Source: Rubritalea marina DSM 17716
GTDB taxonomy: Bacteria > Verrucomicrobiota > Verrucomicrobiia > Verrucomicrobiales > Akkermansiaceae
Length of the DNA stretch: 64,000 bases
NCBI RefSeq assembly: GCF_000378105.1
Contig: NZ_KB899247.1
Coordinates: 124,001-188,000 of the forward strand
Direction of reading: 5' to 3'
Positions 1 to 64,000 of the stretch are shown here, in pieces; the first letter of the stretch is position 1; each line of letters begins with the position of its first letter. The position numbers and the translations under genes are program-made. The notes under the pieces are model-generated. The model did not search any database and was not told the DNA's origin. It saw only the letters and a program-made list of their open reading frames with translations.

Positions 1-2019
1 TTCATTGCCGATACCACGGTAGCGGTCGTCGAGACCATAGACGGTGGTGTTGTACTGGTCGTGTGAACGCAGTGTCTGAAGTACGAGAGTGTCGGACTTG
101 CTTTGTTGGAAGATGCTAAGCTCGGACTTATGGAAGTTGGCCTTCTTGGTTGCCGTGTTCCAGACGCGATCTTTCACATCATTCTGAAGGTAGAATCCGC
201 CCGGTGTGCGCACGCGCTCGTTGAAGTTCTCAAAGCCAGGAATGCTGGCTTCGATGGCATCGCGAATGAGGTCGTAGTTAGCGCCTAGTTCCAGCCAGTT
301 GACGTGTTCTGTATTCCCAACTGCTTTGTCTGCGAGGTGCGCTACGATGTTTGGCTCTGACATGAGTGTGTCGGAGATTGGCTTTAAGCGGCCCGTGGAC
401 ATGTGCACGATTCCCATGGAATTTTCACAAGTGATGAACTGTGGGGCAGTCGCATTCCCAGTGAAGTCAAGCTCTGTGCGGCCGATGCATGGTAGGATGA
501 GGCCGGTCTTGCCTGTCACGAGGAGTGAACGGTTGAGCTTGGTGACCACGTGTGCAGTTAGGTCACAATTTTGCAGCGCCTCGGCGGTGAAATCTGTGTC
601 AGGGGCTGCTTGCAGGAAGTTTCCACCCATGGCGAAGAAGAATTTCGCTTCCTTCTTGTGCATGGCTTCGATGGCTTCGACCACATCGTAGCCATGTTTG
701 CGTGGGGACTCAAAGTGGAAGGCTTTCTCAAGAAGCAGGTGTTGCTCTTCTGGTAGCTTTTCGTAGATGCCCATGGTGCGGTCGCCCTGGACATTGGAGT
801 GGCCACGTACTGGACAGAGGCCCGCTCCATGGCGGCCGATGGCTCCGAGAAGAAGGTGGACGTTGACGATCTCACGTATGGTGTCGACCGCATTTTTCTG
901 CTGTGTGACGCCCATGGCCCAGCAGGTGATGAGTTTCTTGTCCTTGGCGATGATTTTGCTAGCGAGGCGCTCGAGTTCGCTTTTCTCAATACCGGAATCT
1001 TCGAGAATTTGTTCCCAACTTGTGGCTTCAACGGCACCGAGGTAGGACTCGAAGCCTGTAGTGTGCTCAGCGATGAATTGGTGGTCGATGACCTGACCTT
1101 CCGTTTTCTTATCTTCGGCGACGATACACTTTGCGAGGGCGCGAAAGATTGCCATGTCACCATTCATTTTCACTTGCAGGTATTGATCGGCAAGTGGGGT
1201 CGCGCGGTTCATCATGCCTTTTGGACGCTGTGGGTGCGCAAAGCCTAAAAGGCCAGCTTCTTTGAGTGGGTTGATCGCCACTACTTCACCACCGTTTTCG
1301 ATGCACTCTTCGAGTGAGCCTAGCATGCGTGGGTGGTTGGTGCCCGGGTTTTGGCCTACACTAATAATGACGTCGGCATGATGCATGTCATCCAGGGTGA
1401 CGGTGCCTTTGCCGATGCCTACGGATGGCACGAGGGCTGAGCCACTGGATTCGTGGCACATGTTGGAGCAATCAGGTAGATTGTTGGTGCCGAAGTGGCG
1501 CACAAAGAGTTGGTAAATGAAGGCGGCTTCGTTGCTGGTGCGGCCAGATGTGTAGAAGATCGCCTCGTCTGGATGATTGAGTGACTTGAGTTCTTTTGCC
1601 ATCAGGGAGAATGCATCATCCCATGAGATCGGCTTGTAGTGAGTTGCGCCTTCTTCCAGTACCATCGGGTGCGTGAGGCGGCCTTGTTGGTCGTGCCAGT
1701 AGTCGCTCTTCTCCATGAGTTCAGCAACAGAGTATTTCTCAAAAAATGCAGGATCCACGGTGAACGAGGTGGCTTCTGACGCAATCGATTTTGCTCCATT
1801 TTCGCAGAACTCGGTCATGGCGCGGTGGTCATCTGGGTCAGGCCAAGCGCAAGATGGGCAATCAAAACCAGCAGTCTGGTTGAGGTCGAGTAGAGCTTTG
1901 GTGCCGCGCACTGGACCAGCGGTGCTCATCACGTGCTTGAGGGATGAAATGACGGCTGGGCTTCCTGCCGCCCACGTTTTAGCCTTCTTGAGTTTCAAAT
2001 TGGCGTCTTCGGATTGCAT
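1..2019 (-). CDS. FdhF/YdeP-family molybdopterin oxidoreductase (3' end outside window)
   Basis: This gene encodes a large molybdopterin-dependent oxidoreductase of the FdhF/YdeP family; 673 codons are visible and the C-terminus lies beyond the window edge. I translated it from the ATG at 2019. Near the N-terminus the motif DCPSCAWPDP (Cys 54 and 57) is the hallmark that separates YdeP-like proteins from classical formate dehydrogenase H. Further on, GQNPGTNHPRML and GLCPVRGHSNVQGDRTMG are typical of the molybdopterin guanine dinucleotide-binding domain. YdeP proteins are linked to acid resistance in enterobacteria, but the electron partner and substrate are generally unknown. The visible neighbour is an unrelated divergent gene, so no fdhD or membrane subunit can be tied to it here. 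Confidence 0.9.
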   Translation of the reverse strand, partial: MQSEDANLKLKKAKTWAAGSPAVISSLKHVMSTAGPVRGTKALLDLNQTAGFDCPSCAWPDPDDHRAMTEFCENGAKSIASEATSFTVDPAFFEKYSVAELMEKSDYWHDQQGRLTHPMVLEEGATHYKPISWDDAFSLMAKELKSLNHPDEAIFYTSGRTSNEAAFIYQLFVRHFGTNNLPDCSNMCHESSGSALVPSVGIGKGTVTLDDMHHADVIISVGQNPGTNHPRMLGSLEECIENGGEVVAINPLKEAGLLGFAHPQRPKGMMNRATPLADQYLQVKMNGDMAIFRALAKCIVAEDKKTEGQVIDHQFIAEHTTGFESYLGAVEATSWEQILEDSGIEKSELERLASKIIAKDKKLITCWAMGVTQQKNAVDTIREIVNVHLLLGAIGRHGAGLCPVRGHSNVQGDRTMGIYEKLPEEQHLLLEKAFHFESPRKHGYDVVEAIEAMHKKEAKFFFAMGGNFLQAAPDTDFTAEALQNCDLTAHVVTKLNRSLLVTGKTGLILPCIGRTELDFTGNATAPQFITCENSMGIVHMSTGRLKPISDTLMSEPNIVAHLADKAVGNTEHVNWLELGANYDLIRDAIEASIPGFENFNERVRTPGGFYLQNDVKDRVWNTATKKANFHKSELSIFQQSKSDTLVLQTLRSHDQYNTTVYGLDDRYRGIGNE

Positions 2020-2394
2020 GTTTGCTTGGTTGTTTGGAAAAGGATTGAGGCAGTGAAATTCAATGACTTCTAGAGACTTTGGTCAGTGAAATTCATGGTA
2101 TGTATGAGATGGTTTAGCCTTGGCTGGCGGCAGTGTGCGACGACTCTGGCTCCGGATGAAGCACAAATTTATCTTTTTTTTTCACGAGAAGGTGCATTTT
2201 TCATTATGAATCTTGATTGTGAATCAACGGATACAATCAGGCAGTCCAAAGAATTGTGGGATCTGAGGATGTTATGAGGTGCTAGGCTTCGGTCGTGTTG
2301 TCCTCTCATTCTCGTCGCCTGTGTTTGGGTGTGTTAGTGTTGATTTTTGGTGAGTGCTTGAGTGTCAGTGATTTGTTGTAGTAGTTTTTCCAGT
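2020..2394. other. intergenic region between divergent genes, with a small inverted repeat
   Basis: About 375 bases separate the start of the oxidoreductase from the start of the FAH-like gene, so both promoters should lie here. A 15-base inverted repeat, TTGATT-GTG-AATCAA, sits at 2213-2227 and could be an operator (inference). Short open frames across this stretch have no recognisable protein features. No RNA gene was recognised. Confidence 0.4.
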
Positions 2395-3201
2395 ATGAGG
2401 ATGGTTCGATTTGGTGAGTTGGGAGATGAGCGACCAGGGGTGTTATTGGCAAGTGGGGAGTTGATTGACGCAGGTGCGAGGTTTGAAGATTTTGATCCAG
2501 AATTCTTTGCTGATGGGGGAGTGAGTCAATTGCGAGAGTGGGTGCGTAATGGATGCCGTGGTGGCGTGGAGGTTTGCGATCAGGTGCGTATGGCGCCTCC
2601 GCTGCAAATGTCGTCTTCACGCGTGCATGTGGTTAACCATTGTAGCGTGGATGATGCTGGGGCGCAAATGGAGATCAATTCTGAGGAGGTCACTGTTTAC
2701 GGTGCACGAGACCCCATGTTGGTAGACTCCGCCTCAGCGGTCATCTTGGATTCAGTTTCCGTCGCTTGTGTGTTGGGGAATCCACGCCCAGCATCTCATT
2801 TGACACAAATGATGCGATTTGTGGGATGTTTGGCGATGGGGTGTTTTCATGTACAATACCATGGTGAGGAGCAGGTCTGTTGTGGCATGGGGAGTCAGAT
2901 GCTAACTACTGATGAGCTTGGTCAGCACCCGCTGGATGATCAAATTGCGAGATACTGGAGTAAATTGAATAATCATGTGCAGACTCTAGGGTGGTACAAT
3001 GAAATGAGCCTTTGCATGAATACCCTGTTAGAAGAAGTGATTGCTAGGATTGATTGTCGTCCGGGAGATGTCGTCGCGCTGACGAATTTACTCTGCACGG
3101 AGGAGGCCTGTGAAGCTGGGGGGAATGCCGTCAGAGGTGACTTGATAGAATGTGGCGTTGAGGGTCTCGGGGTGGTAAAGCACCGAGTGGTGGCGGCTTA
3201 A
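2395..3201 (+). CDS. fumarylacetoacetate hydrolase-like protein lacking metal ligands
   Basis: A 268-residue protein with the layout of the fumarylacetoacetate hydrolase (FAH) superfamily. The N-terminal MVRFGELGDERPGVLL is the usual small N-terminal domain, and the C-terminal stretch PGDVVALTN...GDLIECGVEGLGVVKHRV follows the family pattern PGDvi.tGTP...GD.ve..i.glG.l.n.v. Where active members have the metal-binding ExE (as in DYEVELAVVIG), this protein has DSVSVACVLG, with Ser 120 and 122. The later Asp of the NDvSxRD segment is also missing near residue 155. The enzyme is therefore probably inactive, or acts by another chemistry (inference). The frame extends upstream to a GTG at 2362, but ATG 2395 or 2401 fits the family N-terminus better. 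It stands alone between an oxidoreductase and a helicase. Confidence 0.7.
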   Translation: MRMVRFGELGDERPGVLLASGELIDAGARFEDFDPEFFADGGVSQLREWVRNGCRGGVEVCDQVRMAPPLQMSSSRVHVVNHCSVDDAGAQMEINSEEVTVYGARDPMLVDSASAVILDSVSVACVLGNPRPASHLTQMMRFVGCLAMGCFHVQYHGEEQVCCGMGSQMLTTDELGQHPLDDQIARYWSKLNNHVQTLGWYNEMSLCMNTLLEEVIARIDCRPGDVVALTNLLCTEEACEAGGNAVRGDLIECGVEGLGVVKHRVVAA

Positions 3202-3362
3202 AAAAAGCACATTAAGCACTAGGAGTTAGAAGGGAATATTAAGTAGCAGCTTTTACTTGCGCGAACAACAATTTGGGGTATATGTTTGCGTTCCACCGCT
3301 ATATAGGATCGGCGTACAATCGTGCTCGCAAAACCCAGGATCCTAATAAAAATAGGCAGTGA

Positions 3363-6300
3363 ATGATTCTAACTAAATCACAAATGAATCCGGATAGAGC
3401 AACATTAAATTTCCTAAATAGCTTCCCTGAAGAGGCAAGAAAGCGCGGCGATACCATCCAACAAGATGGAGCAGTCACACAAATATTTGGTAACCACTTA
3501 TTCATTCAAGGAAGAGTTGAAGACAAAACTGGCACATTTCGTACCAGTTTGCGCCTTCAAGGAAACCGCTGGTTCGGAAGCTGTACCGCTGAGGATGAAG
3601 TCGTAGCAGGCGCTTGTTTGTACGCTACCATGATGGAGCGTATGTATCGTGGGGAAGATCTACCAGAGAGTCCTAACGAGTTTGATGACACTCCTGTAAT
3701 CGACCTAATCGAAGAAAAGCTGGATCGTGAGCTTGATGACAAAGAGGCTGATTTCGTCAGCAAGGTTGAGAAGCGTTACCGTCGTTACGTGATCGAAGGA
3801 GAAATCCACGATCACGATATGGTGCGTTTGAACCCACGCTGGGAGATTGTTACTTATGATCCACTTGAACTATGGCCTATTCCTCCGGGGGATATTCTCG
3901 AATTTTGGAATTACCTAGCATACGCCTTCTACAAGAAGAAGCTTCCATACCCTGACTTCATGAATGCTGTGACTGACCTAGAGGCAGTGCAGAAAAAGAT
4001 GAAGGACTGGGAGAAAGAACGTGAGATTTCTGAGTGGTACGATCGCATCGAAGATGTGAACGAACGCCCACCTCAGGAAGCGCCGATCAAGTGTGAATTT
4101 CGTATCGTATCAACGATGAACGAAGCGCGTGTGGAGATTCGTGAGAACGAGGCTGAGTGGGTGGTTCTTCGTGAGAAGAATGACATCGACCGCATTGCTT
4201 CACTCTTCGCATCGGCCGCTCTCAGGATGGGGCCAGAGAGTCAGGTGATTTGGGAACATTATTACGCGTTCTTCCAGAAAGAAGAAGCGACGAGTATGGA
4301 TCTCGACACCGAAGCGGCATGTCGCTTCATGAACCGCCTCTTCCGTCAGTCAGCCCTGAAAGGCTTCATAGTGAACTTGGATGAGAAGTACTACAAGGTA
4401 GTAGAAGATCGTCTCAGTTGGGTATGTGAAGACGATCCGTATTACCCAGAGAATTTCGCGCTTCAATTGGTGACTAAAGCCGGCCAGAATGTGTCTCACT
4501 CAGTGCGTCTCCTTCCTGGTCGTGAAGAACTCTATCAATCAGATGAGACAGTGTTCCCTGGGCCACCACGTTGGCTCGACGACACCGAGGTGATGCCGCG
4601 ATACATGATTCCAAAGCAGGTGATCGACTCCCTCGAAGGTGTTGAATTCTTGCGCAAGGTAGGAGCACGCCTTCCTGAGTCGCTCAAGAAGCGCGTGATT
4701 GATCTGGATCTCTACCCGCGTTTTGAGATGCGAATCGAGCAGGGACTCACTGCTGCTGAAACGGAACATTTGGTGATCAATGTGCTGGCTCACGAGAAGA
4801 AAGAGCAACGCACCGAGAAGTTGGTCAAAGAGGGTTGGGAGCTCATCGAGCAAAAGCCAGTGAAGGGGAAACAATTGCTCCGTTTCGCTCGCGAAGACCT
4901 CTATCCAGTGCCTGGGCTACTCCAGGAAATGGGGCTGACTTATGATGATAAGTTAGAAGAATTTAAGACTCGAGTCACTAAGCTCTTCCCAGAGAAGTTT
5001 GCTGAGTGGGCTAAGAATATGCCAGAAGCGGTGGATGTGGAGATGGACTTCAAGCTCAAGACCCTTCTTGCAGACCCTGTGACTGCCGCGATTCGCTTCG
5101 AGGTGGTCAATCAAGATATTGATTGGTTCGACCTCAAGATCGTCATCGACGTCGAAGGAGTGGACCTTAGCAAGGATCAGATTCGTCAGCTGGTTGCAGC
5201 CAGAGGTGGTTATGTCCGTATGGAAAATGGTGGTTGGATGCGTCTTGAGATCAAGCTAGACGACGACCAGCGTGAAGCTGTGACTCGCTTGGGTCTCGAT
5301 CCATTCGACCTCTCCGGCGAGACCCACCGCATGCACGCCCTTCAGCTTGCCGATCCAAAAGCAGCAGAAGTCTTCGACCCGAAAGCGTGGAAACGCATCA
5401 AAGATTCAGCCCAAGAAATTCAAGTCAACCTCCAAACCGAGGTGCCAGATGGCCTTCAGGCGACATTGCGCCCATATCAGGTCGATGGATTCCGTTTCTT
5501 AACCTACCTGGCTACCAACCGATTTGGAGGTATTCTTGCCGATGACATGGGTCTAGGTAAGACGATTCAGTCGATCACATACATCCTTTGGTTGCGCGAG
5601 CAAGCGAAGGACGAAGCGCAGCATCGTCCGGCACTTGTTGTCTGTCCGAAGTCTGTTCTTGATGTCTGGTCTACAGAAGCTGAAAAATTTGCACCTGATT
5701 TGCGCGTGAAAGTGCTACGCACCCGCGATGATCTGGTTGTGGATGAAGCACAAAACCATCTCGACCTTGTGGTGTTAAACTACGCACAGCTTCGCGTCTG
5801 TGGCGAAGAGCTCAACACCATGAAATGGCTCACCGTGATTCTGGATGAAGGTCAGCAGATCAAAAACCCAGATTCTAAGGCTGCGAAGTCCGCCCGTGAA
5901 TTGAATGCGGCTAACCGCCTCGTTCTTACTGGTACGCCAATTGAGAACCGTTTGATGGACATGTGGTCACTTATGGCCTTTGCAATGCCTGGTGTGCTTG
6001 GTTCAAGAGCATACTTCAAGAAGCGCTTCGACAAGCGTAAGGATCCGTCCTCACAGGTGCGCCTTGCGGCGCGTTTGAGACCATTCTTGTTACGCCGTAC
6101 TAAGCTTCAGGTGGCGAAAGATCTTCCGCCTCGTACAGAGGAAGAAGTCTTTGCTGTCATGGAAGGTGTGCAGGCTGACATGTACAAGGCTGAGCTCAAG
6201 CGCATTCAGAAAGCACTCCTTGGTCTAGATTCGGACGAGGCCGTGAAGAAGAATTCCTTTGCCATTCTTCAAGGTTTGATGCGCTTGCGTCAGATTTGTT

Positions 6301-6878
6301 GTCACCCAGGTTTGATCGATCCAAAGTTCCTCAAAGAGGAAAGTGCGAAGATGATCGCCTTGTTCTACTTGCTTGATCAGCTAAGAGATGAGGGCCACAA
6401 AGTACTCGTCTTCTCGCAGTTTGTGTCGATGCTCGATATCATCAAGGCACGCCTTGAGACTGAGAGCCGCCCATACCACTACCTCACTGGTCAGACTAAA
6501 GACCGTAAGGGTGTGATTGAAAGCTTCCAGACAACGAAGGATGCCTCAGTGTTCATGCTCTCGCTCAAAGCTGGTGGTGCGGGTCTCAACTTGACCTCTG
6601 CATCGTACGTGATCCTTTACGATCCATGGTGGAACCCAGCGGTTGAAAACCAGGCAATCGACCGAACTCACCGTATTGGTCAAAAGAATAAGGTGATTGC
6701 TTACCGTCTCCTTACTCGCGACACAGTGGAAGAGAAGATCCGCGTGCTTCAGCATCAGAAGACAGCGCTTGTGACCAATGTTCTCGGTGATGAAGGCTTC
6801 GCAAGTAGCCTCGGAGTCGACGACCTCAAGTTTATTCTTAACCACGGCGGGGACGGTTTCCCTGAAGATGAAGAATAA
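3363..6878 (+). CDS. SNF2-family DEAD/DEAH-like helicase with degenerate SWIM region
   Basis: An 1171-residue SNF2 superfamily ATPase, presumably acting on DNA-bound proteins in the nucleoid. Residues about 40-95 resemble a SWIM domain (RWFGSCTAED then GACLYATMMERM), but the second Cys and the His of the CxC...CxH zinc site are replaced (Ala 76 and Tyr 87). A long middle region of about 600 residues has no motif I recognise. The ATPase follows: ADDMGLGKTIQ (Walker A, near 727-736), DEGQ (near 828), TGTPIENRL, then the second RecA lobe with VLVFSQFVSMLD, AGGAGLNLT and the arginine-finger motif DRTHRIGQ near 1100. Total length and domain order match bacterial SWIM-SNF2 proteins. ATG 3363 is used; ATG 3387 is an alternative. 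Confidence 0.9.
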   Translation: MILTKSQMNPDRATLNFLNSFPEEARKRGDTIQQDGAVTQIFGNHLFIQGRVEDKTGTFRTSLRLQGNRWFGSCTAEDEVVAGACLYATMMERMYRGEDLPESPNEFDDTPVIDLIEEKLDRELDDKEADFVSKVEKRYRRYVIEGEIHDHDMVRLNPRWEIVTYDPLELWPIPPGDILEFWNYLAYAFYKKKLPYPDFMNAVTDLEAVQKKMKDWEKEREISEWYDRIEDVNERPPQEAPIKCEFRIVSTMNEARVEIRENEAEWVVLREKNDIDRIASLFASAALRMGPESQVIWEHYYAFFQKEEATSMDLDTEAACRFMNRLFRQSALKGFIVNLDEKYYKVVEDRLSWVCEDDPYYPENFALQLVTKAGQNVSHSVRLLPGREELYQSDETVFPGPPRWLDDTEVMPRYMIPKQVIDSLEGVEFLRKVGARLPESLKKRVIDLDLYPRFEMRIEQGLTAAETEHLVINVLAHEKKEQRTEKLVKEGWELIEQKPVKGKQLLRFAREDLYPVPGLLQEMGLTYDDKLEEFKTRVTKLFPEKFAEWAKNMPEAVDVEMDFKLKTLLADPVTAAIRFEVVNQDIDWFDLKIVIDVEGVDLSKDQIRQLVAARGGYVRMENGGWMRLEIKLDDDQREAVTRLGLDPFDLSGETHRMHALQLADPKAAEVFDPKAWKRIKDSAQEIQVNLQTEVPDGLQATLRPYQVDGFRFLTYLATNRFGGILADDMGLGKTIQSITYILWLREQAKDEAQHRPALVVCPKSVLDVWSTEAEKFAPDLRVKVLRTRDDLVVDEAQNHLDLVVLNYAQLRVCGEELNTMKWLTVILDEGQQIKNPDSKAAKSARELNAANRLVLTGTPIENRLMDMWSLMAFAMPGVLGSRAYFKKRFDKRKDPSSQVRLAARLRPFLLRRTKLQVAKDLPPRTEEEVFAVMEGVQADMYKAELKRIQKALLGLDSDEAVKKNSFAILQGLMRLRQICCHPGLIDPKFLKEESAKMIALFYLLDQLRDEGHKVLVFSQFVSMLDIIKARLETESRPYHYLTGQTKDRKGVIESFQTTKDASVFMLSLKAGGAGLNLTSASYVILYDPWWNPAVENQAIDRTHRIGQKNKVIAYRLLTRDTVEEKIRVLQHQKTALVTNVLGDEGFASSLGVDDLKFILNHGGDGFPEDEE

Positions 6879-6902
6879 TTTGTAGGAAATCATGAATATT
6901 TC

Positions 6903-6935
6903 AAAACCTTAGGTTTTCATAACCTAAGGTTTTTT
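6903..6935 (+). terminator. Rho-independent terminator after the SNF2 gene
   Basis: A perfect 13-base stem (6903-6915 with 6921-6933) around the loop TTCAT runs into a T tract, 24 bases after the stop codon of the helicase gene. Confidence 0.85.
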
Positions 6936-7026
6936 CATAGGTTTAGACCAATTATCCTAAAAATTATGTGTTAGTAGTCGTCGTTCTACGAAAGAATTGC
7001 TGATACCAACTGTATATATTAAGCAT

Positions 7027-8571
7027 ATGAAACAATCGCAAACGAGTTTACCAAACACACTCTATTGGCTCATTATCGGCGTGTCATTGATCCTCACCAT
7101 TTTGGTGGCTGTGATGCCATTTATCGGTGAAGTTGGCTCGGCCAATGAGAAGGCAGAGGGCATGATGGCTCTTTGGGTTCATTTCTTCGGTAAGTTCCAC
7201 CCATTGTTCTTGCACTTGCCGATTGGTGGTTTGGTGCTCGTATTGATGATGGAAGGCTTGAAGATTCTGAGCTTTGGTCGCTACAAGGCCGACACCACAC
7301 TCGGTGTTTTGTTCTCAGCATTCACGGGCATTTTGGCGGTGGTATGCGGCTACTTCCTCTACCTCTCAGGTGAGTACACAGGTGACCTTGTAGAAGGCCA
7401 CAAACGTGACGGTATCATTTTTGCCGTTCTACTTCTGTTGTGTTTCATTGCAAAAGTTTCCGTGCAGCAAAGACGTTTTGCACCACTTTCTAGCACCATG
7501 TATTATGGCACGCTTGCGGGCAGCGCAGTTCTCATGATGGTGGCTGGTCACCGCGGTGGCGAGATTAGCCATGGCGATCCACTCGCTTCATTACCTAGCA
7601 AGGTGATTGAGAAGCGTTTGGCTAAAGCTGAAGCGAAAAAGGACACCAATCCAGTGGTCTACACTGGAATCGTGACACCAATTCTTGAGGCAAAGTGTAT
7701 TACTTGTCACGGTGAGGACAAAAAGAAGGGTGGGCTTCGCCTCGACACCATCGAGTTCATGCTTGAGGGTGGAGAAGAGTACGATTGCCTCATTCCGGGC
7801 GACGCTGAAAATAGTGCGCTCATCACGACCTTACATCTTCCACTGGATGACGATTATCACATGCCGCCAGAAGGTAAAACTCAGCTTACAGAAGGTGAGA
7901 AGACCATCCTCTCATGGTGGGTGAGCACTGGCGCGTCTGCTACAGCTAAACTGAACGAGCTTGAGCAAAACGACGATGTGAAGACTGCTCTTGCTGGTCT
8001 TGTTAGCCCTGAAGACCTTGCCAAGCAGAAGGCAGAAGCAGAAGCAAAGAAACTGAAAGAAGTGGAGCTTCGCCTCGCTCTTGAGAAAGACATCGCGAAT
8101 GTTAACGCAAAGTACAAAGGTGCTTTATCTTTCGTATCTCAGCACGGAACTGACCTGTCATTCACTGCGGTGAGTTTCCGCTCAAAGATCACTGATGAGA
8201 TTCTTGATGAACTGCAGCCAGTGGCATCCCACGTGGTCGATCTCGACCTTTCAGCCACTCAAGTGGGTGATGGTGCAGTGGCTAAACTGAAGGGATTCAG
8301 TAAGCTTCGTTCATTGAAACTGAATGAAACTGAAGTGACCCCAGAGATGCTTCCAGAGCTTACCAGCTTGTCAGCTCTTGAGAATATCAACCTGCACAGT
8401 ACAAACCTCAATGGTGCAAACCTTGAGCCACTTGCAGCGCTACCTAAGCTACGTCGCGTGTTCCTCTGGAATTCGGGTGTGGATGCAGCAGCAGCTCAGG
8501 CATTGCAGGAAAAACTACATCAAGTACAAGAATCTGACGATGCTGAGGTGCATCTCGGCGAAGAACTTTAG
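7027..8571 (+). CDS. membrane-anchored planctomycete-type cytochrome c protein with LRR-like tail
   Basis: A 514-residue membrane protein. Five hydrophobic segments span roughly residues 10-185; the second begins HPLFLHLPIG, as in DUF2231-like membrane domains. A periplasmic cytochrome c domain follows, with the haem site CITCH at 224-228 and a likely axial Met 279 in YHMPPEGK, matching the planctomycete cytochrome c pattern (KC..CHG...KGGLRLD...MPP). A charged helical stretch around 330-370 leads into leucine-rich-repeat-like sequence (LDLSATQVGDGAV, LRSLKLNETEV). It probably carries electrons or senses redox state at the inner membrane; the substrate is unknown. The frame opens further upstream at a TTG (6997), but ATG 7027 directly precedes the first hydrophobic segment. 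A terminator follows, so it appears to be a single-gene unit. Confidence 0.82.
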   Translation: MKQSQTSLPNTLYWLIIGVSLILTILVAVMPFIGEVGSANEKAEGMMALWVHFFGKFHPLFLHLPIGGLVLVLMMEGLKILSFGRYKADTTLGVLFSAFTGILAVVCGYFLYLSGEYTGDLVEGHKRDGIIFAVLLLLCFIAKVSVQQRRFAPLSSTMYYGTLAGSAVLMMVAGHRGGEISHGDPLASLPSKVIEKRLAKAEAKKDTNPVVYTGIVTPILEAKCITCHGEDKKKGGLRLDTIEFMLEGGEEYDCLIPGDAENSALITTLHLPLDDDYHMPPEGKTQLTEGEKTILSWWVSTGASATAKLNELEQNDDVKTALAGLVSPEDLAKQKAEAEAKKLKEVELRLALEKDIANVNAKYKGALSFVSQHGTDLSFTAVSFRSKITDEILDELQPVASHVVDLDLSATQVGDGAVAKLKGFSKLRSLKLNETEVTPEMLPELTSLSALENINLHSTNLNGANLEPLAALPKLRRVFLWNSGVDAAAAQALQEKLHQVQESDDAEVHLGEEL

Positions 8572-8599
8572 ACTCAAGAAACTCTCTAGATAAACTTTC

Positions 8600-8628
8600 A
8601 AAACCCAGCCATGCGGCTGGGTTTTTTT
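8600..8628 (+). terminator. Rho-independent terminator after the cytochrome c gene
   Basis: An 11-base stem (8600-8610 with 8615-8625), loop ATGC, ending in seven T residues, about 30 bases downstream of the stop codon. Confidence 0.88.
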
Positions 8629-8749
8629 ATGTTCAAGGGGCCCAGTAAATGGAGGGCCAACGCGACCGATTCTCAATGGCTTATAGCACCACACACCTGC
8701 AGTTAAGGTGGGGGAGGGTGTGGCAAGTGCAGCATGCCATCAGTGCGAC

Positions 8750-10213
8750 CTAAGCAAAGATTTCATCCACGACTCTGGCGGGCTCGGTCACCCCTGGTAG
8801 CGTTTGATCCAAGCCTTGAAATGGGTAGGTGAGTTTATTGTGTTTCAGGCCTAATGAATGCAGGATAGTTGCTTGTAGGTCTTGGGTCGACACGCGATCA
8901 TGGGTCGCTTTGTAGCCAATTGGGTCAGTTTCGCCCAGAGTGAATCCAGGTTTGATACCAGCTCCAGCAAGCCACATGGTGAATGCCCCAGGGTTGTGGT
9001 CGCGACCAATAAATTTCATCTCATCTCCACCACGATTTTCTCGCATGGGGGTACGTCCAAACTCGCCACCCCAGACCACGAGTGTGTCTTCGAGGAGTCC
9101 ACGTTGCTTGAGGTCGGTGAGGAGGGCGTACATCGGCCGGTCGACAGCTTCACATTTCTTCTTGAAACCTTCATTGAGGGCTTCAGATCCTGCAGCGCCG
9201 TGAGAGTCCCAGCCCCAATCAAAGAGTTGGATGTAGCGCACGCCGCGCTCGGCTAGTCGACGGGCAAGAAGGCAATTGTTGGCAAACGATTCCTTACCAG
9301 GTTGCGTGCCATAGAGTTCGTGAATGTGTTCAGGCTCATCGTTGAGATCGAATGCCTCATTGGCATGAATCTGCATTTTGAAGGCCATTTCGTATTGTGA
9401 AATTCGGGTCAGGGCTTCGGGGTCGTTGGTCTCGTTGTGTGCTTGTTGGTTGATCTTAGTGATCGCGTCGACACAATTCTTGCGCATGTCGGTGGAGACT
9501 CCTTTTGGATTGGAGAGGTAGAGCACCGGGTCGCCTTTGGAGCGGCACTGCACACCTTGGTAGACTGAGGGTAGAAAGCCTGAGCCCCATATCGATTTGC
9601 CTGCAGATGGGGTCTTGCCGCCCGAAACCAAGGAAATGTAGCCGGGGAGGTTTTCGTTGAGGCTGCCCAAGCCATAAGTGACCCATGATCCGATCGATGG
9701 GTTGCCTAAGTTGGCATTGCCAGTATGGAGTAGGAGCTGTGCTGGCGCGTGGTTGAATTGGTTGGTATGCATCGATTTGATGAAGCACACCTCATCAATG
9801 ACTTTTTCAAACATGGGGAGGCGATCAGAGATCCATTGTCCTGATTCACCCGCTTGGTGGAATGGGTAAATGGTATTGAGGAGTTTTGGCACCCCTTGGA
9901 TGAATGCGAAGCGTTGCCCAGCCAAGTATTCTTCTGGGGTGTCTTTACCGTCGTATTTGGCGAGTTCCGGTTTGTAATCGAACAGCTCGAGCTGTGAGGG
10001 GGCACCTGCCATGTGCAGAAAGATCACGCGTTTTGCTTTGGGCGCGATATGCGCCAGGGTGCTATCGAGCGAGTTGCTGCTGCTCGCTCCTAGGGCGTTG
10101 TCTGCCATGGAACTCAACCATGCTGAGCCGACACCAGCAACGCACTTAGAGAGGAATTGGCGGCGTGATTGATGGAGGAGGGTGTCGTGTTGGAGTTGTT
10201 GGAATAGATTCAT
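8750..10213 (-). CDS. DUF1501 domain protein with Tat signal
   Basis: A 487-residue exported protein of the DUF1501 family, which is related to the sulfatase/alkaline phosphatase fold. The N-terminus carries a twin-arginine-like signal (HQSRRQFLSKCVAGVGSA), so export in folded form is likely. Characteristic stretches are HMAGAPSQLELFDYKP, RLAERGVRYIQLFDWGWDSH, WGGEFGRTP and GRDHNPGAFTMWLAGAGIKPG. It lies seven bases downstream of the DUF1549/DUF1553 cytochrome gene on the same strand, a pairing found many times over in Planctomycetota and Verrucomicrobiota genomes. The biochemical role of the pair is not established; polysaccharide desulfation or an outer oxidative step has been suggested only from context. 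Confidence 0.92.
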   Translation of the reverse strand: MNLFQQLQHDTLLHQSRRQFLSKCVAGVGSAWLSSMADNALGASSSNSLDSTLAHIAPKAKRVIFLHMAGAPSQLELFDYKPELAKYDGKDTPEEYLAGQRFAFIQGVPKLLNTIYPFHQAGESGQWISDRLPMFEKVIDEVCFIKSMHTNQFNHAPAQLLLHTGNANLGNPSIGSWVTYGLGSLNENLPGYISLVSGGKTPSAGKSIWGSGFLPSVYQGVQCRSKGDPVLYLSNPKGVSTDMRKNCVDAITKINQQAHNETNDPEALTRISQYEMAFKMQIHANEAFDLNDEPEHIHELYGTQPGKESFANNCLLARRLAERGVRYIQLFDWGWDSHGAAGSEALNEGFKKKCEAVDRPMYALLTDLKQRGLLEDTLVVWGGEFGRTPMRENRGGDEMKFIGRDHNPGAFTMWLAGAGIKPGFTLGETDPIGYKATHDRVSTQDLQATILHSLGLKHNKLTYPFQGLDQTLPGVTEPARVVDEIFA

Positions 10214-10220
10214 GGCGAGA

Positions 10221-13100
10221 CTACTTGGTGAGAGCTACGTCTAGGTTGAGGAGTGTGTTGGCGATGATGGTGAGAGCGGCGTGCTCTGGAGAATCACCGA
10301 TTGATGTTGCGTTTTCTTTGTTGGCCACAAAATCCTTGAGAACCTTAGCATGCAAGTCGCTGAGCGCATCAAGCGCTTCATTGGAGATCGCTTGCTGACT
10401 CACTAAATGGAAACCGTGGCTGAGCTGTTCGCTGAGTGAGCTTGAGTGCTTCGTGAGTCGTTTCGCGAGTGCTTGAGAGCATTCGAGGAAGACTGGGTCG
10501 TTTAGGGTTGTTAGGGCGTGCAGTGGGGTGTTGGTCGCGATCCGCTGTGGGGCACAAACATCTCTGGAGGGGGCGTCGAAGGTGAGCATCGACGGGTAGG
10601 GGCTGGTGCGTTTCCAGAAGGTGTAGATGGCTCTACGGTAGCGCTGTGGACCCTCGGCTGTGGTCCACTTTTCGCCGCTGTAGACAGTCTGCCAAATTCC
10701 ATCTGGTTGGGGCGGCATCACGGATGCTCCGCCGACCTGTGGGGTGAACAAGCCTGATGTTGCGAGTGCATTATCGCGAATCATTTCAGCGCTGAGTCGA
10801 GTACGAGGCCCACGCGCTAAGAGAATATTCTTCGGGTCGCTGTGCGCCAATTCAATACTTGCTGCGTTATCTTGGCGGTAGGTGGCAGAGAGCACCATTT
10901 CCTTCAAGGCTTGCTTCATCGACCACTTTTGTTTGGTTTGAAATTCGACAGCAAGGTGGTCGAGCAGTTCAAGGTTGGTAGGTGACTCACCAGTGGACCC
11001 GAAGTCGCCCAGAGTGGCTACGATTCCCCGGCCAAAGAGTTCGGCGAAGAGGCGGTTGACCATCACCCGAGCGGTGAGTGGGTTTGTAGGGGAACTCATC
11101 CAGTCGGCCATTTCTAGTCGGGTGCTCTGCTGCATGTTCGCAGGGTTGAGAAGTTCTGGGACTCCCATGGTATGGATGTCACCTTTATTGAGCCACAAAC
11201 CACCAATGAAGAGGCGGGTTTCGCGGCGAGCATCTTGTCCGCGGTCCACGAGGACTGGCACATTGTGCCCTTTGATGGCATTGTATGCGCTATTCGCTTT
11301 ATTCAGCTGTTGGTTGGCTGTAGCTAATGCCTTGGAATTACTTAACTCGATCCACGCTGGGTTATTGGTGGTCGAGACTGTGAACCTGCGTAGGGTGCAT
11401 GCTTGCCCACCAGTGGTTGTGGCTCTGTGTTGGATGAAAATAGAGATCTGTTCTCCCTTGGCAAATTTTAGCGGTTTTTTAAGGACGAAGACTGCCTCAC
11501 GTTGTTTGAAGAGTTTCGGGTAGCCACCAAAACCAGCACCACTTTTGTTGAGGGAATGCTTTGGCTCATAGGGGCCAGATAGTGAATCAGCGAAGACGTT
11601 AGAGAAGTCTACAGTCACCAATTTACCGTCAGTCTTTTTGACTTGGAGAACGAACTGAGAGAGGACGGATCCTCGCTCCGGTAGTTCAGCTGGATTTTCG
11701 GCTTCTGGGGTGATGGTGACCTTGAGGGCGGTAATCTCGTCAGCATCTGCCTGGAGAGTGTAATTGGTGCCCGGTGGAAATGTGCCTGAGGTGCGGAACT
11801 CACCACTCTCTTGCTGCGTGAGCTTACCATGGCTGGATCTGATGTGGCTGAACTTTATGGGTGTGAAGCTTTGGTCGTTGGCCAAGAGATCTTTCCCAAG
11901 ATTGTTCACGGATTGCTTGAGTTTTGGTAGCTCCAAGAAGAGTCTTGCGGCCTCTTTCTGCTGTTGCGGGTCGCCGTTGAATTTGAGTGTTGGGTAGTCG
12001 TTGTCTAAATCAGCGTCTTCAGATGAGTTAAAGTAGTCAGAAAATCGATAGTAGTCCTCGTGGGGGATTGGCTCGTATGGATGCGCATGACATTGGATAC
12101 AGCCGAAGGTGAGGCCTTGCATGGCTGTCCATGTGGTGTTCACGCGGTCGATAGTTGCCATGACCCTGTATTCTTCATCATCGGTGCCGCCTTCGGTGTT
12201 GGTTTGGGTGTTGCGGTGGAAGGCCGTGGCGATGAGTGAGTCAAAGCTAGGGTGCTCGAATAGGTCGCCAGCGAGTTGCTCGCGAAGGAATAGATCGTAG
12301 GGTTTGTCGTTGTTGAATGAACGGATGAGGTAGTCGCGGTAGGGCCAAATCGTGCGTGTCCTATCTTTTTCATAGCCTTGGGTGTCCGCATAGCGTGCTA
12401 GATCCATCCAGACTGCGGCCCAGCGCTCACCGTAGTGCTTGGATGCTAGTAGGCGATCCACTTGTTTTTCGTAGGCGTTTTCCGATTGGTCATTCTGGAA
12501 GCTTGCAACCTCTTCTGAGGTGGGTGGTAGGCCGGTCAGGTCGAAGCTTACACGACGAAGCCATTGGGCACGATTCGCTTCGGGGCTTGGCTGAAGTTCA
12601 TTTTCTTCAAGCTTGGCTAGGATCCATTGATCCAACCCATTTCTAGGCCATTCCCTGTGTTTGAGTTTCATTGGCGCCTTCTGAACCGGGGCTAGGTACG
12701 CCCAGTGGTCGTCCCATTGTGCGCCTTGTTCGATCCATGATTTGATGGTCTCGCATTGTTCGCCACTGAGTGGCTCATCAGCATGATCACCGTGCTGAAG
12801 TGGCATTTTGTCGTCTAAGTCATCGGTGACGATGCGGCGGTAAAGTTCTGATTCTTCTGGTTTACCTGGGACGATGATCGCTTTTCCAGACTCGCCAGTT
12901 CCTAGTGCTTGCTCTCTGTAGATCAGCGACAATCCACCATCGGCCTTCGCGCCGCCGTGACACTTGGTGCACTTATTGATGAAAATTGGGCGGATGTCTC
13001 GGTTGAAAGATATTGAATCTTCGTTGCCCATGCCGCTGGAGAACATTCCAGCCCATAGGGACATGGCCAGTGATGCTGAACGATGAAGTTTGAATCCCAT
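10221..13100 (-). CDS. DUF1549/DUF1553 protein with planctomycete cytochrome c domain (PSD1 type)
   Basis: A 959-residue exported protein. After a signal peptide (residues 1-25) comes a planctomycete-type cytochrome c domain with CTKCHGG near residue 41 and a later Met in DKMPLQHG. The DUF1549 domain follows (RRVSFDLTGLPPTSEEV, KHYGERWAAVWMDLARYADT) and contains a second CxxCH, CIQCHAHPYEPI. The C-terminal part is DUF1553 (NPLTARVMVNRLFAELFGRGIV, GDFGSTGESPTNLELLDHLA, RMP-like ATYRQ). Together with the downstream DUF1501 gene it forms a standard two-gene unit of this bacterial superphylum. Two haem sites suggest electron transfer in the periplasm. A probable carbohydrate-binding jelly-roll insertion spans about residues 420-590. 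Confidence 0.92.
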   Translation of the reverse strand: MGFKLHRSASLAMSLWAGMFSSGMGNEDSISFNRDIRPIFINKCTKCHGGAKADGGLSLIYREQALGTGESGKAIIVPGKPEESELYRRIVTDDLDDKMPLQHGDHADEPLSGEQCETIKSWIEQGAQWDDHWAYLAPVQKAPMKLKHREWPRNGLDQWILAKLEENELQPSPEANRAQWLRRVSFDLTGLPPTSEEVASFQNDQSENAYEKQVDRLLASKHYGERWAAVWMDLARYADTQGYEKDRTRTIWPYRDYLIRSFNNDKPYDLFLREQLAGDLFEHPSFDSLIATAFHRNTQTNTEGGTDDEEYRVMATIDRVNTTWTAMQGLTFGCIQCHAHPYEPIPHEDYYRFSDYFNSSEDADLDNDYPTLKFNGDPQQQKEAARLFLELPKLKQSVNNLGKDLLANDQSFTPIKFSHIRSSHGKLTQQESGEFRTSGTFPPGTNYTLQADADEITALKVTITPEAENPAELPERGSVLSQFVLQVKKTDGKLVTVDFSNVFADSLSGPYEPKHSLNKSGAGFGGYPKLFKQREAVFVLKKPLKFAKGEQISIFIQHRATTTGGQACTLRRFTVSTTNNPAWIELSNSKALATANQQLNKANSAYNAIKGHNVPVLVDRGQDARRETRLFIGGLWLNKGDIHTMGVPELLNPANMQQSTRLEMADWMSSPTNPLTARVMVNRLFAELFGRGIVATLGDFGSTGESPTNLELLDHLAVEFQTKQKWSMKQALKEMVLSATYRQDNAASIELAHSDPKNILLARGPRTRLSAEMIRDNALATSGLFTPQVGGASVMPPQPDGIWQTVYSGEKWTTAEGPQRYRRAIYTFWKRTSPYPSMLTFDAPSRDVCAPQRIATNTPLHALTTLNDPVFLECSQALAKRLTKHSSSLSEQLSHGFHLVSQQAISNEALDALSDLHAKVLKDFVANKENATSIGDSPEHAALTIIANTLLNLDVALTK

Positions 13101-13217
13101 TATGTATCCTATACCCTATAAAATGAGGATTTCTTGCAGCCGTGCCTACCTGCTTGCTGAAAATGGGGGATTTGCCTTTTAGTGATAAGTTTGAGCTGAG
13201 TAGTGACAAAGCATGAT

Positions 13218-14570
13218 TTAGATAGCGCCGTAGGCTACCATTGCATCAGCCACTTTGATGAAGCCACTGACGTTGGCACCCTTCACGTAGTCGACGACGC
13301 CGTTGTTTAGCTCGCTATGTTGCACGCATTTTTGATGGATGTCCTTCATGATCTCTTGGAGTTTCTCGTCTACTTGTTGGTGTGTCCAAGCGATGCGCAG
13401 CGCGTTTTGGCTTTGTTCAAGACCTGAGACGGCAACTCCTCCAGCATTGGCTGCTTTCGCAGGGCCAAAGAGGACGCCAGCCTTATGGAACGCAATGACT
13501 GCCTCAGTGGTGCTCGGCATGTTTGCACCCTCCGCCACAGCTTGGATACCATTGTTGATCATGGTCAGTGCATCCTTATGGTTGAGTTCATTTTGAGTTG
13601 CGCAGGGCAGCGCGAGGTCTGCTGGGATCATCCACGGGCGCTGGCCTGCATGGAATTCGCAATGAAAATGCTCAGCATACTCGCTGATGCGGCCACGTTT
13701 GACTTCTTTAAGTTGGGTAAGCCACTCGAGCTTATCAGCTGTGATGCCATCTGGGTCGTGGATAAAGCCTGAAGAGTCAGAGGCTGTGACGACCTTGGCT
13801 CCAAGCTCAAGAAGCTTGTCGATCGCGTACAGAGCCACATTCCCAGAGCCAGAAACGATGGCCGTCTTGCCGTCGAACCCATCACCCCGATGAGCTAGCA
13901 TCTCTTTAAGGAAATAGACGGCGCCATGGCCAGTGGCTTCCTTGCGTCCAGCACTCCCACCGAACGAGAGCCCTTTCCCAGTGAGCACACCCGCAAAGCG
14001 GTTGTTGAGGCGTTTGTACTGACCAAAGAGGAAGCCTAGCTCGCGAGCACCGACACCAATGTCACCCGCAGGGACGTCCGTGTCTTCACCAATATGGCGC
14101 TGCAGTTCGGTCATCATGGCATGGCAAAAGCGCATGATCTCAGCGTCGCTTTTACCTTTTGGATTGAAGTTTGAGCCCCCCTTGGCACCGCCCATCGGCA
14201 GGCCAGTGAGAGAGTTTTTGAAGGTTTGCTCAAAACCGAGGAACTTGAGAGTGTCGAGGTCGACAGACTTGTGAAAGCGCAGTCCGCCTTTGTATGGGCC
14301 TATGCTATTGTTGAATTGCACGCGCCAGGCGCGATTGGCTCTTACATTCCCTTGGTCGTCCATCCAGGTGACACGAAACATAATGATGCGGTCTGGCTCT
14401 GTGATCCTTTCTAGGATACTGGCGTCGCGGTATGCTTGGCTATCTCTTATGATGGGCATGACACTCTCGATCACTTCATGCACTGCTTGGTGGAAGTTCG
14501 GTTCAGCCGGGTTCCGACGCTTGAGGCCGGTCATGAAGATATCAATATCGCAGAAGTCGTCTTTAGTCAT
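13218..14570 (-). CDS. gdhA: NADP-type glutamate dehydrogenase
   Basis: A 450-residue hexameric-type glutamate dehydrogenase that makes glutamate from 2-oxoglutarate and ammonia in the cytoplasm. Full family length. The sequence shows the substrate-binding stretch GPYKGGLRFHKSVDLD, the catalytic region GLPMGGAKGGSNFNPKGKSD, DVPAGDIGVGARELGFL, and the Rossmann motif SGSGNVALYAIDKL. The bacterial 450-residue class usually uses NADPH. It lies 82 bases after the phosphonate-type permease gene on the same strand with no terminator visible between, so read-through from that operon is possible, although the functions are not obviously linked. Confidence 0.96.
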   Translation of the reverse strand: MTKDDFCDIDIFMTGLKRRNPAEPNFHQAVHEVIESVMPIIRDSQAYRDASILERITEPDRIIMFRVTWMDDQGNVRANRAWRVQFNNSIGPYKGGLRFHKSVDLDTLKFLGFEQTFKNSLTGLPMGGAKGGSNFNPKGKSDAEIMRFCHAMMTELQRHIGEDTDVPAGDIGVGARELGFLFGQYKRLNNRFAGVLTGKGLSFGGSAGRKEATGHGAVYFLKEMLAHRGDGFDGKTAIVSGSGNVALYAIDKLLELGAKVVTASDSSGFIHDPDGITADKLEWLTQLKEVKRGRISEYAEHFHCEFHAGQRPWMIPADLALPCATQNELNHKDALTMINNGIQAVAEGANMPSTTEAVIAFHKAGVLFGPAKAANAGGVAVSGLEQSQNALRIAWTHQQVDEKLQEIMKDIHQKCVQHSELNNGVVDYVKGANVSGFIKVADAMVAYGAI

Positions 14571-14652
14571 AATAAGGAATAATCAGAATACACCAACCTA
14601 GCAGCTTAATGAAGTGGCTCCAAGCATATTGAAAGGACCCTCGAGTGTGCAA

Positions 14653-16428
14653 CTAGCGTGACTGACGACGTAGTGTGACTGAAATGAGATCGCTGGCAAA
14701 GACGACAAGGACCCCTAGGCCAATGAAGTACATCATGGAGTCGTAGCGCAAGAAGCTAGACTCTCGGCTAATGAGGTAGCCCAAGGAGCTAATGCTGAGC
14801 ATTCCTAGGATGGTGGACTCGCGCACACATGTTTCCCAACGATAGAAGATGAAGAGGATGTGGCGATTGAAACTGGTGGGAAGAAGGCCGAATAAGTAGG
14901 CTTGCGTTCGCGTGGCTCCGCGCGCCGCCAGATGCCTTGATACGGCTTGGTCGTGGTTTTCGTTTACCTCTGCCCAAAGGCGCCCGAGGATCCCAAAGTT
15001 GTGGATTGCAAGCGCGATGACCAAGGGCCAGGTATGAGCCCCGAGAATACCAATCAACAAAAAGGCGATGATATATTCTGGCATGGATCGGGCCACCGTG
15101 AATAGGCTTCTCAGGCAGAATCCTAGAACGCGCCAGCTGAACGCCTTGAGTGCTGAGGCTGGTCCCTGGTGGATGCCAAATGGGCTTGCGTTGGCAATGT
15201 TACGGCTAGCCCATGGGGCCAATAAATAACCGAAGGTGCTCGCAATGCAGAGTGCCGCTGTGGCGATGATGATTGTCATGTGGAGCCCTTGGGCGCCATC
15301 CGTTTTCCAGAGTTCACTCAACCATGGAAGAGCTTCATTCCAATTTCCTGAATGCCGCACTGGCTCGGGGATGAGCTGCTTGGCAAAACTGCAGAATCGT
15401 TCCCAGCGGCTGAGGTGCGAATGGTATTGGTTTAAATCATCTCCCACGGTCCATGCAATCACTGCACCAAGAATGAGTAGCCACCAAGTGATGGGCAGAA
15501 GCTTCCAGCGTGGTCGTGCTTGCTTTAGCTCCGCGATCGATGCTGTGGCTGTGTTGCCTCGGGGTGATGGTGCAGGACGATGGAGTCGTTTCCTCACTAA
15601 AGTCCCTAAAACATCAAAGCATATGACTGTGATGGTGAGGAGGTAGAGTTCGGTCCACACCTCGTTGTAGTAGTTGTTCTCGTATGACTGTTTGATGGCG
15701 AGCCCGATGGTCTCTAGTCCCATAAATCCAAGGACTGCCGAGGAACGAATAGCGCACTCAAGGCGGTACATCGTGTAGGTGAGTAGGTCGGGTAGGGCGA
15801 TGACAAATCGTGCAGCTAGAAATGCTTGAACAGAACTGCCCCCCGCAAGGTGAATGTGCTCGGAGGAAGCGGGGTCTTGTTCGTCAATTATCTCTGAAAA
15901 GACTTTGGCGAGGGTGCCCGTGAAGGGGATCGCTAAAGCGATGCAAGCGGTGAGAGGAGAATCACCGAGGAAGCTCAGGAAAAGGAGCACCCAGATCAAT
16001 TCATGAATGGAGCGCATCACGGTAGTGATGAAACGCACCGCTAGGTAATTCGCCCAAAGTAGGGGCTTGAGGTGCTTGGTCGCATCGAGCCAGATACGCG
16101 ACGCGAAAAAGCCTAGAACCAGCCCTGCAGGAACCGCCATCGACATGGCAATGAAGGCATAGCGTAGGGTGGTGAGTAGATTCCCGAAAATTCGGTTTAT
16201 GAAGCTAGGACTGCCATCTGGTAGGCTCGGGTTTTGCTCAACAAATGCTGGCTGCCATGCCGCTGAAAAAAAGTTGATTGCGGATTGGTAGGGGGATGCG
16301 CTGGGGGGAAGTTGCACAAAATCAATGCCTAGCTCCCAGAGGCAGTATGCGGTCACTAGAATAAAGCCTAGCAGAAATCCACGTCTCCAGCTCATGAGAG
16401 GAGCAGTTGGTGGGAGCGATTTATCCAT
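14653..16428 (-). CDS. phnE: phosphonate/phosphite ABC transporter permease, two PhnE halves fused
   Basis: A 591-residue inner-membrane permease holding two complete PhnE-like units in one chain. The first half ends near residue 290 with GGSSVQAFLAARFVIALPDLL and RSSAVLGFMGLETIGLAI; the second repeats the pattern with RGATRTQAYLFGLLPTSFN and RESTILGMLSISSLGYLIS. In most bacteria the transporter uses a PhnE homodimer or two separate genes; here one polypeptide would form the whole pore. The frame is open upstream, but ATG 16428 is chosen because it gives a normal charged N-terminus (MDKSLPPTAPLMSWRRG) and overlaps the end of phnC by eight bases, which suggests translational coupling. Confidence 0.9.
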   Translation of the reverse strand: MDKSLPPTAPLMSWRRGFLLGFILVTAYCLWELGIDFVQLPPSASPYQSAINFFSAAWQPAFVEQNPSLPDGSPSFINRIFGNLLTTLRYAFIAMSMAVPAGLVLGFFASRIWLDATKHLKPLLWANYLAVRFITTVMRSIHELIWVLLFLSFLGDSPLTACIALAIPFTGTLAKVFSEIIDEQDPASSEHIHLAGGSSVQAFLAARFVIALPDLLTYTMYRLECAIRSSAVLGFMGLETIGLAIKQSYENNYYNEVWTELYLLTITVICFDVLGTLVRKRLHRPAPSPRGNTATASIAELKQARPRWKLLPITWWLLILGAVIAWTVGDDLNQYHSHLSRWERFCSFAKQLIPEPVRHSGNWNEALPWLSELWKTDGAQGLHMTIIIATAALCIASTFGYLLAPWASRNIANASPFGIHQGPASALKAFSWRVLGFCLRSLFTVARSMPEYIIAFLLIGILGAHTWPLVIALAIHNFGILGRLWAEVNENHDQAVSRHLAARGATRTQAYLFGLLPTSFNRHILFIFYRWETCVRESTILGMLSISSLGYLISRESSFLRYDSMMYFIGLGVLVVFASDLISVTLRRQSR

Positions 16429-17167
16429 GTTGAAGCGAGTATAAGTCCTCGAAGTCACGGATGCTAAAGTGCTCGCTAGATCCTTGGTAGCTGACGCGGC
16501 CCTCGCGCATGCCAATCATGTTGCTGAAAAAGCGTTTGGCGTAGTCGAGGTTGTGGAGTGAGCAGATGAGGGTGACTTGATGCTCAGTCGCCACTTGAGT
16601 GAGGCACTCAAGGAGCGCGTGCGCTCGTGATGGGTCAACGGCGGATACAGGTTCGTCGGCGAGGATGATGGAAGACTTTTGGTAGAGCGCACGTGCGATG
16701 GCGACACGTTGTAGTTGCCCACCCGATAAAGTATCAGCACGGTGATAGAGCTTTTCAGGAATGCCAACCTCATGAAGGAGGGTGTGAACCCTTTCTAGTT
16801 GAACTTGATTGGGACGTACCAAGTTTCCGAGGGTGGCGAGTGTGCTTTGCTGACCAACTTGGCCGAGGAGTATGTTCTGAGCGACGTTGAGGTTGGGAAT
16901 CAATGCGAGGTGCTGAGGGATGTAGCTGATCGACTGCCGCCATTTCTTTAGAGCTTTGGCGTCGATGGTGTCAGGATTGAGCCCGCCCATGCTTAGGCTG
17001 CCAGAGCTGGCTTGGTATTCGGTAGCAATGAGTTTGAGTAGGCTACTTTTACCTGACCCTGAAGGACCTATGAGAGCAATCTGCTCACCGGCTGCAATAG
17101 AAAGGCCAACACCCGTGAGAGCGGGGTGTTGGCCAAAATGTAGAGAGATGGAGTCGAGTTCTAGCAT
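16421..17167 (-). CDS. phnC: phosphonate/phosphite ABC transporter ATPase
   Basis: A 248-residue ABC ATPase that would power the fused permease. Visible motifs are Walker A GPSGSGKSS, the Q loop YIPQH, the signature LSGGQLQRVAIARAL and Walker B IILADEPVSAVD, followed by the switch His in CSLHNLDYAKRF, all in the PhnC pattern. ATG 17167 gives the usual start MLELDSISLHFG; an upstream GTG at 17209 would add 14 residues. It lies between phnD (54 bases upstream) and phnE (8-base overlap), forming a phnD-phnC-phnE operon. Confidence 0.93.
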   Translation of the reverse strand: MLELDSISLHFGQHPALTGVGLSIAAGEQIALIGPSGSGKSSLLKLIATEYQASSGSLSMGGLNPDTIDAKALKKWRQSISYIPQHLALIPNLNVAQNILLGQVGQQSTLATLGNLVRPNQVQLERVHTLLHEVGIPEKLYHRADTLSGGQLQRVAIARALYQKSSIILADEPVSAVDPSRAHALLECLTQVATEHQVTLICSLHNLDYAKRFFSNMIGMREGRVSYQGSSEHFSIRDFEDLYSLQHG

Positions 17168-17221
17168 TCTTAAGACGACCCTAGCATGGAGTCTGGAATT
17201 GCCAATCACTCATACTCTAGA

Positions 17222-18124
17222 TTACTTGAAGCTGACTTTCTCCATGACGGAAGCGATGCCGTCAAAAGTCGCATTCTCAACAGGGACAAGCTGAGCACGC
17301 TTGAGAGCATTGAGCGCTGCTTGGTCGTCACAGTTGATGAGAGCCTGCTGGAGTTTTTTGATGAAGCCTTCACCAAATTGCTCATTAAGCACTGGGTGAG
17401 CAGTCATGTTGTAGTCAGCATAGGTAGGGGTTTCCCAAATGACGACACAGGAGGCTGGATCGACTTTGCCAGCGGCAACCGCCTTTTCGTATGTCTTGAA
17501 ATTGAGTGCCCCAGCCTGGAAGGTACCATTGGCTACAAGTTCAAGTGTCTTGTCATGAGAGCCAGAGAACCCAAACTCTTGGGTGAAGAATGCCTGTGGT
17601 GATTGACCACTTGCTTCCATGAGGAAGTGAGTGGGCATGATGCAACCAGAGGTAGAGTTTTGACTTCCATAAGTGAACTTGAGCTTGGAAATGTCTGATG
17701 GGAATGTGTCAGACTTCTGCAGACCTGTAGAGTTGTGCGCGATAAAGTATGACTTGAAGTTGAGGTCTGCGGATCCTGCTACGATTGCTTGTGCTCCATC
17801 GACAGCTTGGCGCGCTTGTACGCCTGTCACGCCGCCGAACCATGCGAGCTGGATGTCACCACCGCTGAATTTTTGTACGGAAGCACCGTAGTTAGGTGAG
17901 GCAACGAATTCTACTTGAACCTCGAGTGCTTTGCTGAGGTAGTCAGCAAGCGGCTGAAAGCGCTGGGCTTGGGCAGTGGTGTCTTCGTCAGGAATGGCTG
18001 AAAAGCGAAGGACTGGAGTGTTTTCGGAAGTGCTGGCTGCGGCATCTTCCGCTGGCTTATTGCAAGCACTGAAAGAGGCAATCGCGGCAGCGCCTGTGAT
18101 CGAAAGAAGTAATTTTGATTTCAT
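17222..18124 (-). CDS. phnD: phosphate/phosphite/phosphonate-binding lipoprotein
   Basis: A 300-residue periplasmic substrate-binding lipoprotein of the PhnD family. The signal peptide ends in SFSAC, a lipobox with Cys 21, so the protein should be anchored to a membrane. Family features include VLRFSAIPDED at the mature N-terminus, LADYLSKALEVQVEFV, IQLAWFGGVTGVQARQ, and the SQNSTSGCIMPTHFL segment that lines the ligand pocket. It starts the phn operon. No C-P lyase, phosphonatase or phosphite dehydrogenase gene is visible in the window, so the ligand cannot be decided from context. Confidence 0.92.
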   Translation of the reverse strand: MKSKLLLSITGAAAIASFSACNKPAEDAAASTSENTPVLRFSAIPDEDTTAQAQRFQPLADYLSKALEVQVEFVASPNYGASVQKFSGGDIQLAWFGGVTGVQARQAVDGAQAIVAGSADLNFKSYFIAHNSTGLQKSDTFPSDISKLKFTYGSQNSTSGCIMPTHFLMEASGQSPQAFFTQEFGFSGSHDKTLELVANGTFQAGALNFKTYEKAVAAGKVDPASCVVIWETPTYADYNMTAHPVLNEQFGEGFIKKLQQALINCDDQAALNALKRAQLVPVENATFDGIASVMEKVSFK

Positions 18125-18172
18125 AGATGTGCTATTTGGACTCAGTATTGTTAGGTATTAGATTTTTGTCGT

Positions 18173-18207
18173 AAAAAAAAAACGCCTAATCGATTAGATT
18201 AGGCGTT
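18173..18207 (-). terminator. Rho-independent terminator after the TIGR04073-like gene
   Basis: Read on the minus strand, an 11-base perfect stem (18197-18207 with 18181-18191) with a five-base loop runs into about ten T residues, 25 bases after the stop codon at 18232. It separates that gene from phnD. Confidence 0.88.
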
Positions 18208-18231
18208 GGTTGAATTGTTACACGCTAGAAA

Positions 18232-18663
18232 TTAGAATTTCTGAGTGCGTGAGTGTGAGTAGTAGGACTCAAAACCAAGCTCAGGTGGGAACTCAGAGAG
18301 GCCATCATGGACGTTCATTTCAATGCGGTTGTCTTGGCCACACTTGATGTAAGGCTGTTTGAATGTGCCGTGAAATGTTGGGCATGTGAAAGTGAAGACT
18401 TCGTAGAAACCGTAACCGATACGGCGGAAGCCACGTGCGGTGCCGTCGACAAATCCATAAGTGAAGCCAGCCTTGCGACCGTAGCTATCAGTTTTACGAA
18501 CGACTTGCTCCGGGATTTCAACAAGTCCGAAAAGAATGTTGGAAAGACCGCGGCCGAGCTTTCTGCTCGCTGTGTATGTGGAGCCTGGAGGCGCATGGAA
18601 GTCTGCGCAAGCGATGCCGCTTACGAGAGTCATTGCTGTAGCTGTGAGTAGGATTTTTCTCAT
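18232..18663 (-). CDS. exosortase system-associated protein, TIGR04073-like
   Basis: A 143-residue secreted protein with a clear signal peptide (residues 1-20, cleaved near ACA). The segment SRKLGRGLSNILFGLVEIPEQ is the signature of the TIGR04073 family, proteins that co-occur with exosortase/PEP-CTERM systems in Verrucomicrobiota and relatives. A glycine-rich stretch GTARGFRRIGYGFYEVFTF follows. Function is unknown; a periplasmic or outer-membrane location is likely. No exosortase gene or PEP-CTERM motif is visible in the window. It is 83 bases downstream of a Ser/Thr kinase gene on the same strand and is closed by a strong terminator. Confidence 0.82.
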   Translation of the reverse strand: MRKILLTATAMTLVSGIACADFHAPPGSTYTASRKLGRGLSNILFGLVEIPEQVVRKTDSYGRKAGFTYGFVDGTARGFRRIGYGFYEVFTFTCPTFHGTFKQPYIKCGQDNRIEMNVHDGLSEFPPELGFESYYSHSRTQKF

Positions 18664-18746
18664 AATGATTTATTGATTAAATACAATTGATAGAAACATG
18701 CAATCCAAAAAACTGGATTACTTAAGATGTCTTAACTAATTAAATG

Positions 18747-21023
18747 CTAGAGTGAGCTGAGTTTGTCTTGGGCGCGATTCCTGACGGAGTTTGAATGCTC
18801 GTTGCTTGTGTAGTACTCAAGCACGGCACGTGACCAATCTTGCTTGGCGTATGCGGCAGCGTTGATGATTGAGAATTTGTGCTTATCTGAATTTGAATAA
18901 CCAGCGAGTGTCATCCAGCGGTTGGCAATTTCCGACTCGTTGTGATTGCGCTTTGAGCTAAGAAGTGCGATGGCATTCTTGAAAATCTGGTCCTTTGCAG
19001 AAATCGATTCTTCAGAGGCGTAGGCATCGATGAGGGCATCAAAGGGTTCGTCGTTCGGCCAGCTGGAGAAAGCCACAGCTGCAGCGATGCGCTCACCTGA
19101 TTCACTCGATTTGAGGCACTCTTCGAGTTTCAGTTTGGCAGCGGGGCTGCCGCAGTTGCCGAGAAGTCGAATCATGGCGAGGCGGAAGTTTTTATCAAGT
19201 GAGCTGTCGAAGGAACCAAGAAGGAGATTAGTGAGTTCGCCTTTGTCGCGGCTCTTTGAGATGGTGTCCTTGAGGGCGCGCTCGGCCTGGCGTTTCACAT
19301 CAGACTTGTCGGTTGCAGACAGAATACTGAGGAATGGCTTAAAGTTCGCTTGGTTGATGGTTTTTGATGAGGCTTCGATGGCGATTTTTGCGAGTCCTGT
19401 GTTCGGGTGTTTAACCGCAATTTTGAGAAGCTCAGCAATTGCGTCATTGTTATTACGCTGACCGATTACTGTGGCGAGGTGCTTGGCGTCTTCGGAGTTT
19501 GGATCGATGCCCGCGATGTGTTCGAGGATCATTTGATCCACTGAGAAGTCACCTTGCTCAGAAGCCTTCATGAGTCGCTTGTGGATTGCGTGGCGGTTCT
19601 GCAGCGTGTCATCGTTGAGAGCCGTGAGCAGGATGCGAGTGTCCTCTTCTGTTGTGGGGAGGTCTCCCACGGTGATGTCAGCCGCTTGCTCGGTGAGAGC
19701 ATTGAAGCGCTTCACATCGCCGCTGGATCCCATCAGCATGACGGCCACGCCTCCGAGTACCACGACACCGGCAACAGCACCAATAATCAAGGTCTTCTGC
19801 TTTTTGGCTTTGGCTTGGATGGCGACTTGTTGTTCTGCCGCAGCCGCTGCGGCAGCTGCTTGTTCCTCTTCAGGTGTGGTTACTGCTGGAGTGACAGGGT
19901 TTGCTCCGGTTTCTGGAGTGATGGTTGGGTTGGATGCGATCGCTGGGCGGGCTGGTTGAATTGCTGTGCCGCCTGTGATTGCTGAAGCTGGCTGAATGCG
20001 CTGTCCTTGGGAGACTGCGGAGACGCCAGTAGGAGATGTGATAGATTGTGGGGCTGTCTTTCCTGAAAGTGCTGGCTGCACTGGAGTCGCCGCTGTAGCT
20101 GGCTGGATCCTGTTGGAAGCTGTCGCAGGAATCACGAGCTGCGGGGATGAGGCCGCGGATGGAACCACACCGCCATTTTGTGCTGCGATGGTTTCATTGT
20201 TGATGAATCTTTCTAGCGCCACGCGGGCCGAATCTGGGCGGTCCTCCATGTTGCGTGAAATGTGCCACATGACCCACTCGCATACCCATGCTGGCAGATC
20301 TGGGCGCAGCTCTTGGAGTGGCTGCACCGAGTTCTGAAGGTGGCCGGCCATCACTTGAGGAGCGCTATCGCCATTGAATGGGTAGGTGCCGGCAAGTGAA
20401 TAGTAGTACATGCAACCAAGTGCGTACATGTCAGTGCGACGGTCGAGAGGGGTGCGCTCGAATTGCTCAGGAGCCATGAAAAAGATAGAGCCAAATACTG
20501 CGTCGCCGTGATCAATCGTCTGGAGTGACGGTTTGGCTGAGAATTTAGCGAGACCAAAATCCACCAACTTGACTTGGAATCGGCCAGAGGGGAGCCAGCA
20601 TACCATGACATTGGATGGCTTGAGGTCGCGGTGCACAAGGTCGAGGTCTTGTGCCGCAATCATAGCCTCTTGGGATTGAATGGCTACTTCGCGGAAGTCA
20701 TCGAAGGTGAGGGTGCCGCGATCGACCATTTCATCAAGGGTTTTACCATTGATGAGCTCCATGACTACGAATGGACCTTCCTTGTCAATACCCGCATCGT
20801 ACACTGTACAAATGTGAGGGTGTTGAACCGACGATAGTGCAGTAGCTTCCTTCAGAAGGTTTGCTGTTGCTGTGTCCTGGTTGACATCTTCATTGCCATC
20901 CTCATCTGCAAGGACTCGTTTAATCGCAACTTCTCGGCGGAGTTGGGTGTCGTACGCTCGATATACAGCGCCTACGCCACCTTGACCAATTTTCCCTCTG
21001 ATTTCGTATCTTTCTTCTGACAT
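18747..21023 (-). CDS. membrane Ser/Thr protein kinase with HEAT-like C-terminal region
   Basis: A 758-residue Hanks-type Ser/Thr kinase. The N-terminal catalytic domain is complete: GQGGVG loop (13-18), Lys 35, HRDLKPSN (131-138), DFG (155-157) and APE (184-186). A Pro/Ala/Thr-rich linker (about 280-400) precedes one transmembrane helix (TLIIGAVAGVVVLGGVAVML, around 410-430). The C-terminal part of about 320 residues is helical with HEAT-like units (LKIAVKHPNTGLAKIAIEAS, FRLAMIRLLGNCGSPAAKL) and would lie in the periplasm. It likely senses an envelope signal or binds a partner outside and signals inwards. The TIGR04073-like gene follows it. Confidence 0.93.
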   Translation of the reverse strand: MSEERYEIRGKIGQGGVGAVYRAYDTQLRREVAIKRVLADEDGNEDVNQDTATANLLKEATALSSVQHPHICTVYDAGIDKEGPFVVMELINGKTLDEMVDRGTLTFDDFREVAIQSQEAMIAAQDLDLVHRDLKPSNVMVCWLPSGRFQVKLVDFGLAKFSAKPSLQTIDHGDAVFGSIFFMAPEQFERTPLDRRTDMYALGCMYYYSLAGTYPFNGDSAPQVMAGHLQNSVQPLQELRPDLPAWVCEWVMWHISRNMEDRPDSARVALERFINNETIAAQNGGVVPSAASSPQLVIPATASNRIQPATAATPVQPALSGKTAPQSITSPTGVSAVSQGQRIQPASAITGGTAIQPARPAIASNPTITPETGANPVTPAVTTPEEEQAAAAAAAAEQQVAIQAKAKKQKTLIIGAVAGVVVLGGVAVMLMGSSGDVKRFNALTEQAADITVGDLPTTEEDTRILLTALNDDTLQNRHAIHKRLMKASEQGDFSVDQMILEHIAGIDPNSEDAKHLATVIGQRNNNDAIAELLKIAVKHPNTGLAKIAIEASSKTINQANFKPFLSILSATDKSDVKRQAERALKDTISKSRDKGELTNLLLGSFDSSLDKNFRLAMIRLLGNCGSPAAKLKLEECLKSSESGERIAAAVAFSSWPNDEPFDALIDAYASEESISAKDQIFKNAIALLSSKRNHNESEIANRWMTLAGYSNSDKHKFSIINAAAYAKQDWSRAVLEYYTSNEHSNSVRNRAQDKLSSL

Positions 21024-21355
21024 GTTTACAGCAATTCAAAAGCATACTTGAGTAAATAGCTGGCTCTGGCAATACAGAAATTAAGCATTGTGAAATAATC
21101 TGCCAATCTAACGAAAAGGTCGATAACTACAGGCTCGCACCAGTCTCGGCCGTGTCGATTGCCTAGTGTGGTGTGCCGAATAATGACACCTTGTTTTCTA
21201 AGTCTTTGAACGTATGCAGATTGATGGGTGCTGCATTGTTAGTGGGGGCGAGTTATCGCTAACTCTAGCAAGTGTTAGGATGCCTCACCGTATGCCGAAG
21301 TTATGGCATAGACTTGTTAGTTAATGCTAATAGTCCTTTTGTGGCGAATGCTGGA
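21024..21355. other. intergenic region upstream of the kinase gene
   Basis: About 330 bases without a supported gene. It should hold the promoter of the kinase gene. A short inverted repeat, TATGCC-8 bases-GGCATA, lies at 21291-21310 near the end of the next gene, but without a T tract it is not a convincing terminator. No RNA gene was recognised. Confidence 0.35.
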
Positions 21356-21862
21356 TTAGCCGCGCTTAGGCATTTCAGGGTCAATTCCGTGATCTTTGTT
21401 GGAGAAGACTTTGAATAGAAACACGATGTAGGAGGCGAGGCCGTAGCTGAGGCCGAGTGTCACACCGAAGTCGATGATCCCGCGCCAAGGCTCTGGGCAG
21501 TAGCGCACGACCATAATAAGAAGGATAATGCCGATGGTGAGGCAAGTGGATACGATGCGCGTTTTTTTGGATGCGTCGAAGTAACCTACGCAGAATAGAG
21601 GTGCTAAAAGTGCGCGCAACGGGGTGGTGTTATGGTAAAGGTAGTGCACTCTAGCCGCTGTGCGCGGTGAGAATTTCTTTTGAAACCCTCGATAGCCTTC
21701 GGCGTGGAGCATGAAGATGGCAAAGAGGGCTAGGGCGACCCACTGCACCAGGGTGAGGTCTTGACTTAACACTGCGAAACCTCTGGGGGCTAATCGACAA
21801 ATAGCAGACAATAGTAATGCTGCCACGCCACATGCTCCCCAGGTTGTCGCAATAAATCTCAT
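21356..21862 (-). CDS. hypothetical multi-span membrane protein
   Basis: A 168-residue protein I do not recognise. Four hydrophobic segments are visible: near residues 9-26, 36-53, 104-122 and 130-150. Between the second and third is a basic, tyrosine/histidine-containing loop (KFSPRTAARVHYLYHNTT), and the C-terminus is hydrophilic (SNKDHGIDPEMPKRG). It lies alone, 70 bases beyond the stop of the methyltransferase gene, on the same strand. Its coding status is supported by length, hydrophobic pattern and a complete frame with an ATG start, not by homology. Confidence 0.6.
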   Translation of the reverse strand: MRFIATTWGACGVAALLLSAICRLAPRGFAVLSQDLTLVQWVALALFAIFMLHAEGYRGFQKKFSPRTAARVHYLYHNTTPLRALLAPLFCVGYFDASKKTRIVSTCLTIGIILLIMVVRYCPEPWRGIIDFGVTLGLSYGLASYIVFLFKVFSNKDHGIDPEMPKRG

Positions 21863-21932
21863 GCGAGATACCTAATGGGACTGCAGACCTTTGTAAAGAA
21901 TACTAGATTGCCAAATTTATGGGTGGTGTTGG

Positions 21933-22685
21933 TTAGTTCGCCTGAGCGTAGCAGGTGACGATGCTGGCATCGCAATCATGGTGACCACTGATAAAGTCAG
22001 CATCATAGTCCTTCCAACTCCAGCCGTTGGCCTCGAGTAGTGACTGCAGCTCTGGGAGAAAGTAATATTGGAGATGCTGCTGAACCTTATGTGATCGTAG
22101 GGTTTTCCCATTTTTTTTGACGCTGTAGTGGTGTTCACGGTCGAGTGTTTGGTGGAGCCGATTGATTTGATGGCGCGTGGTGCAGTTGGCGGTGCAGCCG
22201 TCATCGAGTTGCGCCTCTTTATCGAGGTTCCAGGTATCTGGTTCTAAGTCGTCGACAATTTCGCTCCAAGGGATGAAGGTGCTAATATAGAGACCGGCAT
22301 GCGGTTTGCTAATGGTCCGCAGTTGTTCGAGTAGTCTGTGGGCTTGCGGTCGACTCAGCAGCTGAAGGGTGAACGCTGGGATGGTGATGGCGTCATAGCG
22401 CTGCTCGAGTTTGAGTGTGAGGATGTCTCCGCAATGGATCGTGGGAGAGAGGTTCAGACTTGCAGCGTTCTTCTCAAGGAGGTGCACCATATCTTTAGAT
22501 ATTTCGGCACCCTCGATGTCAAATTGAGATAAAAGCGGAAGGAGGAGTCTGCCAGAGCCACAGCCAACTTCGAGCGATTTTCCGGGATGTTGTGCTAAAA
22601 ATGCTTCGAGTAATGGATGTTCATTTGCTTCGGGCTCGGCATCCCAGAAGATGTCGTGAAGTTCCGCTTCGAGATCGAGATACAT
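21933..22685 (-). CDS. class I SAM-dependent methyltransferase
   Basis: A 250-residue methyltransferase with the seven-strand Rossmann fold. Motif I is LEVGCGSGRLLLPLL (about residues 36-50), followed by an acidic residue at the end of strand 2 (IEGAEISKDMV), IHCGDILTL and YDAITIPAFTLQLL. The C-terminal half is typical of small-molecule methyltransferases, so the substrate cannot be named. It begins five bases after the stop of the antiporter gene on the same strand, so the two are almost certainly co-transcribed. Confidence 0.85.
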   Translation of the reverse strand: MYLDLEAELHDIFWDAEPEANEHPLLEAFLAQHPGKSLEVGCGSGRLLLPLLSQFDIEGAEISKDMVHLLEKNAASLNLSPTIHCGDILTLKLEQRYDAITIPAFTLQLLSRPQAHRLLEQLRTISKPHAGLYISTFIPWSEIVDDLEPDTWNLDKEAQLDDGCTANCTTRHQINRLHQTLDREHHYSVKKNGKTLRSHKVQQHLQYYFLPELQSLLEANGWSWKDYDADFISGHHDCDASIVTCYAQAN

Positions 22686-22690
22686 GATGT

Positions 22691-24532
22691 TTAGTTGGGG
22701 TGGGTGAAGGCGTAAATGGTGACACCCATTCCAGGGGACTTCATGCCATCATAGGCTGGGTGAAGGCCTTTTTCTGCCGAGCTGGTGAATAGAAGGATGG
22801 CGTCTGGGTGGTTGTTCAAAAAGTCATCATAGGTGAAGTGTTCAGAAAGCTTGGTGCTCTTGATTTCCATGCCTGAGGCTGAGATTTCGGAGAGTCTGCG
22901 GTGGTTGAGGCGTTTGGGGAAGATGATGCGGCCGCGTATGTGAGAGGCTACAGCTGTGGTGTGGTGCGCCTTGTCGTCGAGTGGTGCGACTTGCCACACA
23001 TTTGCGCTACCAAAGATGTGCTTGAATTCGTTTGCGGCGAGGCTATTGACTTCATCGTTGTGTGTGCCTGCAACGAGTTGGCCGAGGCCAGAGAACTCCA
23101 GTTCTTCCTCCACGTACTCGGAGAGGATGTTGGCGCGTTTTGCTGGGATGCCATCCACATTGGCGGCTGCCACATTCGAGTAGTTGGTGTCGAGTAGGAG
23201 CACGCTGTGCCCATCTTTGTGAAGTGCGAGAGCAATTTTTCGAATCCATCGATCTGCGCCGGCAAAGAGGACGCCGCGTGGGTTTTTTGCTGCGATGCCT
23301 AGCTTGTTGGCAAATGGGGCAGCGAGGAGTCCATAAATGGTGACGGTGCCAATGATGATAATGAACATGATCGGCACCATGATGTCAGCTTGTTCAGCGA
23401 TGCCTTCAGGAAATCCGTCATTGGTTTTTGCGGCACGCTTCAGTTCGATTGCGAAAATAGCAGTGATCGAGGCTGCGACAATGCCACGAGGGGCGAGTGC
23501 TGCTAGGAAGAGCCTTTCATTCATATTTACCTGTTTTAAGAAAATAGTTGAGATGAAGACGCTGAGTGGGCGAACCACGATGACGAGAATGGCCAGCAAG
23601 GCCAATCCTGGGATGAGGGCGTTTATTAAGCTGGAGGTCTCGATGCGTCCCGCTAGGACGATGAAAAGCACGGAGATGATGAGGGTGCGTAGCGTTTCTT
23701 TGAATTCAACGATGTGGCGAACAGATACAGATTTCTGGTTGGCAAGTGTGATGCCTAAGACGGTTACGGTGAGGAGACCTGATTCGTGTTGGATGACGTT
23801 GGATACAGAGAAAGCAATGGCTACCACCGCGAGTAGGAAAAATGAATGAAGGTAGTCTGGGATGAGGTGGTGCTTGAGTAGCAACTCGATCAGCTTAGCG
23901 AGTAAAAATGCAAGTAACACACCCACCAGTAGAGTTAACCCCAAACTATAGAGGATGGGGGTCTTGGCCTGCTCAACTCCGCCGGCAATGGCTGCTTGAA
24001 ATGTGAAGACGGCGAGGATCGCGCCTATGGGGTCGACCACGATGCCCTCCCATTTCACGATGGAGGCTATTTTTTTTGAGGGTTTGACGTGTCTGATTAA
24101 CGGTGCAATCACCGTGGGACCTGTGACGACCAGGATGGAGCCCAAGATCGCCGCAATACGCCAGTCCCATCCCAATAGATAGATTCCAGCTAAGGTGGTG
24201 CAGGCGAATGACACGACGACGCCCAGTGAACACAGAAAAAATACTGGCCCACCGCTTGATTTGAGTTCTGAAAATTTGAGTGTCAAGCCACCCTCAAAGA
24301 GGATGATGGCAACACAGATGCCGACCAGGGATAGAATGATGGATTCTCCCTCGTGTCCTGGGAGGTAGGTGTCAATATTGAGGCCTAAAAGTTGGGCGCC
24401 GATGAATCCGCTGAATAGCAAGATGAGAATCGAGGGGAGTTTGTAGCGCCAAGCGACCCATTGCGCAATAATGCCAATGCCGAGTACAATGGATGCAAAG
24501 CCGCCAAATGGGATGTCTGAAAAATTGAACAT
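22691..24532 (-). CDS. CPA-type cation:proton antiporter with TrkA-N domain
   Basis: A 613-residue inner-membrane antiporter. The first 400 residues hold about twelve transmembrane helices in the CPA family pattern, including FEGGLTLKFSEL, VVTGPTVIAPLIRHVKP and the LAPRGIVAASITAIFAIEL segment. The C-terminal 200 residues form a cytosolic Rossmann domain like TrkA-N (RGVLFAGADRWIRKIALALH, VLLLDTNYSNVAAA), which in related K+/H+ and Na+/H+ antiporters binds nucleotides to gate transport. The exact ion is not decided by sequence. The methyltransferase gene follows five bases downstream. Confidence 0.9.
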   Translation of the reverse strand: MFNFSDIPFGGFASIVLGIGIIAQWVAWRYKLPSILILLFSGFIGAQLLGLNIDTYLPGHEGESIILSLVGICVAIILFEGGLTLKFSELKSSGGPVFFLCSLGVVVSFACTTLAGIYLLGWDWRIAAILGSILVVTGPTVIAPLIRHVKPSKKIASIVKWEGIVVDPIGAILAVFTFQAAIAGGVEQAKTPILYSLGLTLLVGVLLAFLLAKLIELLLKHHLIPDYLHSFFLLAVVAIAFSVSNVIQHESGLLTVTVLGITLANQKSVSVRHIVEFKETLRTLIISVLFIVLAGRIETSSLINALIPGLALLAILVIVVRPLSVFISTIFLKQVNMNERLFLAALAPRGIVAASITAIFAIELKRAAKTNDGFPEGIAEQADIMVPIMFIIIIGTVTIYGLLAAPFANKLGIAAKNPRGVLFAGADRWIRKIALALHKDGHSVLLLDTNYSNVAAANVDGIPAKRANILSEYVEEELEFSGLGQLVAGTHNDEVNSLAANEFKHIFGSANVWQVAPLDDKAHHTTAVASHIRGRIIFPKRLNHRRLSEISASGMEIKSTKLSEHFTYDDFLNNHPDAILLFTSSAEKGLHPAYDGMKSPGMGVTIYAFTHPN

Positions 24533-24586
24533 GTGTTAGCATCGAATGTTGGGGTGTTTTCTGAGTAGGTCAAGATGGATTTCATG

Positions 24587-24604
24587 ACATTGTATATGCA
24601 ATGT
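24587..24604. promoter_or_regulatory. near-palindrome in the antiporter/secretion-cluster divergent region
   Basis: An inverted repeat, ACATTG-TATATG-CAATGT, lies 55 bases upstream of the antiporter start and about 110 bases upstream of the first GspE start. Its length and symmetry suit a dimeric repressor site; the regulator is unknown and the call is an inference. Confidence 0.3.
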
Positions 24605-24716
24605 ATGCACGTAAGTTCAGACGATAACTAACAAATCGTCAATATATGTAAAATTACTGTTTGCTCCCTTGACGTGGCATGGGTGCTTAGCCAATGTATT
24701 GCCTAATCTGCATAAG

Positions 24717-26447
24717 ATGAATTCATCTTGTAGATTAGATTCCTACACAAAAAAAGACCAAGAAAACCAAACCGTGTATTCAAACGAAGACTATTTATTA
24801 GAGCTCATTGTTGAGGCTTCTATCATTACTAACGATGAGGTTGAAGCTGTTAGGGCTCAACTTAACGGTGCTGAAAGCGTGATTGAGCGCTTGATTCGAG
24901 ACAATAGAATCAGTGAAGAACAGGTGGCATTTGTATGTGCCCAGAGTTCGAGCATGGAGTATATCGATCTAGCGAACACCCAGGTGGCCCCTGAGATGTA
25001 TGCGCTCGTGCCGGAGGATGTGGCGCGTCGCTTTAATGTGGTGCCTATTATGGATGACGGCTATGCGCTCACGGTTGCGCTTGCGGATCCACTCGATTTT
25101 GAGATTTTAGATACCTTGCCACACGTGCTATCGCGTGAGGTGAACCCTGTCTGCGCCACGTATTCGTCCATCCATCATGCGATCAATGCTGGTTATGGTG
25201 GCAGTGCTGCAGCAGATGAGGATGTGGATGAGTTTGATTCCTTCAGTTTTGGTGATGAAGATAGTGATGCTGCGGATGCCCCTATCATTAAGATGGTTCA
25301 AACGATCTTGGTGGACGCCTTGCGGATGCGCGCGTCTGATATCCATATTGAGCCACTAGAGAAATCGCTGCGGATTCGCAACCGTGTGGACGGTAAGTTG
25401 ATCGAAGTGGCACATCACCCGAAGAAACTTCTTCCTGCGATCATTGCGCGTATCAAGGTGATGAGTGGGACCATGAGTATTGCTGAAAAGCGTCTTCCTC
25501 AGGATGGGCGTATTCAGATCAAGGCAGGGGGGAAGGACGTGGATCTTCGTGTGTCGAGTGTGCCTAGTAACCATGGTGAGAGTGTTGTGATGCGTATTCT
25601 TGATAAGTCTGCACTCGTACTTGGTTTGGGCGAGTTAGGCTTCCTATCAGACGACCAAGATAGCTTTCGCCGCTACATCAAGTTGCCGGATGGTATTATT
25701 TTGGTCACAGGGCCGACAGGTTCTGGTAAGACAACGACTCTCTATGCTTGCTTGAATTACATCAACCAACCAGATCGCAAGATCATCACGGTGGAGGATC
25801 CAGTAGAATATGAAATGCCGGGCATCAACCAGGTGATGGTGAAGGCTGATGTAGGGATGACTTTTGCCGCGGCGCTGAGAGCGATGCTGCGTCAGGCTCC
25901 CAATGTGATCATGTTGGGTGAGATTCGTGATGCGGAGACCGCTAATATTGCGATCAACGCGTCACTTACGGGTCACTTGGTATTCTCCACCTTGCACACC
26001 AACGACGCACCGAGCACCGTGGCTCGTCTTGCGGATATTGGGGTGAAACGTTTCTTGATTGCGTCTGCAGTTCGCGCCGTGATCGCCCAGCGCCTGGTGC
26101 GTAAATTGTGCCCAGTGTGTAAAGCTCCAGCAGTTCTAGATGAACGCGAAATGCGCATGCTCAACCTCGATCCGACGCAGGTGGATAATCATTCAATTTA
26201 TGGTCCTGTAGGGTGTGAGTCCTGCCGCAGCAAAGGCTACAAAGGCCGAATGGGGATATTTGAGATTTTAGAAGTGGATGATGAGGTGCGTCATATGATC
26301 AACGAGAATCTGACTTCACCACAATTGCGTCAGCGTGCTCGAGAGTTAGGGATGCGTACTCTTCGAGAAGATGGCATTCGTAAAGTGCAGGCGGGACTGA
26401 CCTCCGCCTCCGAAGTTATCAGCGTCACCATGTCCGATAGCCACTAA
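24717..26447 (+). CDS. PilB/GspE-type secretion ATPase, first of two
   Basis: A 576-residue cytoplasmic ATPase that would drive a type II secretion or type IV pilus machine. It has an N-terminal MshEN-like domain (YIDLANTQVAPEMYALVPEDVARRF region), Walker A GPTGSGKTTT, the Asp box ITVEDPVEYE, Walker B NVIMLGEIRDAETA, the His box STLHTNDA, and the four-Cys metal site (CPVC ... CESC). Start choice is uncertain: ATG 24717 is used, but the family-like N-terminus YSNEDYLLELIVEA suggests that GTG 24774 may be the true start. It heads a cluster with a second ATPase, GspF and GspG. Confidence 0.92.
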   Translation: MNSSCRLDSYTKKDQENQTVYSNEDYLLELIVEASIITNDEVEAVRAQLNGAESVIERLIRDNRISEEQVAFVCAQSSSMEYIDLANTQVAPEMYALVPEDVARRFNVVPIMDDGYALTVALADPLDFEILDTLPHVLSREVNPVCATYSSIHHAINAGYGGSAAADEDVDEFDSFSFGDEDSDAADAPIIKMVQTILVDALRMRASDIHIEPLEKSLRIRNRVDGKLIEVAHHPKKLLPAIIARIKVMSGTMSIAEKRLPQDGRIQIKAGGKDVDLRVSSVPSNHGESVVMRILDKSALVLGLGELGFLSDDQDSFRRYIKLPDGIILVTGPTGSGKTTTLYACLNYINQPDRKIITVEDPVEYEMPGINQVMVKADVGMTFAAALRAMLRQAPNVIMLGEIRDAETANIAINASLTGHLVFSTLHTNDAPSTVARLADIGVKRFLIASAVRAVIAQRLVRKLCPVCKAPAVLDEREMRMLNLDPTQVDNHSIYGPVGCESCRSKGYKGRMGIFEILEVDDEVRHMINENLTSPQLRQRARELGMRTLREDGIRKVQAGLTSASEVISVTMSDSH

Positions 26448-26477
26448 TCCACACAGAAACCTAAATTTTTTATCACA

Positions 26478-28145
26478 ATGGATAATCAACAAATTTTAGA
26501 GATCTTTATCGGCCGTGGCATGGTTGATAAGTATCTATCGCAAGACATCACATCCTCCATGGAAGCCAGCGGTAAGACGATGGCTGAGACTCTTACCGAC
26601 TTTGAGGTGATCACCAACAAAGATGAGCTTTGGGCTGTGGTTGCCTCTGAACTCAGTGCTGAGCTCGTCGACATTGCAGACTTCACGCCTGCACCTCAGT
26701 TACTTCAGTTGGTTCCAGCTGGCACAGCACGATTGCATGGCTGCCTTCCTATTGGCTATGGCGCTGAGGGGCTACACGTTGTGCTCTCGGATCCCCTGAA
26801 CCCACAGGCCGTGGAGGATTTGCAGTTTGCTCTCGGCCAGACGATCATCCTCGCAGTGGCGCCAAGTCATCTCGTGGAGGAGAAAATTGATGAATGCTAC
26901 GGCGGTGCTGAAGCGATCAATGGCATGCTGGAGGACATGGCGGTGCAAACGAAGCCGGATGGCACTGAGGATTTGAATTCCGAGGTGAATGCGGCACCGA
27001 TCATTCGCTTTGTCGATTTGGTGCTTTTCCAGGCAATTAAAGAAAAAGCATCCGATATTCACTTCGAGCCATTTGAGAACGACTTTAAGATTCGTTATCG
27101 TGTGGATGGCTCGCTTTTCGAGTTGGCTCCACCGCCAGCACATCTTTCAAAAGCGATCATTTCTCGTGTTAAGGTGATGTCGAACATGAACATCGCTGAG
27201 ACGCGTATTCCTCAAGACGGTAGAATTGTGAAGCAAATCGGAGATAGGCAGGTCGACATGCGTGTGTCTTCCTTGCCGACTCAATATGGGGAATCCGTGG
27301 TGCTTCGTGTGCTGGATCGCAGTAGCGTCAATTTGGACATGGAAGCCGTCGGGCTGCCACCGGCAATTTACGAGTATGTTAATGAAACGATTTTAAAGCC
27401 GAATGGTATCTTTGTGGTGACAGGCCCGACTGGTGCAGGTAAGACCACCACGCTTTACGCAGCGCTGCGCAAGATTAACACCATTGATCATAAGCTGCTT
27501 ACTGCCGAAGATCCGGTGGAATATGATATCGATGGCATCATCCAGGTTCCTGTGAATGAATCTATTGGACTTGATTTTGCGCGGGTGCTTCGAGCATTCC
27601 TGCGTCAGGACCCCGATCGCATTCTTGTTGGTGAGATTCGTGATAAAGAAACGGCCCAAATTGCAATTCAGGCCTCTCTCACTGGGCACTTGGTCTTGAG
27701 TACACTGCATACCAATGATGCGCCAGGTGCGGTAACGCGTTTGGTGGATATGGGGGTGGAGCCGTTCTTGGTTGCCGCTTCGCTTGAAGGGGTGTTGGCT
27801 CAGCGTCTTGTTCGAACCATTTGTTCGAGTTGCCGTTCACCCTACGACCCGAATGAGGCAATTTTGACTCAGCTCGGTGTTTCGCCTCACGAATTGGGTG
27901 ACAAGGAATTCTATACTGGCCGCGGATGTGATGTCTGTGGCGGCAGTGGCTACAAGGGGCGTCAAGGACTCTTCGAGCTGCTGGATATCACCGAGCCAAT
28001 TGGTGAGTTAATCACCGATCGCGCACCTACTGTGGTGCTCAAACAGAAAGCCATCGAGCTCGGTATGCGCACGCTGCGAGAGGATGGGCTTGCCAACATT
28101 TACAATGGCAAAACCACTATCGAAGAGGTGCTTAAGTACACATAA
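26478..28145 (+). CDS. PilB/GspE-type secretion ATPase, second of two
   Basis: A 555-residue ATPase of the same family as its upstream neighbour, 30 bases away. All motifs are complete: Walker A GPTGAGKTTT, LLTAEDPVEYDIDG, RILVGEIRDKETAQ, STLHTNDAPGAV, and a four-Cys site (CSSC ... CDVC). The N-terminal domain has the same layout (LLQLVPAGTARLHGCLPIGYG) with clear divergence, so the pair is an old duplication, not a recent one. Two catalytically intact copies in one cluster could form a hetero-hexamer or serve different systems. Confidence 0.93.
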   Translation: MDNQQILEIFIGRGMVDKYLSQDITSSMEASGKTMAETLTDFEVITNKDELWAVVASELSAELVDIADFTPAPQLLQLVPAGTARLHGCLPIGYGAEGLHVVLSDPLNPQAVEDLQFALGQTIILAVAPSHLVEEKIDECYGGAEAINGMLEDMAVQTKPDGTEDLNSEVNAAPIIRFVDLVLFQAIKEKASDIHFEPFENDFKIRYRVDGSLFELAPPPAHLSKAIISRVKVMSNMNIAETRIPQDGRIVKQIGDRQVDMRVSSLPTQYGESVVLRVLDRSSVNLDMEAVGLPPAIYEYVNETILKPNGIFVVTGPTGAGKTTTLYAALRKINTIDHKLLTAEDPVEYDIDGIIQVPVNESIGLDFARVLRAFLRQDPDRILVGEIRDKETAQIAIQASLTGHLVLSTLHTNDAPGAVTRLVDMGVEPFLVAASLEGVLAQRLVRTICSSCRSPYDPNEAILTQLGVSPHELGDKEFYTGRGCDVCGGSGYKGRQGLFELLDITEPIGELITDRAPTVVLKQKAIELGMRTLREDGLANIYNGKTTIEEVLKYT

Positions 28146-28216
28146 ATGCCTCTAGATTAAATTAAATTTTACACGTAAAAACCTACACAAACCACACAAC
28201 GTTAAAGGATAACATT

Positions 28217-29503
28217 ATGCCAAACTTTGAATATACAGCACTCAATGCTCAGGGTGAAGAGACCTCTGGGGTGATCTCCGCTGCGAGCGACGCTGAAGCA
28301 AGTCAGCAGCTTCGTGCTCAGGGTCTCTACCCAACAGCCGTCAGCCAAGCAGGTAAGGCGAAGGCTGCTCCAAAGGCGAAAGCTGCCAACAACAAATCAA
28401 AAGCAAAAGCAGCCCCTAAGAAAAAAGCGGCGAAGAAAGGCGGCAAGATCAAGCCGAAGGCTTTGATGATCTTCACGCGTCAGTTGGCCACATTGATTGA
28501 CTCTGGTCTGCCGTTGATGCGTAGTCTTTCGGTTTTGTCTAAACAAGAGCCGAACCCGGTGCTTCGGGGGACTTTGAGCTCACTAGCGGATTCTGTCCAA
28601 AGTGGTGCAACATTTTCCGAGTCCTTAGCTCAGCACAACAAAATATTCAATAAGCTCTATGTGAATATGGTGAAAGCCGGTGAGCTTGGTGGTGTGCTTG
28701 AGGTCGTGCTCACACGTCTCGCTGAGTACATGGAGAAGGCGGATAAACTCAAGAGCAAGATCGTTGCAGCGATGGTGTACCCATTTATTGTGATGTTCAT
28801 CGCGGTTGGTATTTTGGTTTTCTTGATGTTAGTGATCGTTCCTAAGTTCAAGGAAATGTTCGACGGGCAGGATGGCTCCGAACTTCCAATGATTTCTCAA
28901 ATTGTGTTCGGGTTCTCGGATAAGATGATTGCGAGCACGCTAGGCGTTCCGAATGCGGCATGGCTTTTTGTCGTTGCTGTGGCGCTCTTTGCAGGCGTTC
29001 GCGCATGGGGGCAGACAAAGGCAGGGCGCTACAAGCTGGATGGCATCAAGCTCACGCTTCCGCTTTTCGGTGACATTCAGCGCAAGAGTGCGATCGCTCG
29101 CTTCACGCGCACCTTAGGAACTCTCGTGACATCTGGTGTGCCGATCCTACAGGCATTGTCGATCACACGTGAAACCGCAGGCAATGTTGTGGTGGCTGAG
29201 GCGATTGACAAGGTTCATGACGCGGTGAAGGAAGGTGAGTCTATTGTGACGCCACTTCAGGCTAGCCCAGTGTTCCCTCCAATGGTTATTAGCATGGTGG
29301 ATGTGGGTGAGGAAACTGGCCAGTTGCCAGATATGCTACTCAAGGTGGCAGATGTCTATGATGATGAAGTGGATGGTTCTGTGACAGCGCTCACATCCAT
29401 TATCGAGCCAGTGATGATCGTGCTCCTTGCAGGAATCGTTGGTTCTATCGTGTTTGCGATGTTCTTGCCGCTCATCAAGATGATCGAATCTGTAGGTGGC
29501 TAA
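28217..29503 (+). CDS. gspF: GspF/PilC inner-membrane platform protein
   Basis: A 428-residue inner-membrane protein of the type II secretion F / PilC family, which couples the ATPase to pseudopilus assembly. It begins with the usual MPNFEYTALNAQGEETSGVI domain, then has a Lys/Ala-rich low-complexity linker (residues 46-81), then two GspF repeats (FTRQLATLIDSGLPLMRSL and FTRTLGTLVTSGVPILQAL) with three transmembrane helices. Family hallmarks GELGGVLEVVLTRLAEYME and VGEETGQLPDMLLKVADVY are intact. It follows the second ATPase by 71 bases. Confidence 0.95.
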   Translation: MPNFEYTALNAQGEETSGVISAASDAEASQQLRAQGLYPTAVSQAGKAKAAPKAKAANNKSKAKAAPKKKAAKKGGKIKPKALMIFTRQLATLIDSGLPLMRSLSVLSKQEPNPVLRGTLSSLADSVQSGATFSESLAQHNKIFNKLYVNMVKAGELGGVLEVVLTRLAEYMEKADKLKSKIVAAMVYPFIVMFIAVGILVFLMLVIVPKFKEMFDGQDGSELPMISQIVFGFSDKMIASTLGVPNAAWLFVVAVALFAGVRAWGQTKAGRYKLDGIKLTLPLFGDIQRKSAIARFTRTLGTLVTSGVPILQALSITRETAGNVVVAEAIDKVHDAVKEGESIVTPLQASPVFPPMVISMVDVGEETGQLPDMLLKVADVYDDEVDGSVTALTSIIEPVMIVLLAGIVGSIVFAMFLPLIKMIESVGG

Positions 29504-29575
29504 TGTTGATCACTTCTCGATAGGTGGTGTGGCCGCTTGAGCTGGCACCACCTTGATTCTTATTCCATAAAGATT

Positions 29576-30130
29576 ATGAAACGATATTCATCTAAACAAT
29601 CCCGTCGCTCAGCTTTTTCCATGATCGAGATGCTCACTGTAATCACGATCATAGCTGTACTTGCGGGGGTCGGTTTCGGCGCCTTCATGTTGGTTCAGAA
29701 GAATGCTAAAATCCAACAAGCAGAGCTCATGATCGAGGTGCTTTCGAACTCTCTAGAGGCTCGTGTCGGTGAAGGGTTCTCAAAAACTGAGTTGGCTGAC
29801 TTGGCTGACGTGTTGGATAGCGCTAGTAATTTACCTGCAGGCGGGGGGAGTAAGACCAGCACGCGTGGCCTCTACCGTATGTTGTCAGGTGACTACAATA
29901 ACGATGGGCGTATTGACGACCAAGTCGTGCCGGCATTTCCTGAGATCGATCCAGAGTACGAAGGTGCTGGTCGCTACGTGAATGACGACCGCTTGGTGAT
30001 CGATCCGTGGCGCAATCCGATGCGTTATCAATACCCAGGCGTTAACAATAACGTCGAAAATGGTTTTGATCTTTGGTCTGCAGGTCCAGACGGTGAGTTT
30101 GACACAGACGACGACGTCACCAACTGGTAG
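29576..30130 (+). CDS. gspG: GspG-like type II secretion pseudopilin
   Basis: A 184-residue prepilin. A short basic leader ends at SAFSMIEMLTVITIIAVLAG: cleavage would fall between Ala and Phe, with Glu at +5, as for prepilin peptidase substrates, although the -1 residue is Ala instead of the usual Gly. The C-terminus DPWRNPMRYQYPG...DLWSAGPDGEFDTDDDVTNW is the GspG calcium-binding tail. It is longer than the usual 140 residues because of extra sequence in the middle. ATG 29576 is preferred to the upstream TTG. It closes the ATPase-ATPase-GspF-GspG operon. Confidence 0.9.
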   Translation: MKRYSSKQSRRSAFSMIEMLTVITIIAVLAGVGFGAFMLVQKNAKIQQAELMIEVLSNSLEARVGEGFSKTELADLADVLDSASNLPAGGGSKTSTRGLYRMLSGDYNNDGRIDDQVVPAFPEIDPEYEGAGRYVNDDRLVIDPWRNPMRYQYPGVNNNVENGFDLWSAGPDGEFDTDDDVTNW

Positions 30131-30154
30131 GCATTCATCAGAAAGCCACATTTC

Positions 30155-30192
30155 ACACCCGCGCTGGCAGATTAGCCTCGCGGGTGTTTTTT
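30155..30192 (+). terminator. Rho-independent terminator after the secretion cluster
   Basis: A 9-base GC-rich stem (30155-30163 with 30179-30187) with a 15-base loop and a run of six T, 25 bases after the gspG stop codon. Confidence 0.8.
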
Positions 30193-30429
30193 GTTAGTGG
30201 GGTGACTTCGGTACGATAATCCTCTTTACAGGTCTCTCAAATTACAGCTGACTAGTCGCAGCTTCATTGTTTCTAGCATGGTGCATTCATCATGCGCAGT
30301 GTGGGCTACCATTTATCGGCGCGTTTGTTTGGATTGCTCAACGGTGACCAACCAGCAATACGTGCTTTAAAAAAATCAAAACACATCAAGCCTGCTCCCG
30401 GAGTAACCGCGAGCAAGTTCACCCATTCT

Positions 30430-31206
30430 ATGAGTACCAAAAAAACCGCTGCGAAGAAGGCGGCGCGCAAGCGCAGTGCCAAACAGTCGCAGGAGGAAGT
30501 GAATTCAGAAGTTTCCGCCGGAGAAGTAGTAAGCGCACCACAAGAGGGTGGCGTTGAAGAAAAGCCAGCCAAGAAGAAGTCTGCGCGTAAGTCTGCGAAG
30601 AAAGCAGCAAAGAAGCCTGAGCAGGTGAATTCAGTCGCAACTCCAACGCAAGAAGCTGCGCCAGAGAGTTCGGATGACTCAAGTGCCAGAGAGCCTAAGC
30701 AAGGAGTTCGCGATGTTCGCACCCAGCCAGCTGAAGGTGATTCAACAAGCGATAAGCCAGCGCAGGGTCAGCAAAGCGCAGAAGGTGGGCAGCCATCGGA
30801 TGAGTCACAGGAAGGTGGCCAGGGTCGCAGTCGTAATAAGCGCGGTCGTCGCAATCGAGGTGGCAAAGCTGATGCCGCGCCTCAGCAGCAGAATCAAGCA
30901 GCGATTCAAATCAACCCCGAGGAGCTCAATGAAAAAGCCTGGAGTGTCTTCCTCGCGGAAGTCAGTGAAGAGGGGCTTGCTCTCATCGGTGATAAGGAGG
31001 GTAAGGAACTCGCGAAGCGTAGTTTCAAACTTGCAGAGCTCTTCCTAGAAGAGCAGGGGCGCAAAAACCAATCACTCCAAGGGCAGCAGCGACAGCGTCG
31101 CAATCCAGCGCCACGTCAGCAGGAGGATCGCCAAACAGACCATCATGCGGCTGATCAAGAGCCTGCTGTGACCGAAGGAAAACAAGATCATTCCGAGGAA
31201 GCCTAA
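30430..31206 (+). CDS. Lys/Ala-rich, low-complexity protein with a conserved-looking C-terminal helix
   Basis: A 258-residue highly charged protein. Residues 1-70 are rich in Lys and Ala (MSTKKTAAKKAARKRSAK, KSARKSAKKAAKKPEQ), resembling bacterial histone H1-like DNA-binding tails. The middle is Gln/Gly/Ser-rich with a basic patch (SRNKRGRRNRGGKAD). A short ordered stretch follows (EKAWSVFLAEVSEEGLALIGDKEGKELAKRSFKLAELF), then a Gln/Arg-rich tail. A nucleic-acid-binding role in nucleoid or ribonucleoprotein is plausible. The frame continues upstream to 30292, but those residues are unlike the rest and ATG 30430 is preferred. A strong terminator follows. Confidence 0.75.
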   Translation: MSTKKTAAKKAARKRSAKQSQEEVNSEVSAGEVVSAPQEGGVEEKPAKKKSARKSAKKAAKKPEQVNSVATPTQEAAPESSDDSSAREPKQGVRDVRTQPAEGDSTSDKPAQGQQSAEGGQPSDESQEGGQGRSRNKRGRRNRGGKADAAPQQQNQAAIQINPEELNEKAWSVFLAEVSEEGLALIGDKEGKELAKRSFKLAELFLEEQGRKNQSLQGQQRQRRNPAPRQQEDRQTDHHAADQEPAVTEGKQDHSEEA

Positions 31207-31232
31207 GCTCTCTCGAGAAGTCTATTTTTACT

Positions 31233-31266
31233 AATGGCCCACTGGAGACTCCAGTGGGCCATTTTT
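31233..31266 (+). terminator. Rho-independent terminator after the Lys/Ala-rich gene
   Basis: A perfect 13-base stem (31233-31245 with 31251-31263), five-base loop and T tract, 26 bases after the stop codon. Confidence 0.9.
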
Positions 31267-31387
31267 TATGCAATATGACTCTCCTCAAATGTGACATATT
31301 CGCCTTGTCGAATCGATGGTGGTAGAGTAGGGACTGTGGGTCGCTGTTCCCAACTGGATCGGCGATTAAGCTATCTCAATAATTATT

Positions 31388-32932
31388 ATGGCAATCCAAC
31401 GCGCTTTACTTTCAGTCTCAGATAAATCTGGGCTGGTTGACTTCGCTAAGAAGTTACACGAATTTGGTGTGGAGTTACTCTCCACTGGCGGCACAGCTGA
31501 GGCGATCCGCCAAGCTGGTCTTCCTGTCATCGACGTTTCTACTTTCACTGGTGCTCCTGAGCTGTTTGAAGGACGCGTGAAGACCCTGCACCCTAAGGTG
31601 CACGGCGGTCTCTTGCACAAGCGTGACGACGAGCTTCACCTCGCACAGGCGAAAGAGAACGACATTCCTCCAATCGACTTGGTGGTGGTCAATCTCTATC
31701 CATTCGAGCAAACCATCGCTCGTGAAGATGTCACCCTTGCTGAAGCGATTGAAAATATCGACATCGGCGGGCCATCCATGCTCCGCTCTGCAGCTAAAAA
31801 CTATCGCAGCGTGACAGTGGTGACCGACAGTGGCGACTACGACCGTGTGCTCGAAGAAATGGCGGCGCACGACGGTGATACATCCTGCAAGTTGCGCGAG
31901 GAGCTCGCGGTGAAAGTATTCAACCGCACATCAAGCTACGATCGAGCCATCACCAATTACCTGAGTCAGGCCTCAGAGGGCACGCGTTCTTCCCTCAATC
32001 TGACGCTTCCGATCAACCATGAGCTACGCTACGGTGATAATCCACACCAAGCAGCAAACCTCTATGGGAGTTTTGATGAATCCTTCACTCAGCTACAGGG
32101 GAAAGAGCTCAGCTACACCAACATTCTTGATATTGAAGCTGCTGCTGACCTTATTTTTGACTTCGCACGTCCCACTGTGGGCATCCTCAAGCACACGAAT
32201 CCATGTGGAGTTGGTCAGGATGATGAAGATCTCCGAGTTGCTTGGCAGCGTGCATTTGAGACCGACACACAAGCACCATTTGGTGGTGTGATCGTGGTGA
32301 ATCGCCCACTTACTGAGAGCTTGGCTCGTGTCATTTCAGCTATTTTCACTGATGTGATTATCGCTCCTGACTTCGAGCCTGAAGCTCGTGCGATCCTACA
32401 GAAAAAGAAAAACCTTCGCTTGATCAAGATGAATGTTGAGGCATACGCGGTAGCAAAGAAGGAGCCCCTCATTCGCTCTGCGCCGGGTGGTGTGATGGTC
32501 ATGGATCGTGACCACACTGCTCTTGGCCTTGATGGACTCGAGGAACGCGTGGTTACGAAGCGCCCACCGACCGAAGAAGAGATGCGTGCGATGCGCTTTG
32601 CTTGGCGTGTGGTGAAGCACGTTAAGTCCAATGCTATCGTTTACGCGAAGTCCGACCGCACACTCGGTGTGGGTGCTGGCCAGATGAGCCGCGTGGATTC
32701 TTCGCGTATTGCAATTTGGAAAGCTGAAGAGGCTGGGTTGTCTCTTGATGGCTCGGTCATGGCTTCTGATGCAATGCTTCCATTTGCGGATGGTCTCGAA
32801 GCGGCTATCGCTGCCGGGGCCACGGCTTGTATTCAACCTGGTGGTTCGATCCGTGATGAAGAGGTGATAGCAGCTGCTGATAAAGCAGGCATCGCGATGA
32901 TCTTCACTGGTCACCGCCACTTCCGCCACTAA
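31388..32932 (+). CDS. purH: bifunctional AICAR transformylase/IMP cyclohydrolase
   Basis: A 514-residue enzyme catalysing the last two steps of IMP synthesis in the cytoplasm. The N-terminal IMP cyclohydrolase domain begins IQRALLSVSDKSGLVDFA and has LLSTGGTAEAIR and GRVKTLHPKVHGGLL. The C-terminal transformylase domain has LRYGDNPHQAANLY, the catalytic Lys-His segment ILKHTNPCGVG, and the end SDAMLPFADGLEAAIAAGATACIQPGGSIRDEEV. Full length and all key residues are present. It is followed by purM and purF on the same strand. Confidence 0.98.
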   Translation: MAIQRALLSVSDKSGLVDFAKKLHEFGVELLSTGGTAEAIRQAGLPVIDVSTFTGAPELFEGRVKTLHPKVHGGLLHKRDDELHLAQAKENDIPPIDLVVVNLYPFEQTIAREDVTLAEAIENIDIGGPSMLRSAAKNYRSVTVVTDSGDYDRVLEEMAAHDGDTSCKLREELAVKVFNRTSSYDRAITNYLSQASEGTRSSLNLTLPINHELRYGDNPHQAANLYGSFDESFTQLQGKELSYTNILDIEAAADLIFDFARPTVGILKHTNPCGVGQDDEDLRVAWQRAFETDTQAPFGGVIVVNRPLTESLARVISAIFTDVIIAPDFEPEARAILQKKKNLRLIKMNVEAYAVAKKEPLIRSAPGGVMVMDRDHTALGLDGLEERVVTKRPPTEEEMRAMRFAWRVVKHVKSNAIVYAKSDRTLGVGAGQMSRVDSSRIAIWKAEEAGLSLDGSVMASDAMLPFADGLEAAIAAGATACIQPGGSIRDEEVIAAADKAGIAMIFTGHRHFRH

Positions 32933-32953
32933 GGCTCGTTTGATTTACCAGAT

Positions 32954-32993
32954 GGCCCCATGCGCATTCAGCGTTTGGGGCTATTTTGTTTTT
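32954..32993 (+). terminator. probable terminator after purH
   Basis: A 12-base stem with one mismatch and G-T pairs (32954-32965 with 32971-32982), loop ATTCA, followed by the T-rich tract ATTTTGTTTTT. It lies 22 bases after the purH stop codon and suggests that purM has its own promoter. Confidence 0.65.
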
Positions 32994-33119
32994 AGTGTGC
33001 CTCGCTATGCTTGGTTTTATATAGGATTGAAGGCATTGAAGGTGTTAGTGAGTTCTTGGTGAAACTTATCGCCAAAGGTCTTGCATCTAGGCGGCTCAAT
33101 GTTACAACCAAGTCACATC

Positions 33120-34115
33120 ATGTCAGGCAAACTCACCTATAAAGAATCTGGGGTCGACACAAGAGAAGCAGCTGCTCTCGTCGGCGATATTGGCACTCAT
33201 GTACGCCGTACGCAGCAGCAACGCAAACTCTACGGAGCATTTGGGCTTTTTGCCGCAGCGTTCGATTTGAGTGAGTATGAAAAACCAGTGATTGTGACTG
33301 GTTGTGACGGGGTAGGAACCAAACTAGACATTCTCCTCCAAAAAGAAGAATACGGCATTGCTGGTAAGGATCTTGTTGCAATGAGTGTGAATGACATCAT
33401 CACCACAGGTGGCGACCCATTGATGTTCCTCGACTACGTGGGCATCGCAGCACTCGATAAGCGCATGATTACCGAACTCATTGCTGGCATGTGCGATTAC
33501 CTCGAAGATTGTGGTTGTATCCTCGCTGGTGGCGAGACTGCAGAAATGCCGGGCATCGTCCCTGAAGATGTGGTTGAGCTCGCGGGCTTCTGCATCGGTG
33601 CCTGTGAAAAGGAAAATCTTATCGACCCGACTCAACTTCAAGAAGGAGATGTTCTTGTTGGTTACCCGTCTGATGGTCCTCACGCAAACGGCTGGAGTTT
33701 GATTCGCCGTGTGATTGCGGAACACCCAGATGCGCTTTCCGAAGAGGAACTACAGAGCTTATTGGCTCCGACTCGCCTGTACCACGATGTAGTGGCTGAC
33801 ATCCGCAAGACCGGTGTCACACCGAAGGCATACGCCCACATCACTGGTGGCGGTCTCCCTGAAAACATCGAGCGACTCTTCCAGGGCTTGGGGGCGGATC
33901 TTGAAATTCCATTCTGGGACAACAAGCCAATGCGTAAGTTGTTCGAGTTTGTTGATGCGGAAGACAAATTCCACACCTTCAACATGGGAATCGGTTGGGT
34001 CGCTATCGTCTCTGCAGATGAAGCTGACGCGATCCTCGCAGCTGGCCCGGGTGGGGCTGTGATTGGTAAGGTTGTGAGCCAAGAAGGCGTGCGCGTGATC
34101 GAAAAAGGCGCGTAA
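33120..34115 (+). CDS. purM: phosphoribosylformylglycinamidine cyclo-ligase
   Basis: A 331-residue AIR synthetase, the fifth step of purine synthesis. Family motifs seen are KLTYKESGVDTREAA, VTGCDGVGTKLDIL, KDLVAMSVNDIITTGGDPL, LAGGETAEMPG, GYPSDGPHANGWSLIRRV and the late THITGGGLPEN-type stretch (AHITGGGLPENIERLF). The frame is open upstream to 33081; ATG 33120 gives the usual start MSGKLTYKESGVD. It lies between purH and purF; the purF start is 94 bases downstream. Confidence 0.97.
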   Translation: MSGKLTYKESGVDTREAAALVGDIGTHVRRTQQQRKLYGAFGLFAAAFDLSEYEKPVIVTGCDGVGTKLDILLQKEEYGIAGKDLVAMSVNDIITTGGDPLMFLDYVGIAALDKRMITELIAGMCDYLEDCGCILAGGETAEMPGIVPEDVVELAGFCIGACEKENLIDPTQLQEGDVLVGYPSDGPHANGWSLIRRVIAEHPDALSEEELQSLLAPTRLYHDVVADIRKTGVTPKAYAHITGGGLPENIERLFQGLGADLEIPFWDNKPMRKLFEFVDAEDKFHTFNMGIGWVAIVSADEADAILAAGPGGAVIGKVVSQEGVRVIEKGA

Positions 34116-34209
34116 GTAAGCACTTGTATCTCTCTCTCCGTTGGGTCGTGAATCAATTCAGAGCACACCCAAACATTAGAAATTCTTCGTTTTTAGAATA
34201 TATTGCACC

Positions 34210-36129
34210 ATGAGTGACCCATTGAAGCACGAATGTGGTATTGCAGTCGTCAGATTGCGTAAACCAATCTCTTATTACATCGAGAAATATGGCACACCGC
34301 TTTGGGGCCTCAATAAGCTCTTCCTCCTGATGGAGAAGCAGCGCAACCGTGGCCAGGATGGTATAGGTATTGGCTCCTGTAAGTTGAATATGCCACTTGG
34401 GCAGCCATACATCTTCCGCCGCCGTAGCGTGAAAAGTGATTCTCTCTCAAGAATTTTCAATAAGGAGGTCAAGCAGTTCAATAGTTTGGTCGCCTCAGGA
34501 GATGTTGACCCGAACAATGCTGATTCTTGTAAGGGGAATTATGACTTTTGTGGTGAAATCCTCATGGGGCATCTGCGTTATGGTACATCAGGGCGCTTTG
34601 ATGAAGGCTCATGTCATCCGTACTTGCGCCGAAGTAATTGGATCACGCGTACCTTGATGGTGCAGGGCAACTTCAATATGACCAACGCAGGTTCATTGAA
34701 CCGCACCATGATTGAGCGCGGACAGCATCCAGTCTTTGGTACTGACACACAGACCGTATTGGAAGAGGTTGGGTTCCATCTCGATGAAGCGCACACTGAC
34801 CTCTACCGTGAGATGCGCGACCAAGGAATCGATGGGGATCTCATTCCGTCTAAAATTTCTGAAGATCTCGATCTGCATAAGGTGATCACTGAGTCAGCCC
34901 AGCATTGGGATGGCGGCTACGCCATTTGTGGTACTGTAGGCAATGGTGATATGTTTGTGATGCGCGACCCGCGCGGCATTCGTCCTTGTTCTTACTACAT
35001 AGACGATGAAGTGATTGCGTTTTCATCCGAGCGTGTGCCATTGATGACGGTATTTGAAACCTCACGTGGTGAAATTCACGAACTCGAGCCTGGATCCTGC
35101 ACGATCGTCAACCACCATGGTCAGATCAGTAATCAACGCTTCCATCAGCACGAGGAACTCAAGCCATGTTCATTCGAGAAGATTTACTTCTCCCGTGGTA
35201 ATGATCCTGAGATTTACCGCGAACGCAAGGCAATGGGGGCAGCCCTCGTTGATCAAGTGGTGAATTCTATGGGTGGGAATTTCGATAAGGCCGTATTCTC
35301 ATTTATCCCCAATACAGCTGAGACAGCCTACTACGGGTTGATGGACGGTCTTCGACTATTCCGTCGTCAGCAAGTGCGTTCAGATCTACTAACGGCACTA
35401 GAAGACGGCACTCTCGATGCGAGCATGCTCGATGACGTGATTCTCAAGAACTGGCCAAAAGCTGAGAAGGTGACTCAGAAGGATATAAAGATGCGAACCT
35501 TCATTTCACAAGAGAAGGGAAGAGCGCAGCTAGTGTCACATGTCTACGATATCGCTTACGGTGTGATCAAGCCAGATGACACATTGGTCATGCTAGATGA
35601 TTCTATTGTGCGGGGGACGACACTGAAGCAGTCCATCCTGAAGATCCTATCTAGGACCAACCCTAAGAAAATTGTGATTTGTTCGACAGCTCCTCAGATT
35701 CGTTACCCAGATTGCTACGGTATTGATATGTCAGAGTTAGGGAAGTTTGTGGCGTTTAACGCGGCGGTCTCATTGCACAAGAAGCGTGGGACTGACGGGA
35801 TTTTTGAAGAAGTCCACCAAGCTTGCCTAGCCGAGTCTGATAAGCCACTCGGAGAACGCGTGAACCAAGTGAAGCGTATTTACGCCGACTTTAGTGCGGA
35901 AGAAATTTCTGCTGAAGTGAGTAAATTAGTTTTCCCTGATGGTGTTGAGTGGGATGGTGAAGTCGAAATCATCTTCCAGACAATTGAAAATCTTCACGCT
36001 TCGATCAAAGGCCCATGCGGCGATTGGTATTTCACAGGTGATTACCCAACACCCGGTGGTGTAGCAACTGTCAACGGTGCGTATATCAACTGGTTCGAAG
36101 GTAAGACCGGACGAGGTTACGAGCTTTAA
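34210..36129 (+). CDS. purF: amidophosphoribosyltransferase, long form
   Basis: A 639-residue enzyme catalysing the first committed step of purine synthesis from PRPP and glutamine. After a short propeptide (MSDPLKHE) the nucleophile Cys 9 begins the class II glutamine amidotransferase domain (CGIAVVRL, NRGQDGIG, GHLRYGTSG). The phosphoribosyltransferase PRPP loop is VMLDDSIVRGTT near residue 460. Usual PurF is 470-510 residues; this one has insertions and a C-terminal extension after the transferase domain, like the long Bacteroidota form. No CxxxC iron-sulfur ligands were recognised. Confidence 0.93.
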   Translation: MSDPLKHECGIAVVRLRKPISYYIEKYGTPLWGLNKLFLLMEKQRNRGQDGIGIGSCKLNMPLGQPYIFRRRSVKSDSLSRIFNKEVKQFNSLVASGDVDPNNADSCKGNYDFCGEILMGHLRYGTSGRFDEGSCHPYLRRSNWITRTLMVQGNFNMTNAGSLNRTMIERGQHPVFGTDTQTVLEEVGFHLDEAHTDLYREMRDQGIDGDLIPSKISEDLDLHKVITESAQHWDGGYAICGTVGNGDMFVMRDPRGIRPCSYYIDDEVIAFSSERVPLMTVFETSRGEIHELEPGSCTIVNHHGQISNQRFHQHEELKPCSFEKIYFSRGNDPEIYRERKAMGAALVDQVVNSMGGNFDKAVFSFIPNTAETAYYGLMDGLRLFRRQQVRSDLLTALEDGTLDASMLDDVILKNWPKAEKVTQKDIKMRTFISQEKGRAQLVSHVYDIAYGVIKPDDTLVMLDDSIVRGTTLKQSILKILSRTNPKKIVICSTAPQIRYPDCYGIDMSELGKFVAFNAAVSLHKKRGTDGIFEEVHQACLAESDKPLGERVNQVKRIYADFSAEEISAEVSKLVFPDGVEWDGEVEIIFQTIENLHASIKGPCGDWYFTGDYPTPGGVATVNGAYINWFEGKTGRGYEL

Positions 36130-36179
36130 AACGTCAGTGCCTGAAGTGACTTCAGTCACTTAACTTATTTGAATGAATT

Positions 36180-36210
36180 TGCCTTCGAGTGCTGGCTCGA
36201 AGGCATTTTT
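36180..36210 (+). terminator. Rho-independent terminator after purF
   Basis: A 10-base stem (36180-36189 with 36196-36205), six-base loop and five T, 50 bases after the stop codon. Confidence 0.85.
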
Positions 36211-36223
36211 ATGCAATAGACAC

Positions 36224-36261
36224 AAAAAAGCCCAATGGCAGAAAAGTCCTGCCGTTGGGCT
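36224..36261 (-). terminator. Rho-independent terminator after the Cys-repeat peptide gene
   Basis: On the minus strand a 13-base stem with one G-T pair (36249-36261 with 36229-36241) runs into a T tract, 64 bases after the stop codon at 36326. Its presence supports the small gene as a real transcription unit. Confidence 0.82.
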
Positions 36262-36325
36262 GAATGCATTGTAGAGAAAAGTGGGGAGTGCAACACGTTC
36301 GTTTGCACTCGCTACAGAGACAAGA

Positions 36326-36472
36326 TTACTTGTCCTTGTCGCACTTCTTCTTTGAAGAACACTCTTTCTTGTCCTTGCACTCTTTCTTTGATTCACAGTT
36401 GTCAGCGAGTGCTGCGCCGGAAAGGCCTGCGATGAATCCAACTGCGAGGAGTGATGTTTTAACGAGTTTCAT
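36326..36472 (-). CDS. 48-residue secreted peptide with C-x5-C repeats
   Basis: A very short gene with ATG at 36472 and TAA at 36326. The product starts with a textbook signal peptide (MKLVKTSLLAVGFIAGLSG, ending AALA, cut after residue 23), leaving a mature peptide of 25 residues. The mature part is four cysteines at exact six-residue spacing, in the units CESKKE, CKDKKE, CSSKKK, C, followed by a Lys/Asp end. It is highly basic. I know no named family; metal binding, disulfide cross-linking or association with an anionic surface are possible (inference). It has its own terminator and a 120-base upstream region. The signal peptide, low stop-codon-free chance pattern and terminator support it as genuine. 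Confidence 0.75.
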   Translation of the reverse strand: MKLVKTSLLAVGFIAGLSGAALADNCESKKECKDKKECSSKKKCDKDK

Positions 36473-36594
36473 AGTGATACTTTGTTTTTTGGTTTTTGCT
36501 TATGTAACCAACCGTAGGCTACATAGTATAGAGTGATAGATGCTCGACATTATTCCAGAAAAATGAAGAAATGTTCTAACTTTTTAATTTTCTT

Positions 36595-37350
36595 GTGAAT
36601 GCTCCATCTAAGTCACTTGTCTCGAATATGATGTGTTCTGCTCAACATTTCTGGAGTAGAGCAAGCACGATCATCCCGCCCATCCCAGGGCTCAGCTATA
36701 GCCACGACTTCCATGGTGATGGTGAGGAACTGGTGATTGCAATGCATGGGCTGTGGCGAAGTAAGTTTGCTATGGGGCAGGTGGTGCGCGCACTGCAAGC
36801 AGATGGTTATGCGACGCTCAATGTTTCATACAGTAGTTATGCAATGCACTTGGAAGAGATGGTGGAGCTTCTGAGAAGCCTCATCGAGCAATATGCTGGA
36901 TCATATCGCCGTGTGCACTTTGTGACGCATTCACTGGGCTGTGTGGTGTTCAGGCGCTACTGGAATCAATTCGGCATCCAGAATCTCGGCAGGGTGGTGA
37001 TGCTGGCTCCACCATTGCAAGGTAGTTGGATTATGGACTGGCTTGGAGAATCACCATTTGTGCATTGTTTTGGGCCTGCGGGTAAATTCTTAAGCACCGA
37101 GAGCATGGCTAATGAAGTGGCTAAGCTTCCTGATGAAGTGATGGTGATTATGGGTAAAGTCCCCAAGATCACCATTTTTCAATTCGTCTTTGATGGGGTG
37201 GCCAACGACGGCATCGTGCGTGTAGACAGCGGTAAAGTACAGGGGCTACAGGATTTTCACGTGCTGTCGATTGACCACACATTGATCACGAGTGACCCCA
37301 CGGTGCTCAAGTTGAGCCGTAAGTTCCTTAAAAAAGGAGAGGTGGTCTAA
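36595..37350 (+). CDS. alpha/beta hydrolase, lipase-like
   Basis: A 251-residue alpha/beta hydrolase. The oxyanion-strand region is EELVIAMHGLWRSKFAMG and the nucleophile elbow is VTHSLGCVVFRRYW, with Ser in THSLG, a variant of GxSxG. A likely acid lies in ANDGIVRVDSGKVQG and the His in LSIDHTLITSDP. The pattern resembles bacterial lipase/PGAP1-like hydrolases that act on esters; the substrate is unknown. No convincing signal peptide is seen. GTG 36595 gives the full frame; ATG 36628 is an alternative start. It is convergent with the next gene, with only nine bases between stops. Confidence 0.8.
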   Translation: MNAPSKSLVSNMMCSAQHFWSRASTIIPPIPGLSYSHDFHGDGEELVIAMHGLWRSKFAMGQVVRALQADGYATLNVSYSSYAMHLEEMVELLRSLIEQYAGSYRRVHFVTHSLGCVVFRRYWNQFGIQNLGRVVMLAPPLQGSWIMDWLGESPFVHCFGPAGKFLSTESMANEVAKLPDEVMVIMGKVPKITIFQFVFDGVANDGIVRVDSGKVQGLQDFHVLSIDHTLITSDPTVLKLSRKFLKKGEVV

Positions 37351-37359
37351 GTCGCCGTG

Positions 37360-38142
37360 TTACGAATTGTCATCGCGACGTTTTTGTAGGTATTGCATGT
37401 AACGTCGCTTGGCTAGGAGGTCGCGATCCAACTCAGGATGTACAAATGGATTGTTATCGCCGTAGCGAGCCCATGGCCCCTTGGGCACATCTTCAAAGTC
37501 GACAAAGCGCCAGTGCAACTTATCTCCTGATTTCATACCCAAGTAATCACGCACGGCAGGGGAGATGTCGATACCGGCTCCTTTGTTGTGCTTATTTTTA
37601 GGTCGGCGATTGCCGAATACATAGCGCCAGTCGTCTGTGGTCCATGGCCCGCAATCTTCCCATTGTGCATAGCAAACTTTTTTGCCGAAAACGATCTGAA
37701 GCCAACGACCTTTGCAGACAGTTTTACCTGGCTTCGGGTTGTATTTTTTAAACCATGGAATGACCCGTTTGGCTTCTGGCTTGTGTTTGCGCCAATCGAT
37801 TCGATCGTTATATGGCAGAGCGATATAGAATGGATTCTGCCTGGGTTTGAATGCTTTTGGGCGGAACTGAGTTTTGTGTCGCGCTTTTGGGTCTGGATTG
37901 TCGAATCCGCCAAAGTTTTTAGCCCAATGGGTGTCCCACGAACTCGAGTAGTTGTGGGTTTTGTTGCGGCCGCTGGGTGACTCACCAACCCAGAAGATGG
38001 TCGCGGTGATGTTCATCTTCCATGGGTACTTGTGCTTTTTAAATGGGTTATGAGAGGCTGAACTCAGGGACTGAGCAGTAGCCATTCCTGAAAAGGCGAG
38101 TAGGGGAATCAGAGCAAGATGAACAATTCGCAAACACATCAT
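37360..38142 (-). CDS. secreted protein of unknown function, possible RlpA-like double-psi barrel
   Basis: A 260-residue exported protein with a signal peptide (CLRIVHLALIPLLAFSGMATA). The mature part is rich in Trp, Lys, Asn and Pro and has two Cys pairs at most. The segment CYAQWEDCGPW...RRPKNKHNKGAGIDISPAVRDYLGMKSGDKL resembles the double-psi beta-barrel pattern of RlpA-like and barwin-like proteins, where an Asp sits in a GxGIDIS-type loop; this is a tentative structural reading. A cell-wall-related role is possible. ATG 38142 is chosen because it directly precedes the signal peptide; the frame reaches 38187. Confidence 0.65.
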   Translation of the reverse strand: MMCLRIVHLALIPLLAFSGMATAQSLSSASHNPFKKHKYPWKMNITATIFWVGESPSGRNKTHNYSSSWDTHWAKNFGGFDNPDPKARHKTQFRPKAFKPRQNPFYIALPYNDRIDWRKHKPEAKRVIPWFKKYNPKPGKTVCKGRWLQIVFGKKVCYAQWEDCGPWTTDDWRYVFGNRRPKNKHNKGAGIDISPAVRDYLGMKSGDKLHWRFVDFEDVPKGPWARYGDNNPFVHPELDRDLLAKRRYMQYLQKRRDDNS

Positions 38143-38229
38143 AGTTAAGAGTTCTGAAGAACATAACGATTTGACATGCTGTAGCAATGAAATTCGGGCA
38201 ATCCAGCTAACACGAAAGTACAGGTTCGA

Positions 38230-38667
38230 TCAGTGGAAGAGCGAGAAATGCTCATTTCTAATTTCGCTGAGGTGCCAGCGTTGTTGCATGGATGCTAGAA
38301 GTTCTTCAGATAGCTCTTTGGCGGCTGCTTTTTTGAGCTTATTGCCAGGTTCTGAAGGCTTCCAAATAGCGCAGAAGTAGATCCAATGGTGTTCATCAAG
38401 ATCTTGAATAGAGACTGAGGCTGCTGCGGTTGTGTCTTCTGGGGTGTTGTGAGCGCGTATCCCAAGGGATATATAGTCGTATGGGTATGGTGGATTATGA
38501 ACCGAAATTTGATATTGTGGGAAGGTGCGCCTGAGGTGCTCTACCATCTCCTCGGTAGTGGGTTTTGGAGAAATGATCGCTTCCGCAGTGCGAACTTCAT
38601 AAGGGGAGTTGCAGCTTACAGCCATCATCACACTGATTGCTGCTGCCAAGTATGAAAGAAATCTCAT
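38230..38667 (-). CDS. small hypothetical lipoprotein
   Basis: A 145-residue protein with a lipoprotein signal peptide (MRFLSYLAAAISVMMAVSC, lipid Cys 19). The mature domain is of mixed helix and strand character (TTEEMVEHLRRTFPQYQISVHNP, EHHWIYFCAIWKPS, KKAAAKELSEELLASMQQRW). I do not recognise a family. It lies 88 bases upstream of the RlpA-like gene on the same strand, so both may be envelope proteins expressed together. Confidence 0.7.
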   Translation of the reverse strand: MRFLSYLAAAISVMMAVSCNSPYEVRTAEAIISPKPTTEEMVEHLRRTFPQYQISVHNPPYPYDYISLGIRAHNTPEDTTAAASVSIQDLDEHHWIYFCAIWKPSEPGNKLKKAAAKELSEELLASMQQRWHLSEIRNEHFSLFH

Positions 38668-38748
38668 AGACAACCTAACATAAGTCAGTAAGTGCTATGT
38701 TCCAAGCCTGAAAGCATGGCAAGTAAGAATAGCGGGGGTCTCAGGGTC

Positions 38749-39534
38749 TCACTCGACCACTTTGATCTCGTAGAGTTTATCCCACATCTTACCTGTTACA
38801 AAAATGCGATCACGAGCTGCGTCATAGGCAATGCCATTGAGAACGGCTTGGTCATTGTCACGATATTTTTTAGGAGCCAGCTTAGCCATCTCCAACCAAG
38901 CGGTCACTTTCCCATTTTTGGGGTTGATACGAGCCACTCGATTTTCTTGCCACAGGTTGGCGTAGATTTCTCCTTTAATGGATTCAAGTTCATTGATCTT
39001 AAGCACGGGCTTTCCTGCATCATGGACTTGAATGCGCCTGATTTCATGGAAGGTGGCTGGGTCGAGGAAACGCAATTCTGAGCTACCATCTGACATGACC
39101 AACTGGGAACCATAGCGGGTCAATCCCCATCCCTCGCCTGGGTAGCTCATGGTCTTCACTTGGCGAAAGCTGTCGCGATCATAAACAAATGCTAATCCGG
39201 CTTGCCAAGTCAGCTGGATGAGTTTGCCATTCCATAGTGCTAGTCCTTCAGCAAAGAATTGGGATTTGATCCGGCGTAGTTTGAGCACCTTGCCTGTTTC
39301 AAGTTCGACTTTTCTGAGGCTTGAGCGCCCATTGAGCCCAGTGCTTTCGTAGAGGAATCCATCGTGGTAGAGCAGACCCTGTGTGAATGCTTGGGCGTCA
39401 TGCGGGTAGGTTTTAACAACTTCAATCTGATACGTGGGTGCACCAGCTCGATCATCTGCGACTAGCTGTGAGCTATGCAAGAGGATCGTGAAAAGAGTTA
39501 GTAACAGGAGAGGGCTTGGAGCTAATTGTTTCAT
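38749..39534 (-). CDS. glutaminyl-peptide cyclotransferase
   Basis: A 261-residue secreted enzyme that turns N-terminal glutamine of peptides into pyroglutamate. It has a signal peptide (PSPLLLLTLFTILLHSSQLVA) and the five-bladed propeller family motifs: YPHDAQAFTQGLLYHDGFLYESTG, FAEGLALWNGKLIQLTWQ, GEGWGLTRYGSQLVMSDGSS and NELESIKGEIYANLWQ. This is the plant/bacterial type QC, not the zinc-dependent animal type. It probably works in the periplasm or outside the cell. The lipoprotein gene lies 81 bases downstream. Confidence 0.92.
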   Translation of the reverse strand: MKQLAPSPLLLLTLFTILLHSSQLVADDRAGAPTYQIEVVKTYPHDAQAFTQGLLYHDGFLYESTGLNGRSSLRKVELETGKVLKLRRIKSQFFAEGLALWNGKLIQLTWQAGLAFVYDRDSFRQVKTMSYPGEGWGLTRYGSQLVMSDGSSELRFLDPATFHEIRRIQVHDAGKPVLKINELESIKGEIYANLWQENRVARINPKNGKVTAWLEMAKLAPKKYRDNDQAVLNGIAYDAARDRIFVTGKMWDKLYEIKVVE

Positions 39535-39699
39535 CGGAGATCGATACGTCGTAGCATTGACTGAGAGGTATCAGAGTGTTGGCGTCAACTCAACTATGAT
39601 GCCGCAAAAATCGCCGCTGATAGGACGTGATTGTGCTGCGGAGATGAAGGCGCAACCTATCTCTAAGCTCTAGGTGGACGTATTTTGGGTGTTGCCACT

Positions 39700-39733
39700 A
39701 AAAAGCCCCGAACAGCATGGCTGTCTCGGGGCT
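39700..39733 (-). terminator. Rho-independent terminator after lpxC-fabZ
   Basis: On the minus strand a stem of about 13 pairs with one bulge (39720-39733 with 39704-39716), a three-base loop and five T, about 30 bases after the stop codon. Confidence 0.85.
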
Positions 39734-39762
39734 GTAGAAATTTAGGACTGTTCCTTCTATGA

Positions 39763-41076
39763 TCAGTCGTCCATAAGGGCGAACTTGAGTTCACCTGAAG
39801 AGACCACCTCACCATTAACAACGCAGCGGCAGTGGGCAAAGCCAATGTTGCGGCGAGTCTTGATGATTTCAGCCTCAATGAAGAGTGTGTCACCCGGCAG
39901 TACAGGGTTGCGCCACTTAACGTTGTCAGCACTCATGAAATAGCCGATCTTGCCTTGGTTTTCAGGCTTGCGGAGCATGAGGCAGGATGCGACTTGCGCC
40001 ATCGCTTCTACCTGCAGAACTCCTGGCATGATGGGGTGCCCAGGGAAATGCCCAGGGAAGAATGGCTCGTTGATCGTGACATTCTTCACACCGGTACACT
40101 TGTTGTCGCCCTCGAAATCAATGATGCGGTCGACGAGCAAGAAGGGATAACGGTGGGGGAGAATCTTGAGGATGTCATTGATGTCCAGCACTGCTTCACC
40201 TCTAGGGATTGCGAGTGGTGGCACCATGGAACGCATGCGAAGATAGTTACGCTTGAGGAGAGCTGCCATTTTAGTGTTCGGGCCGTGGCCAGGTTTGACA
40301 CAGATGACGTGACCTGTGATGCGCTTGCCGCTGAGCATGAGGTCGCCAATCACATCAAGTGCTTTATGGCGTGCAAATTCATTGTCAAAGCGGAGCGGAT
40401 CTTTGCTCATGACTTCCTCACCGCGGATGACCACGGCATTCTCAATGGAACCACCTTTGATCAAGCCTTTGTCGAGCAGTGGCTTGACGTCTTCATAGTA
40501 GACAAACGTACGAGCTGGAGCAATTTCCTTCTCATAGGTTTCTGGGTTGACTTCACTACTGAAGAACTGGGTGAAGCGGCCATCTGGGCCTACATTGGTA
40601 CAGGAGATGCGGAACTTTTTATCTGGGATGATGGTGATGAGTGAACCATTTCCGGCGTCATAGAAGAGAGGCTCACGGATTTCCCAAATCTTAGCAGGCT
40701 CGTCTTGGGTGACGATTCCAGCTTGTTTGATAAGTTCTACGTAGGGTGCGGATGATCCGTCACCGATGGGTGGTTCATTGGCGTCCATTTCGATCAGTGC
40801 ATTGTCCACTCCCATGCCGGTAAGGGCGGAGATGACATGCTCAACGGTATGGACTTTTACGGACCCTTCAGCGAGAGTGGTGGCGCGCTCGACAGTCTGC
40901 ACCTTATCCACATCAGCATCGATGAAGGGTTGGTCGTCAAGATCGATACGGCGGAATTGAAACCCTGAGTCAACTGGGGCTGGCTTGATGGTTAGTGTCA
41001 CTTTCTGGCCAGTGTGGAGCGAGGAGCCCTCTAGAGAGGCTGGCGCGGCAAGAGTTTGTTGCATTACTGTCGACAT
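39763..41076 (-). CDS. lpxC-fabZ: fused UDP-3-O-acyl-GlcNAc deacetylase / 3-hydroxyacyl-ACP dehydratase
   Basis: A 437-residue fusion of two enzymes. Residues 1-290 are LpxC, the committed step of lipid A synthesis: the zinc ligand region HTVEHVISAL, then HKALDVIGDLMLSG and GHVICVKPGHGPN. Residues 300-437 are FabZ, which dehydrates 3-hydroxyacyl-ACP: LPHRYPFLLVDRI, HFPGHPIMPGVLQVEAMAQ with the catalytic His and Glu. The same fusion is known from Bacteroidota and Verrucomicrobiota; it channels 3-hydroxyacyl-ACP between lipid A and fatty-acid synthesis. ATG 41076 gives MSTVMQQTLAAPASLEG. It is divergent from nadC, with 79 bases between starts. Confidence 0.96.
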   Translation of the reverse strand: MSTVMQQTLAAPASLEGSSLHTGQKVTLTIKPAPVDSGFQFRRIDLDDQPFIDADVDKVQTVERATTLAEGSVKVHTVEHVISALTGMGVDNALIEMDANEPPIGDGSSAPYVELIKQAGIVTQDEPAKIWEIREPLFYDAGNGSLITIIPDKKFRISCTNVGPDGRFTQFFSSEVNPETYEKEIAPARTFVYYEDVKPLLDKGLIKGGSIENAVVIRGEEVMSKDPLRFDNEFARHKALDVIGDLMLSGKRITGHVICVKPGHGPNTKMAALLKRNYLRMRSMVPPLAIPRGEAVLDINDILKILPHRYPFLLVDRIIDFEGDNKCTGVKNVTINEPFFPGHFPGHPIMPGVLQVEAMAQVASCLMLRKPENQGKIGYFMSADNVKWRNPVLPGDTLFIEAEIIKTRRNIGFAHCRCVVNGEVVSSGELKFALMDD

Positions 41077-41155
41077 GGCCACAGTGAAAGCTCTTCCTAG
41101 CAAACATGCAAGATTTTTGACTTCCCGAGCAGAAGATCAACGGTACATTGTGCCC

Positions 41156-42001
41156 ATGCCTAACGATATCGACCTTTTGATCGAACTAGCACTGCGTGAA
41201 GATATTGGCGCAGGGGATGTAACCGCTGAGTATTTTGTGCCGGATTCTAAGCTCGTGCGCGCTATGATGTTGGTCAAGGCTGATGGAGTGATTGCAGGGC
41301 TCGAGGTCGCTGAGAAGGTCATCCGCTTGGTCGATCCTGAGCTCTTGGTGAAACTGCTCAAGGTAGACGGTGACTCAGTAGCATATGGCGACCACGTGAT
41401 GCAGATTGAAGGTTCGGCTAAGAGTATCCTGACCGCTGAACGGACGGCATTGAATTTCGCACAACGTCTCTCGGGTGTGGCGACAAAGACCGCCACGTTT
41501 GTCCAACGCGTTCAAGGAACAAAGGTGCAGGTGCTAGATACGAGAAAAACAACTCCGGGTTGGAGAATGTTGGAGAAAGCCGCAGTGATCTCTGGCGGAG
41601 GGATGAACCACCGAATGGGGCTTTATGATCGTGCCATGGTGAAAGACAACCACCTCGTGGCTGAGAGTGGCTTGAGCGATCTTCAGGTAGCCATTGACAC
41701 TCTGAAGGCTGAGAAGCCAGCTGTGCAAGTGGAGCTGGAGGCTGACACGCTCGCTCAGGTCCAAGGGTTCTTGAGCTTGAGGGGGGTGGATTACATTTTA
41801 CTTGATAATATGAGCAATGATCAGCTCGAGCAAGCTGTAGCAATGCGCGGCACAGCTGGCCCAAGGCTAGAGGCTAGCGGCGGAGTGAATTTAGACAGCA
41901 TCGCGAGTATTGCTGCCACGGGAGTCGATTTCATCTCAGTCGGGGCGCTGACTCATTCTGCAGTAGCGCTCGATATTTCACTCGAGTTTTTTGACCTTTA
42001 A
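41156..42001 (+). CDS. nadC: nicotinate-nucleotide diphosphorylase (carboxylating)
   Basis: A 281-residue quinolinate phosphoribosyltransferase of NAD synthesis, cytoplasmic. Family motifs are ALREDIGAGDVTAEYF, ERTALNFAQRLSGVATKT, VLDTRKTTPGWRMLEKAAV, GGGMNHRMGLYDRAMVKDNHL, and the C-terminal VELEADTLAQV and LEASGGVNLDSI. The frame runs upstream into lpxC, but ATG 41156 gives the normal start MPNDIDLLIELALRED. No nadA or nadB is visible in the window. Confidence 0.96.
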   Translation: MPNDIDLLIELALREDIGAGDVTAEYFVPDSKLVRAMMLVKADGVIAGLEVAEKVIRLVDPELLVKLLKVDGDSVAYGDHVMQIEGSAKSILTAERTALNFAQRLSGVATKTATFVQRVQGTKVQVLDTRKTTPGWRMLEKAAVISGGGMNHRMGLYDRAMVKDNHLVAESGLSDLQVAIDTLKAEKPAVQVELEADTLAQVQGFLSLRGVDYILLDNMSNDQLEQAVAMRGTAGPRLEASGGVNLDSIASIAATGVDFISVGALTHSAVALDISLEFFDL

Positions 42002-42042
42002 GCACTTTGCTGCATTCAAAATTGAAGAGCTGGCGTGACTGA

Positions 42043-43299
42043 CTAGGGCGCAGCTAGGCGTGCGATTACCTGCTCGGCTGTGGCTTGGCCAGACATGATT
42101 GCACCTTCGATGGAGGCTGTGCTGGTGTGGTCACCACAGAGCCAAATGCCATCGATGTTGAGATAGCCTGCTTTTGGTGGCTCAATGCTAGGAGCTTGTT
42201 CCGGCAAGGCGTGCTTGATGATGTCTGTACGAAGATGTTGCCACTGCATCACAGAATCGCCAAACCACTCGCGCAATTCAGCAATGACGATGTCGCGTAA
42301 GTGTGGGTCCCTGCGTTCACCTAGAACAGCCACAGAGATGAGAGATTTTCCGGCCGGCGCGTAGCTTGGACTCACGTCAGATGGCACACAGAGGTTATTC
42401 ACCAGCCCATCCCCACTACCATTGAGAGCAATGATGGCCTCTTTGAGAGGGGATTGGTCTGCACTAAAATAGAAGTTGGTGACGGCCCGCCAGCTGGGCG
42501 CAATGCTCTCGAAGTTTGGGACGAGGTGAGAAGCTGTGGAGGCGTCAGTGGCAAGGATAACCTGCGATGCGTCGAGAGAGGCGCCGTCGAGGAGGGTGAC
42601 CGAGTCCGTGGTGACTGACTGAACTGGAGTGTTGAGCGAGATGGCGCTACGTGGCAGTCGATCGGCCAGTTGCTTGGGAATGGCACTCATACCATTAGCT
42701 GGGAGTGTGGCATAGCCGCTGGTAAACATCTTGAATGTGAACTCAAACATTCGACTAGATGTTCGGAGCTCATTCTCTAGGAATATACCACCATAGAAGC
42801 TACGGAAAAACCCATCAATCATGCACTCGCTGAAGCCATAACTGCGCAGAAATTCAACGGTCCGGAGGTCTTGGTGTCGTGCAATGTCTGCCTGTGAGGT
42901 GCCAAGCGCTTGAAAGCGTAGCTGGGCGACGCGGAGTTTATCTGTGAGTGAACCGATGGGTGAAAGCGCACTACCTAACATTCGTAGTGGTCGGCGAAAC
43001 ACATCCATCACTCGCTGCATTTTTTGCCCGTCAAAAACCAGGGCTCCGGGCTCAAATTTACAAAGCTCAAGTGCCTCTAAATTCAACAGTTTGCCAGCTT
43101 TAGGGTAAGCACTCAAAAATACCTGGAAGCCACGATCGAGTAGGAATCCATCTACGTTGTCGGTGCGCGCGCGTCCACCAACGCAGTCGCTCGCTTCCAA
43201 AATGATGTAGGGTGTGCCGGCTTCTTGGAGTTTGAGCGCGCAGGAAAGACCACTGAGTCCAGCTCCAACAATGATGACAGGGTTTTTGTTCGGAGACAT
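42043..43299 (-). CDS. FAD-dependent oxidoreductase, amine-oxidase/phytoene-desaturase-like
   Basis: A 418-residue flavoprotein. The N-terminal dinucleotide-binding motif is IIVGAGLSGLSCALKLQEAG, followed by an acidic residue at YIILEASDCVGGRARTD and the family's LDRGFQVFLSAYP. The C-terminus has the second FAD contact GIWLCGDHTSTASIEGAIMSGQATAEQVI. This architecture is shared by protoporphyrinogen oxidase-, phytoene desaturase- and amine-oxidase-like enzymes; the length and motifs do not decide the substrate. The MATE transporter gene is 40 bases upstream on the same strand. Confidence 0.88.
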   Translation of the reverse strand: MSPNKNPVIIVGAGLSGLSCALKLQEAGTPYIILEASDCVGGRARTDNVDGFLLDRGFQVFLSAYPKAGKLLNLEALELCKFEPGALVFDGQKMQRVMDVFRRPLRMLGSALSPIGSLTDKLRVAQLRFQALGTSQADIARHQDLRTVEFLRSYGFSECMIDGFFRSFYGGIFLENELRTSSRMFEFTFKMFTSGYATLPANGMSAIPKQLADRLPRSAISLNTPVQSVTTDSVTLLDGASLDASQVILATDASTASHLVPNFESIAPSWRAVTNFYFSADQSPLKEAIIALNGSGDGLVNNLCVPSDVSPSYAPAGKSLISVAVLGERRDPHLRDIVIAELREWFGDSVMQWQHLRTDIIKHALPEQAPSIEPPKAGYLNIDGIWLCGDHTSTASIEGAIMSGQATAEQVIARLAAP

Positions 43300-43339
43300 T
43301 GTTGCTTAGAATACTCTTGTTCTTGTCAAAATCTGTCAA

Positions 43340-44719
43340 TCAACATGATTTTCTGGTGCCTTCTGTAGGGGACTCGGTGTCACGTAACTTTGAGAGAACT
43401 GACTGGCTGTAGCAAATGGTGACGATGACGACGGATACATTGATCACGCACATGCTAATCCAGAAGCCGTCCAGGCCCAACTGGAAAACGTGCACCACTA
43501 AGGTGCAGCCGATGATTGGTAGAATGACTTTGCGCACGACGGATTCAATTAAACCGTACATTGGACGCTTCATGGCTTGCAGGAAGCCAATGTAGATGAA
43601 TCCCACAACGTATGACCATTGAATGAAGGCCATAATGCGGACATAGCGAGTGCCGACGGCGATCACTTCGGCATCCTCGGTGAACAGCTTCACCAGCCAC
43701 GGCGCAAAGACACCTAAGCCGATCGATGCTGCTAGTATGAGGTAGATGCCGTACTTTAGGCAGAGCCTAACACACTCACGGACTCGCTCAGAGTGGCCTG
43801 CTCCATTATTTTGGCCCACAATCGAGATGATCGCTGAGCCGAGGCCAATCGAGGGAAGGAGTGCGATTTGTTCGATACGCGTGCCAATACCAAAGGCCGC
43901 GACAGAGACCTCGCCATAGAATTTCAAGAAGTAAGTCGTGACGAAGAACCCGAGCGCCACCGACATGAGGTTGAAGCTGGTGGGAATCCCTTGACGTAGG
44001 ATCTGACGATAGATCGTGAGTTTAGGTTTGATGTGTTCATAGCAAAGGGACGCGATGTGGCCGCGCCTGAGGACTACCGAGAAAAGGTACATGCCTCCAA
44101 GAGCTTGAATGCACACGGTGGCCCAGGCGATGCCGCGAATTCCCATCGCGGGGAGGCCGAAGCCGCCGTAGAGGAACCAAGGGTCGAGAATAAGGTTGAG
44201 GAAGAAGCCAATGATAAGCACACGGCTATAGGTCTTGCTGTCACCGTGAGCTAAGAGGATTGCATTGCTCATGCTACTCAACAAAAAGAAGACAGTGCCG
44301 AAGAACAGTGGACTTAGGTATTGGTCTGCTAGATCGAGTGTGTTGCCAGTGGCGCCTAAGAACTGAAACAACGGGTAGGCCGTAGTGAGACCAATTGCGC
44401 TGACGACGATGGAGCAAATAATGCCCAGCGAGATGACTTGTACGGAAAGCGTGCCAGCTTCGCTCTCTTGATTTGCCCCAAGAGCATTGGCAATCAATGC
44501 CGAAGCACCGCGAGCTAGGCCACCACTGATGGCGATGATGATGAAAAATACAGGAAACGACAGTGCCATTGCAGCGAGCGCTTCTGTCGAAATCCTTCCT
44601 GCATAAAAGGAATCAACAACGTTGTACATTGTGTTAAAAAAGTACCCGACACTCATCGGTAGTGCGATGCGACGGATATGACCCGGGAGTGAACCGGATG
44701 TTAGTGAGGGTGAGGCCAT
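43340..44719 (-). CDS. MATE-family efflux transporter
   Basis: A 459-residue inner-membrane protein with twelve predicted transmembrane helices in two homologous halves. Family features include RRIALPMSVGYFFNTMYNVVDSFYAGRIS at the first helix (shown here only in part: NTMYNVVDSFYAGRIS), GGLARGASALIANALGA, and SFNLMSVALGFFVTTYFL at the start of the second half. MATE proteins export drugs or other cations in exchange for Na+ or H+. It lies 40 bases upstream of the flavoprotein gene; an operon is likely but a shared role is not evident. Confidence 0.92.
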   Translation of the reverse strand: MASPSLTSGSLPGHIRRIALPMSVGYFFNTMYNVVDSFYAGRISTEALAAMALSFPVFFIIIAISGGLARGASALIANALGANQESEAGTLSVQVISLGIICSIVVSAIGLTTAYPLFQFLGATGNTLDLADQYLSPLFFGTVFFLLSSMSNAILLAHGDSKTYSRVLIIGFFLNLILDPWFLYGGFGLPAMGIRGIAWATVCIQALGGMYLFSVVLRRGHIASLCYEHIKPKLTIYRQILRQGIPTSFNLMSVALGFFVTTYFLKFYGEVSVAAFGIGTRIEQIALLPSIGLGSAIISIVGQNNGAGHSERVRECVRLCLKYGIYLILAASIGLGVFAPWLVKLFTEDAEVIAVGTRYVRIMAFIQWSYVVGFIYIGFLQAMKRPMYGLIESVVRKVILPIIGCTLVVHVFQLGLDGFWISMCVINVSVVIVTICYSQSVLSKLRDTESPTEGTRKSC

Positions 44720-44781
44720 CTAGCAATCAGCATAGTGGTTCACCAACGCAATGCAAGGGAAGCCATGCTTGGAACTATGAC

Positions 44782-46080
44782 TTATTGAGGATCCTTTTCC
44801 ACACGCGGTTTGCCTGTGATCAATTGCGAGAACTTAAACGGCTGAGCTTGGTAGTCTTTTTGAAGATATTCCTCCGGGATCGTGACTTGGTTTGCGTCTC
44901 TGATTCCGGAGAAGCTAGGTGACATGATTTCAATACCCGCTTCATTGAAGCGATCCTGAATTGCTTGGTGCATTTGTGAATAAATCAGCGGTGTCTTTCG
45001 GGGATGGCGGCTCACAACATTGAGCTCGTACTCGACGCTAAAGTCACCCAAGGCATTTTGCAGCACGAATGCTGGTCGTGATTCATCGAGGAATTCGATG
45101 TCAGCTGCTGCTGCAATGAGTAATTCATGAACCTGACGCCATGGGACATCATAGCCGATGGTGACTGTGCTATGCAGTACGATACCAGCATCTTTAGCGT
45201 GGGTGCTGTAGTTCACAATATGGTTATTCATCACCATGGTGTTCGGGACAGAAATGACAACATTCTTTGGTGTGCGAATGCGTGTGACGAGGAGCGATTT
45301 CTCAACGATGTCACCTGTGGTTTCTGCGATGCGAACCCGATCACCAGTTTGGAAGGCACGCATGTAAGTGATGGCGATCCCAGAAATGATGTTGGTGATC
45401 GCTGAGGTGGAGCCCAGTGATACGAGAATGCCGATGAAAATCGACAAGCCCTGGAGTGCTGGAGACTGGGAGCCCGGTAGGTAGGGGAAGACGATGACGA
45501 AGGCAAATACCATGAGCAAAAGCCGGACGAGTACGAATGTGGGACGTGCCCATTCTTGATAAAAACCATTGAGATGGATACGGCCACGATCCACGCCATC
45601 GAAGATGAGTTTGACGATGCGGATGAGAAAATGGGTGAAGAAGCCTACGGTGAAAATGAATACGAGATTCGGAATGAATTCGATAAACTCATTTTGGAGG
45701 TCGAGGTATTTACTACTGAGGTAGTTCCAAACAATCTCAGGGATGTGGCAGGTACTATCCCACTGAGTTAACACAATTACCGAGAAGGTAGCGAACAGTA
45801 CGATATTGACGACGCGACGAATGAAGGACGTGAAGGTAGCTGATAACTTACTAATTTCTTCACCATTTAGGAGCTCCTGTTCTTGGAGTTTTACCGAGCG
45901 GATCTCACGATTGAAGACGCGACCATCCTCAGTGCCGATCCAACGAAAAATGCGCTTCACAATCCACCATGACACCAGCAAAAGAAAGGCAGACACAACC
46001 ACCACGATGACGCGCTGGACGAACTTGGCTTCTTCCGAATGAGTGAAAAAATCGAGTAGGGAGTTCAGGAACTCAGACAT
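44782..46080 (-). CDS. MscS-type mechanosensitive channel
   Basis: A 432-residue small-conductance mechanosensitive channel. It has a helical N-terminal region with four hydrophobic segments and then the MscS core: the pore helix and following strand are LGSTSAITNIISGIAITYM with FQTGDRVRIAETTGDIVEKSL. The beta domain has PNTMVMNNHIVNYS, and the C-terminal alpha/beta domain ends with IQDRFNEAGIEIMSPSF. It would release solutes on hypo-osmotic shock. ATG 46080 (MSEFLNSLLDFF) is chosen; ATG 46092 lies four codons upstream. It is divergent from the next gene. Confidence 0.92.
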   Translation of the reverse strand: MSEFLNSLLDFFTHSEEAKFVQRVIVVVVSAFLLLVSWWIVKRIFRWIGTEDGRVFNREIRSVKLQEQELLNGEEISKLSATFTSFIRRVVNIVLFATFSVIVLTQWDSTCHIPEIVWNYLSSKYLDLQNEFIEFIPNLVFIFTVGFFTHFLIRIVKLIFDGVDRGRIHLNGFYQEWARPTFVLVRLLLMVFAFVIVFPYLPGSQSPALQGLSIFIGILVSLGSTSAITNIISGIAITYMRAFQTGDRVRIAETTGDIVEKSLLVTRIRTPKNVVISVPNTMVMNNHIVNYSTHAKDAGIVLHSTVTIGYDVPWRQVHELLIAAAADIEFLDESRPAFVLQNALGDFSVEYELNVVSRHPRKTPLIYSQMHQAIQDRFNEAGIEIMSPSFSGIRDANQVTIPEEYLQKDYQAQPFKFSQLITGKPRVEKDPQ

Positions 46081-46129
46081 TATTCTGATCATTACCTGAT
46101 AGGTGGATAAGTGTAAAGGTGCGAATGAG

Positions 46130-46158
46130 TTGAGCTCTGTTGGGTAATTGTGTTATAA
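46130..46158 (+). promoter_or_regulatory. sigma70-like promoter for the receiver-membrane protein gene
   Basis: TTGAGC at 46130 and TTATAA at 46153 are separated by 17 bases, a good match to a housekeeping promoter, 31 bases upstream of the ATG at 46190. The region lies between divergent genes. Confidence 0.5.
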
Positions 46159-46189
46159 AATAATTATCTAACCTTCCAACTTAGCTGCG

Positions 46190-47497
46190 ATGTCAGACAA
46201 CACCACATCTTCTCCCATCAAACTCTTGTTAGTCGTTTCTATCCCTACTGGTAGAGAATCCATTCAAAAGCATCTAAATGCATTATCTGAACACCAAAGC
46301 ACCGAGGGTCGATCGATCGAAATCGTGGCAGTGGCATACAACAAACGATCGGCCTATCAGGAGTTGAAGTCCTATGAGCCAGATTTAGTGATTTTGGATC
46401 TGATGCTGCCAAATATGAGAAGTATCGAAATTGCGGCGTACATTTCTACACTCAATCCAGAAATTAAGATTATCGCAATGTCACCAGAAGACACCCCACA
46501 TGAAGAGCTCATGTTGTGTCTGCAGGCAGGCGTTCTGGGGTATTTCACAGAAGAAGCGAAGACTGAGCATGTGCTGCGGGCTATCGACCGGGTGCTCTGT
46601 GGGAAAAAATCTCTCCCGGAAGAAGCAACTTACGATGTGTTGCAACAAGCCGCTTCAGATCTCGTGATCTCTAGAAAAGAAAAGCGCACTCAATTTCTCA
46701 GCGCACTCATTGGTTTAGTGCCTCTCGCAGGTATACTTGCGGCATTCATCAGCTTTCTATGGCGTGAGTATTGGGGGCAGATTGGGGTGCGTGTGGGGGA
46801 TCTGGGTGTCGATTCATCAAAGCGCGTGGTCGAACTCTTCATCAGCATCTTGCTCCTAGTTGGAATGATTGGCCCATTGCTATACATCAACTCCTGGCTC
46901 GATGCGATCGAGGAACGCTTTGGAAAACTGAAAAAATGGATTTACGCATCGAGGGCAAAGCCTGGGCTGAAGCGCGCCTTATATGCACGTAAGACCCAAT
47001 GGATTGTTTTCGCATGCATGTTACTGATGATCTCTATGCCATTGAATTTCACCGGCGGGAAGATATTGACGATCGTGATTGGTGTGATTTTTGCTGCAGC
47101 ATTGTTAGCGAATATGGCTGGCTTTGCTCAAGCCTTGCCAACGGTATTCCACCTATCAAAATCGAGCACTCGTTGGGTCTACACTATCTTAGGTGGTATT
47201 TTCACACTTTTGATACTGGCCTTAAGTGTTGAAGTCTTTTTGCGAGGGCCTGATCTAAGGCACGATGGCGTGCATGGATTTGTGGTCAAGAAGGCGCTCG
47301 ATGTCTCAGCTCGTCCTGCAATGTTTTATGATCTAGATGGAAAGCACCCACCGTTAGGAGCGTTATACCTTGGAGGTAATGCGGATCTTTACGTTCTCTA
47401 TGACCCCAACACGGAATCTGTACGCATGATCCCGGTCGGCTCCACCCGCGTTGAAATTATCGATGAAGTACCGGTGCTTGATGACGGGAAGGATTAA
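46190..47497 (+). CDS. membrane protein with degenerate response-regulator receiver domain
   Basis: A 435-residue protein with an unusual layout. Residues 10-135 form a receiver-like domain of the NarL type: the phospho-acceptor Asp 70 is present in DLVILDLMLPN, and the switch Ser 98 in IIAMS. However the acidic pair that binds Mg2+ is replaced by Ser-Ile (17-18), and the conserved Lys of the GYxxK motif is Glu 121. Instead of a helix-turn-helix output, about five hydrophobic helices follow (near 170-190, 215-238, 268-286, 290-312 and 330-350), then a soluble C-terminal domain of about 80 residues. It therefore cannot act as an ordinary transcription factor. Function is unknown; it may hold a partner protein at the membrane. 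Confidence 0.8.
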   Translation: MSDNTTSSPIKLLLVVSIPTGRESIQKHLNALSEHQSTEGRSIEIVAVAYNKRSAYQELKSYEPDLVILDLMLPNMRSIEIAAYISTLNPEIKIIAMSPEDTPHEELMLCLQAGVLGYFTEEAKTEHVLRAIDRVLCGKKSLPEEATYDVLQQAASDLVISRKEKRTQFLSALIGLVPLAGILAAFISFLWREYWGQIGVRVGDLGVDSSKRVVELFISILLLVGMIGPLLYINSWLDAIEERFGKLKKWIYASRAKPGLKRALYARKTQWIVFACMLLMISMPLNFTGGKILTIVIGVIFAAALLANMAGFAQALPTVFHLSKSSTRWVYTILGGIFTLLILALSVEVFLRGPDLRHDGVHGFVVKKALDVSARPAMFYDLDGKHPPLGALYLGGNADLYVLYDPNTESVRMIPVGSTRVEIIDEVPVLDDGKD

Positions 47498-47736
47498 GTA
47501 TTTTTCAGGAAAATAGCGAGTGGGGTAGTTCGTCTCATCCTAATAATTGAGGAGGCTTTTTTGCTATCCAGTGGGAGGCAATACTCAGAAGCTTGTGCTT
47601 GTATTAAGTGGTCTGAATATTGCGATATTCCTGCACTTCTCGATTCATCGGACAACACGATACTGTTGCTCTTAGGGTCGTGGCAGGCGATATCCCCCTT
47701 GTCGTGTGTTCAGCTGCATTCACCCATGAACACACA

Positions 47737-50700
47737 ATGACAAGCATACGAAACCTTATCATACTCCTGCTCTCAAGTCTGACATTGATGGCAGAGACTT
47801 TAACTCCACTAGGCGAAGGCGATCCCACCATGACTGTGCCGCAAACAGCGGCCGAGCTTTGGGCGGAGTTTGATCCCACTGCAGAACCTCTAGATACGGA
47901 GATTCTTTACCAATGGGAGGAAAGCGGCGTCACACTTCAGGTGGTCAGAATCCGCGTCGGAGTGTTCAAAGGTGAGACCGTGATGGTCGCTGGTGTGTAT
48001 GGTTTCCCAACTGGTCAAACAAACCTTCCAGGACTTCTCAATATCCATGGTGGTGGACAATCTGCTGATTACAAATCGTGCTTGTACAATGCCTTGCGCG
48101 GTTACGCTACATTCTCTTTGGCCTGGGCTGGTCGCATCACTGCGGATAGCCCGAATGATACGGGAACTGGCTACAGCGTGACGAATGCCAATGTGGCCGC
48201 ATTTTGGACAGGTGACACAAACGATCCCGACTATAAAGTCACGACGGATTGGGGTCCCTTAGAGGGGTACCACGCGCCGAGTCGCTATGTGAGCACCAAT
48301 GCGACAGACCTACAGCCAGCAACATGGACTTACGATGCTGTCGAGTCTCCGCGGAATAGCACCTGGTTCTATTGGACTATGGCGGCCCGCCGCGCGCTTA
48401 CTTTCCTTGAAAATCAATCTGAGGTGGATGGCACACGGCTCGGTGTTTACGGGCACTCTATGGGGGGAAAGTTGACAGTGATGACCACGGGGACGGACTC
48501 GCGCGTCAAAGCATCAGCACCATCGTGTGGTGGCAATAGCTTCTTTGATGAGTACAACAACAACGACTTTATGGGCGTCACCATTGGTGATCCGGCCTAT
48601 TTGGCCACGATTGCGTGTCCGACGATGTTCTTGATGCCATCGAACGACTTCAACGCACATATCGCCGATATGCCGGCGAGCGTCGCCTTCCTTGACAACA
48701 ATAGCATCGATTGGCGGATCAGTACCTCAGCGCACCACAACCACCAAGATACCTCGGAGTACACGGTGGCTACCCAGATTTGGATGGACGAGATATTTAA
48801 GTCGGGTCCGACCACGCCTGAATCACCAGTGATAAGCTTGAACCTTAACGATCCATCAGGCGTTCCGCAGATCACGATCACAGCGGATAATACGACACGC
48901 ACGGTACAGAGCGTGGAGGTGTTCTACACCCAGATGGGTGAAGATGACGGAGAGGTGCAGAGCATCAATGACTTCATCGTGCGCCATTGGCACAGTGCCA
49001 CGGTGACCGGAAGTGGGGCAAACTGGGCTGCATCACTTCCCATTGAGTCCACTGACGAGCCACTGATGGTTTTCGCCAATGTCCGCTACGACCTCGACAG
49101 TTCGATCACTGCTGCGGGGTATTACTACGCGCCGTATACCGCTGAGCAATTCGTCTTATCCACACCAGTCATTTTAACGAGCTCGGCGGCACTTCAATCT
49201 GCAGGGGTCAATGCAACATTCAGCCCAACAACCGATATTGAAGACTTCTTGGGGGATTGGGAACTTGAGTGGTTTAGTTATTTGGAGGGTGCAACTCGCT
49301 GGCAGCGCACCACGCACAAGATCAATGATGTCGTCTACAAAGGTCCTAAATATTCTAAGCTCAGTCTCGAAATATACTCTGAACAGGTGAATAAACTTGT
49401 CTTGCGTATTGATGATGCCGGTGTGGAGATCGAGCTTCCCGGGGGCGCCGAGTGGCAACAAGTCGAGCTGAACCCATGGGATTTTCAGAAAAGTGATGGA
49501 GTGATGGGATTCAACTGGGATAATGCCAATGAGTTGGAGCTTACCAACTACCTCAACCTTGGCAATTCTGTAGAACTAGGCAACGCAGTTTGGAGTGGCG
49601 CGAATCCTCAATTTCGCAACTTGCAGTGGAAAGCTGGCACAGTGAAGGACTACACGGATGAAATTCCTAACCCACTATCCGACCTACCAGTCGAGGACGG
49701 CGTGGTGTACCTGACACTTGAATCCACCCTAGAATACTCTGAAGGTGTGAATGGCCTCAGCTTGAATGACGAGTGGTTGGGGGAGGCCGCTTACGAAGTA
49801 GAAGGGCAGGTGTACCCACGCGGAATCACCGGCTTATCACCAGCTGAGTTATTGTTTTTCCTTGGTCGTGACTACAGCCAGTTTGATGCAATCACTCAAG
49901 CGCGCAACTTTGCCGGAGTAGGCGTGACGATGCAGGTCTATCTCGATGACGTCCTTGCCTTTGAGTCATCTAGTTTAGTGAACGATGAGCATGAGGCTGT
50001 TAGTTTGGATGTTAGTGATGCGGTGGAAATGCGTTTGGTGATTGTGGCAACCGAAGATCCATCAGCAATCGTGCAGGCCGCATGGGTAGATGCCAAGCTA
50101 ACCCCAAAGAATAGAACCATCTTTAGCGAAGGTTTTGAAGGGCTGGGTGGCAATGTGAGTGGTACTGATGGTTGGGTGAATTCTTTTAGTGATTGGTCTT
50201 CCAGTGCAAATAACCCATCAGGCAGCAGTATGACAGGCAGCTTCTATGGCAATTTCACAGGCTATTACTTCGATGCTGCCACTGCGCCGGATCCATCGAA
50301 TTCAGGTGCGACTCACAAACCATATGATGGCACTACGGATACCTATAACCTGGGGCAGCATTGGGTTTCCGTCGGAAATAGCCTAGCGACTGCCACATAT
50401 TCCTTCGGGATGCAGGCCGACTCTGGTGTGACGGTAGAAGAGGGAACAACTTACGAGCTGAGCTTCAATTACTTCAAAATGCCCACAGTGGCGCAGCCGG
50501 GGGATTCTGATGTGATCGCTCATCTAGTGGACTACTCAACCCTCGATGCTACAGGGGGCGCCACCACGATATTTGCTACTCAGACTTTCGATGCTGCAAC
50601 GGTAGTGGGAGACATCAGGACAGCCACGTTGGCTTTCAAGGGGACTGCCGCAGCTAGTGGTGCGCAGTTGGGGATTCTGATCACCGCGCCTGCAGATGAT

Positions 50701-51159
50701 CTCGATTACGCAGGTATCGACAATGTCAAGCTTGTGGCGAATGCGGCTGAGACATTCAACGATTGGGGCTTTGAAAGTGGTCTTGATGACACAGCTGGCA
50801 AGGAGTCAGGCTTTGATAAGGACCCAGATAAAGATGGCTTGGATAATGGCGTGGAAGCTTGGTTTGGCACTGACCCGCTCGTGGCAGGCAATACCTTTAC
50901 CACGGTGGAAGTGAACAGTGGGAACCTCAGCTTCCAGCACATGCAGAATGATGTGGTTCTTGATGGGGTCAACGGCTCCTACGAATGGTCGACCAATCTC
51001 GGGGATTGGTATGCTGCTGATGGGGTGGATGGTCCAGGGGGCGGCTCAACAGTCACCGTGGTGCCTACGACCCTCAATGGTGTGACCACCGCAGCGGTAA
51101 GCACGAGTCTTGCTCAGGAGAAGATCTTCATTCGAGTCAAGGTGACCTCTTCGAACTGA
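47737..51159 (+). CDS. large secreted alpha/beta esterase with NPCBM-like domain
   Basis: A 1140-residue exported protein. A signal peptide (SIRNLIILLLSSLTLMA) leads to an alpha/beta hydrolase of acetyl-xylan-esterase/dienelactone-hydrolase type, with NIHGGGQSADYKS and the nucleophile GHSMGGKLTV at Ser 241, and a probable His in TSAHHNHQD near 335. Residues about 650-790 resemble an NPCBM carbohydrate-binding domain (VNGLSLNDEWLGE, RGITGLSPAELLFFLG, and QVYLDDVLAFESS). A jelly-roll-like region spans about 800-1010, and a calcium-binding repeat (DKDPDKDGLDNGVEAWFG) lies near 1030. It most likely removes ester groups from an external polysaccharide. ATG 47737 is chosen for the signal peptide; the frame extends to 47620. 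No other polysaccharide gene is adjacent. Confidence 0.85.
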   Translation: MTSIRNLIILLLSSLTLMAETLTPLGEGDPTMTVPQTAAELWAEFDPTAEPLDTEILYQWEESGVTLQVVRIRVGVFKGETVMVAGVYGFPTGQTNLPGLLNIHGGGQSADYKSCLYNALRGYATFSLAWAGRITADSPNDTGTGYSVTNANVAAFWTGDTNDPDYKVTTDWGPLEGYHAPSRYVSTNATDLQPATWTYDAVESPRNSTWFYWTMAARRALTFLENQSEVDGTRLGVYGHSMGGKLTVMTTGTDSRVKASAPSCGGNSFFDEYNNNDFMGVTIGDPAYLATIACPTMFLMPSNDFNAHIADMPASVAFLDNNSIDWRISTSAHHNHQDTSEYTVATQIWMDEIFKSGPTTPESPVISLNLNDPSGVPQITITADNTTRTVQSVEVFYTQMGEDDGEVQSINDFIVRHWHSATVTGSGANWAASLPIESTDEPLMVFANVRYDLDSSITAAGYYYAPYTAEQFVLSTPVILTSSAALQSAGVNATFSPTTDIEDFLGDWELEWFSYLEGATRWQRTTHKINDVVYKGPKYSKLSLEIYSEQVNKLVLRIDDAGVEIELPGGAEWQQVELNPWDFQKSDGVMGFNWDNANELELTNYLNLGNSVELGNAVWSGANPQFRNLQWKAGTVKDYTDEIPNPLSDLPVEDGVVYLTLESTLEYSEGVNGLSLNDEWLGEAAYEVEGQVYPRGITGLSPAELLFFLGRDYSQFDAITQARNFAGVGVTMQVYLDDVLAFESSSLVNDEHEAVSLDVSDAVEMRLVIVATEDPSAIVQAAWVDAKLTPKNRTIFSEGFEGLGGNVSGTDGWVNSFSDWSSSANNPSGSSMTGSFYGNFTGYYFDAATAPDPSNSGATHKPYDGTTDTYNLGQHWVSVGNSLATATYSFGMQADSGVTVEEGTTYELSFNYFKMPTVAQPGDSDVIAHLVDYSTLDATGGATTIFATQTFDAATVVGDIRTATLAFKGTAAASGAQLGILITAPADDLDYAGIDNVKLVANAAETFNDWGFESGLDDTAGKESGFDKDPDKDGLDNGVEAWFGTDPLVAGNTFTTVEVNSGNLSFQHMQNDVVLDGVNGSYEWSTNLGDWYAADGVDGPGGGSTVTVVPTTLNGVTTAAVSTSLAQEKIFIRVKVTSSN

Positions 51160-51181
51160 ATCCCTAGAATCCCTTAAACAA

Positions 51182-51225
51182 AATGCCGCTACTTGGTTTA
51201 TCCCTAGTAGCGGCATTCTCTTTTT
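51182..51225 (+). terminator. terminator after the esterase gene, possibly bidirectional
   Basis: A perfect 12-base stem (51182-51193 with 51206-51217), 12-base loop and T-rich tail, 22 bases after the esterase stop codon. The minus-strand side is also T-rich, so it could serve the convergent gene too. Confidence 0.82.
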
Positions 51226-51234
51226 GGTGATTGG

Positions 51235-52099
51235 CTATGCGAGCGTGCTGAGCTTCTGGCGCATGATGATCATGCTGGCCTTACTCTCGGCACCGGAGCG
51301 AATCGCTTGCTCCAGCTCCACCGCGCCGTATTGGGTGCTATCATACGTGGCGACAATGACTTCATCGCCAGTGCGGAGGAAGCGATCCTCACTGTTGCCA
51401 AAGTCGGAGTAACAAGTGGCGCCGATGCCGACGACTGCGTAGCGAGGCTTGCTACTGGCAATCATGCTAGAAAGTGGCTCCAGCGGTCCGTGGTCGGTCT
51501 GGGTGTTGATTTGATTCAGCATCCATTCCACGAGTTGTTGATTGAGGTAGCAATAGTCAGAGACGGCGGTATCTTTGCCGTAGGTGATGAGCTTGCCATC
51601 CCGCACGAGGTAGCAGGCGAGGCGGTATCGGTCGATTGTGCCGCCAGCTTCATTGAAGTCGTCGATTGGTACAATCGCCTCCGCCATGCCTTGGGAGGCG
51701 GCCCCCCCAGTTCTTTTTGATGCTAATCTTTGGCGCAGCAATGCGGCGTGAGCAATCGTTGAAGGCGCTGAATCCGAGGACTTGGACGCCTGAGAGGAGC
51801 TCTTCTGAGCCATCCGCATACTCCAGTTCAAGCACGAGACCGATCTCAGGCTCTGGCTGGAGGAAGCCTTCCTCGTTGTCATTCAACAGTGAAGAGGAGA
51901 GGGGGTTCTTGCTGAGAAAGCTTCCGTGGTCAGGCAAAAACCATGGAAACATGCCTTTAGGCGCGTTTTCTGGAGCAACGACTTCTTTGAAGTCATTTGC
52001 TTCACCTGCTTGGTCGAGGTGCTCCGCTTGATTGCCTGCAATCCCAAGCCCAATCCAGGCTTCGTTATTGGTGAGTTTAGAAAGTGTCGTGACGTGCAT
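51235..52099 (-). pseudogene. DUF5718-like gene with one-base frameshift in a G7 tract
   Basis: Two overlapping minus-strand frames together encode one protein. The 5' frame starts at ATG 52099 (MHVTTLSKLTNNEAWIGLGI) and carries GIAGNQAEHLDQAGEANDF, KGMFPWFLP and FSAFNDCSRRIAAPKISIKK; it then loses register. The 3' frame resumes at once with ASQGMAEAIVPIDDFNEAGG and ends ...GIGATCYSDFG, RTGDEVIVATYD. Both halves match the pattern of DUF5718-family proteins as I recall them. The switch lies in seven G (51702-51708, read as C on the plus strand): six G would restore NWGAASQG in one frame of 287 residues. It may be a real mutation, a slippage-prone tract, or a sequencing error. Confidence 0.75.
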
Positions 52100-52308
52100 G
52101 ATGATTTGCTGTGTATGTGGAAAGAATGTGGGATGCAAGGACGAGACGAGAGCCTAGGATAAGAATTTCACATGAATCCCATGAAGGCTAAAGGATCTTG
52201 TCTATGATGTCTAACGTGAGGTTTGAATGAGTAGCTAACATTGTTGTTGCAATTTGAGTCGAGACATCTAGAAGCCTGCTGTGTCGGGCACGTCATCGTG
52301 TGCGACTC

Positions 52309-52449
52309 CTTGTGGAGGCCTGATGGGTATCAGGCAGGAAATAGATGGGGAATCCGGTGCGTGATCGATGTGATGTCGTGAGCTATTCCGGAGCGGTACC
52401 GCCACTGTGAGGTTGAGTCATCAACTAAGCCAGACTGCCATGCCACAAG
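52309..52449 (+). promoter_or_regulatory. cobalamin riboswitch
   Basis: The aptamer core is present in order: a hairpin GCCTGA-TGGGTA-TCAGGC, the GGGGAATCCGGTG box, ATTCCGGAGCGG leading to the B12-box-like CCGCCACTGTGA, and AAGCCAGACTGCC near the 3' end. The closing P1 helix is visible as CTTGTGG (52309-52315) with CCACAAG (52443-52449). It lies 40 bases before the TonB receptor gene, which suits repression of B12 uptake when the vitamin is plentiful. Confidence 0.92.
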
Positions 52450-52462
52450 TCTAACTCATTCG

Positions 52463-52484
52463 TCCCTGCGGATTTCAGGGGAAG
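52463..52484 (+). promoter_or_regulatory. ribosome-binding site hairpin of the B12 operon
   Basis: The SD-like AGGGGAAG (52477-52484) is five bases ahead of the ATG at 52489. Its AGGGG part can pair with the upstream CCCTG (52464-52468), so the hairpin could hide the site when the aptamer is bound. The link to ligand binding is an inference. Confidence 0.5.
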
Positions 52485-52488
52485 AACT

Positions 52489-54396
52489 ATGAAACAAACT
52501 ACAAAGAATAGCCTGATTTCAGGCAAACATGTTGTGGCTGGCCTGATTGTGGCTGGTCATTGTGCAGCTCAAGCTCAAGAAGCAAAGCAGACAGACTTGG
52601 CAGTCGTCGGGGATCTTGAACCAACCACGGTGATCGCTACCAAGTTTGAAGATTCCCTCGAGAATGTCTCATCGAGTGTGGCCGTACTCGATGCCGACGC
52701 ATTGATTGATGAAGGTAAGATCAGCGTTCAGGATGCGATCGGCTATAGGACTCCAGGGGTCATTTCAACCTCTACAGCAGGGCAGCGTGGGCAATCGGGC
52801 TCTCTGTTTATTCGTGGAACGACAACAAAGTATTCCCAAATGCGCCTTGATGGCGTTCGGGTGAGTGATTCATCAAGCCTCTACAACAACTTTCTCGGAT
52901 CCTCGAACTTGTATGGTTATTCTACCGTAGAGGTCCTTAAAGGTGCCTCTAGCTCATTCTACGGCGGCGGTGCGATTGGTGGTGTTGTCTCTCTCACCAC
53001 TGCCAAGGGGGCTGGTGAACCAAGCCACCAGGTGAATGCCGAATACGGCTCATTCAATAGCTGGTTGGGCAACCTGAACTCTCAGGGGCAAATTGGTGAT
53101 TTTTCATACAATGTTGGAATTACCGCGGAGGATACTCAGAATGATTCAGACTCCGTAATCTCAGGAAATGACTTTAGACAACAGTCGTATTATTCGCGCT
53201 TCGATTATGCGATCAATTCTGATTCATCATTGGGGTTAACTTTCAGGGTGAATGACGCCTATTCAGAAACCCCTGAACGAGGCAATCCATTGACAGGCGT
53301 AACGCAGAAGAATCACTACGACAATTTTTTCGGCACGCTATTCTACCAAAACCAATTGACGGAGATCTGGGATTCAAAGTTAACCTTTGGTTATAGCAAG
53401 GAAGACTTCGACAGCCGTGGCTTCAGTGAAAGCTTTTTCTCCCCTGGCTCATACAGCGAGAGCAACTTTGATTCGAACACTGATAGGTATTCAGCGTATT
53501 GGGATAACCAATTGCTATGGAGTGATCAGCACCAAAGCGTGCTAGGAGCGTACTTTGAAAACTCAAAATACAAGAGCACATTCCAGGAATCCAAAGACCG
53601 TGACACTTTCGGTCTCTACGTGAATCACGCTTGGCAGGTGATTGATCAAGTTCTTGTGAATGGCTCACTTGGCTATGACGACCACGATGATTTTGGTGAT
53701 GTTGTGTCTTGGAACGCCGGTGCCATTGTGGATGCGACTCAAAGCACCAAGCTGAGAGCAAATGCTGGCACAGGATTTCGCGCTCCCTCATTTGGTGAGC
53801 TCGGATACAACAAGCAACTTGAAGCTGAAGAATCATTCAGCTGGGACCTAGGGGTTGAGCAAAGTTTGGGTTCAAGCGTATTCACTTTGGCATGGTTTGA
53901 AACAGATGTGGATAATCTTATCGAGTTTGGTGGTTTTGACCCCATCACGTTTGCGCCGCTTTATTCCAACACGAAGGATAAATCCAAAGCGAGTGGTTTA
54001 GAGTTTTCCGCCAAGTCAGAACTTGAACAAATCAATTCAGAACTTTACGCCTCTTACACCTACTACCAACGCACATTGGATGCGATCATTCCTGAACACA
54101 CCGCAGCTGCTGGAATCAAAACCAGCATCACGGATGCCTGGAATGCAGGTTTGAATGCGACTTGGGTTGATGAACGTAAGTCTAGCGATCCAGTGGTAGA
54201 TCCATTGGCTAGCTACTTCTTGCTCGATCTGTTTACTAATTATCAAATCAACGATAATTGGAAGGTTCACGGACGTGTGGAAAATCTATTAGACGATCAT
54301 TACTTTCTCTCTGATTTCAGTGGCAGCTTCGGTGATTTGAATGCAGTAAAAGGCCGCGGGCGCGGTTTCTACGCCGGCGTGACGGCCTCATTCTAA
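52489..54396 (+). CDS. btuB: TonB-dependent receptor for cobalamin
   Basis: A 635-residue outer-membrane receptor. After a signal peptide (cleaved near CAAQAQ) a TonB-box-like region is followed by the plug domain (TTVIATKFEDSLENVSSSVAVLD, QDAIGYRTPGV, SLFIRGTTTKYSQMRLDG, VEVLKGASSSFYGGGAIGG). The rest is the 22-strand barrel, ending in the aromatic-terminated strand GRGFYAGVTASF. The substrate call as vitamin B12 or another corrinoid rests on the riboswitch directly upstream and the BtuF/D/C genes downstream. A terminator follows the gene, so the later genes may need read-through or a second promoter. Confidence 0.92.
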   Translation: MKQTTKNSLISGKHVVAGLIVAGHCAAQAQEAKQTDLAVVGDLEPTTVIATKFEDSLENVSSSVAVLDADALIDEGKISVQDAIGYRTPGVISTSTAGQRGQSGSLFIRGTTTKYSQMRLDGVRVSDSSSLYNNFLGSSNLYGYSTVEVLKGASSSFYGGGAIGGVVSLTTAKGAGEPSHQVNAEYGSFNSWLGNLNSQGQIGDFSYNVGITAEDTQNDSDSVISGNDFRQQSYYSRFDYAINSDSSLGLTFRVNDAYSETPERGNPLTGVTQKNHYDNFFGTLFYQNQLTEIWDSKLTFGYSKEDFDSRGFSESFFSPGSYSESNFDSNTDRYSAYWDNQLLWSDQHQSVLGAYFENSKYKSTFQESKDRDTFGLYVNHAWQVIDQVLVNGSLGYDDHDDFGDVVSWNAGAIVDATQSTKLRANAGTGFRAPSFGELGYNKQLEAEESFSWDLGVEQSLGSSVFTLAWFETDVDNLIEFGGFDPITFAPLYSNTKDKSKASGLEFSAKSELEQINSELYASYTYYQRTLDAIIPEHTAAAGIKTSITDAWNAGLNATWVDERKSSDPVVDPLASYFLLDLFTNYQINDNWKVHGRVENLLDDHYFLSDFSGSFGDLNAVKGRGRGFYAGVTASF

Positions 54397-54422
54397 TGCT
54401 ACAAAAGCAAATTTCATAACGG

Positions 54423-54455
54423 ATGCTGCACGATTTCGGTCGTGCAGCATTTCTT
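54423..54455 (+). terminator. Rho-independent terminator after btuB
   Basis: A perfect 11-base stem (54423-54433 with 54440-54450), loop TTTCGG, and a T-rich tail, 27 bases after the btuB stop codon. It would reduce transcription of the ABC genes relative to the receptor. Confidence 0.82.
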
Positions 54456-54480
54456 AGTTTATGCTTAGGATCCATCAGAG

Positions 54481-55308
54481 ATGCGAAAGATTCACAACGA
54501 ATGGTTAGATTATCGCTTTGAATTAAGCGAACGACCCATACGCGTGGTGTCATTAGTATCCTCGGCGACAGAGGCGATGGACAAGATGGGCTTGCATGAT
54601 CGCTTGGTAGGGATCTCTGAGTATTGCCCTCGCTATATTGACCCAACAGGGATTCCTATCGTTTCTCAGTACTTGAATGCGGATATCGAGACGATTGTCA
54701 ATCTTGAGCCTGATCTGGTACTTCTCACCACTGGGATTCAGCGTGGCTTGAGCAAGAAATTGGTGCAGGCTGATCTACCCGTCTACAACCTCACGCTGCC
54801 ACATAGTTTTTCAGGTGTTTTAGAAAATATCACCAACTTGGGCGGTCTACTCAATGAGTTAGGTCTTGCTAGGGATCTTGTCAGTCAAATGGAACAGGCG
54901 CATCACAAGCTCTCTACCCAGCACCCCTGCGCCAAGCGCCCCAGGGTTTATGTCGAGCTCTGGCTGGGTCGCCATCGCCGTGCGGTGGGTGGTTTATCCT
55001 ACATCCGCGACATCATCCACATGGCTGGCGGGGAGATGGTCTATGGCGATACTACTGAGGGCTATTTACAAAATGATTTTGAAGAGGTGAAGGCGCTTGA
55101 TCCCGATGTTTTTCTCTTTTTCCACGAGCCCGAGTACTTGGTGGATGGGCATGCCTTGGTGGCGGAACGTGGATGGGATGCTGCAAAGCCAGTGATCATG
55201 TCCTCGGTAGAAATGGGCATGAATGTGATTCAGGATGGCCCGAGCATGATTGATACTGCGCATTGGCTGCGCAGGCAACTAAGAGAGGTGGGGATATGCG
55301 TTGGATGA
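54481..55308 (+). CDS. BtuF-like metal-receptor-fold protein without signal peptide
   Basis: A 275-residue protein of the helical-backbone metal receptor fold used by BtuF and related binding proteins: RVVSLVSSATEAMDKMGLHDRLVGISEYC, YLNADIETIVNLEPDLVLLT, and the late region RDIIHMAGGEMVYGD with EEVKALDPDVFLFF. The N-terminus (MRKIHNEWLDYRFELSERP) has no signal peptide, so it should stay in the cytoplasm, unlike the classical BtuF. It lies between btuB and a second, lipid-anchored BtuF-like protein, and its end overlaps that gene by 13 bases. A cytoplasmic corrinoid-handling role is possible (inference). Confidence 0.82.
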   Translation: MRKIHNEWLDYRFELSERPIRVVSLVSSATEAMDKMGLHDRLVGISEYCPRYIDPTGIPIVSQYLNADIETIVNLEPDLVLLTTGIQRGLSKKLVQADLPVYNLTLPHSFSGVLENITNLGGLLNELGLARDLVSQMEQAHHKLSTQHPCAKRPRVYVELWLGRHRRAVGGLSYIRDIIHMAGGEMVYGDTTEGYLQNDFEEVKALDPDVFLFFHEPEYLVDGHALVAERGWDAAKPVIMSSVEMGMNVIQDGPSMIDTAHWLRRQLREVGICVG

Positions 55309-56204
55309 AGCTTGCGTTGTTACATTTTCTGATCGCTGTTGGGTCTTTCGTGGTCACATCTTGTGATAAAGTTTCTGAGTCGCGTGAGAGTCATCATTTG
55401 GAAGATCCGTCTTCTCTGCGTATCGTGACAATGTCACCGAGCGCAGGGGAAATAGCCCACATTTTAGGGCTAGGCAATCAAGTGGTGGGGGTGTCCCGTT
55501 TCACGAAGTACCCGCCAGAATTTCTGGAGAAGCCTAAAATTGGAGGTTACCTTGACGTCGATACAGAAGCAATTATCCGGCTCGATGCTGATGTGGTAGT
55601 GCTACTCAACGAGCAGGCTGACCTAGCCACTCAATTGGAGAAGTTTGGCATGCACACGCTAATGGTCGATCACATGAGTCTAGATGGCATCGTTGAGTCA
55701 ATCCGTGTCGTCGGCTCAGCGTTTGATCGCTCGGATGCAGCTGAAGAGGCTGTGGCGAGTTTTGTCGATCGTGTTGAGACGGTGCGGCTTGCTGCTCATC
55801 AAGGCAACACGCCGAAGGTGCTTTTGAGTATCGGAAGAGAGATGGGGGTAGGGAAAGTGAATGGCCTGATCGCTGCTGGAGCGGCAGGTGTGCATCAGGA
55901 ATTGCTCAAGGTGGCTGGCTTCCACAATGCCTATGCTGGTGTAGAAAACTTCCCCAATGTGACCCGTGAGCATCTCATTAGAATGAATCCCGATGTGATT
56001 GTTGATATGGTCAATGGAGAAGATATTGAGCAATTGGGAGTTGAAGCGATTTTGAGAGACTGGCAGCAATACCAAGAGTTAGACGCCGTGAGAAATGCGA
56101 GAGTCTATGTCCTCGCTGGCGACCAACATTATGTGCCCGGGCCTCGGCTGTGTGACACGCTTGAGTGGTTGGCTCATGTCAGGCAGGAGGTGGCGCGTGA
56201 GTGA
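55296..56204 (+). CDS. btuF: periplasmic cobalamin-binding lipoprotein
   Basis: A 302-residue ABC substrate-binding protein of the same fold as its upstream neighbour but with a lipoprotein signal (MKLALLHFLIAVGSFVVTSC, lipid Cys in VTSC). The mature part has RIVTMSPSAGEIAHILGLGNQVVGVSRF, YLDVDTEAIIRLDADVVVLL and REHLIRMNPDVIVDM. ATG 55296 follows a GAGAGGTGGGG ribosome-binding site. It overlaps the preceding gene by 13 bases and the following ATPase by 8, which shows tight coupling within the operon. Confidence 0.9.
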   Translation: MRWMKLALLHFLIAVGSFVVTSCDKVSESRESHHLEDPSSLRIVTMSPSAGEIAHILGLGNQVVGVSRFTKYPPEFLEKPKIGGYLDVDTEAIIRLDADVVVLLNEQADLATQLEKFGMHTLMVDHMSLDGIVESIRVVGSAFDRSDAAEEAVASFVDRVETVRLAAHQGNTPKVLLSIGREMGVGKVNGLIAAGAAGVHQELLKVAGFHNAYAGVENFPNVTREHLIRMNPDVIVDMVNGEDIEQLGVEAILRDWQQYQELDAVRNARVYVLAGDQHYVPGPRLCDTLEWLAHVRQEVARE

Positions 56205-56937
56205 ACGACTCATCAATGTGCAAGATCTAGGCCTGCGGCTGGGGGCGAGTCAGATACTAGATGGTCTGCAGTTCCATGTCGACGCTGGTCAGCGCTTGGC
56301 AATCGTTGGTCCAAATGGTGCTGGCAAAACAAGCCTGCTACGCCTGCTGCTTGGTGTGACTGCTGCTCATTATGGCACGATTGAATTGCTAGGGAAACCA
56401 CTGGAATCCTATTCGCGCAAAGAACTGGCAAAGCATGTTGCCTATGTCCCACAATTACTTAATGCGGAGGTGAATCACACCGTGCGACAGTTCGTTGGCA
56501 TGGGACGTTACGCTCATGACGGTGGGGACGAGGATGATATTGTGAGTCGGTCATTAAGTGCTGTAGCGATGGAAGATTTTGACCTGCGAATCGTCTCCTC
56601 CTTGAGTGGAGGCGAGCGGCAGCGTGTTTGTATTGCAGCGGCACTTGCCCAAGAGGCTCCCATCATGATCCTAGATGAACCATTGGCTCATTTGGATCCG
56701 ACACAACGTGTCGAGGTTCAATCGGTGCTTTCTCGATTGGATAAAGAAATGACTTTGGTTGTGGTGACGCACGATCTTCATTGGGTGTTGCAGTATTTCG
56801 ATCGTATCTTGGCCTTGAATCACGGGTTTCCTACTTTTTTCGGGGATCGCAAAGAATTCATTTCAAAGAGGGTGATTGCAAAAATCTTTGGGGATCAGGT
56901 GGCCGCAATGGTAGAGAGGATTGAGGATGATCACTAA
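56197..56937 (+). CDS. btuD: cobalamin ABC transporter ATPase
   Basis: A 246-residue ABC ATPase of the FecCD/BtuCD class. Motifs: Walker A GPNGAGKTS, Q loop YVPQL, signature LSGGERQRVCIAAAL, Walker B PIMILDEPLAHLD, and the switch His in VVTHDLHW. The start is taken as GTG 56197, seven bases after a strong AGGAGG site at 56185-56190 and overlapping btuF by eight bases; an in-frame upstream ATG at 56095 lies inside btuF and is unlikely. The end overlaps btuC by 11 bases. Confidence 0.93.
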   Translation: MSERLINVQDLGLRLGASQILDGLQFHVDAGQRLAIVGPNGAGKTSLLRLLLGVTAAHYGTIELLGKPLESYSRKELAKHVAYVPQLLNAEVNHTVRQFVGMGRYAHDGGDEDDIVSRSLSAVAMEDFDLRIVSSLSGGERQRVCIAAALAQEAPIMILDEPLAHLDPTQRVEVQSVLSRLDKEMTLVVVTHDLHWVLQYFDRILALNHGFPTFFGDRKEFISKRVIAKIFGDQVAAMVERIEDDH

Positions 56938-57898
56938 GGCTAGCGTTCTTTCGGTCTTACTTAGTTTGCTCACCCTCTGCGTGGCTCCTTGGTTGGGTGA
57001 GACATTAATTCCCGTGTTTGATCGTAATGTTGAAGATTCGTTAATTCTAACTGAAATTCGTATCCCTAGAGTGCTTCTGGCATTCACTTGTGGTGCGGTA
57101 CTGGCTCTTGGTGGTCTTGTATTTCAGGCCATGTTTCGAAACCCTCTAGCGACCCCATACACCCTTGGCGCTGCGGGTGGGGCAAGTTTTGCAGTGGCTT
57201 TGTGGGTGAATCTTGGGCTTCAGTGTTCATTCTGGATCATTTCAGGGGTGTCCTTAGCGGCGCTGGTTGGGGCTGGTTTGTCAGTACTTGGTGTGTATCA
57301 GCTGGCTCGGCTATTGGGGAGTCTCGCTTCGGTTAGTCTCTTGCTGGCTGGTGTGGTGCTCAGCTTCCTTTTTGCTAGCATGACAATGTTGGTCCAATTT
57401 TTTGCCGATGCTGGCTCGGTGTTTAGAATGTTACGATGGACGATGGGGAGTATGTCTTATGCTGATTACGATGCCTTGTTCTCCATCTTGCCGATGGTGG
57501 TGATCGGAATGGGGATTGTCTTCCGTTACCGATACGAGCTAGACCTTTTGAGTGTTGGTGATGAGCTCGCGATGAGTCGTGGCTTGGATGTGGATCGCAT
57601 TCGTAAGCACCTATTTCTTGCTGTGTCCTTGATGCTGGCTGCTGTGATCTCCGTGTGTGGGCCAATTGGCTTTGTGGGGATTGTAGTACCGCATTTGGTG
57701 CGCTTGCTGTGTGGTGCTGATCACCGCCTGAATACCTGGGTTGCAGCATTCCTTGGTGGTGCATTTCTTGTGAGTTGTGACATTCTAGCGCGAAGTGTGA
57801 CAGTGGGGTCGGATTTACCTGTTGGCATTATCACAGCGCTGATTGGGGGGCCCTTTTTCCTATTCATTTTACTTGGTAAAAACCGCATGAAACCGTAA
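56927..57898 (+). CDS. btuC: cobalamin ABC transporter permease
   Basis: A 323-residue inner-membrane permease of the FecCD family, with about nine to ten transmembrane helices. Family features are LTEIRIPRVLLAFTCGAVLA, GLVFQAMFRNPLATPYTLG, and the cytosolic coupling region ISVCGPIGFVGIVVPHLVRLL, ending with VGIITALIGGPFFLFIL. ATG 56927 is used. It closes the operon btuB, btuF-like, btuF, btuD, btuC. Confidence 0.93.
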   Translation: MITKASVLSVLLSLLTLCVAPWLGETLIPVFDRNVEDSLILTEIRIPRVLLAFTCGAVLALGGLVFQAMFRNPLATPYTLGAAGGASFAVALWVNLGLQCSFWIISGVSLAALVGAGLSVLGVYQLARLLGSLASVSLLLAGVVLSFLFASMTMLVQFFADAGSVFRMLRWTMGSMSYADYDALFSILPMVVIGMGIVFRYRYELDLLSVGDELAMSRGLDVDRIRKHLFLAVSLMLAAVISVCGPIGFVGIVVPHLVRLLCGADHRLNTWVAAFLGGAFLVSCDILARSVTVGSDLPVGIITALIGGPFFLFILLGKNRMKP

Positions 57899-57939
57899 CA
57901 CTATCAGATCGGTTTTATTTCGGCCAAGCATCCATTTTC

Positions 57940-58989
57940 ATGTCAATCAAACGCCTCATTCTCATCCTAAGTCTCGGTTTCGTCTTGCTCTGTAGCAGTC
58001 TGTGGATTGCTCGACATTCTATCGTCAACACGGTTATCGATAGGGGGCTGGTGAAAGTGACTAGCTTGGCTGCCAATTATCAGGTCGAGCTCAAAGACCT
58101 GGACTCTGGCCCGATGCACATTCCCACTCCATTTGATATGAATGTGCAGGACCTACGCTCAGAATTCGACATCGGATTCAATAACCGCGATAAGATTCGC
58201 TCGCGCTTTGAGGCAGACAAAGTGGAATTGATGATTGAACGAATCCTACCTCCAGTGGCGCGCTTCACCATTGAAGGTTTCTCACTAAAGTTGCATCCGG
58301 ATGACATGCCAGATGATTTCCCATTTGATCACTTTAATTCTGGCGTATTCCTAAGCCAACCAATCCCGGTGAGCACACCTAAGCAATCCGTGAAGGCTGC
58401 TTATGCCCAGCTACTGGAGCTATTCACCCGCAACAAGGTAGATGCCGATTTCAACTTTTCTGGCAATGTTGCAGTGCCTGTGAAGCGCGGGGAATTGGTG
58501 GATGTGCTTCTCTACACTGAGAAGCTCAAGGATGGCGCGCGGCGCTTGAGATTCAAGCGTGAAGACCTTGAGAAACTCGCTGCCAAGTCAGATGTGCGCT
58601 TGAGTTCAGACACGCTAGATATTCTATCCGACTTCCCATTGCGTGTGCCTTTCATCATGCTTATCACGCACGATGCTAAGTCGAGTGCCGCAACGATGCG
58701 GCAGGGGAATAAAGCATATCCTGAAGACGCCCATCGTCATATTACCTGGAGCTACCATCTCACCAAAGAATTTGGCCCAGCCTTTGCTAAACGGGTGACC
58801 GATAGCCATGAAACTCTCGATGGCAATACGCCGAATGAACGCAAAATGGACTACCACAACAATGCGGTTGCCCGAGAGTTGGTAGCCGAGGGGGTGCGCG
58901 CTGAACAGTTGAGTGACATCATACTCAATGACCCACGAGTGATACGAGATCCTAACGAGGTTCCAAAGCGTTCCAAATTGTTGAGGTGA
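57940..58989 (+). CDS. membrane-anchored protein with DUF6973-like C-terminal domain
   Basis: A 349-residue protein with a single N-terminal hydrophobic segment (ILILSLGFVLLCSSLWIA), so it is either anchored or secreted. The middle (residues 30-150) has beta-rich character, as in AsmA-like or lipid-transfer domains. The C-terminal part has a His/Asp motif series, EDAHRHITWSYHL, DSHETL, and MDYHNNAVARELV, which recalls the DUF6973 pattern RHxxW...HE...MDxHNN as I remember it. The conserved His and Asp suggest a metal site. Function unknown. It begins 41 bases after btuC and may be co-transcribed with it. Confidence 0.65.
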   Translation: MSIKRLILILSLGFVLLCSSLWIARHSIVNTVIDRGLVKVTSLAANYQVELKDLDSGPMHIPTPFDMNVQDLRSEFDIGFNNRDKIRSRFEADKVELMIERILPPVARFTIEGFSLKLHPDDMPDDFPFDHFNSGVFLSQPIPVSTPKQSVKAAYAQLLELFTRNKVDADFNFSGNVAVPVKRGELVDVLLYTEKLKDGARRLRFKREDLEKLAAKSDVRLSSDTLDILSDFPLRVPFIMLITHDAKSSAATMRQGNKAYPEDAHRHITWSYHLTKEFGPAFAKRVTDSHETLDGNTPNERKMDYHNNAVARELVAEGVRAEQLSDIILNDPRVIRDPNEVPKRSKLLR

Positions 58990-59098
58990 ATGGGGTCTTT
59001 GGGCTCTGATGTTAGGTTCACAGGGAAACCTTGGATATTATCAGAATTGAGGTTGCCACTGCAGCTGGAATTTGTTGGAATGCACCCCAGTAGAGCCT

Positions 59099-59830
59099 AT
59101 GAGTGTATCAAATCGATCTTTCCAACGCGTAGTTCTCAAGTTGAGCGGTGAAGCTCTTCGCGAGGTGGGTAGTCAGGATAATATTTCCCCTGAAATTGTG
59201 GAGCGAATCGCTTTGGAAATCAAATCAGCTCACGATGCTGGCATGGAAATTGCGATCGTTGTTGGTGGTGGTAATTTCTGGCGTGGAGCCAGCGCGAGTG
59301 CGCGCGGCATGGATCGAGCTACTGCGGACTACGTAGGCATGATGGCCACCGTGATGAATGCTCTAGCAGTTCAGAGCGCTATCGAAGTTGAGGGTGTGCC
59401 TTGTGTGGTTCAATCTGCGATTGAGATGAAAAATGTCGCTGAACCGTTCATTCGCCGCAAAGCGAACAAACATCTTTCAGATGGCACCGTCGTGGTGTTT
59501 GCTGCAGGCACGGGCAGTCCATTCTTCTCTACGGACACGACGGCAGCACTTCGCGCCAGTGAAGTGGGAGCCTGCGCTATTTTGAAAGCCACCATGGTAG
59601 ATGGTGTGTACAATGCTGACCCTAAAAAGGACCCCAGCGCCACGCGGTACGAAACAATTTCTTTCCGCCGTTGCCTCTCTGACCAACTTGCTGTGATGGA
59701 TTCTACTGCCTTCTCGCTCTGCATGGACAACGACATCCCCATCATTGTGTTTGACCTGAATGTGGCAGACAACATCACCAGAGCAATCAAAGGTGAAGAT
59801 GTCGGCACAATCGTCACCAACGAGGCGTAA
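59099..59830 (+). CDS. pyrH: UMP kinase
   Basis: A 243-residue bacterial UMP kinase of the amino-acid kinase fold, which phosphorylates UMP to UDP. Family motifs are RVVLKLSGEALREVG, IAIVVGGGNFWRGASASARGMDRATADYVGMMAT (in part: GGGNFWRG, ADYVGMMATVMNAL), FAAGTGSPFFSTDTTAALRA, and ATMVDGVYNADPKKDPSA. ATG 59099 gives the normal N-terminus MSVSNRSFQRVVLK; the frame extends upstream to 59072. frr follows 23 bases downstream, the common pyrH-frr order. Confidence 0.97.
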   Translation: MSVSNRSFQRVVLKLSGEALREVGSQDNISPEIVERIALEIKSAHDAGMEIAIVVGGGNFWRGASASARGMDRATADYVGMMATVMNALAVQSAIEVEGVPCVVQSAIEMKNVAEPFIRRKANKHLSDGTVVVFAAGTGSPFFSTDTTAALRASEVGACAILKATMVDGVYNADPKKDPSATRYETISFRRCLSDQLAVMDSTAFSLCMDNDIPIIVFDLNVADNITRAIKGEDVGTIVTNEA

Positions 59831-59853
59831 ATAATTTATCTAGATACAATATT

Positions 59854-60420
59854 ATGGAACCTACATCTGTTCTTGAAGAAATCGAAATGACAATGGAAGC
59901 GGCCATCGAGCACATGGGGGTCGAATTTGGCTCAGTGCGTACCGGTAAAGCCTCTCCATCACTTGTGGAAAATGTCGTGGTAGACGTGAAGTCATACGGT
60001 AGCAAAATGAAACTGCGCGAACTCGCGGTGATCACCACCCCGGAGCCACGTCAAATCATGATCCAACCATACGATGCCAGCACCGTCGAGGATATCGATC
60101 GAGGCATTCGCGAAGCACAACTCGGTTTCAACCCAGTGAATGAAGGTAAAACACTCCGACTTCCTATCCCGGAGCTCACCGAAGAGCGTCGCCAAGAAAT
60201 GGTGAAGCGCGTCAAGTCTATCTCTGAAGATATCAAGGTGCGTTTACGTGGTTGTCGCAAAGATGGTATGGATTCTGGCAAAAAGATGAAAGCTGAGAAC
60301 GTTTTGACAGAGGATAGCTTGCGTGATTTTGAGGCAGAAGTTCAAGAAATTACCAATAAGTACACCAAGCAAGTGGATGAGGCTACTGCGTCTAAGGAAG
60401 CAGAAGTCATGACTGTTTGA
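59854..60420 (+). CDS. frr: ribosome recycling factor
   Basis: A 188-residue factor that splits the post-termination ribosome together with EF-G. Normal family length. Motifs: GSVRTGKASPSLVENVVVD, YGSKMKLRELAVITTPEPRQ, IQPYDASTVEDIDRGIREA, LGFNPVNEGKTLRLPIPELTEERRQEMVKRV (in part: PELTEERRQEMVK) and the helical end EVQEITNKYTKQVDEA. Its place after pyrH and a terminator at 60451 mark the end of the operon. Confidence 0.97.
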   Translation: MEPTSVLEEIEMTMEAAIEHMGVEFGSVRTGKASPSLVENVVVDVKSYGSKMKLRELAVITTPEPRQIMIQPYDASTVEDIDRGIREAQLGFNPVNEGKTLRLPIPELTEERRQEMVKRVKSISEDIKVRLRGCRKDGMDSGKKMKAENVLTEDSLRDFEAEVQEITNKYTKQVDEATASKEAEVMTV

Positions 60421-60450
60421 TTGGGGGATTCTAATCACTCATTGAAGACA

Positions 60451-60478
60451 AAAGGCACCCAAGTCGGGTGCCTTTTTT
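60451..60478 (+). terminator. terminator after frr, possibly bidirectional
   Basis: A perfect 10-base stem (60451-60460 with 60466-60475), five-base loop, and T tract. The minus-strand side reads TTTTGTCTTC, so it may also end the convergent HisJ-type gene. Confidence 0.9.
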
Positions 60479-60501
60479 AATGGTAGGGGAGCTGAAATAA
60501 G

Positions 60502-61308
60502 CTAGAGAGCCTCATAGCCGCGCGACCCTTGCTTGATCAGTGTGGTTTCTACATAACCAGCTCTTCGCGCAAGTTCCTTGGCCTTCTTGAAATCTCGTGC
60601 AACTTCGCCGGGCGCATGAGCATCAGAGGAAATGACTAAGTCAATCCCTCCATCGCGAGCTAGCTCAAGGAACTCGATGTGTGGGTATTGTTCGGCACAT
60701 GGTTTATGCCACCCTGCGGTATTGAGTTCGATGATAGCACCAGATGTTGCAATGGCGTCGATCACTGGCTCATAGAAGCGGCGTAGATCGCCGTCTGGAC
60801 GGTGGCCAAATTTTTTAATCAGGTCTGGGTGTGCTAGGATGTCGAAGAGCCCGCTGTCAGCCATAGCAATATAGGCGTCCCAATACTTAGTCCAGACCAC
60901 CTCGATGTTTGCTTCATCCCAACGTGAGCCGACCCACTTTGGATTGTCGAAGTCCCAGTGGTCACCATCTTGGATGTAATGGACTGAGCCGATCAGGTAA
61001 TCCCAGCTGTAGCGTTTTCGTAGTTGCTTGATCCATTCTTCACAGCCAGGCAGCCAATCGCATTCCATGCCAGCGCGAACAGGTATCTTGTCACCCGCAT
61101 GTGCTTTGGCGCGCTCTACCCACTCAATATACTCAGGTAGCTGAGAATCACGCATCCTCCAGTCGTCGAAGAACACTGGCCCAGTCGGCGCATGGTCAGT
61201 GATGCCATACTCGGTTACACCTGCGGCAATCGCAGCGTCAATGTATGCCTCGGGGGTGCCATCAGCATGCATACACAGAGGCGTGTGGGTGTGGTAGTCA
61301 GCGGGCAT
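60502..61308 (-). CDS. PHP-domain histidinol-phosphatase, HisJ/HisK type
   Basis: A 268-residue phosphoesterase of the PHP family. The N-terminal metal site is YHTHTPLCMHADGTPEAYI, followed by EYGITDHAPTG, GMECDWLPG, and the later metal ligands in IGSVHYIQDG, DILAHPDLI and VISSDAHAPGEV. These proteins dephosphorylate histidinol phosphate in histidine synthesis; some relatives act on other phosphate esters. It lies convergent to frr and 42 bases downstream of the RlmI-type gene. Confidence 0.88.
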   Translation of the reverse strand: MPADYHTHTPLCMHADGTPEAYIDAAIAAGVTEYGITDHAPTGPVFFDDWRMRDSQLPEYIEWVERAKAHAGDKIPVRAGMECDWLPGCEEWIKQLRKRYSWDYLIGSVHYIQDGDHWDFDNPKWVGSRWDEANIEVVWTKYWDAYIAMADSGLFDILAHPDLIKKFGHRPDGDLRRFYEPVIDAIATSGAIIELNTAGWHKPCAEQYPHIEFLELARDGGIDLVISSDAHAPGEVARDFKKAKELARRAGYVETTLIKQGSRGYEAL

Positions 61309-61350
61309 TGTTCAAAGTGATACGTAAGGTATTATAGCTTAGAGCTTGAT

Positions 61351-62514
61351 CTAGCGTGAGGGGGCTAGCTCGAAGGTGAAGCCCTTCAGGTACTCAGTTT
61401 CTGGGATCCCAGGTAGGATCGGGTGATCGAGGCGCTGACCATGATTTTGGATCAGACGCAGGGTCTTCTTCGCATCCACTGAGGCCTGAACCACATTCTG
61501 GAGGAAGAGCTCACGGGTGGCGTGATGGCTGCAGCAATAGGTAGAAAGGATGCCGTCTTTGGCGAGCAACTTGAGGCCTCGCAGGTGGATCTCTTTGTAG
61601 CCACGCATGGCATCATTGAGCGTCTTTTTGTTGCGCGTGAAGGATGGGGGGTCGAGAATGATGAGGTCGTACTCTTCCTCGTGATGCTTAAGGAAATCGA
61701 ATGCATTGTGCTTGATTGCTTCAATCTCCACATCATTAAGCTCGGCGTTGCGCTTCGTCGCCTCAATGGCACTCTCGGAGACGTCTACCGCAGTGACACT
61801 GGAGGCGCCAGCTTTTGCGCATGCTAAAGCGAACCCACCTTGGTTGCAGAAGACGTCGAGCACTTTCTTGCCCTTCGCAAGTTTAGCAATCGCGGCGTGC
61901 GCATCCAATTGGTCGAGGTAAAGACCTGTTTTTTGACCGTCGAGGAGATCAACCTCAAACAACACACCGTTGGCGTCGACGACGAAGGGGCCTGGGTTTT
62001 CGCCATGCATCAACGTGATTTCAGGTTCAATACCCTCAGCCTTTAGCATTGGTGAGTCGTTTCTTAAGATAATGGTCTTAGGCTTCAGTAAGTTGATCAT
62101 CGTCTCCACAATGAGTTCACGGTGCTTATGCATCGCCAAGGTGAGCGTCTGAAGGACAAAATGATCTCCATAGCGGTCGACGATGACACCTGGCAAGGCA
62201 TCAGACTCGCTCCAGATGAGACGACACAGGTTGATGTCAACTCCCTCAGATCTCTCGCGTAATGCAATTGCCTGCTCGAAGCGACGAGTGAAGAATTCTA
62301 GATCTAGCTTTTGCTTGCGGCGCGAGATTCTCCGCGCAACGATCTGAGAGTTAGGGTTGTATATCGCGGTGCCTAGAGGGCGGTCCCGGAAGTCTTTCAT
62401 GGAGATGACTTCACCAGGCTCAGGATTGCCAAAGGTCTTCTGAATTTCTGATGCGTATACCCAGTCGTGACCGTGAAAGACTCTGGAGCGAGGTTTGATG
62501 ATGATGCCAGCCAT
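61351..62514 (-). CDS. rlmI: RlmI-type 23S rRNA cytosine methyltransferase
   Basis: A 387-residue class I rRNA methyltransferase. The N-terminal PUA domain is IIKPRSRVFHGHDWVYASEI; the catalytic domain has motif I VLDVFCNQGGFALACAKAGA, VTAVDVSESAIEATKRNAEL, and motif IV LIILDPPSFTRNKK, with the catalytic Cys in STYCCSHHATRELF. Length equals E. coli RlmI (m5C1962). ATG 62514 is chosen at MAGIIIKPRSRV; the frame extends to 62595 without a plausible protein N-terminus. Confidence 0.92.
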   Translation of the reverse strand: MAGIIIKPRSRVFHGHDWVYASEIQKTFGNPEPGEVISMKDFRDRPLGTAIYNPNSQIVARRISRRKQKLDLEFFTRRFEQAIALRERSEGVDINLCRLIWSESDALPGVIVDRYGDHFVLQTLTLAMHKHRELIVETMINLLKPKTIILRNDSPMLKAEGIEPEITLMHGENPGPFVVDANGVLFEVDLLDGQKTGLYLDQLDAHAAIAKLAKGKKVLDVFCNQGGFALACAKAGASSVTAVDVSESAIEATKRNAELNDVEIEAIKHNAFDFLKHHEEEYDLIILDPPSFTRNKKTLNDAMRGYKEIHLRGLKLLAKDGILSTYCCSHHATRELFLQNVVQASVDAKKTLRLIQNHGQRLDHPILPGIPETEYLKGFTFELAPSR

Positions 62515-62678
62515 GATAAATGATGAAAAAGATTGTGGGTGCCTCGCTCCTTGTGAGCGCGCTGATATCCATCGTACTAGCCGCCGCTGGGGCAATGGTC
62601 AATCCCTGCTTCACACATCCAATCCATTTTCCGCTTGCACAAGCTAGTTTAGATTGGTTAGACATTACTAAATCTATT

Positions 62679-62951
62679 ATGGGACAACAAAGCAACAAAA
62701 CCATCAAGCGTCGCCGTCGTAAGCAATACCTCCGCCGCAAGAAAGCTGCCAGCAATGCGCAGTCCACACCAGCAGCGAAGTCAGTAGCCGCAGAAAAGTC
62801 AGCTCCGGAGGATACACCTAAGGTGCCAGCCAAGAAGGCTGCCAAAAAGGCTACGAAAAAGGTAGCCAAGAAGGCCGCTAAAAAAACGGCAAAGAAAGCT
62901 GCTAAAAAAACTGCTAAAAAAGCAGCCCCAAAGAAAAGTTCTGACGAGTAA
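62679..62951 (+). CDS. Lys/Ala-rich histone H1-like protein
   Basis: A 90-residue, extremely basic protein. It starts MGQQSNKTIKRRRRKQYLRRKKAASN, shown in part as NKTIKRRRRKQYLRRKKA, and ends in a run of KKAAKK-type units (VPAKKAAKKATKKVAKKAAK, KTAKKAAPKKSSDE) that match bacterial histone H1-like tails. It should bind DNA or RNA electrostatically. The frame is open upstream to ATG 62520/62523 and would add a hydrophobic stretch, but ATG 62679 gives a sensible basic protein. It has its own terminator. Confidence 0.8.
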   Translation: MGQQSNKTIKRRRRKQYLRRKKAASNAQSTPAAKSVAAEKSAPEDTPKVPAKKAAKKATKKVAKKAAKKTAKKAAKKTAKKAAPKKSSDE

Positions 62952-62969
62952 CTAAGAATAATGTAATTT

Positions 62970-63014
62970 AGCAGCAGCTGGTGTGAGTCATTCCCACTGG
63001 CTGCTGCTTTTTTT
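62970..63014 (+). terminator. Rho-independent terminator after the H1-like gene
   Basis: An 8-base perfect stem (62970-62977 with 63001-63008) extended by partly paired inner bases, followed by seven T. Confidence 0.82.
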
Positions 63015-63025
63015 ATTTCTGCGAT

Positions 63026-64000
63026 ATGAAAAATCATCCTGTTCACCATGCGCTTGGCTGCCTTCTCTCACTACTAGTGCTTTCTTCAGAACTTTCTGCA
63101 GAAACGAGCGAAGCGACGCAATGGTTGGATGACCTGAAGAGCCAAGACTATAAAACGCGTGAGGTGGCGACGGATAAACTTTGGAGTCTCGGTGAGGAAG
63201 CAATTCCGCTTCTTGAGGATGCCCGAAATTCAGACGACCCCGAGCAGTCACGCCGTGCGTGGACGATTACAAGGAACATCACCTTAGATCTCGATGCCAG
63301 TACGCCACGCGAGGTGCTCAAAGCGATCGAAGCATACCAATCAGCGTTAGACGTCGAAAATAAGGAGCTGATCATTCGCGACTTGATCGAAAATAAGGCA
63401 TACAAACAAATAGTTCTATTGCTTCACCAGGAGCCAAACCCTGAGCATAAGGCTAAACTGTCTGGCTCACAACGGATCAAGCGCGTTGCCTACCATGCGG
63501 CTGAGCAGGTTTTACAACAGGAGGGGATTGCTGAAGCGATTAAAATCCTATCCGTGGCACCCCGTTCTGAGCGAAACCTTGAGGCTCTGGCATTTTTAAT
63601 GCGCAGAGTTGGGCGTCTTGAGGGGGAAATCGCTTCCCTAAAAAAGATAGGAAATCTCAATGTAGGGCAAAAGACTTGGCTTAGAATCCTACTCCAGTCA
63701 CAAGGAGATGCCGCCGCCTTACGCGAATTTGCCAAGCAATACAAAGACGCTAGACTCACCATTGCATTGGATGTGCTTGATGGCGACGCGTCATCGTTAC
63801 TCAAGTTGGCTAAGCAATCAGCGCAGGGGGTGCACCTTTATGGTGTCGACCGGATGGAGAAGTTGTGGAAGGAGGATCGTGCTGGGCTGCGGAACGATAA
63901 GGATGAAATTAATTCCGACGATGGTAATTTGGGGCACATGCAGACCCGTCACCAAGTTGAAATCCATGCCTTACTGGGAGATGTGGGCTTTGTGACGAGC
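63026..64000 (+). CDS. secreted HEAT-like repeat protein (3' end outside window)
   Basis: An open frame of 325 codons running off the window end. A signal peptide (GCLLSLLVLSSELSA, residues 11-25) precedes a HEAT-like unit, LDDLKSQDYKTREVATDKLW then LGEEAIPLLEDARNSDDPEQ, a pattern common in secreted Verrucomicrobiota and Planctomycetota proteins that sense or bind other proteins. The rest is helical with TPR/HEAT character (EAIKILSVAPRSERNLEALA). No catalytic motif is visible in the part shown. ATG 63026 follows the terminator of the H1-like gene by 12 bases. Confidence 0.75.
   Translation, partial: MKNHPVHHALGCLLSLLVLSSELSAETSEATQWLDDLKSQDYKTREVATDKLWSLGEEAIPLLEDARNSDDPEQSRRAWTITRNITLDLDASTPREVLKAIEAYQSALDVENKELIIRDLIENKAYKQIVLLLHQEPNPEHKAKLSGSQRIKRVAYHAAEQVLQQEGIAEAIKILSVAPRSERNLEALAFLMRRVGRLEGEIASLKKIGNLNVGQKTWLRILLQSQGDAAALREFAKQYKDARLTIALDVLDGDASSLLKLAKQSAQGVHLYGVDRMEKLWKEDRAGLRNDKDEINSDDGNLGHMQTRHQVEIHALLGDVGFVTS

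Follow-up and report, generated by a model that had tools for sequence, protein, structure and literature searches.

What does the short open reading frame (ORF) at positions 36326..36472 encode, and what might its product do? The window, that is, the whole 64-kb stretch of Rubritalea marina DNA analyzed here, was described in an earlier note as containing at this place an unannotated secreted peptide with regularly spaced cysteines. We examined the ORF itself, its surroundings, its promoter region and its possible counterparts in related genomes, and we weighed the roles that such a peptide could have.

A tiny ORF for a candidate exported Cys/Lys peptide

A 48-codon ORF running from ATG to TAA is indeed present at 36326..36472. 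It lies on the minus strand, which the earlier note had left unsaid; the plus strand of the same interval, read as given, contains three in-frame stops. Codons 1-23 (36404..36472, minus strand) spell a candidate signal peptide, MKLVKTSLLAVGFIAGLSGAALA, which was recognized by eye and by a simple rule and for which the cleavage site was placed by eye after ALA, in agreement with the signal peptide claimed earlier. The remaining 25 residues (36329..36403, minus strand), DNCESKKECKDKKECSSKKKCDKDK, constitute the mature part with the pattern C-x5-C-x5-C-x5-C. The four Cys occupy mature positions 3, 9, 15 and 21, and 10 of the 25 residues are Lys, so the six-residue spacing and the Lys-rich character that had been noted both hold. 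With seven Asp or Glu residues the tail has a net charge of +3, and it contains no aromatic or aliphatic residue at all.

We asked how unusual such an arrangement is. Four Cys can be distributed over 25 positions in 12,650 ways, seven of which give a spacing of six and 92 of which give any equal spacing. Small ORFs with a signal-like start are by themselves ordinary, with 14 in the window versus a mean of 15.2 per simulated window. The C-x5-C-x5-C-x5-C pattern in signal-like small ORFs, as defined by the simple signal rule, was absent from 40 Markov-simulated windows. The gene is present in its own genome as one copy (100% match). Judged by its sequence, we take this 48-residue ORF to be real and to encode a tiny peptide of the exported type.

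The gene has its own terminator and looks like a single transcription unit

The suggestion that the gene possesses its own terminator is backed by folding. An intrinsic terminator is predicted at 36224..36261 on the minus strand, where a stem of 14 pairs flanking one mismatch is followed by a T run. A second hairpin is predicted in the 3' untranslated region (36286..36310, minus strand), and the 116-nt stretch that includes both structures folds with -37 kcal/mol (z -4.4), a value that 0 of 200 shuffles equaled. The output of a simple terminator scan did not include the structure at 36224..36261, probably because of the mismatch in its stem. A simple scan for sigma-70-type promoters found none within 36100-36650, and a search of 36100-36700 against Rfam returned just two matches, both on the plus strand and both far under their gathering scores. 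The frame beyond the TAA stop (36270-36325, minus strand) contains many Cys (SCLCSECKRTCC) and coincides in part with a stable hairpin. Readthrough into this frame was considered and its Cys content was taken as chance; selenocysteine readthrough does not apply because the stop is TAA and not TGA.

The next gene downstream is purF, which is on the opposite strand, and the peptide gene looks from this arrangement like a single transcription unit. Its divergent neighbor (36595..37350, plus strand) encodes a lipase-like alpha/beta hydrolase that scores 26.0 bits against Pfam Abhydrolase_6, just under the cut-off of 26.3. Adjoining the hydrolase gene is that of a secreted-looking protein (37360..38187, minus strand) for which no Pfam family was found at E ≤ 0.01. 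These two genes served as synteny markers.

The six-residue spacing is confined to one genome in direct searches

Direct searches with the 48-residue peptide were conducted at several depths. At E ≤ 0.01, a match was found in 1 of 260 family genomes, namely its own. The 387 phylum genomes yielded two matches, the genome of origin and one at chance level (E 0.009), and the latter was rejected as a homologue, lying as it does in a 279-residue frame of unrelated character. No homologue was confirmed in the species-genome collection or in the viral contigs. The earlier note had named a conserved homologue with the same Cys spacing as a check, and within the family none was found. Its statement that the peptide matches no family stands: Pfam gave only one match, to an unrelated RETICULATA-like model at E 0.15 and below the cut-off, NCBIfam gave none, and the search of PDB sequences was without a match at E ≤ 1. 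Weak matches at E ≤ 1 occurred in 58 genomes and were mostly unrelated on translation; a member of the Cys/Lys repeat proteins described below accounts for that in G021, a Cys-rich lipoprotein for that in G008 and a Cys/His-rich frame for that in G023. What recurs in the family is the architecture of a signal peptide with a Cys/Lys-rich tail, the genomic slot in two congeners and a promoter motif, and not the six-residue spacing.

The same genomic slot holds an exported HMA protein in two congeners

The divergent hydrolase was used to locate the equivalent slot in 12 genus genomes, with flanks of about 1.5 kb read on each side (less in locus L016). The hydrolase was matched in 11 of the 12, its genome of origin (G000) included. 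Two of the 10 other hydrolase genomes, G007 and G005, carry a counterpart gene divergent from the hydrolase; in the flanks read and under the filters applied, the other eight show no such gene. The secreted-looking counterparts, 125 and 128 residues in length, consist of a signal peptide, a Cys/Lys-rich stretch and an HMA domain, which is above the curated cut-off of PF00403 in both genomes and bears GMTCGGC motifs. The second marker protein is 61% identical in G007 and 67% identical in G005, and its gene immediately follows that of the hydrolase in the window and likewise in G007. In G005 it comes two genes later. A gene with DUF6797 and plastocyanin/azurin domains adjoins the hydrolase in G005, one gene away from that of the HMA protein. 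A gene with a DsbD_N domain is also present in this G005 neighborhood. Since the slot holds a larger exported HMA protein in two congeners, the R. marina gene probably encodes a stripped-down metal-binding peptide.

A promoter motif is shared with Cys/Lys-rich genes of relatives

Upstream of the peptide gene there is a -35-like element of the ECF type, GGAATAA (36550..36556, minus strand), 84 nt before the ATG, and a two-block model places a -10-like element, CTCTATAC, at 36526..36533 on the same strand. Just downstream of the latter is an imperfect inverted repeat, TGTAACC-N7-GGCTACA (36503..36523), which from its sequence could possibly be an operator or a leader hairpin. The form of the two-part motif is one that we take to resemble ECF sigma promoters.

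GGAATAA was first spotted by eye in a list of upstream regions that contained the window. In a first count, it occurred exactly in 13 of 43 Cys/Lys-rich ORFs versus 3 of 215 other ORFs, where the 43 had been chosen by composition with the window included and two of them probably spurious, and the 215 had not been de-duplicated. Because the window was among the upstreams in which the motif had first been seen, k-mers were counted again with no seed and with the window's site left out. Of the 15 upstream regions, which come from 13 relatives, 11 contain GGAATAA versus 2 of 67 controls, and 14 contain GAATAA versus 4 of 67. The 67 controls were ORFs of at least 200 aa in the fetched loci, one of which (L013) is from the R. 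marina genome itself.

The two-block model was learned on the 15 upstream regions without the window and was seeded with GGAATAA. Its consensus is cGGAATAAA followed by CTCTTAnt, with GGAATAA and the second block 13-16 nt apart. When both strands of the 64 kb were scored, the site of the peptide gene ranked third among about 128,000 start positions; the two higher-scoring sites are inside ORFs, and that of the peptide gene is the highest outside ORFs of at least 100 aa. Only 1 of 117 control upstreams scored as high. The combination of GGAATAA with CTC 14-17 nt later has a single occurrence in the 64 kb, the one at the peptide gene, while GGAATAA alone shows no excess, with five sites versus 5.3 expected. 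The peptide gene agrees with the set of Cys/Lys-rich genes in its motif, taken as GGAATAA with CTC about 13-16 nt further on and 60-115 nt before the ATG, and its product agrees with the set in architecture, taken as a signal peptide (by eye and by the simple rule) together with a hydrophilic Cys/Lys-rich stretch.

The model was also applied to genes beyond its training set. The seven g13 repeat proteins listed, none of them used in training, all score at a level reached by at most 4 of the 117 controls. At that same level are one of five g10/g11 repeat proteins and two of seven g9/g16 HMA forms, and many of the g10/g11 repeat proteins and g9/g16 HMA forms are preceded by a weak version of the motif or by none.

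Long and short forms occur across the family

The distribution of the longer form was examined with the HMA protein of G007. Matches at E ≤ 1e-6 were found in 36 of 254 family genomes, and many of these are secreted Cys/Lys proteins with one or two HMA domains. Six g3 genomes match only through frames of about 800-1080 residues that are P-type-ATPase-like, and some genomes match only through TGA-containing proteins. In a sample of the order, 19 of 386 genomes were matched at E ≤ 1e-8 and every one of them is a family member. Nine of the 12 genus genomes have the form with a Cys/Lys stretch and an HMA domain, and G000, G003 and G008 gave no match at E ≤ 1e-6. The search of the R. marina genome with the G007 protein returned nothing, and the HMA domains of this genome comprise one over the Pfam cut-off, in a 778-residue P-type ATPase frame, and two below it. 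A sub-threshold HMA match with a TGA in this genome was discarded, its frame being full of stops.

Smaller forms were also seen in the genus. G007 has, besides its HMA protein, a second form of 45 residues with two Cys and no HMA domain, MTIKNTIIAATGFLALTGFAMAESDGGCKGGGCKGKKGDKTEKVD, which is followed by a terminator-like hairpin and adjoins a gene with DUF6797 and plastocyanin/azurin (cupredoxin) domains. G008 has a 54-residue Cys/Lys/His lipoprotein, and in G003 there is a profile match within a 119-residue frame. Taken together, the R. marina peptide, the 45-residue form of G007 and the lipoprotein of G008 indicate that small HMA-less forms recur.

Other Cys/Lys-rich proteins were observed in more distant members of the family. 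In all four g12 loci read, L026 (1245-1463), L029 (2124-2378), L032 (896-1165) and L035 (2234-2440), a Cys/Lys-rich lipoprotein-like gene of 68-89 residues comes after that of the HMA protein; a GGAATAA site of its own accompanies the L026 gene and is missing from that in L035. Loci L098, L101, L103, L105, L107, L108, L110, L111, L113, L114 and L116-L119 (g10, g11 and g13) encode secreted-looking repeat proteins of 82-181 residues without an HMA domain. These are built from units such as KCKKKCDKEEEESTLVAE or DCKKCKKDGEEAKEEGTLAG, and most end in TLA or alike. Neither Pfam nor NCBIfam gave a match for the 174-residue protein of L116, and the 131-residue protein of L098 has only a sub-threshold match in NCBIfam.

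A further observation concerns the TGA-containing proteins. Loci L056-L061, from G243, G004, G265, G002, G259 and G011, encode small HMA-like proteins in which an in-frame TGA takes the position of the metal motif's first Cys (GMT*xxGC, GLK*ASGC). Most of them begin with a lipobox-like sequence, and three loci contain tandem copies. From their sequences, these are candidate selenoproteins. Of 18 genomes searched, the R. marina genome counted in, 11 have a tRNA-Sec above the Rfam cut-off, as do 5 of 14 control genomes. Five of the six genomes with TGA-containing proteins have it, the exception being G265. ARAGORN calls tRNA-Sec in 9 of 10 loci scanned, and the tRNA-Sec gene of R. marina itself is in L128 (G000:C22:20253-20343). 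NCBIfam already holds models for metal-binding selenoproteins, and MerP is an entry in the marine selenoprotein table of PMC2398784.

Common descent with the HMA form

Is the 48-residue peptide related by descent to the HMA proteins in the same slot? BLASTP aligned it to the G007 protein with 24 of 62 columns identical (E 4e-4 as a single comparison). Block shuffles that kept the composition reached the observed score in 23 of 2000 cases against the G007 protein, 23 of 2000 against the G007 short form and 12 of 2000 against the G005 protein, while for two further congener HMA proteins 260 and 351 of 2000 did so. The signal peptide alone, compared with the two G007 proteins, beat all but 1 and 2 of 2000 shuffles, which is a weak null because its pattern is common to all signal peptides. 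A profile (A1) built from 11 short and N-terminal forms listed 9 of its own 11 rows at E ≤ 0.1, and neither the 48-residue peptide nor the G005 protein was among its matches. Given the rates of the block shuffles, sequence similarity taken alone is weak evidence of common descent. We infer common descent instead from the shared slot and the shared promoter motif.

A proposed role in binding soft metal ions outside the cytoplasm

We lean slightly toward the explanation that the gene encodes a small exported thiol peptide which binds soft metal ions, most likely Cu(I), and which is a reduced counterpart of the HMA form. In this proposal, an ECF-type sigma factor would turn the gene on and the Sec pathway would export and trim the product, which would then be located in the periplasm or outside the cell. 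The four Cys in its hydrophilic Lys tail could bind a single metal ion or, between molecules, jointly coordinate a small cluster, and the peptide may serve as a minimal extracytoplasmic buffer or sponge for metals. It would correspond to the proteins that combine a signal peptide, a Cys/Lys stretch and an HMA domain, with the same slot and motif, reduced to its first two parts.

The link to metals is drawn from the HMA domain of the counterparts, from neighbors with cupredoxin domains and from the pairing of the C-x2-KK[EK]-C repeat, which is also that of the peptide, with HMA-like domains elsewhere. A collection of 84,980 species genomes yielded 22 places with this pattern. At three of the 22, all in Prevotella, the repeat is joined to a secreted HMA-like domain recognized by eye. 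Ten others are by eye secreted or lipoprotein Cys/Lys proteins, including a 78-residue protein of Kiritimatiellales (L072), and the remaining nine are other or implausible frames. An ORF listing around nine of the 22 places, inspected by eye, showed no consistent metal gene. A metal-binding secreted peptide had been one of the possibilities raised in the earlier note. The HMA counterparts, the shared motif and the Prevotella fusions lend it indirect support, and the homologue with the same spacing that was to accompany it did not appear within the family.

The choice of copper over other soft metals is a guess, since the rankings are mixed. Compared with solved structures, the HMA domain of G007 is closest to copper ATPases and copper chaperones, with MerP lower. 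In NCBIfam, the G007 protein ranks the mercuric MerTP fusion first with CopZ just under it, and the G005 protein ranks CopZ first, all of these matches being below their cut-offs.

The main rival to a metal buffer is a disulfide-forming redox peptide. Under oxidative stress its exported thiols would be oxidized and then reduced again or cross-linked, and metals would play an incidental part. The Cys of an exported peptide may form disulfides in an oxidizing periplasm, and stress to thiols or to the envelope is another typical setting of ECF-type promoters, so that the promoter, together with the DsbD_N-domain gene in the G005 neighborhood, is in keeping with such a role. The HMA domains with GMTCGGC motifs in the counterparts argue against it, as does a tail that lacks any fold-forming hydrophobic residue. 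We consider a redox peptide unlikely.

The gene could also be a leftover, a stump of a protein with signal peptide, Cys/Lys stretch and HMA domain that has lost the HMA domain and is useless now, whether expressed or not. The slot and the motif shared with the HMA form fit such a history, as does a genome that has no match to the G007 HMA protein and whose sole HMA domain over the Pfam cut-off is in a P-type ATPase. Against it, the ORF ends in a clean stop with 64 nt to the terminator, too little for an HMA domain, and G007 has its 45-residue HMA-less form while an intact HMA form stands elsewhere in the same genome. In our judgement, moreover, the six-residue repeat looks orderly rather than decayed. 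A leftover is in our estimate rather improbable.

A secreted antimicrobial or signaling peptide is more improbable still. Its small size, probable export and net charge of +3 would suit such a function, but the tail is without aliphatic or aromatic residues, and purF, the hydrolase and the second marker include no transporter, immunity or maturation gene.

Very improbable is a ribosomally made, modified peptide (RiPP) of the bufferin kind, in which an MNIO enzyme would oxidize Cys to thiooxazole-type groups before export and copper binding. The candidate signal peptide, the low-complexity Cys/Lys composition and the sigma-factor-type promoter are reminiscent of bufferins, the precursors of which are described with Sec signal peptides and in some cases as single-gene units (PMC12452194). 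MNIO (PF05114) has 0 matches in the R. marina genome, which is 95.5% complete, and a bufferin is unlikely for this reason. The same search did detect MNIO in 2 of 12 genus genomes (G005 and G007) as well as in 2 of 14 controls.

A role as a leader peptide whose stalling controls a gene further downstream, reportedly that of the exported copper-sensing protein CutF, is likewise very improbable given the anatomy of the locus, in which the gene's own terminator and purF on the other strand leave no gene for regulation in cis. The resemblance here is that of one small exported Cys peptide to another (cf. PMC9973294).

The peptide is best regarded as belonging, among the smallest members, to a set of exported Cys/Lys proteins that extends through the family, is linked by the promoter motif and has ties to metal handling. 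A broader and more doubtful proposal is that ECF-controlled, exported, unmodified, low-complexity Cys/Lys proteins form a family-wide, secreted, metallothionein-like metal buffer, unlike bufferins and unlike chaperones of the CusF/CopZ type. Such a set would comprise 48-residue minimal peptides, tandem-repeat proteins, Cys-rich lipoproteins and HMA fusions, with the 48-residue peptide among its smallest members. We found no description of this protein set in those parts of the open-licence literature that were consulted. Genes so short and of such low complexity are easily missed by gene finders and similarity searches, and for that reason some of the metal handling that this group carries out beyond the cytoplasm may go unseen. 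The shared promoter motif provides a practical route to the rest of the set and to the stress that it answers.

Comparison with known systems

Bufferins and the related Buf_EGKCG-oxazolins resemble this peptide, with its candidate signal peptide, in having a signal peptide on a small Cys-containing precursor, and sigma-factor genes are among the gene types counted in MNIO clusters (PMC12452194). The peptide differs from them in that its genome has no MNIO match and no partner gene is found beside its own.

The similarity to HMA proteins (MerP and CopZ-like; PF00403) is indirect: the same-slot counterparts in G007 and G005 carry the domain, whereas the 48-residue peptide itself has no HMA match. 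The counterparts match the MerTP, CopZ and MerP models below their cut-offs, and they have a Cys/Lys-rich stretch ahead of the HMA domain.

Bacterial metallothioneins are small, rich in Cys and Lys and devoid of aromatic residues. The peptide is like them in its size, its Cys/Lys richness and its lack of aromatic residues, and it matches no metallothionein model in Pfam or NCBIfam. It differs from them in its candidate signal peptide, in having as few as four Cys and in the regular C-x5-C spacing of these.

Finally, the secreted HMA-like proteins of Prevotella (L071, L073 and L086) combine a signal peptide with the same six-residue Cys/Lys repeat. There the repeat comes after the CxxC domain, the reverse of the order in the family of R. 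marina. As Prevotella belongs to a distant group, this likeness is probably convergent.
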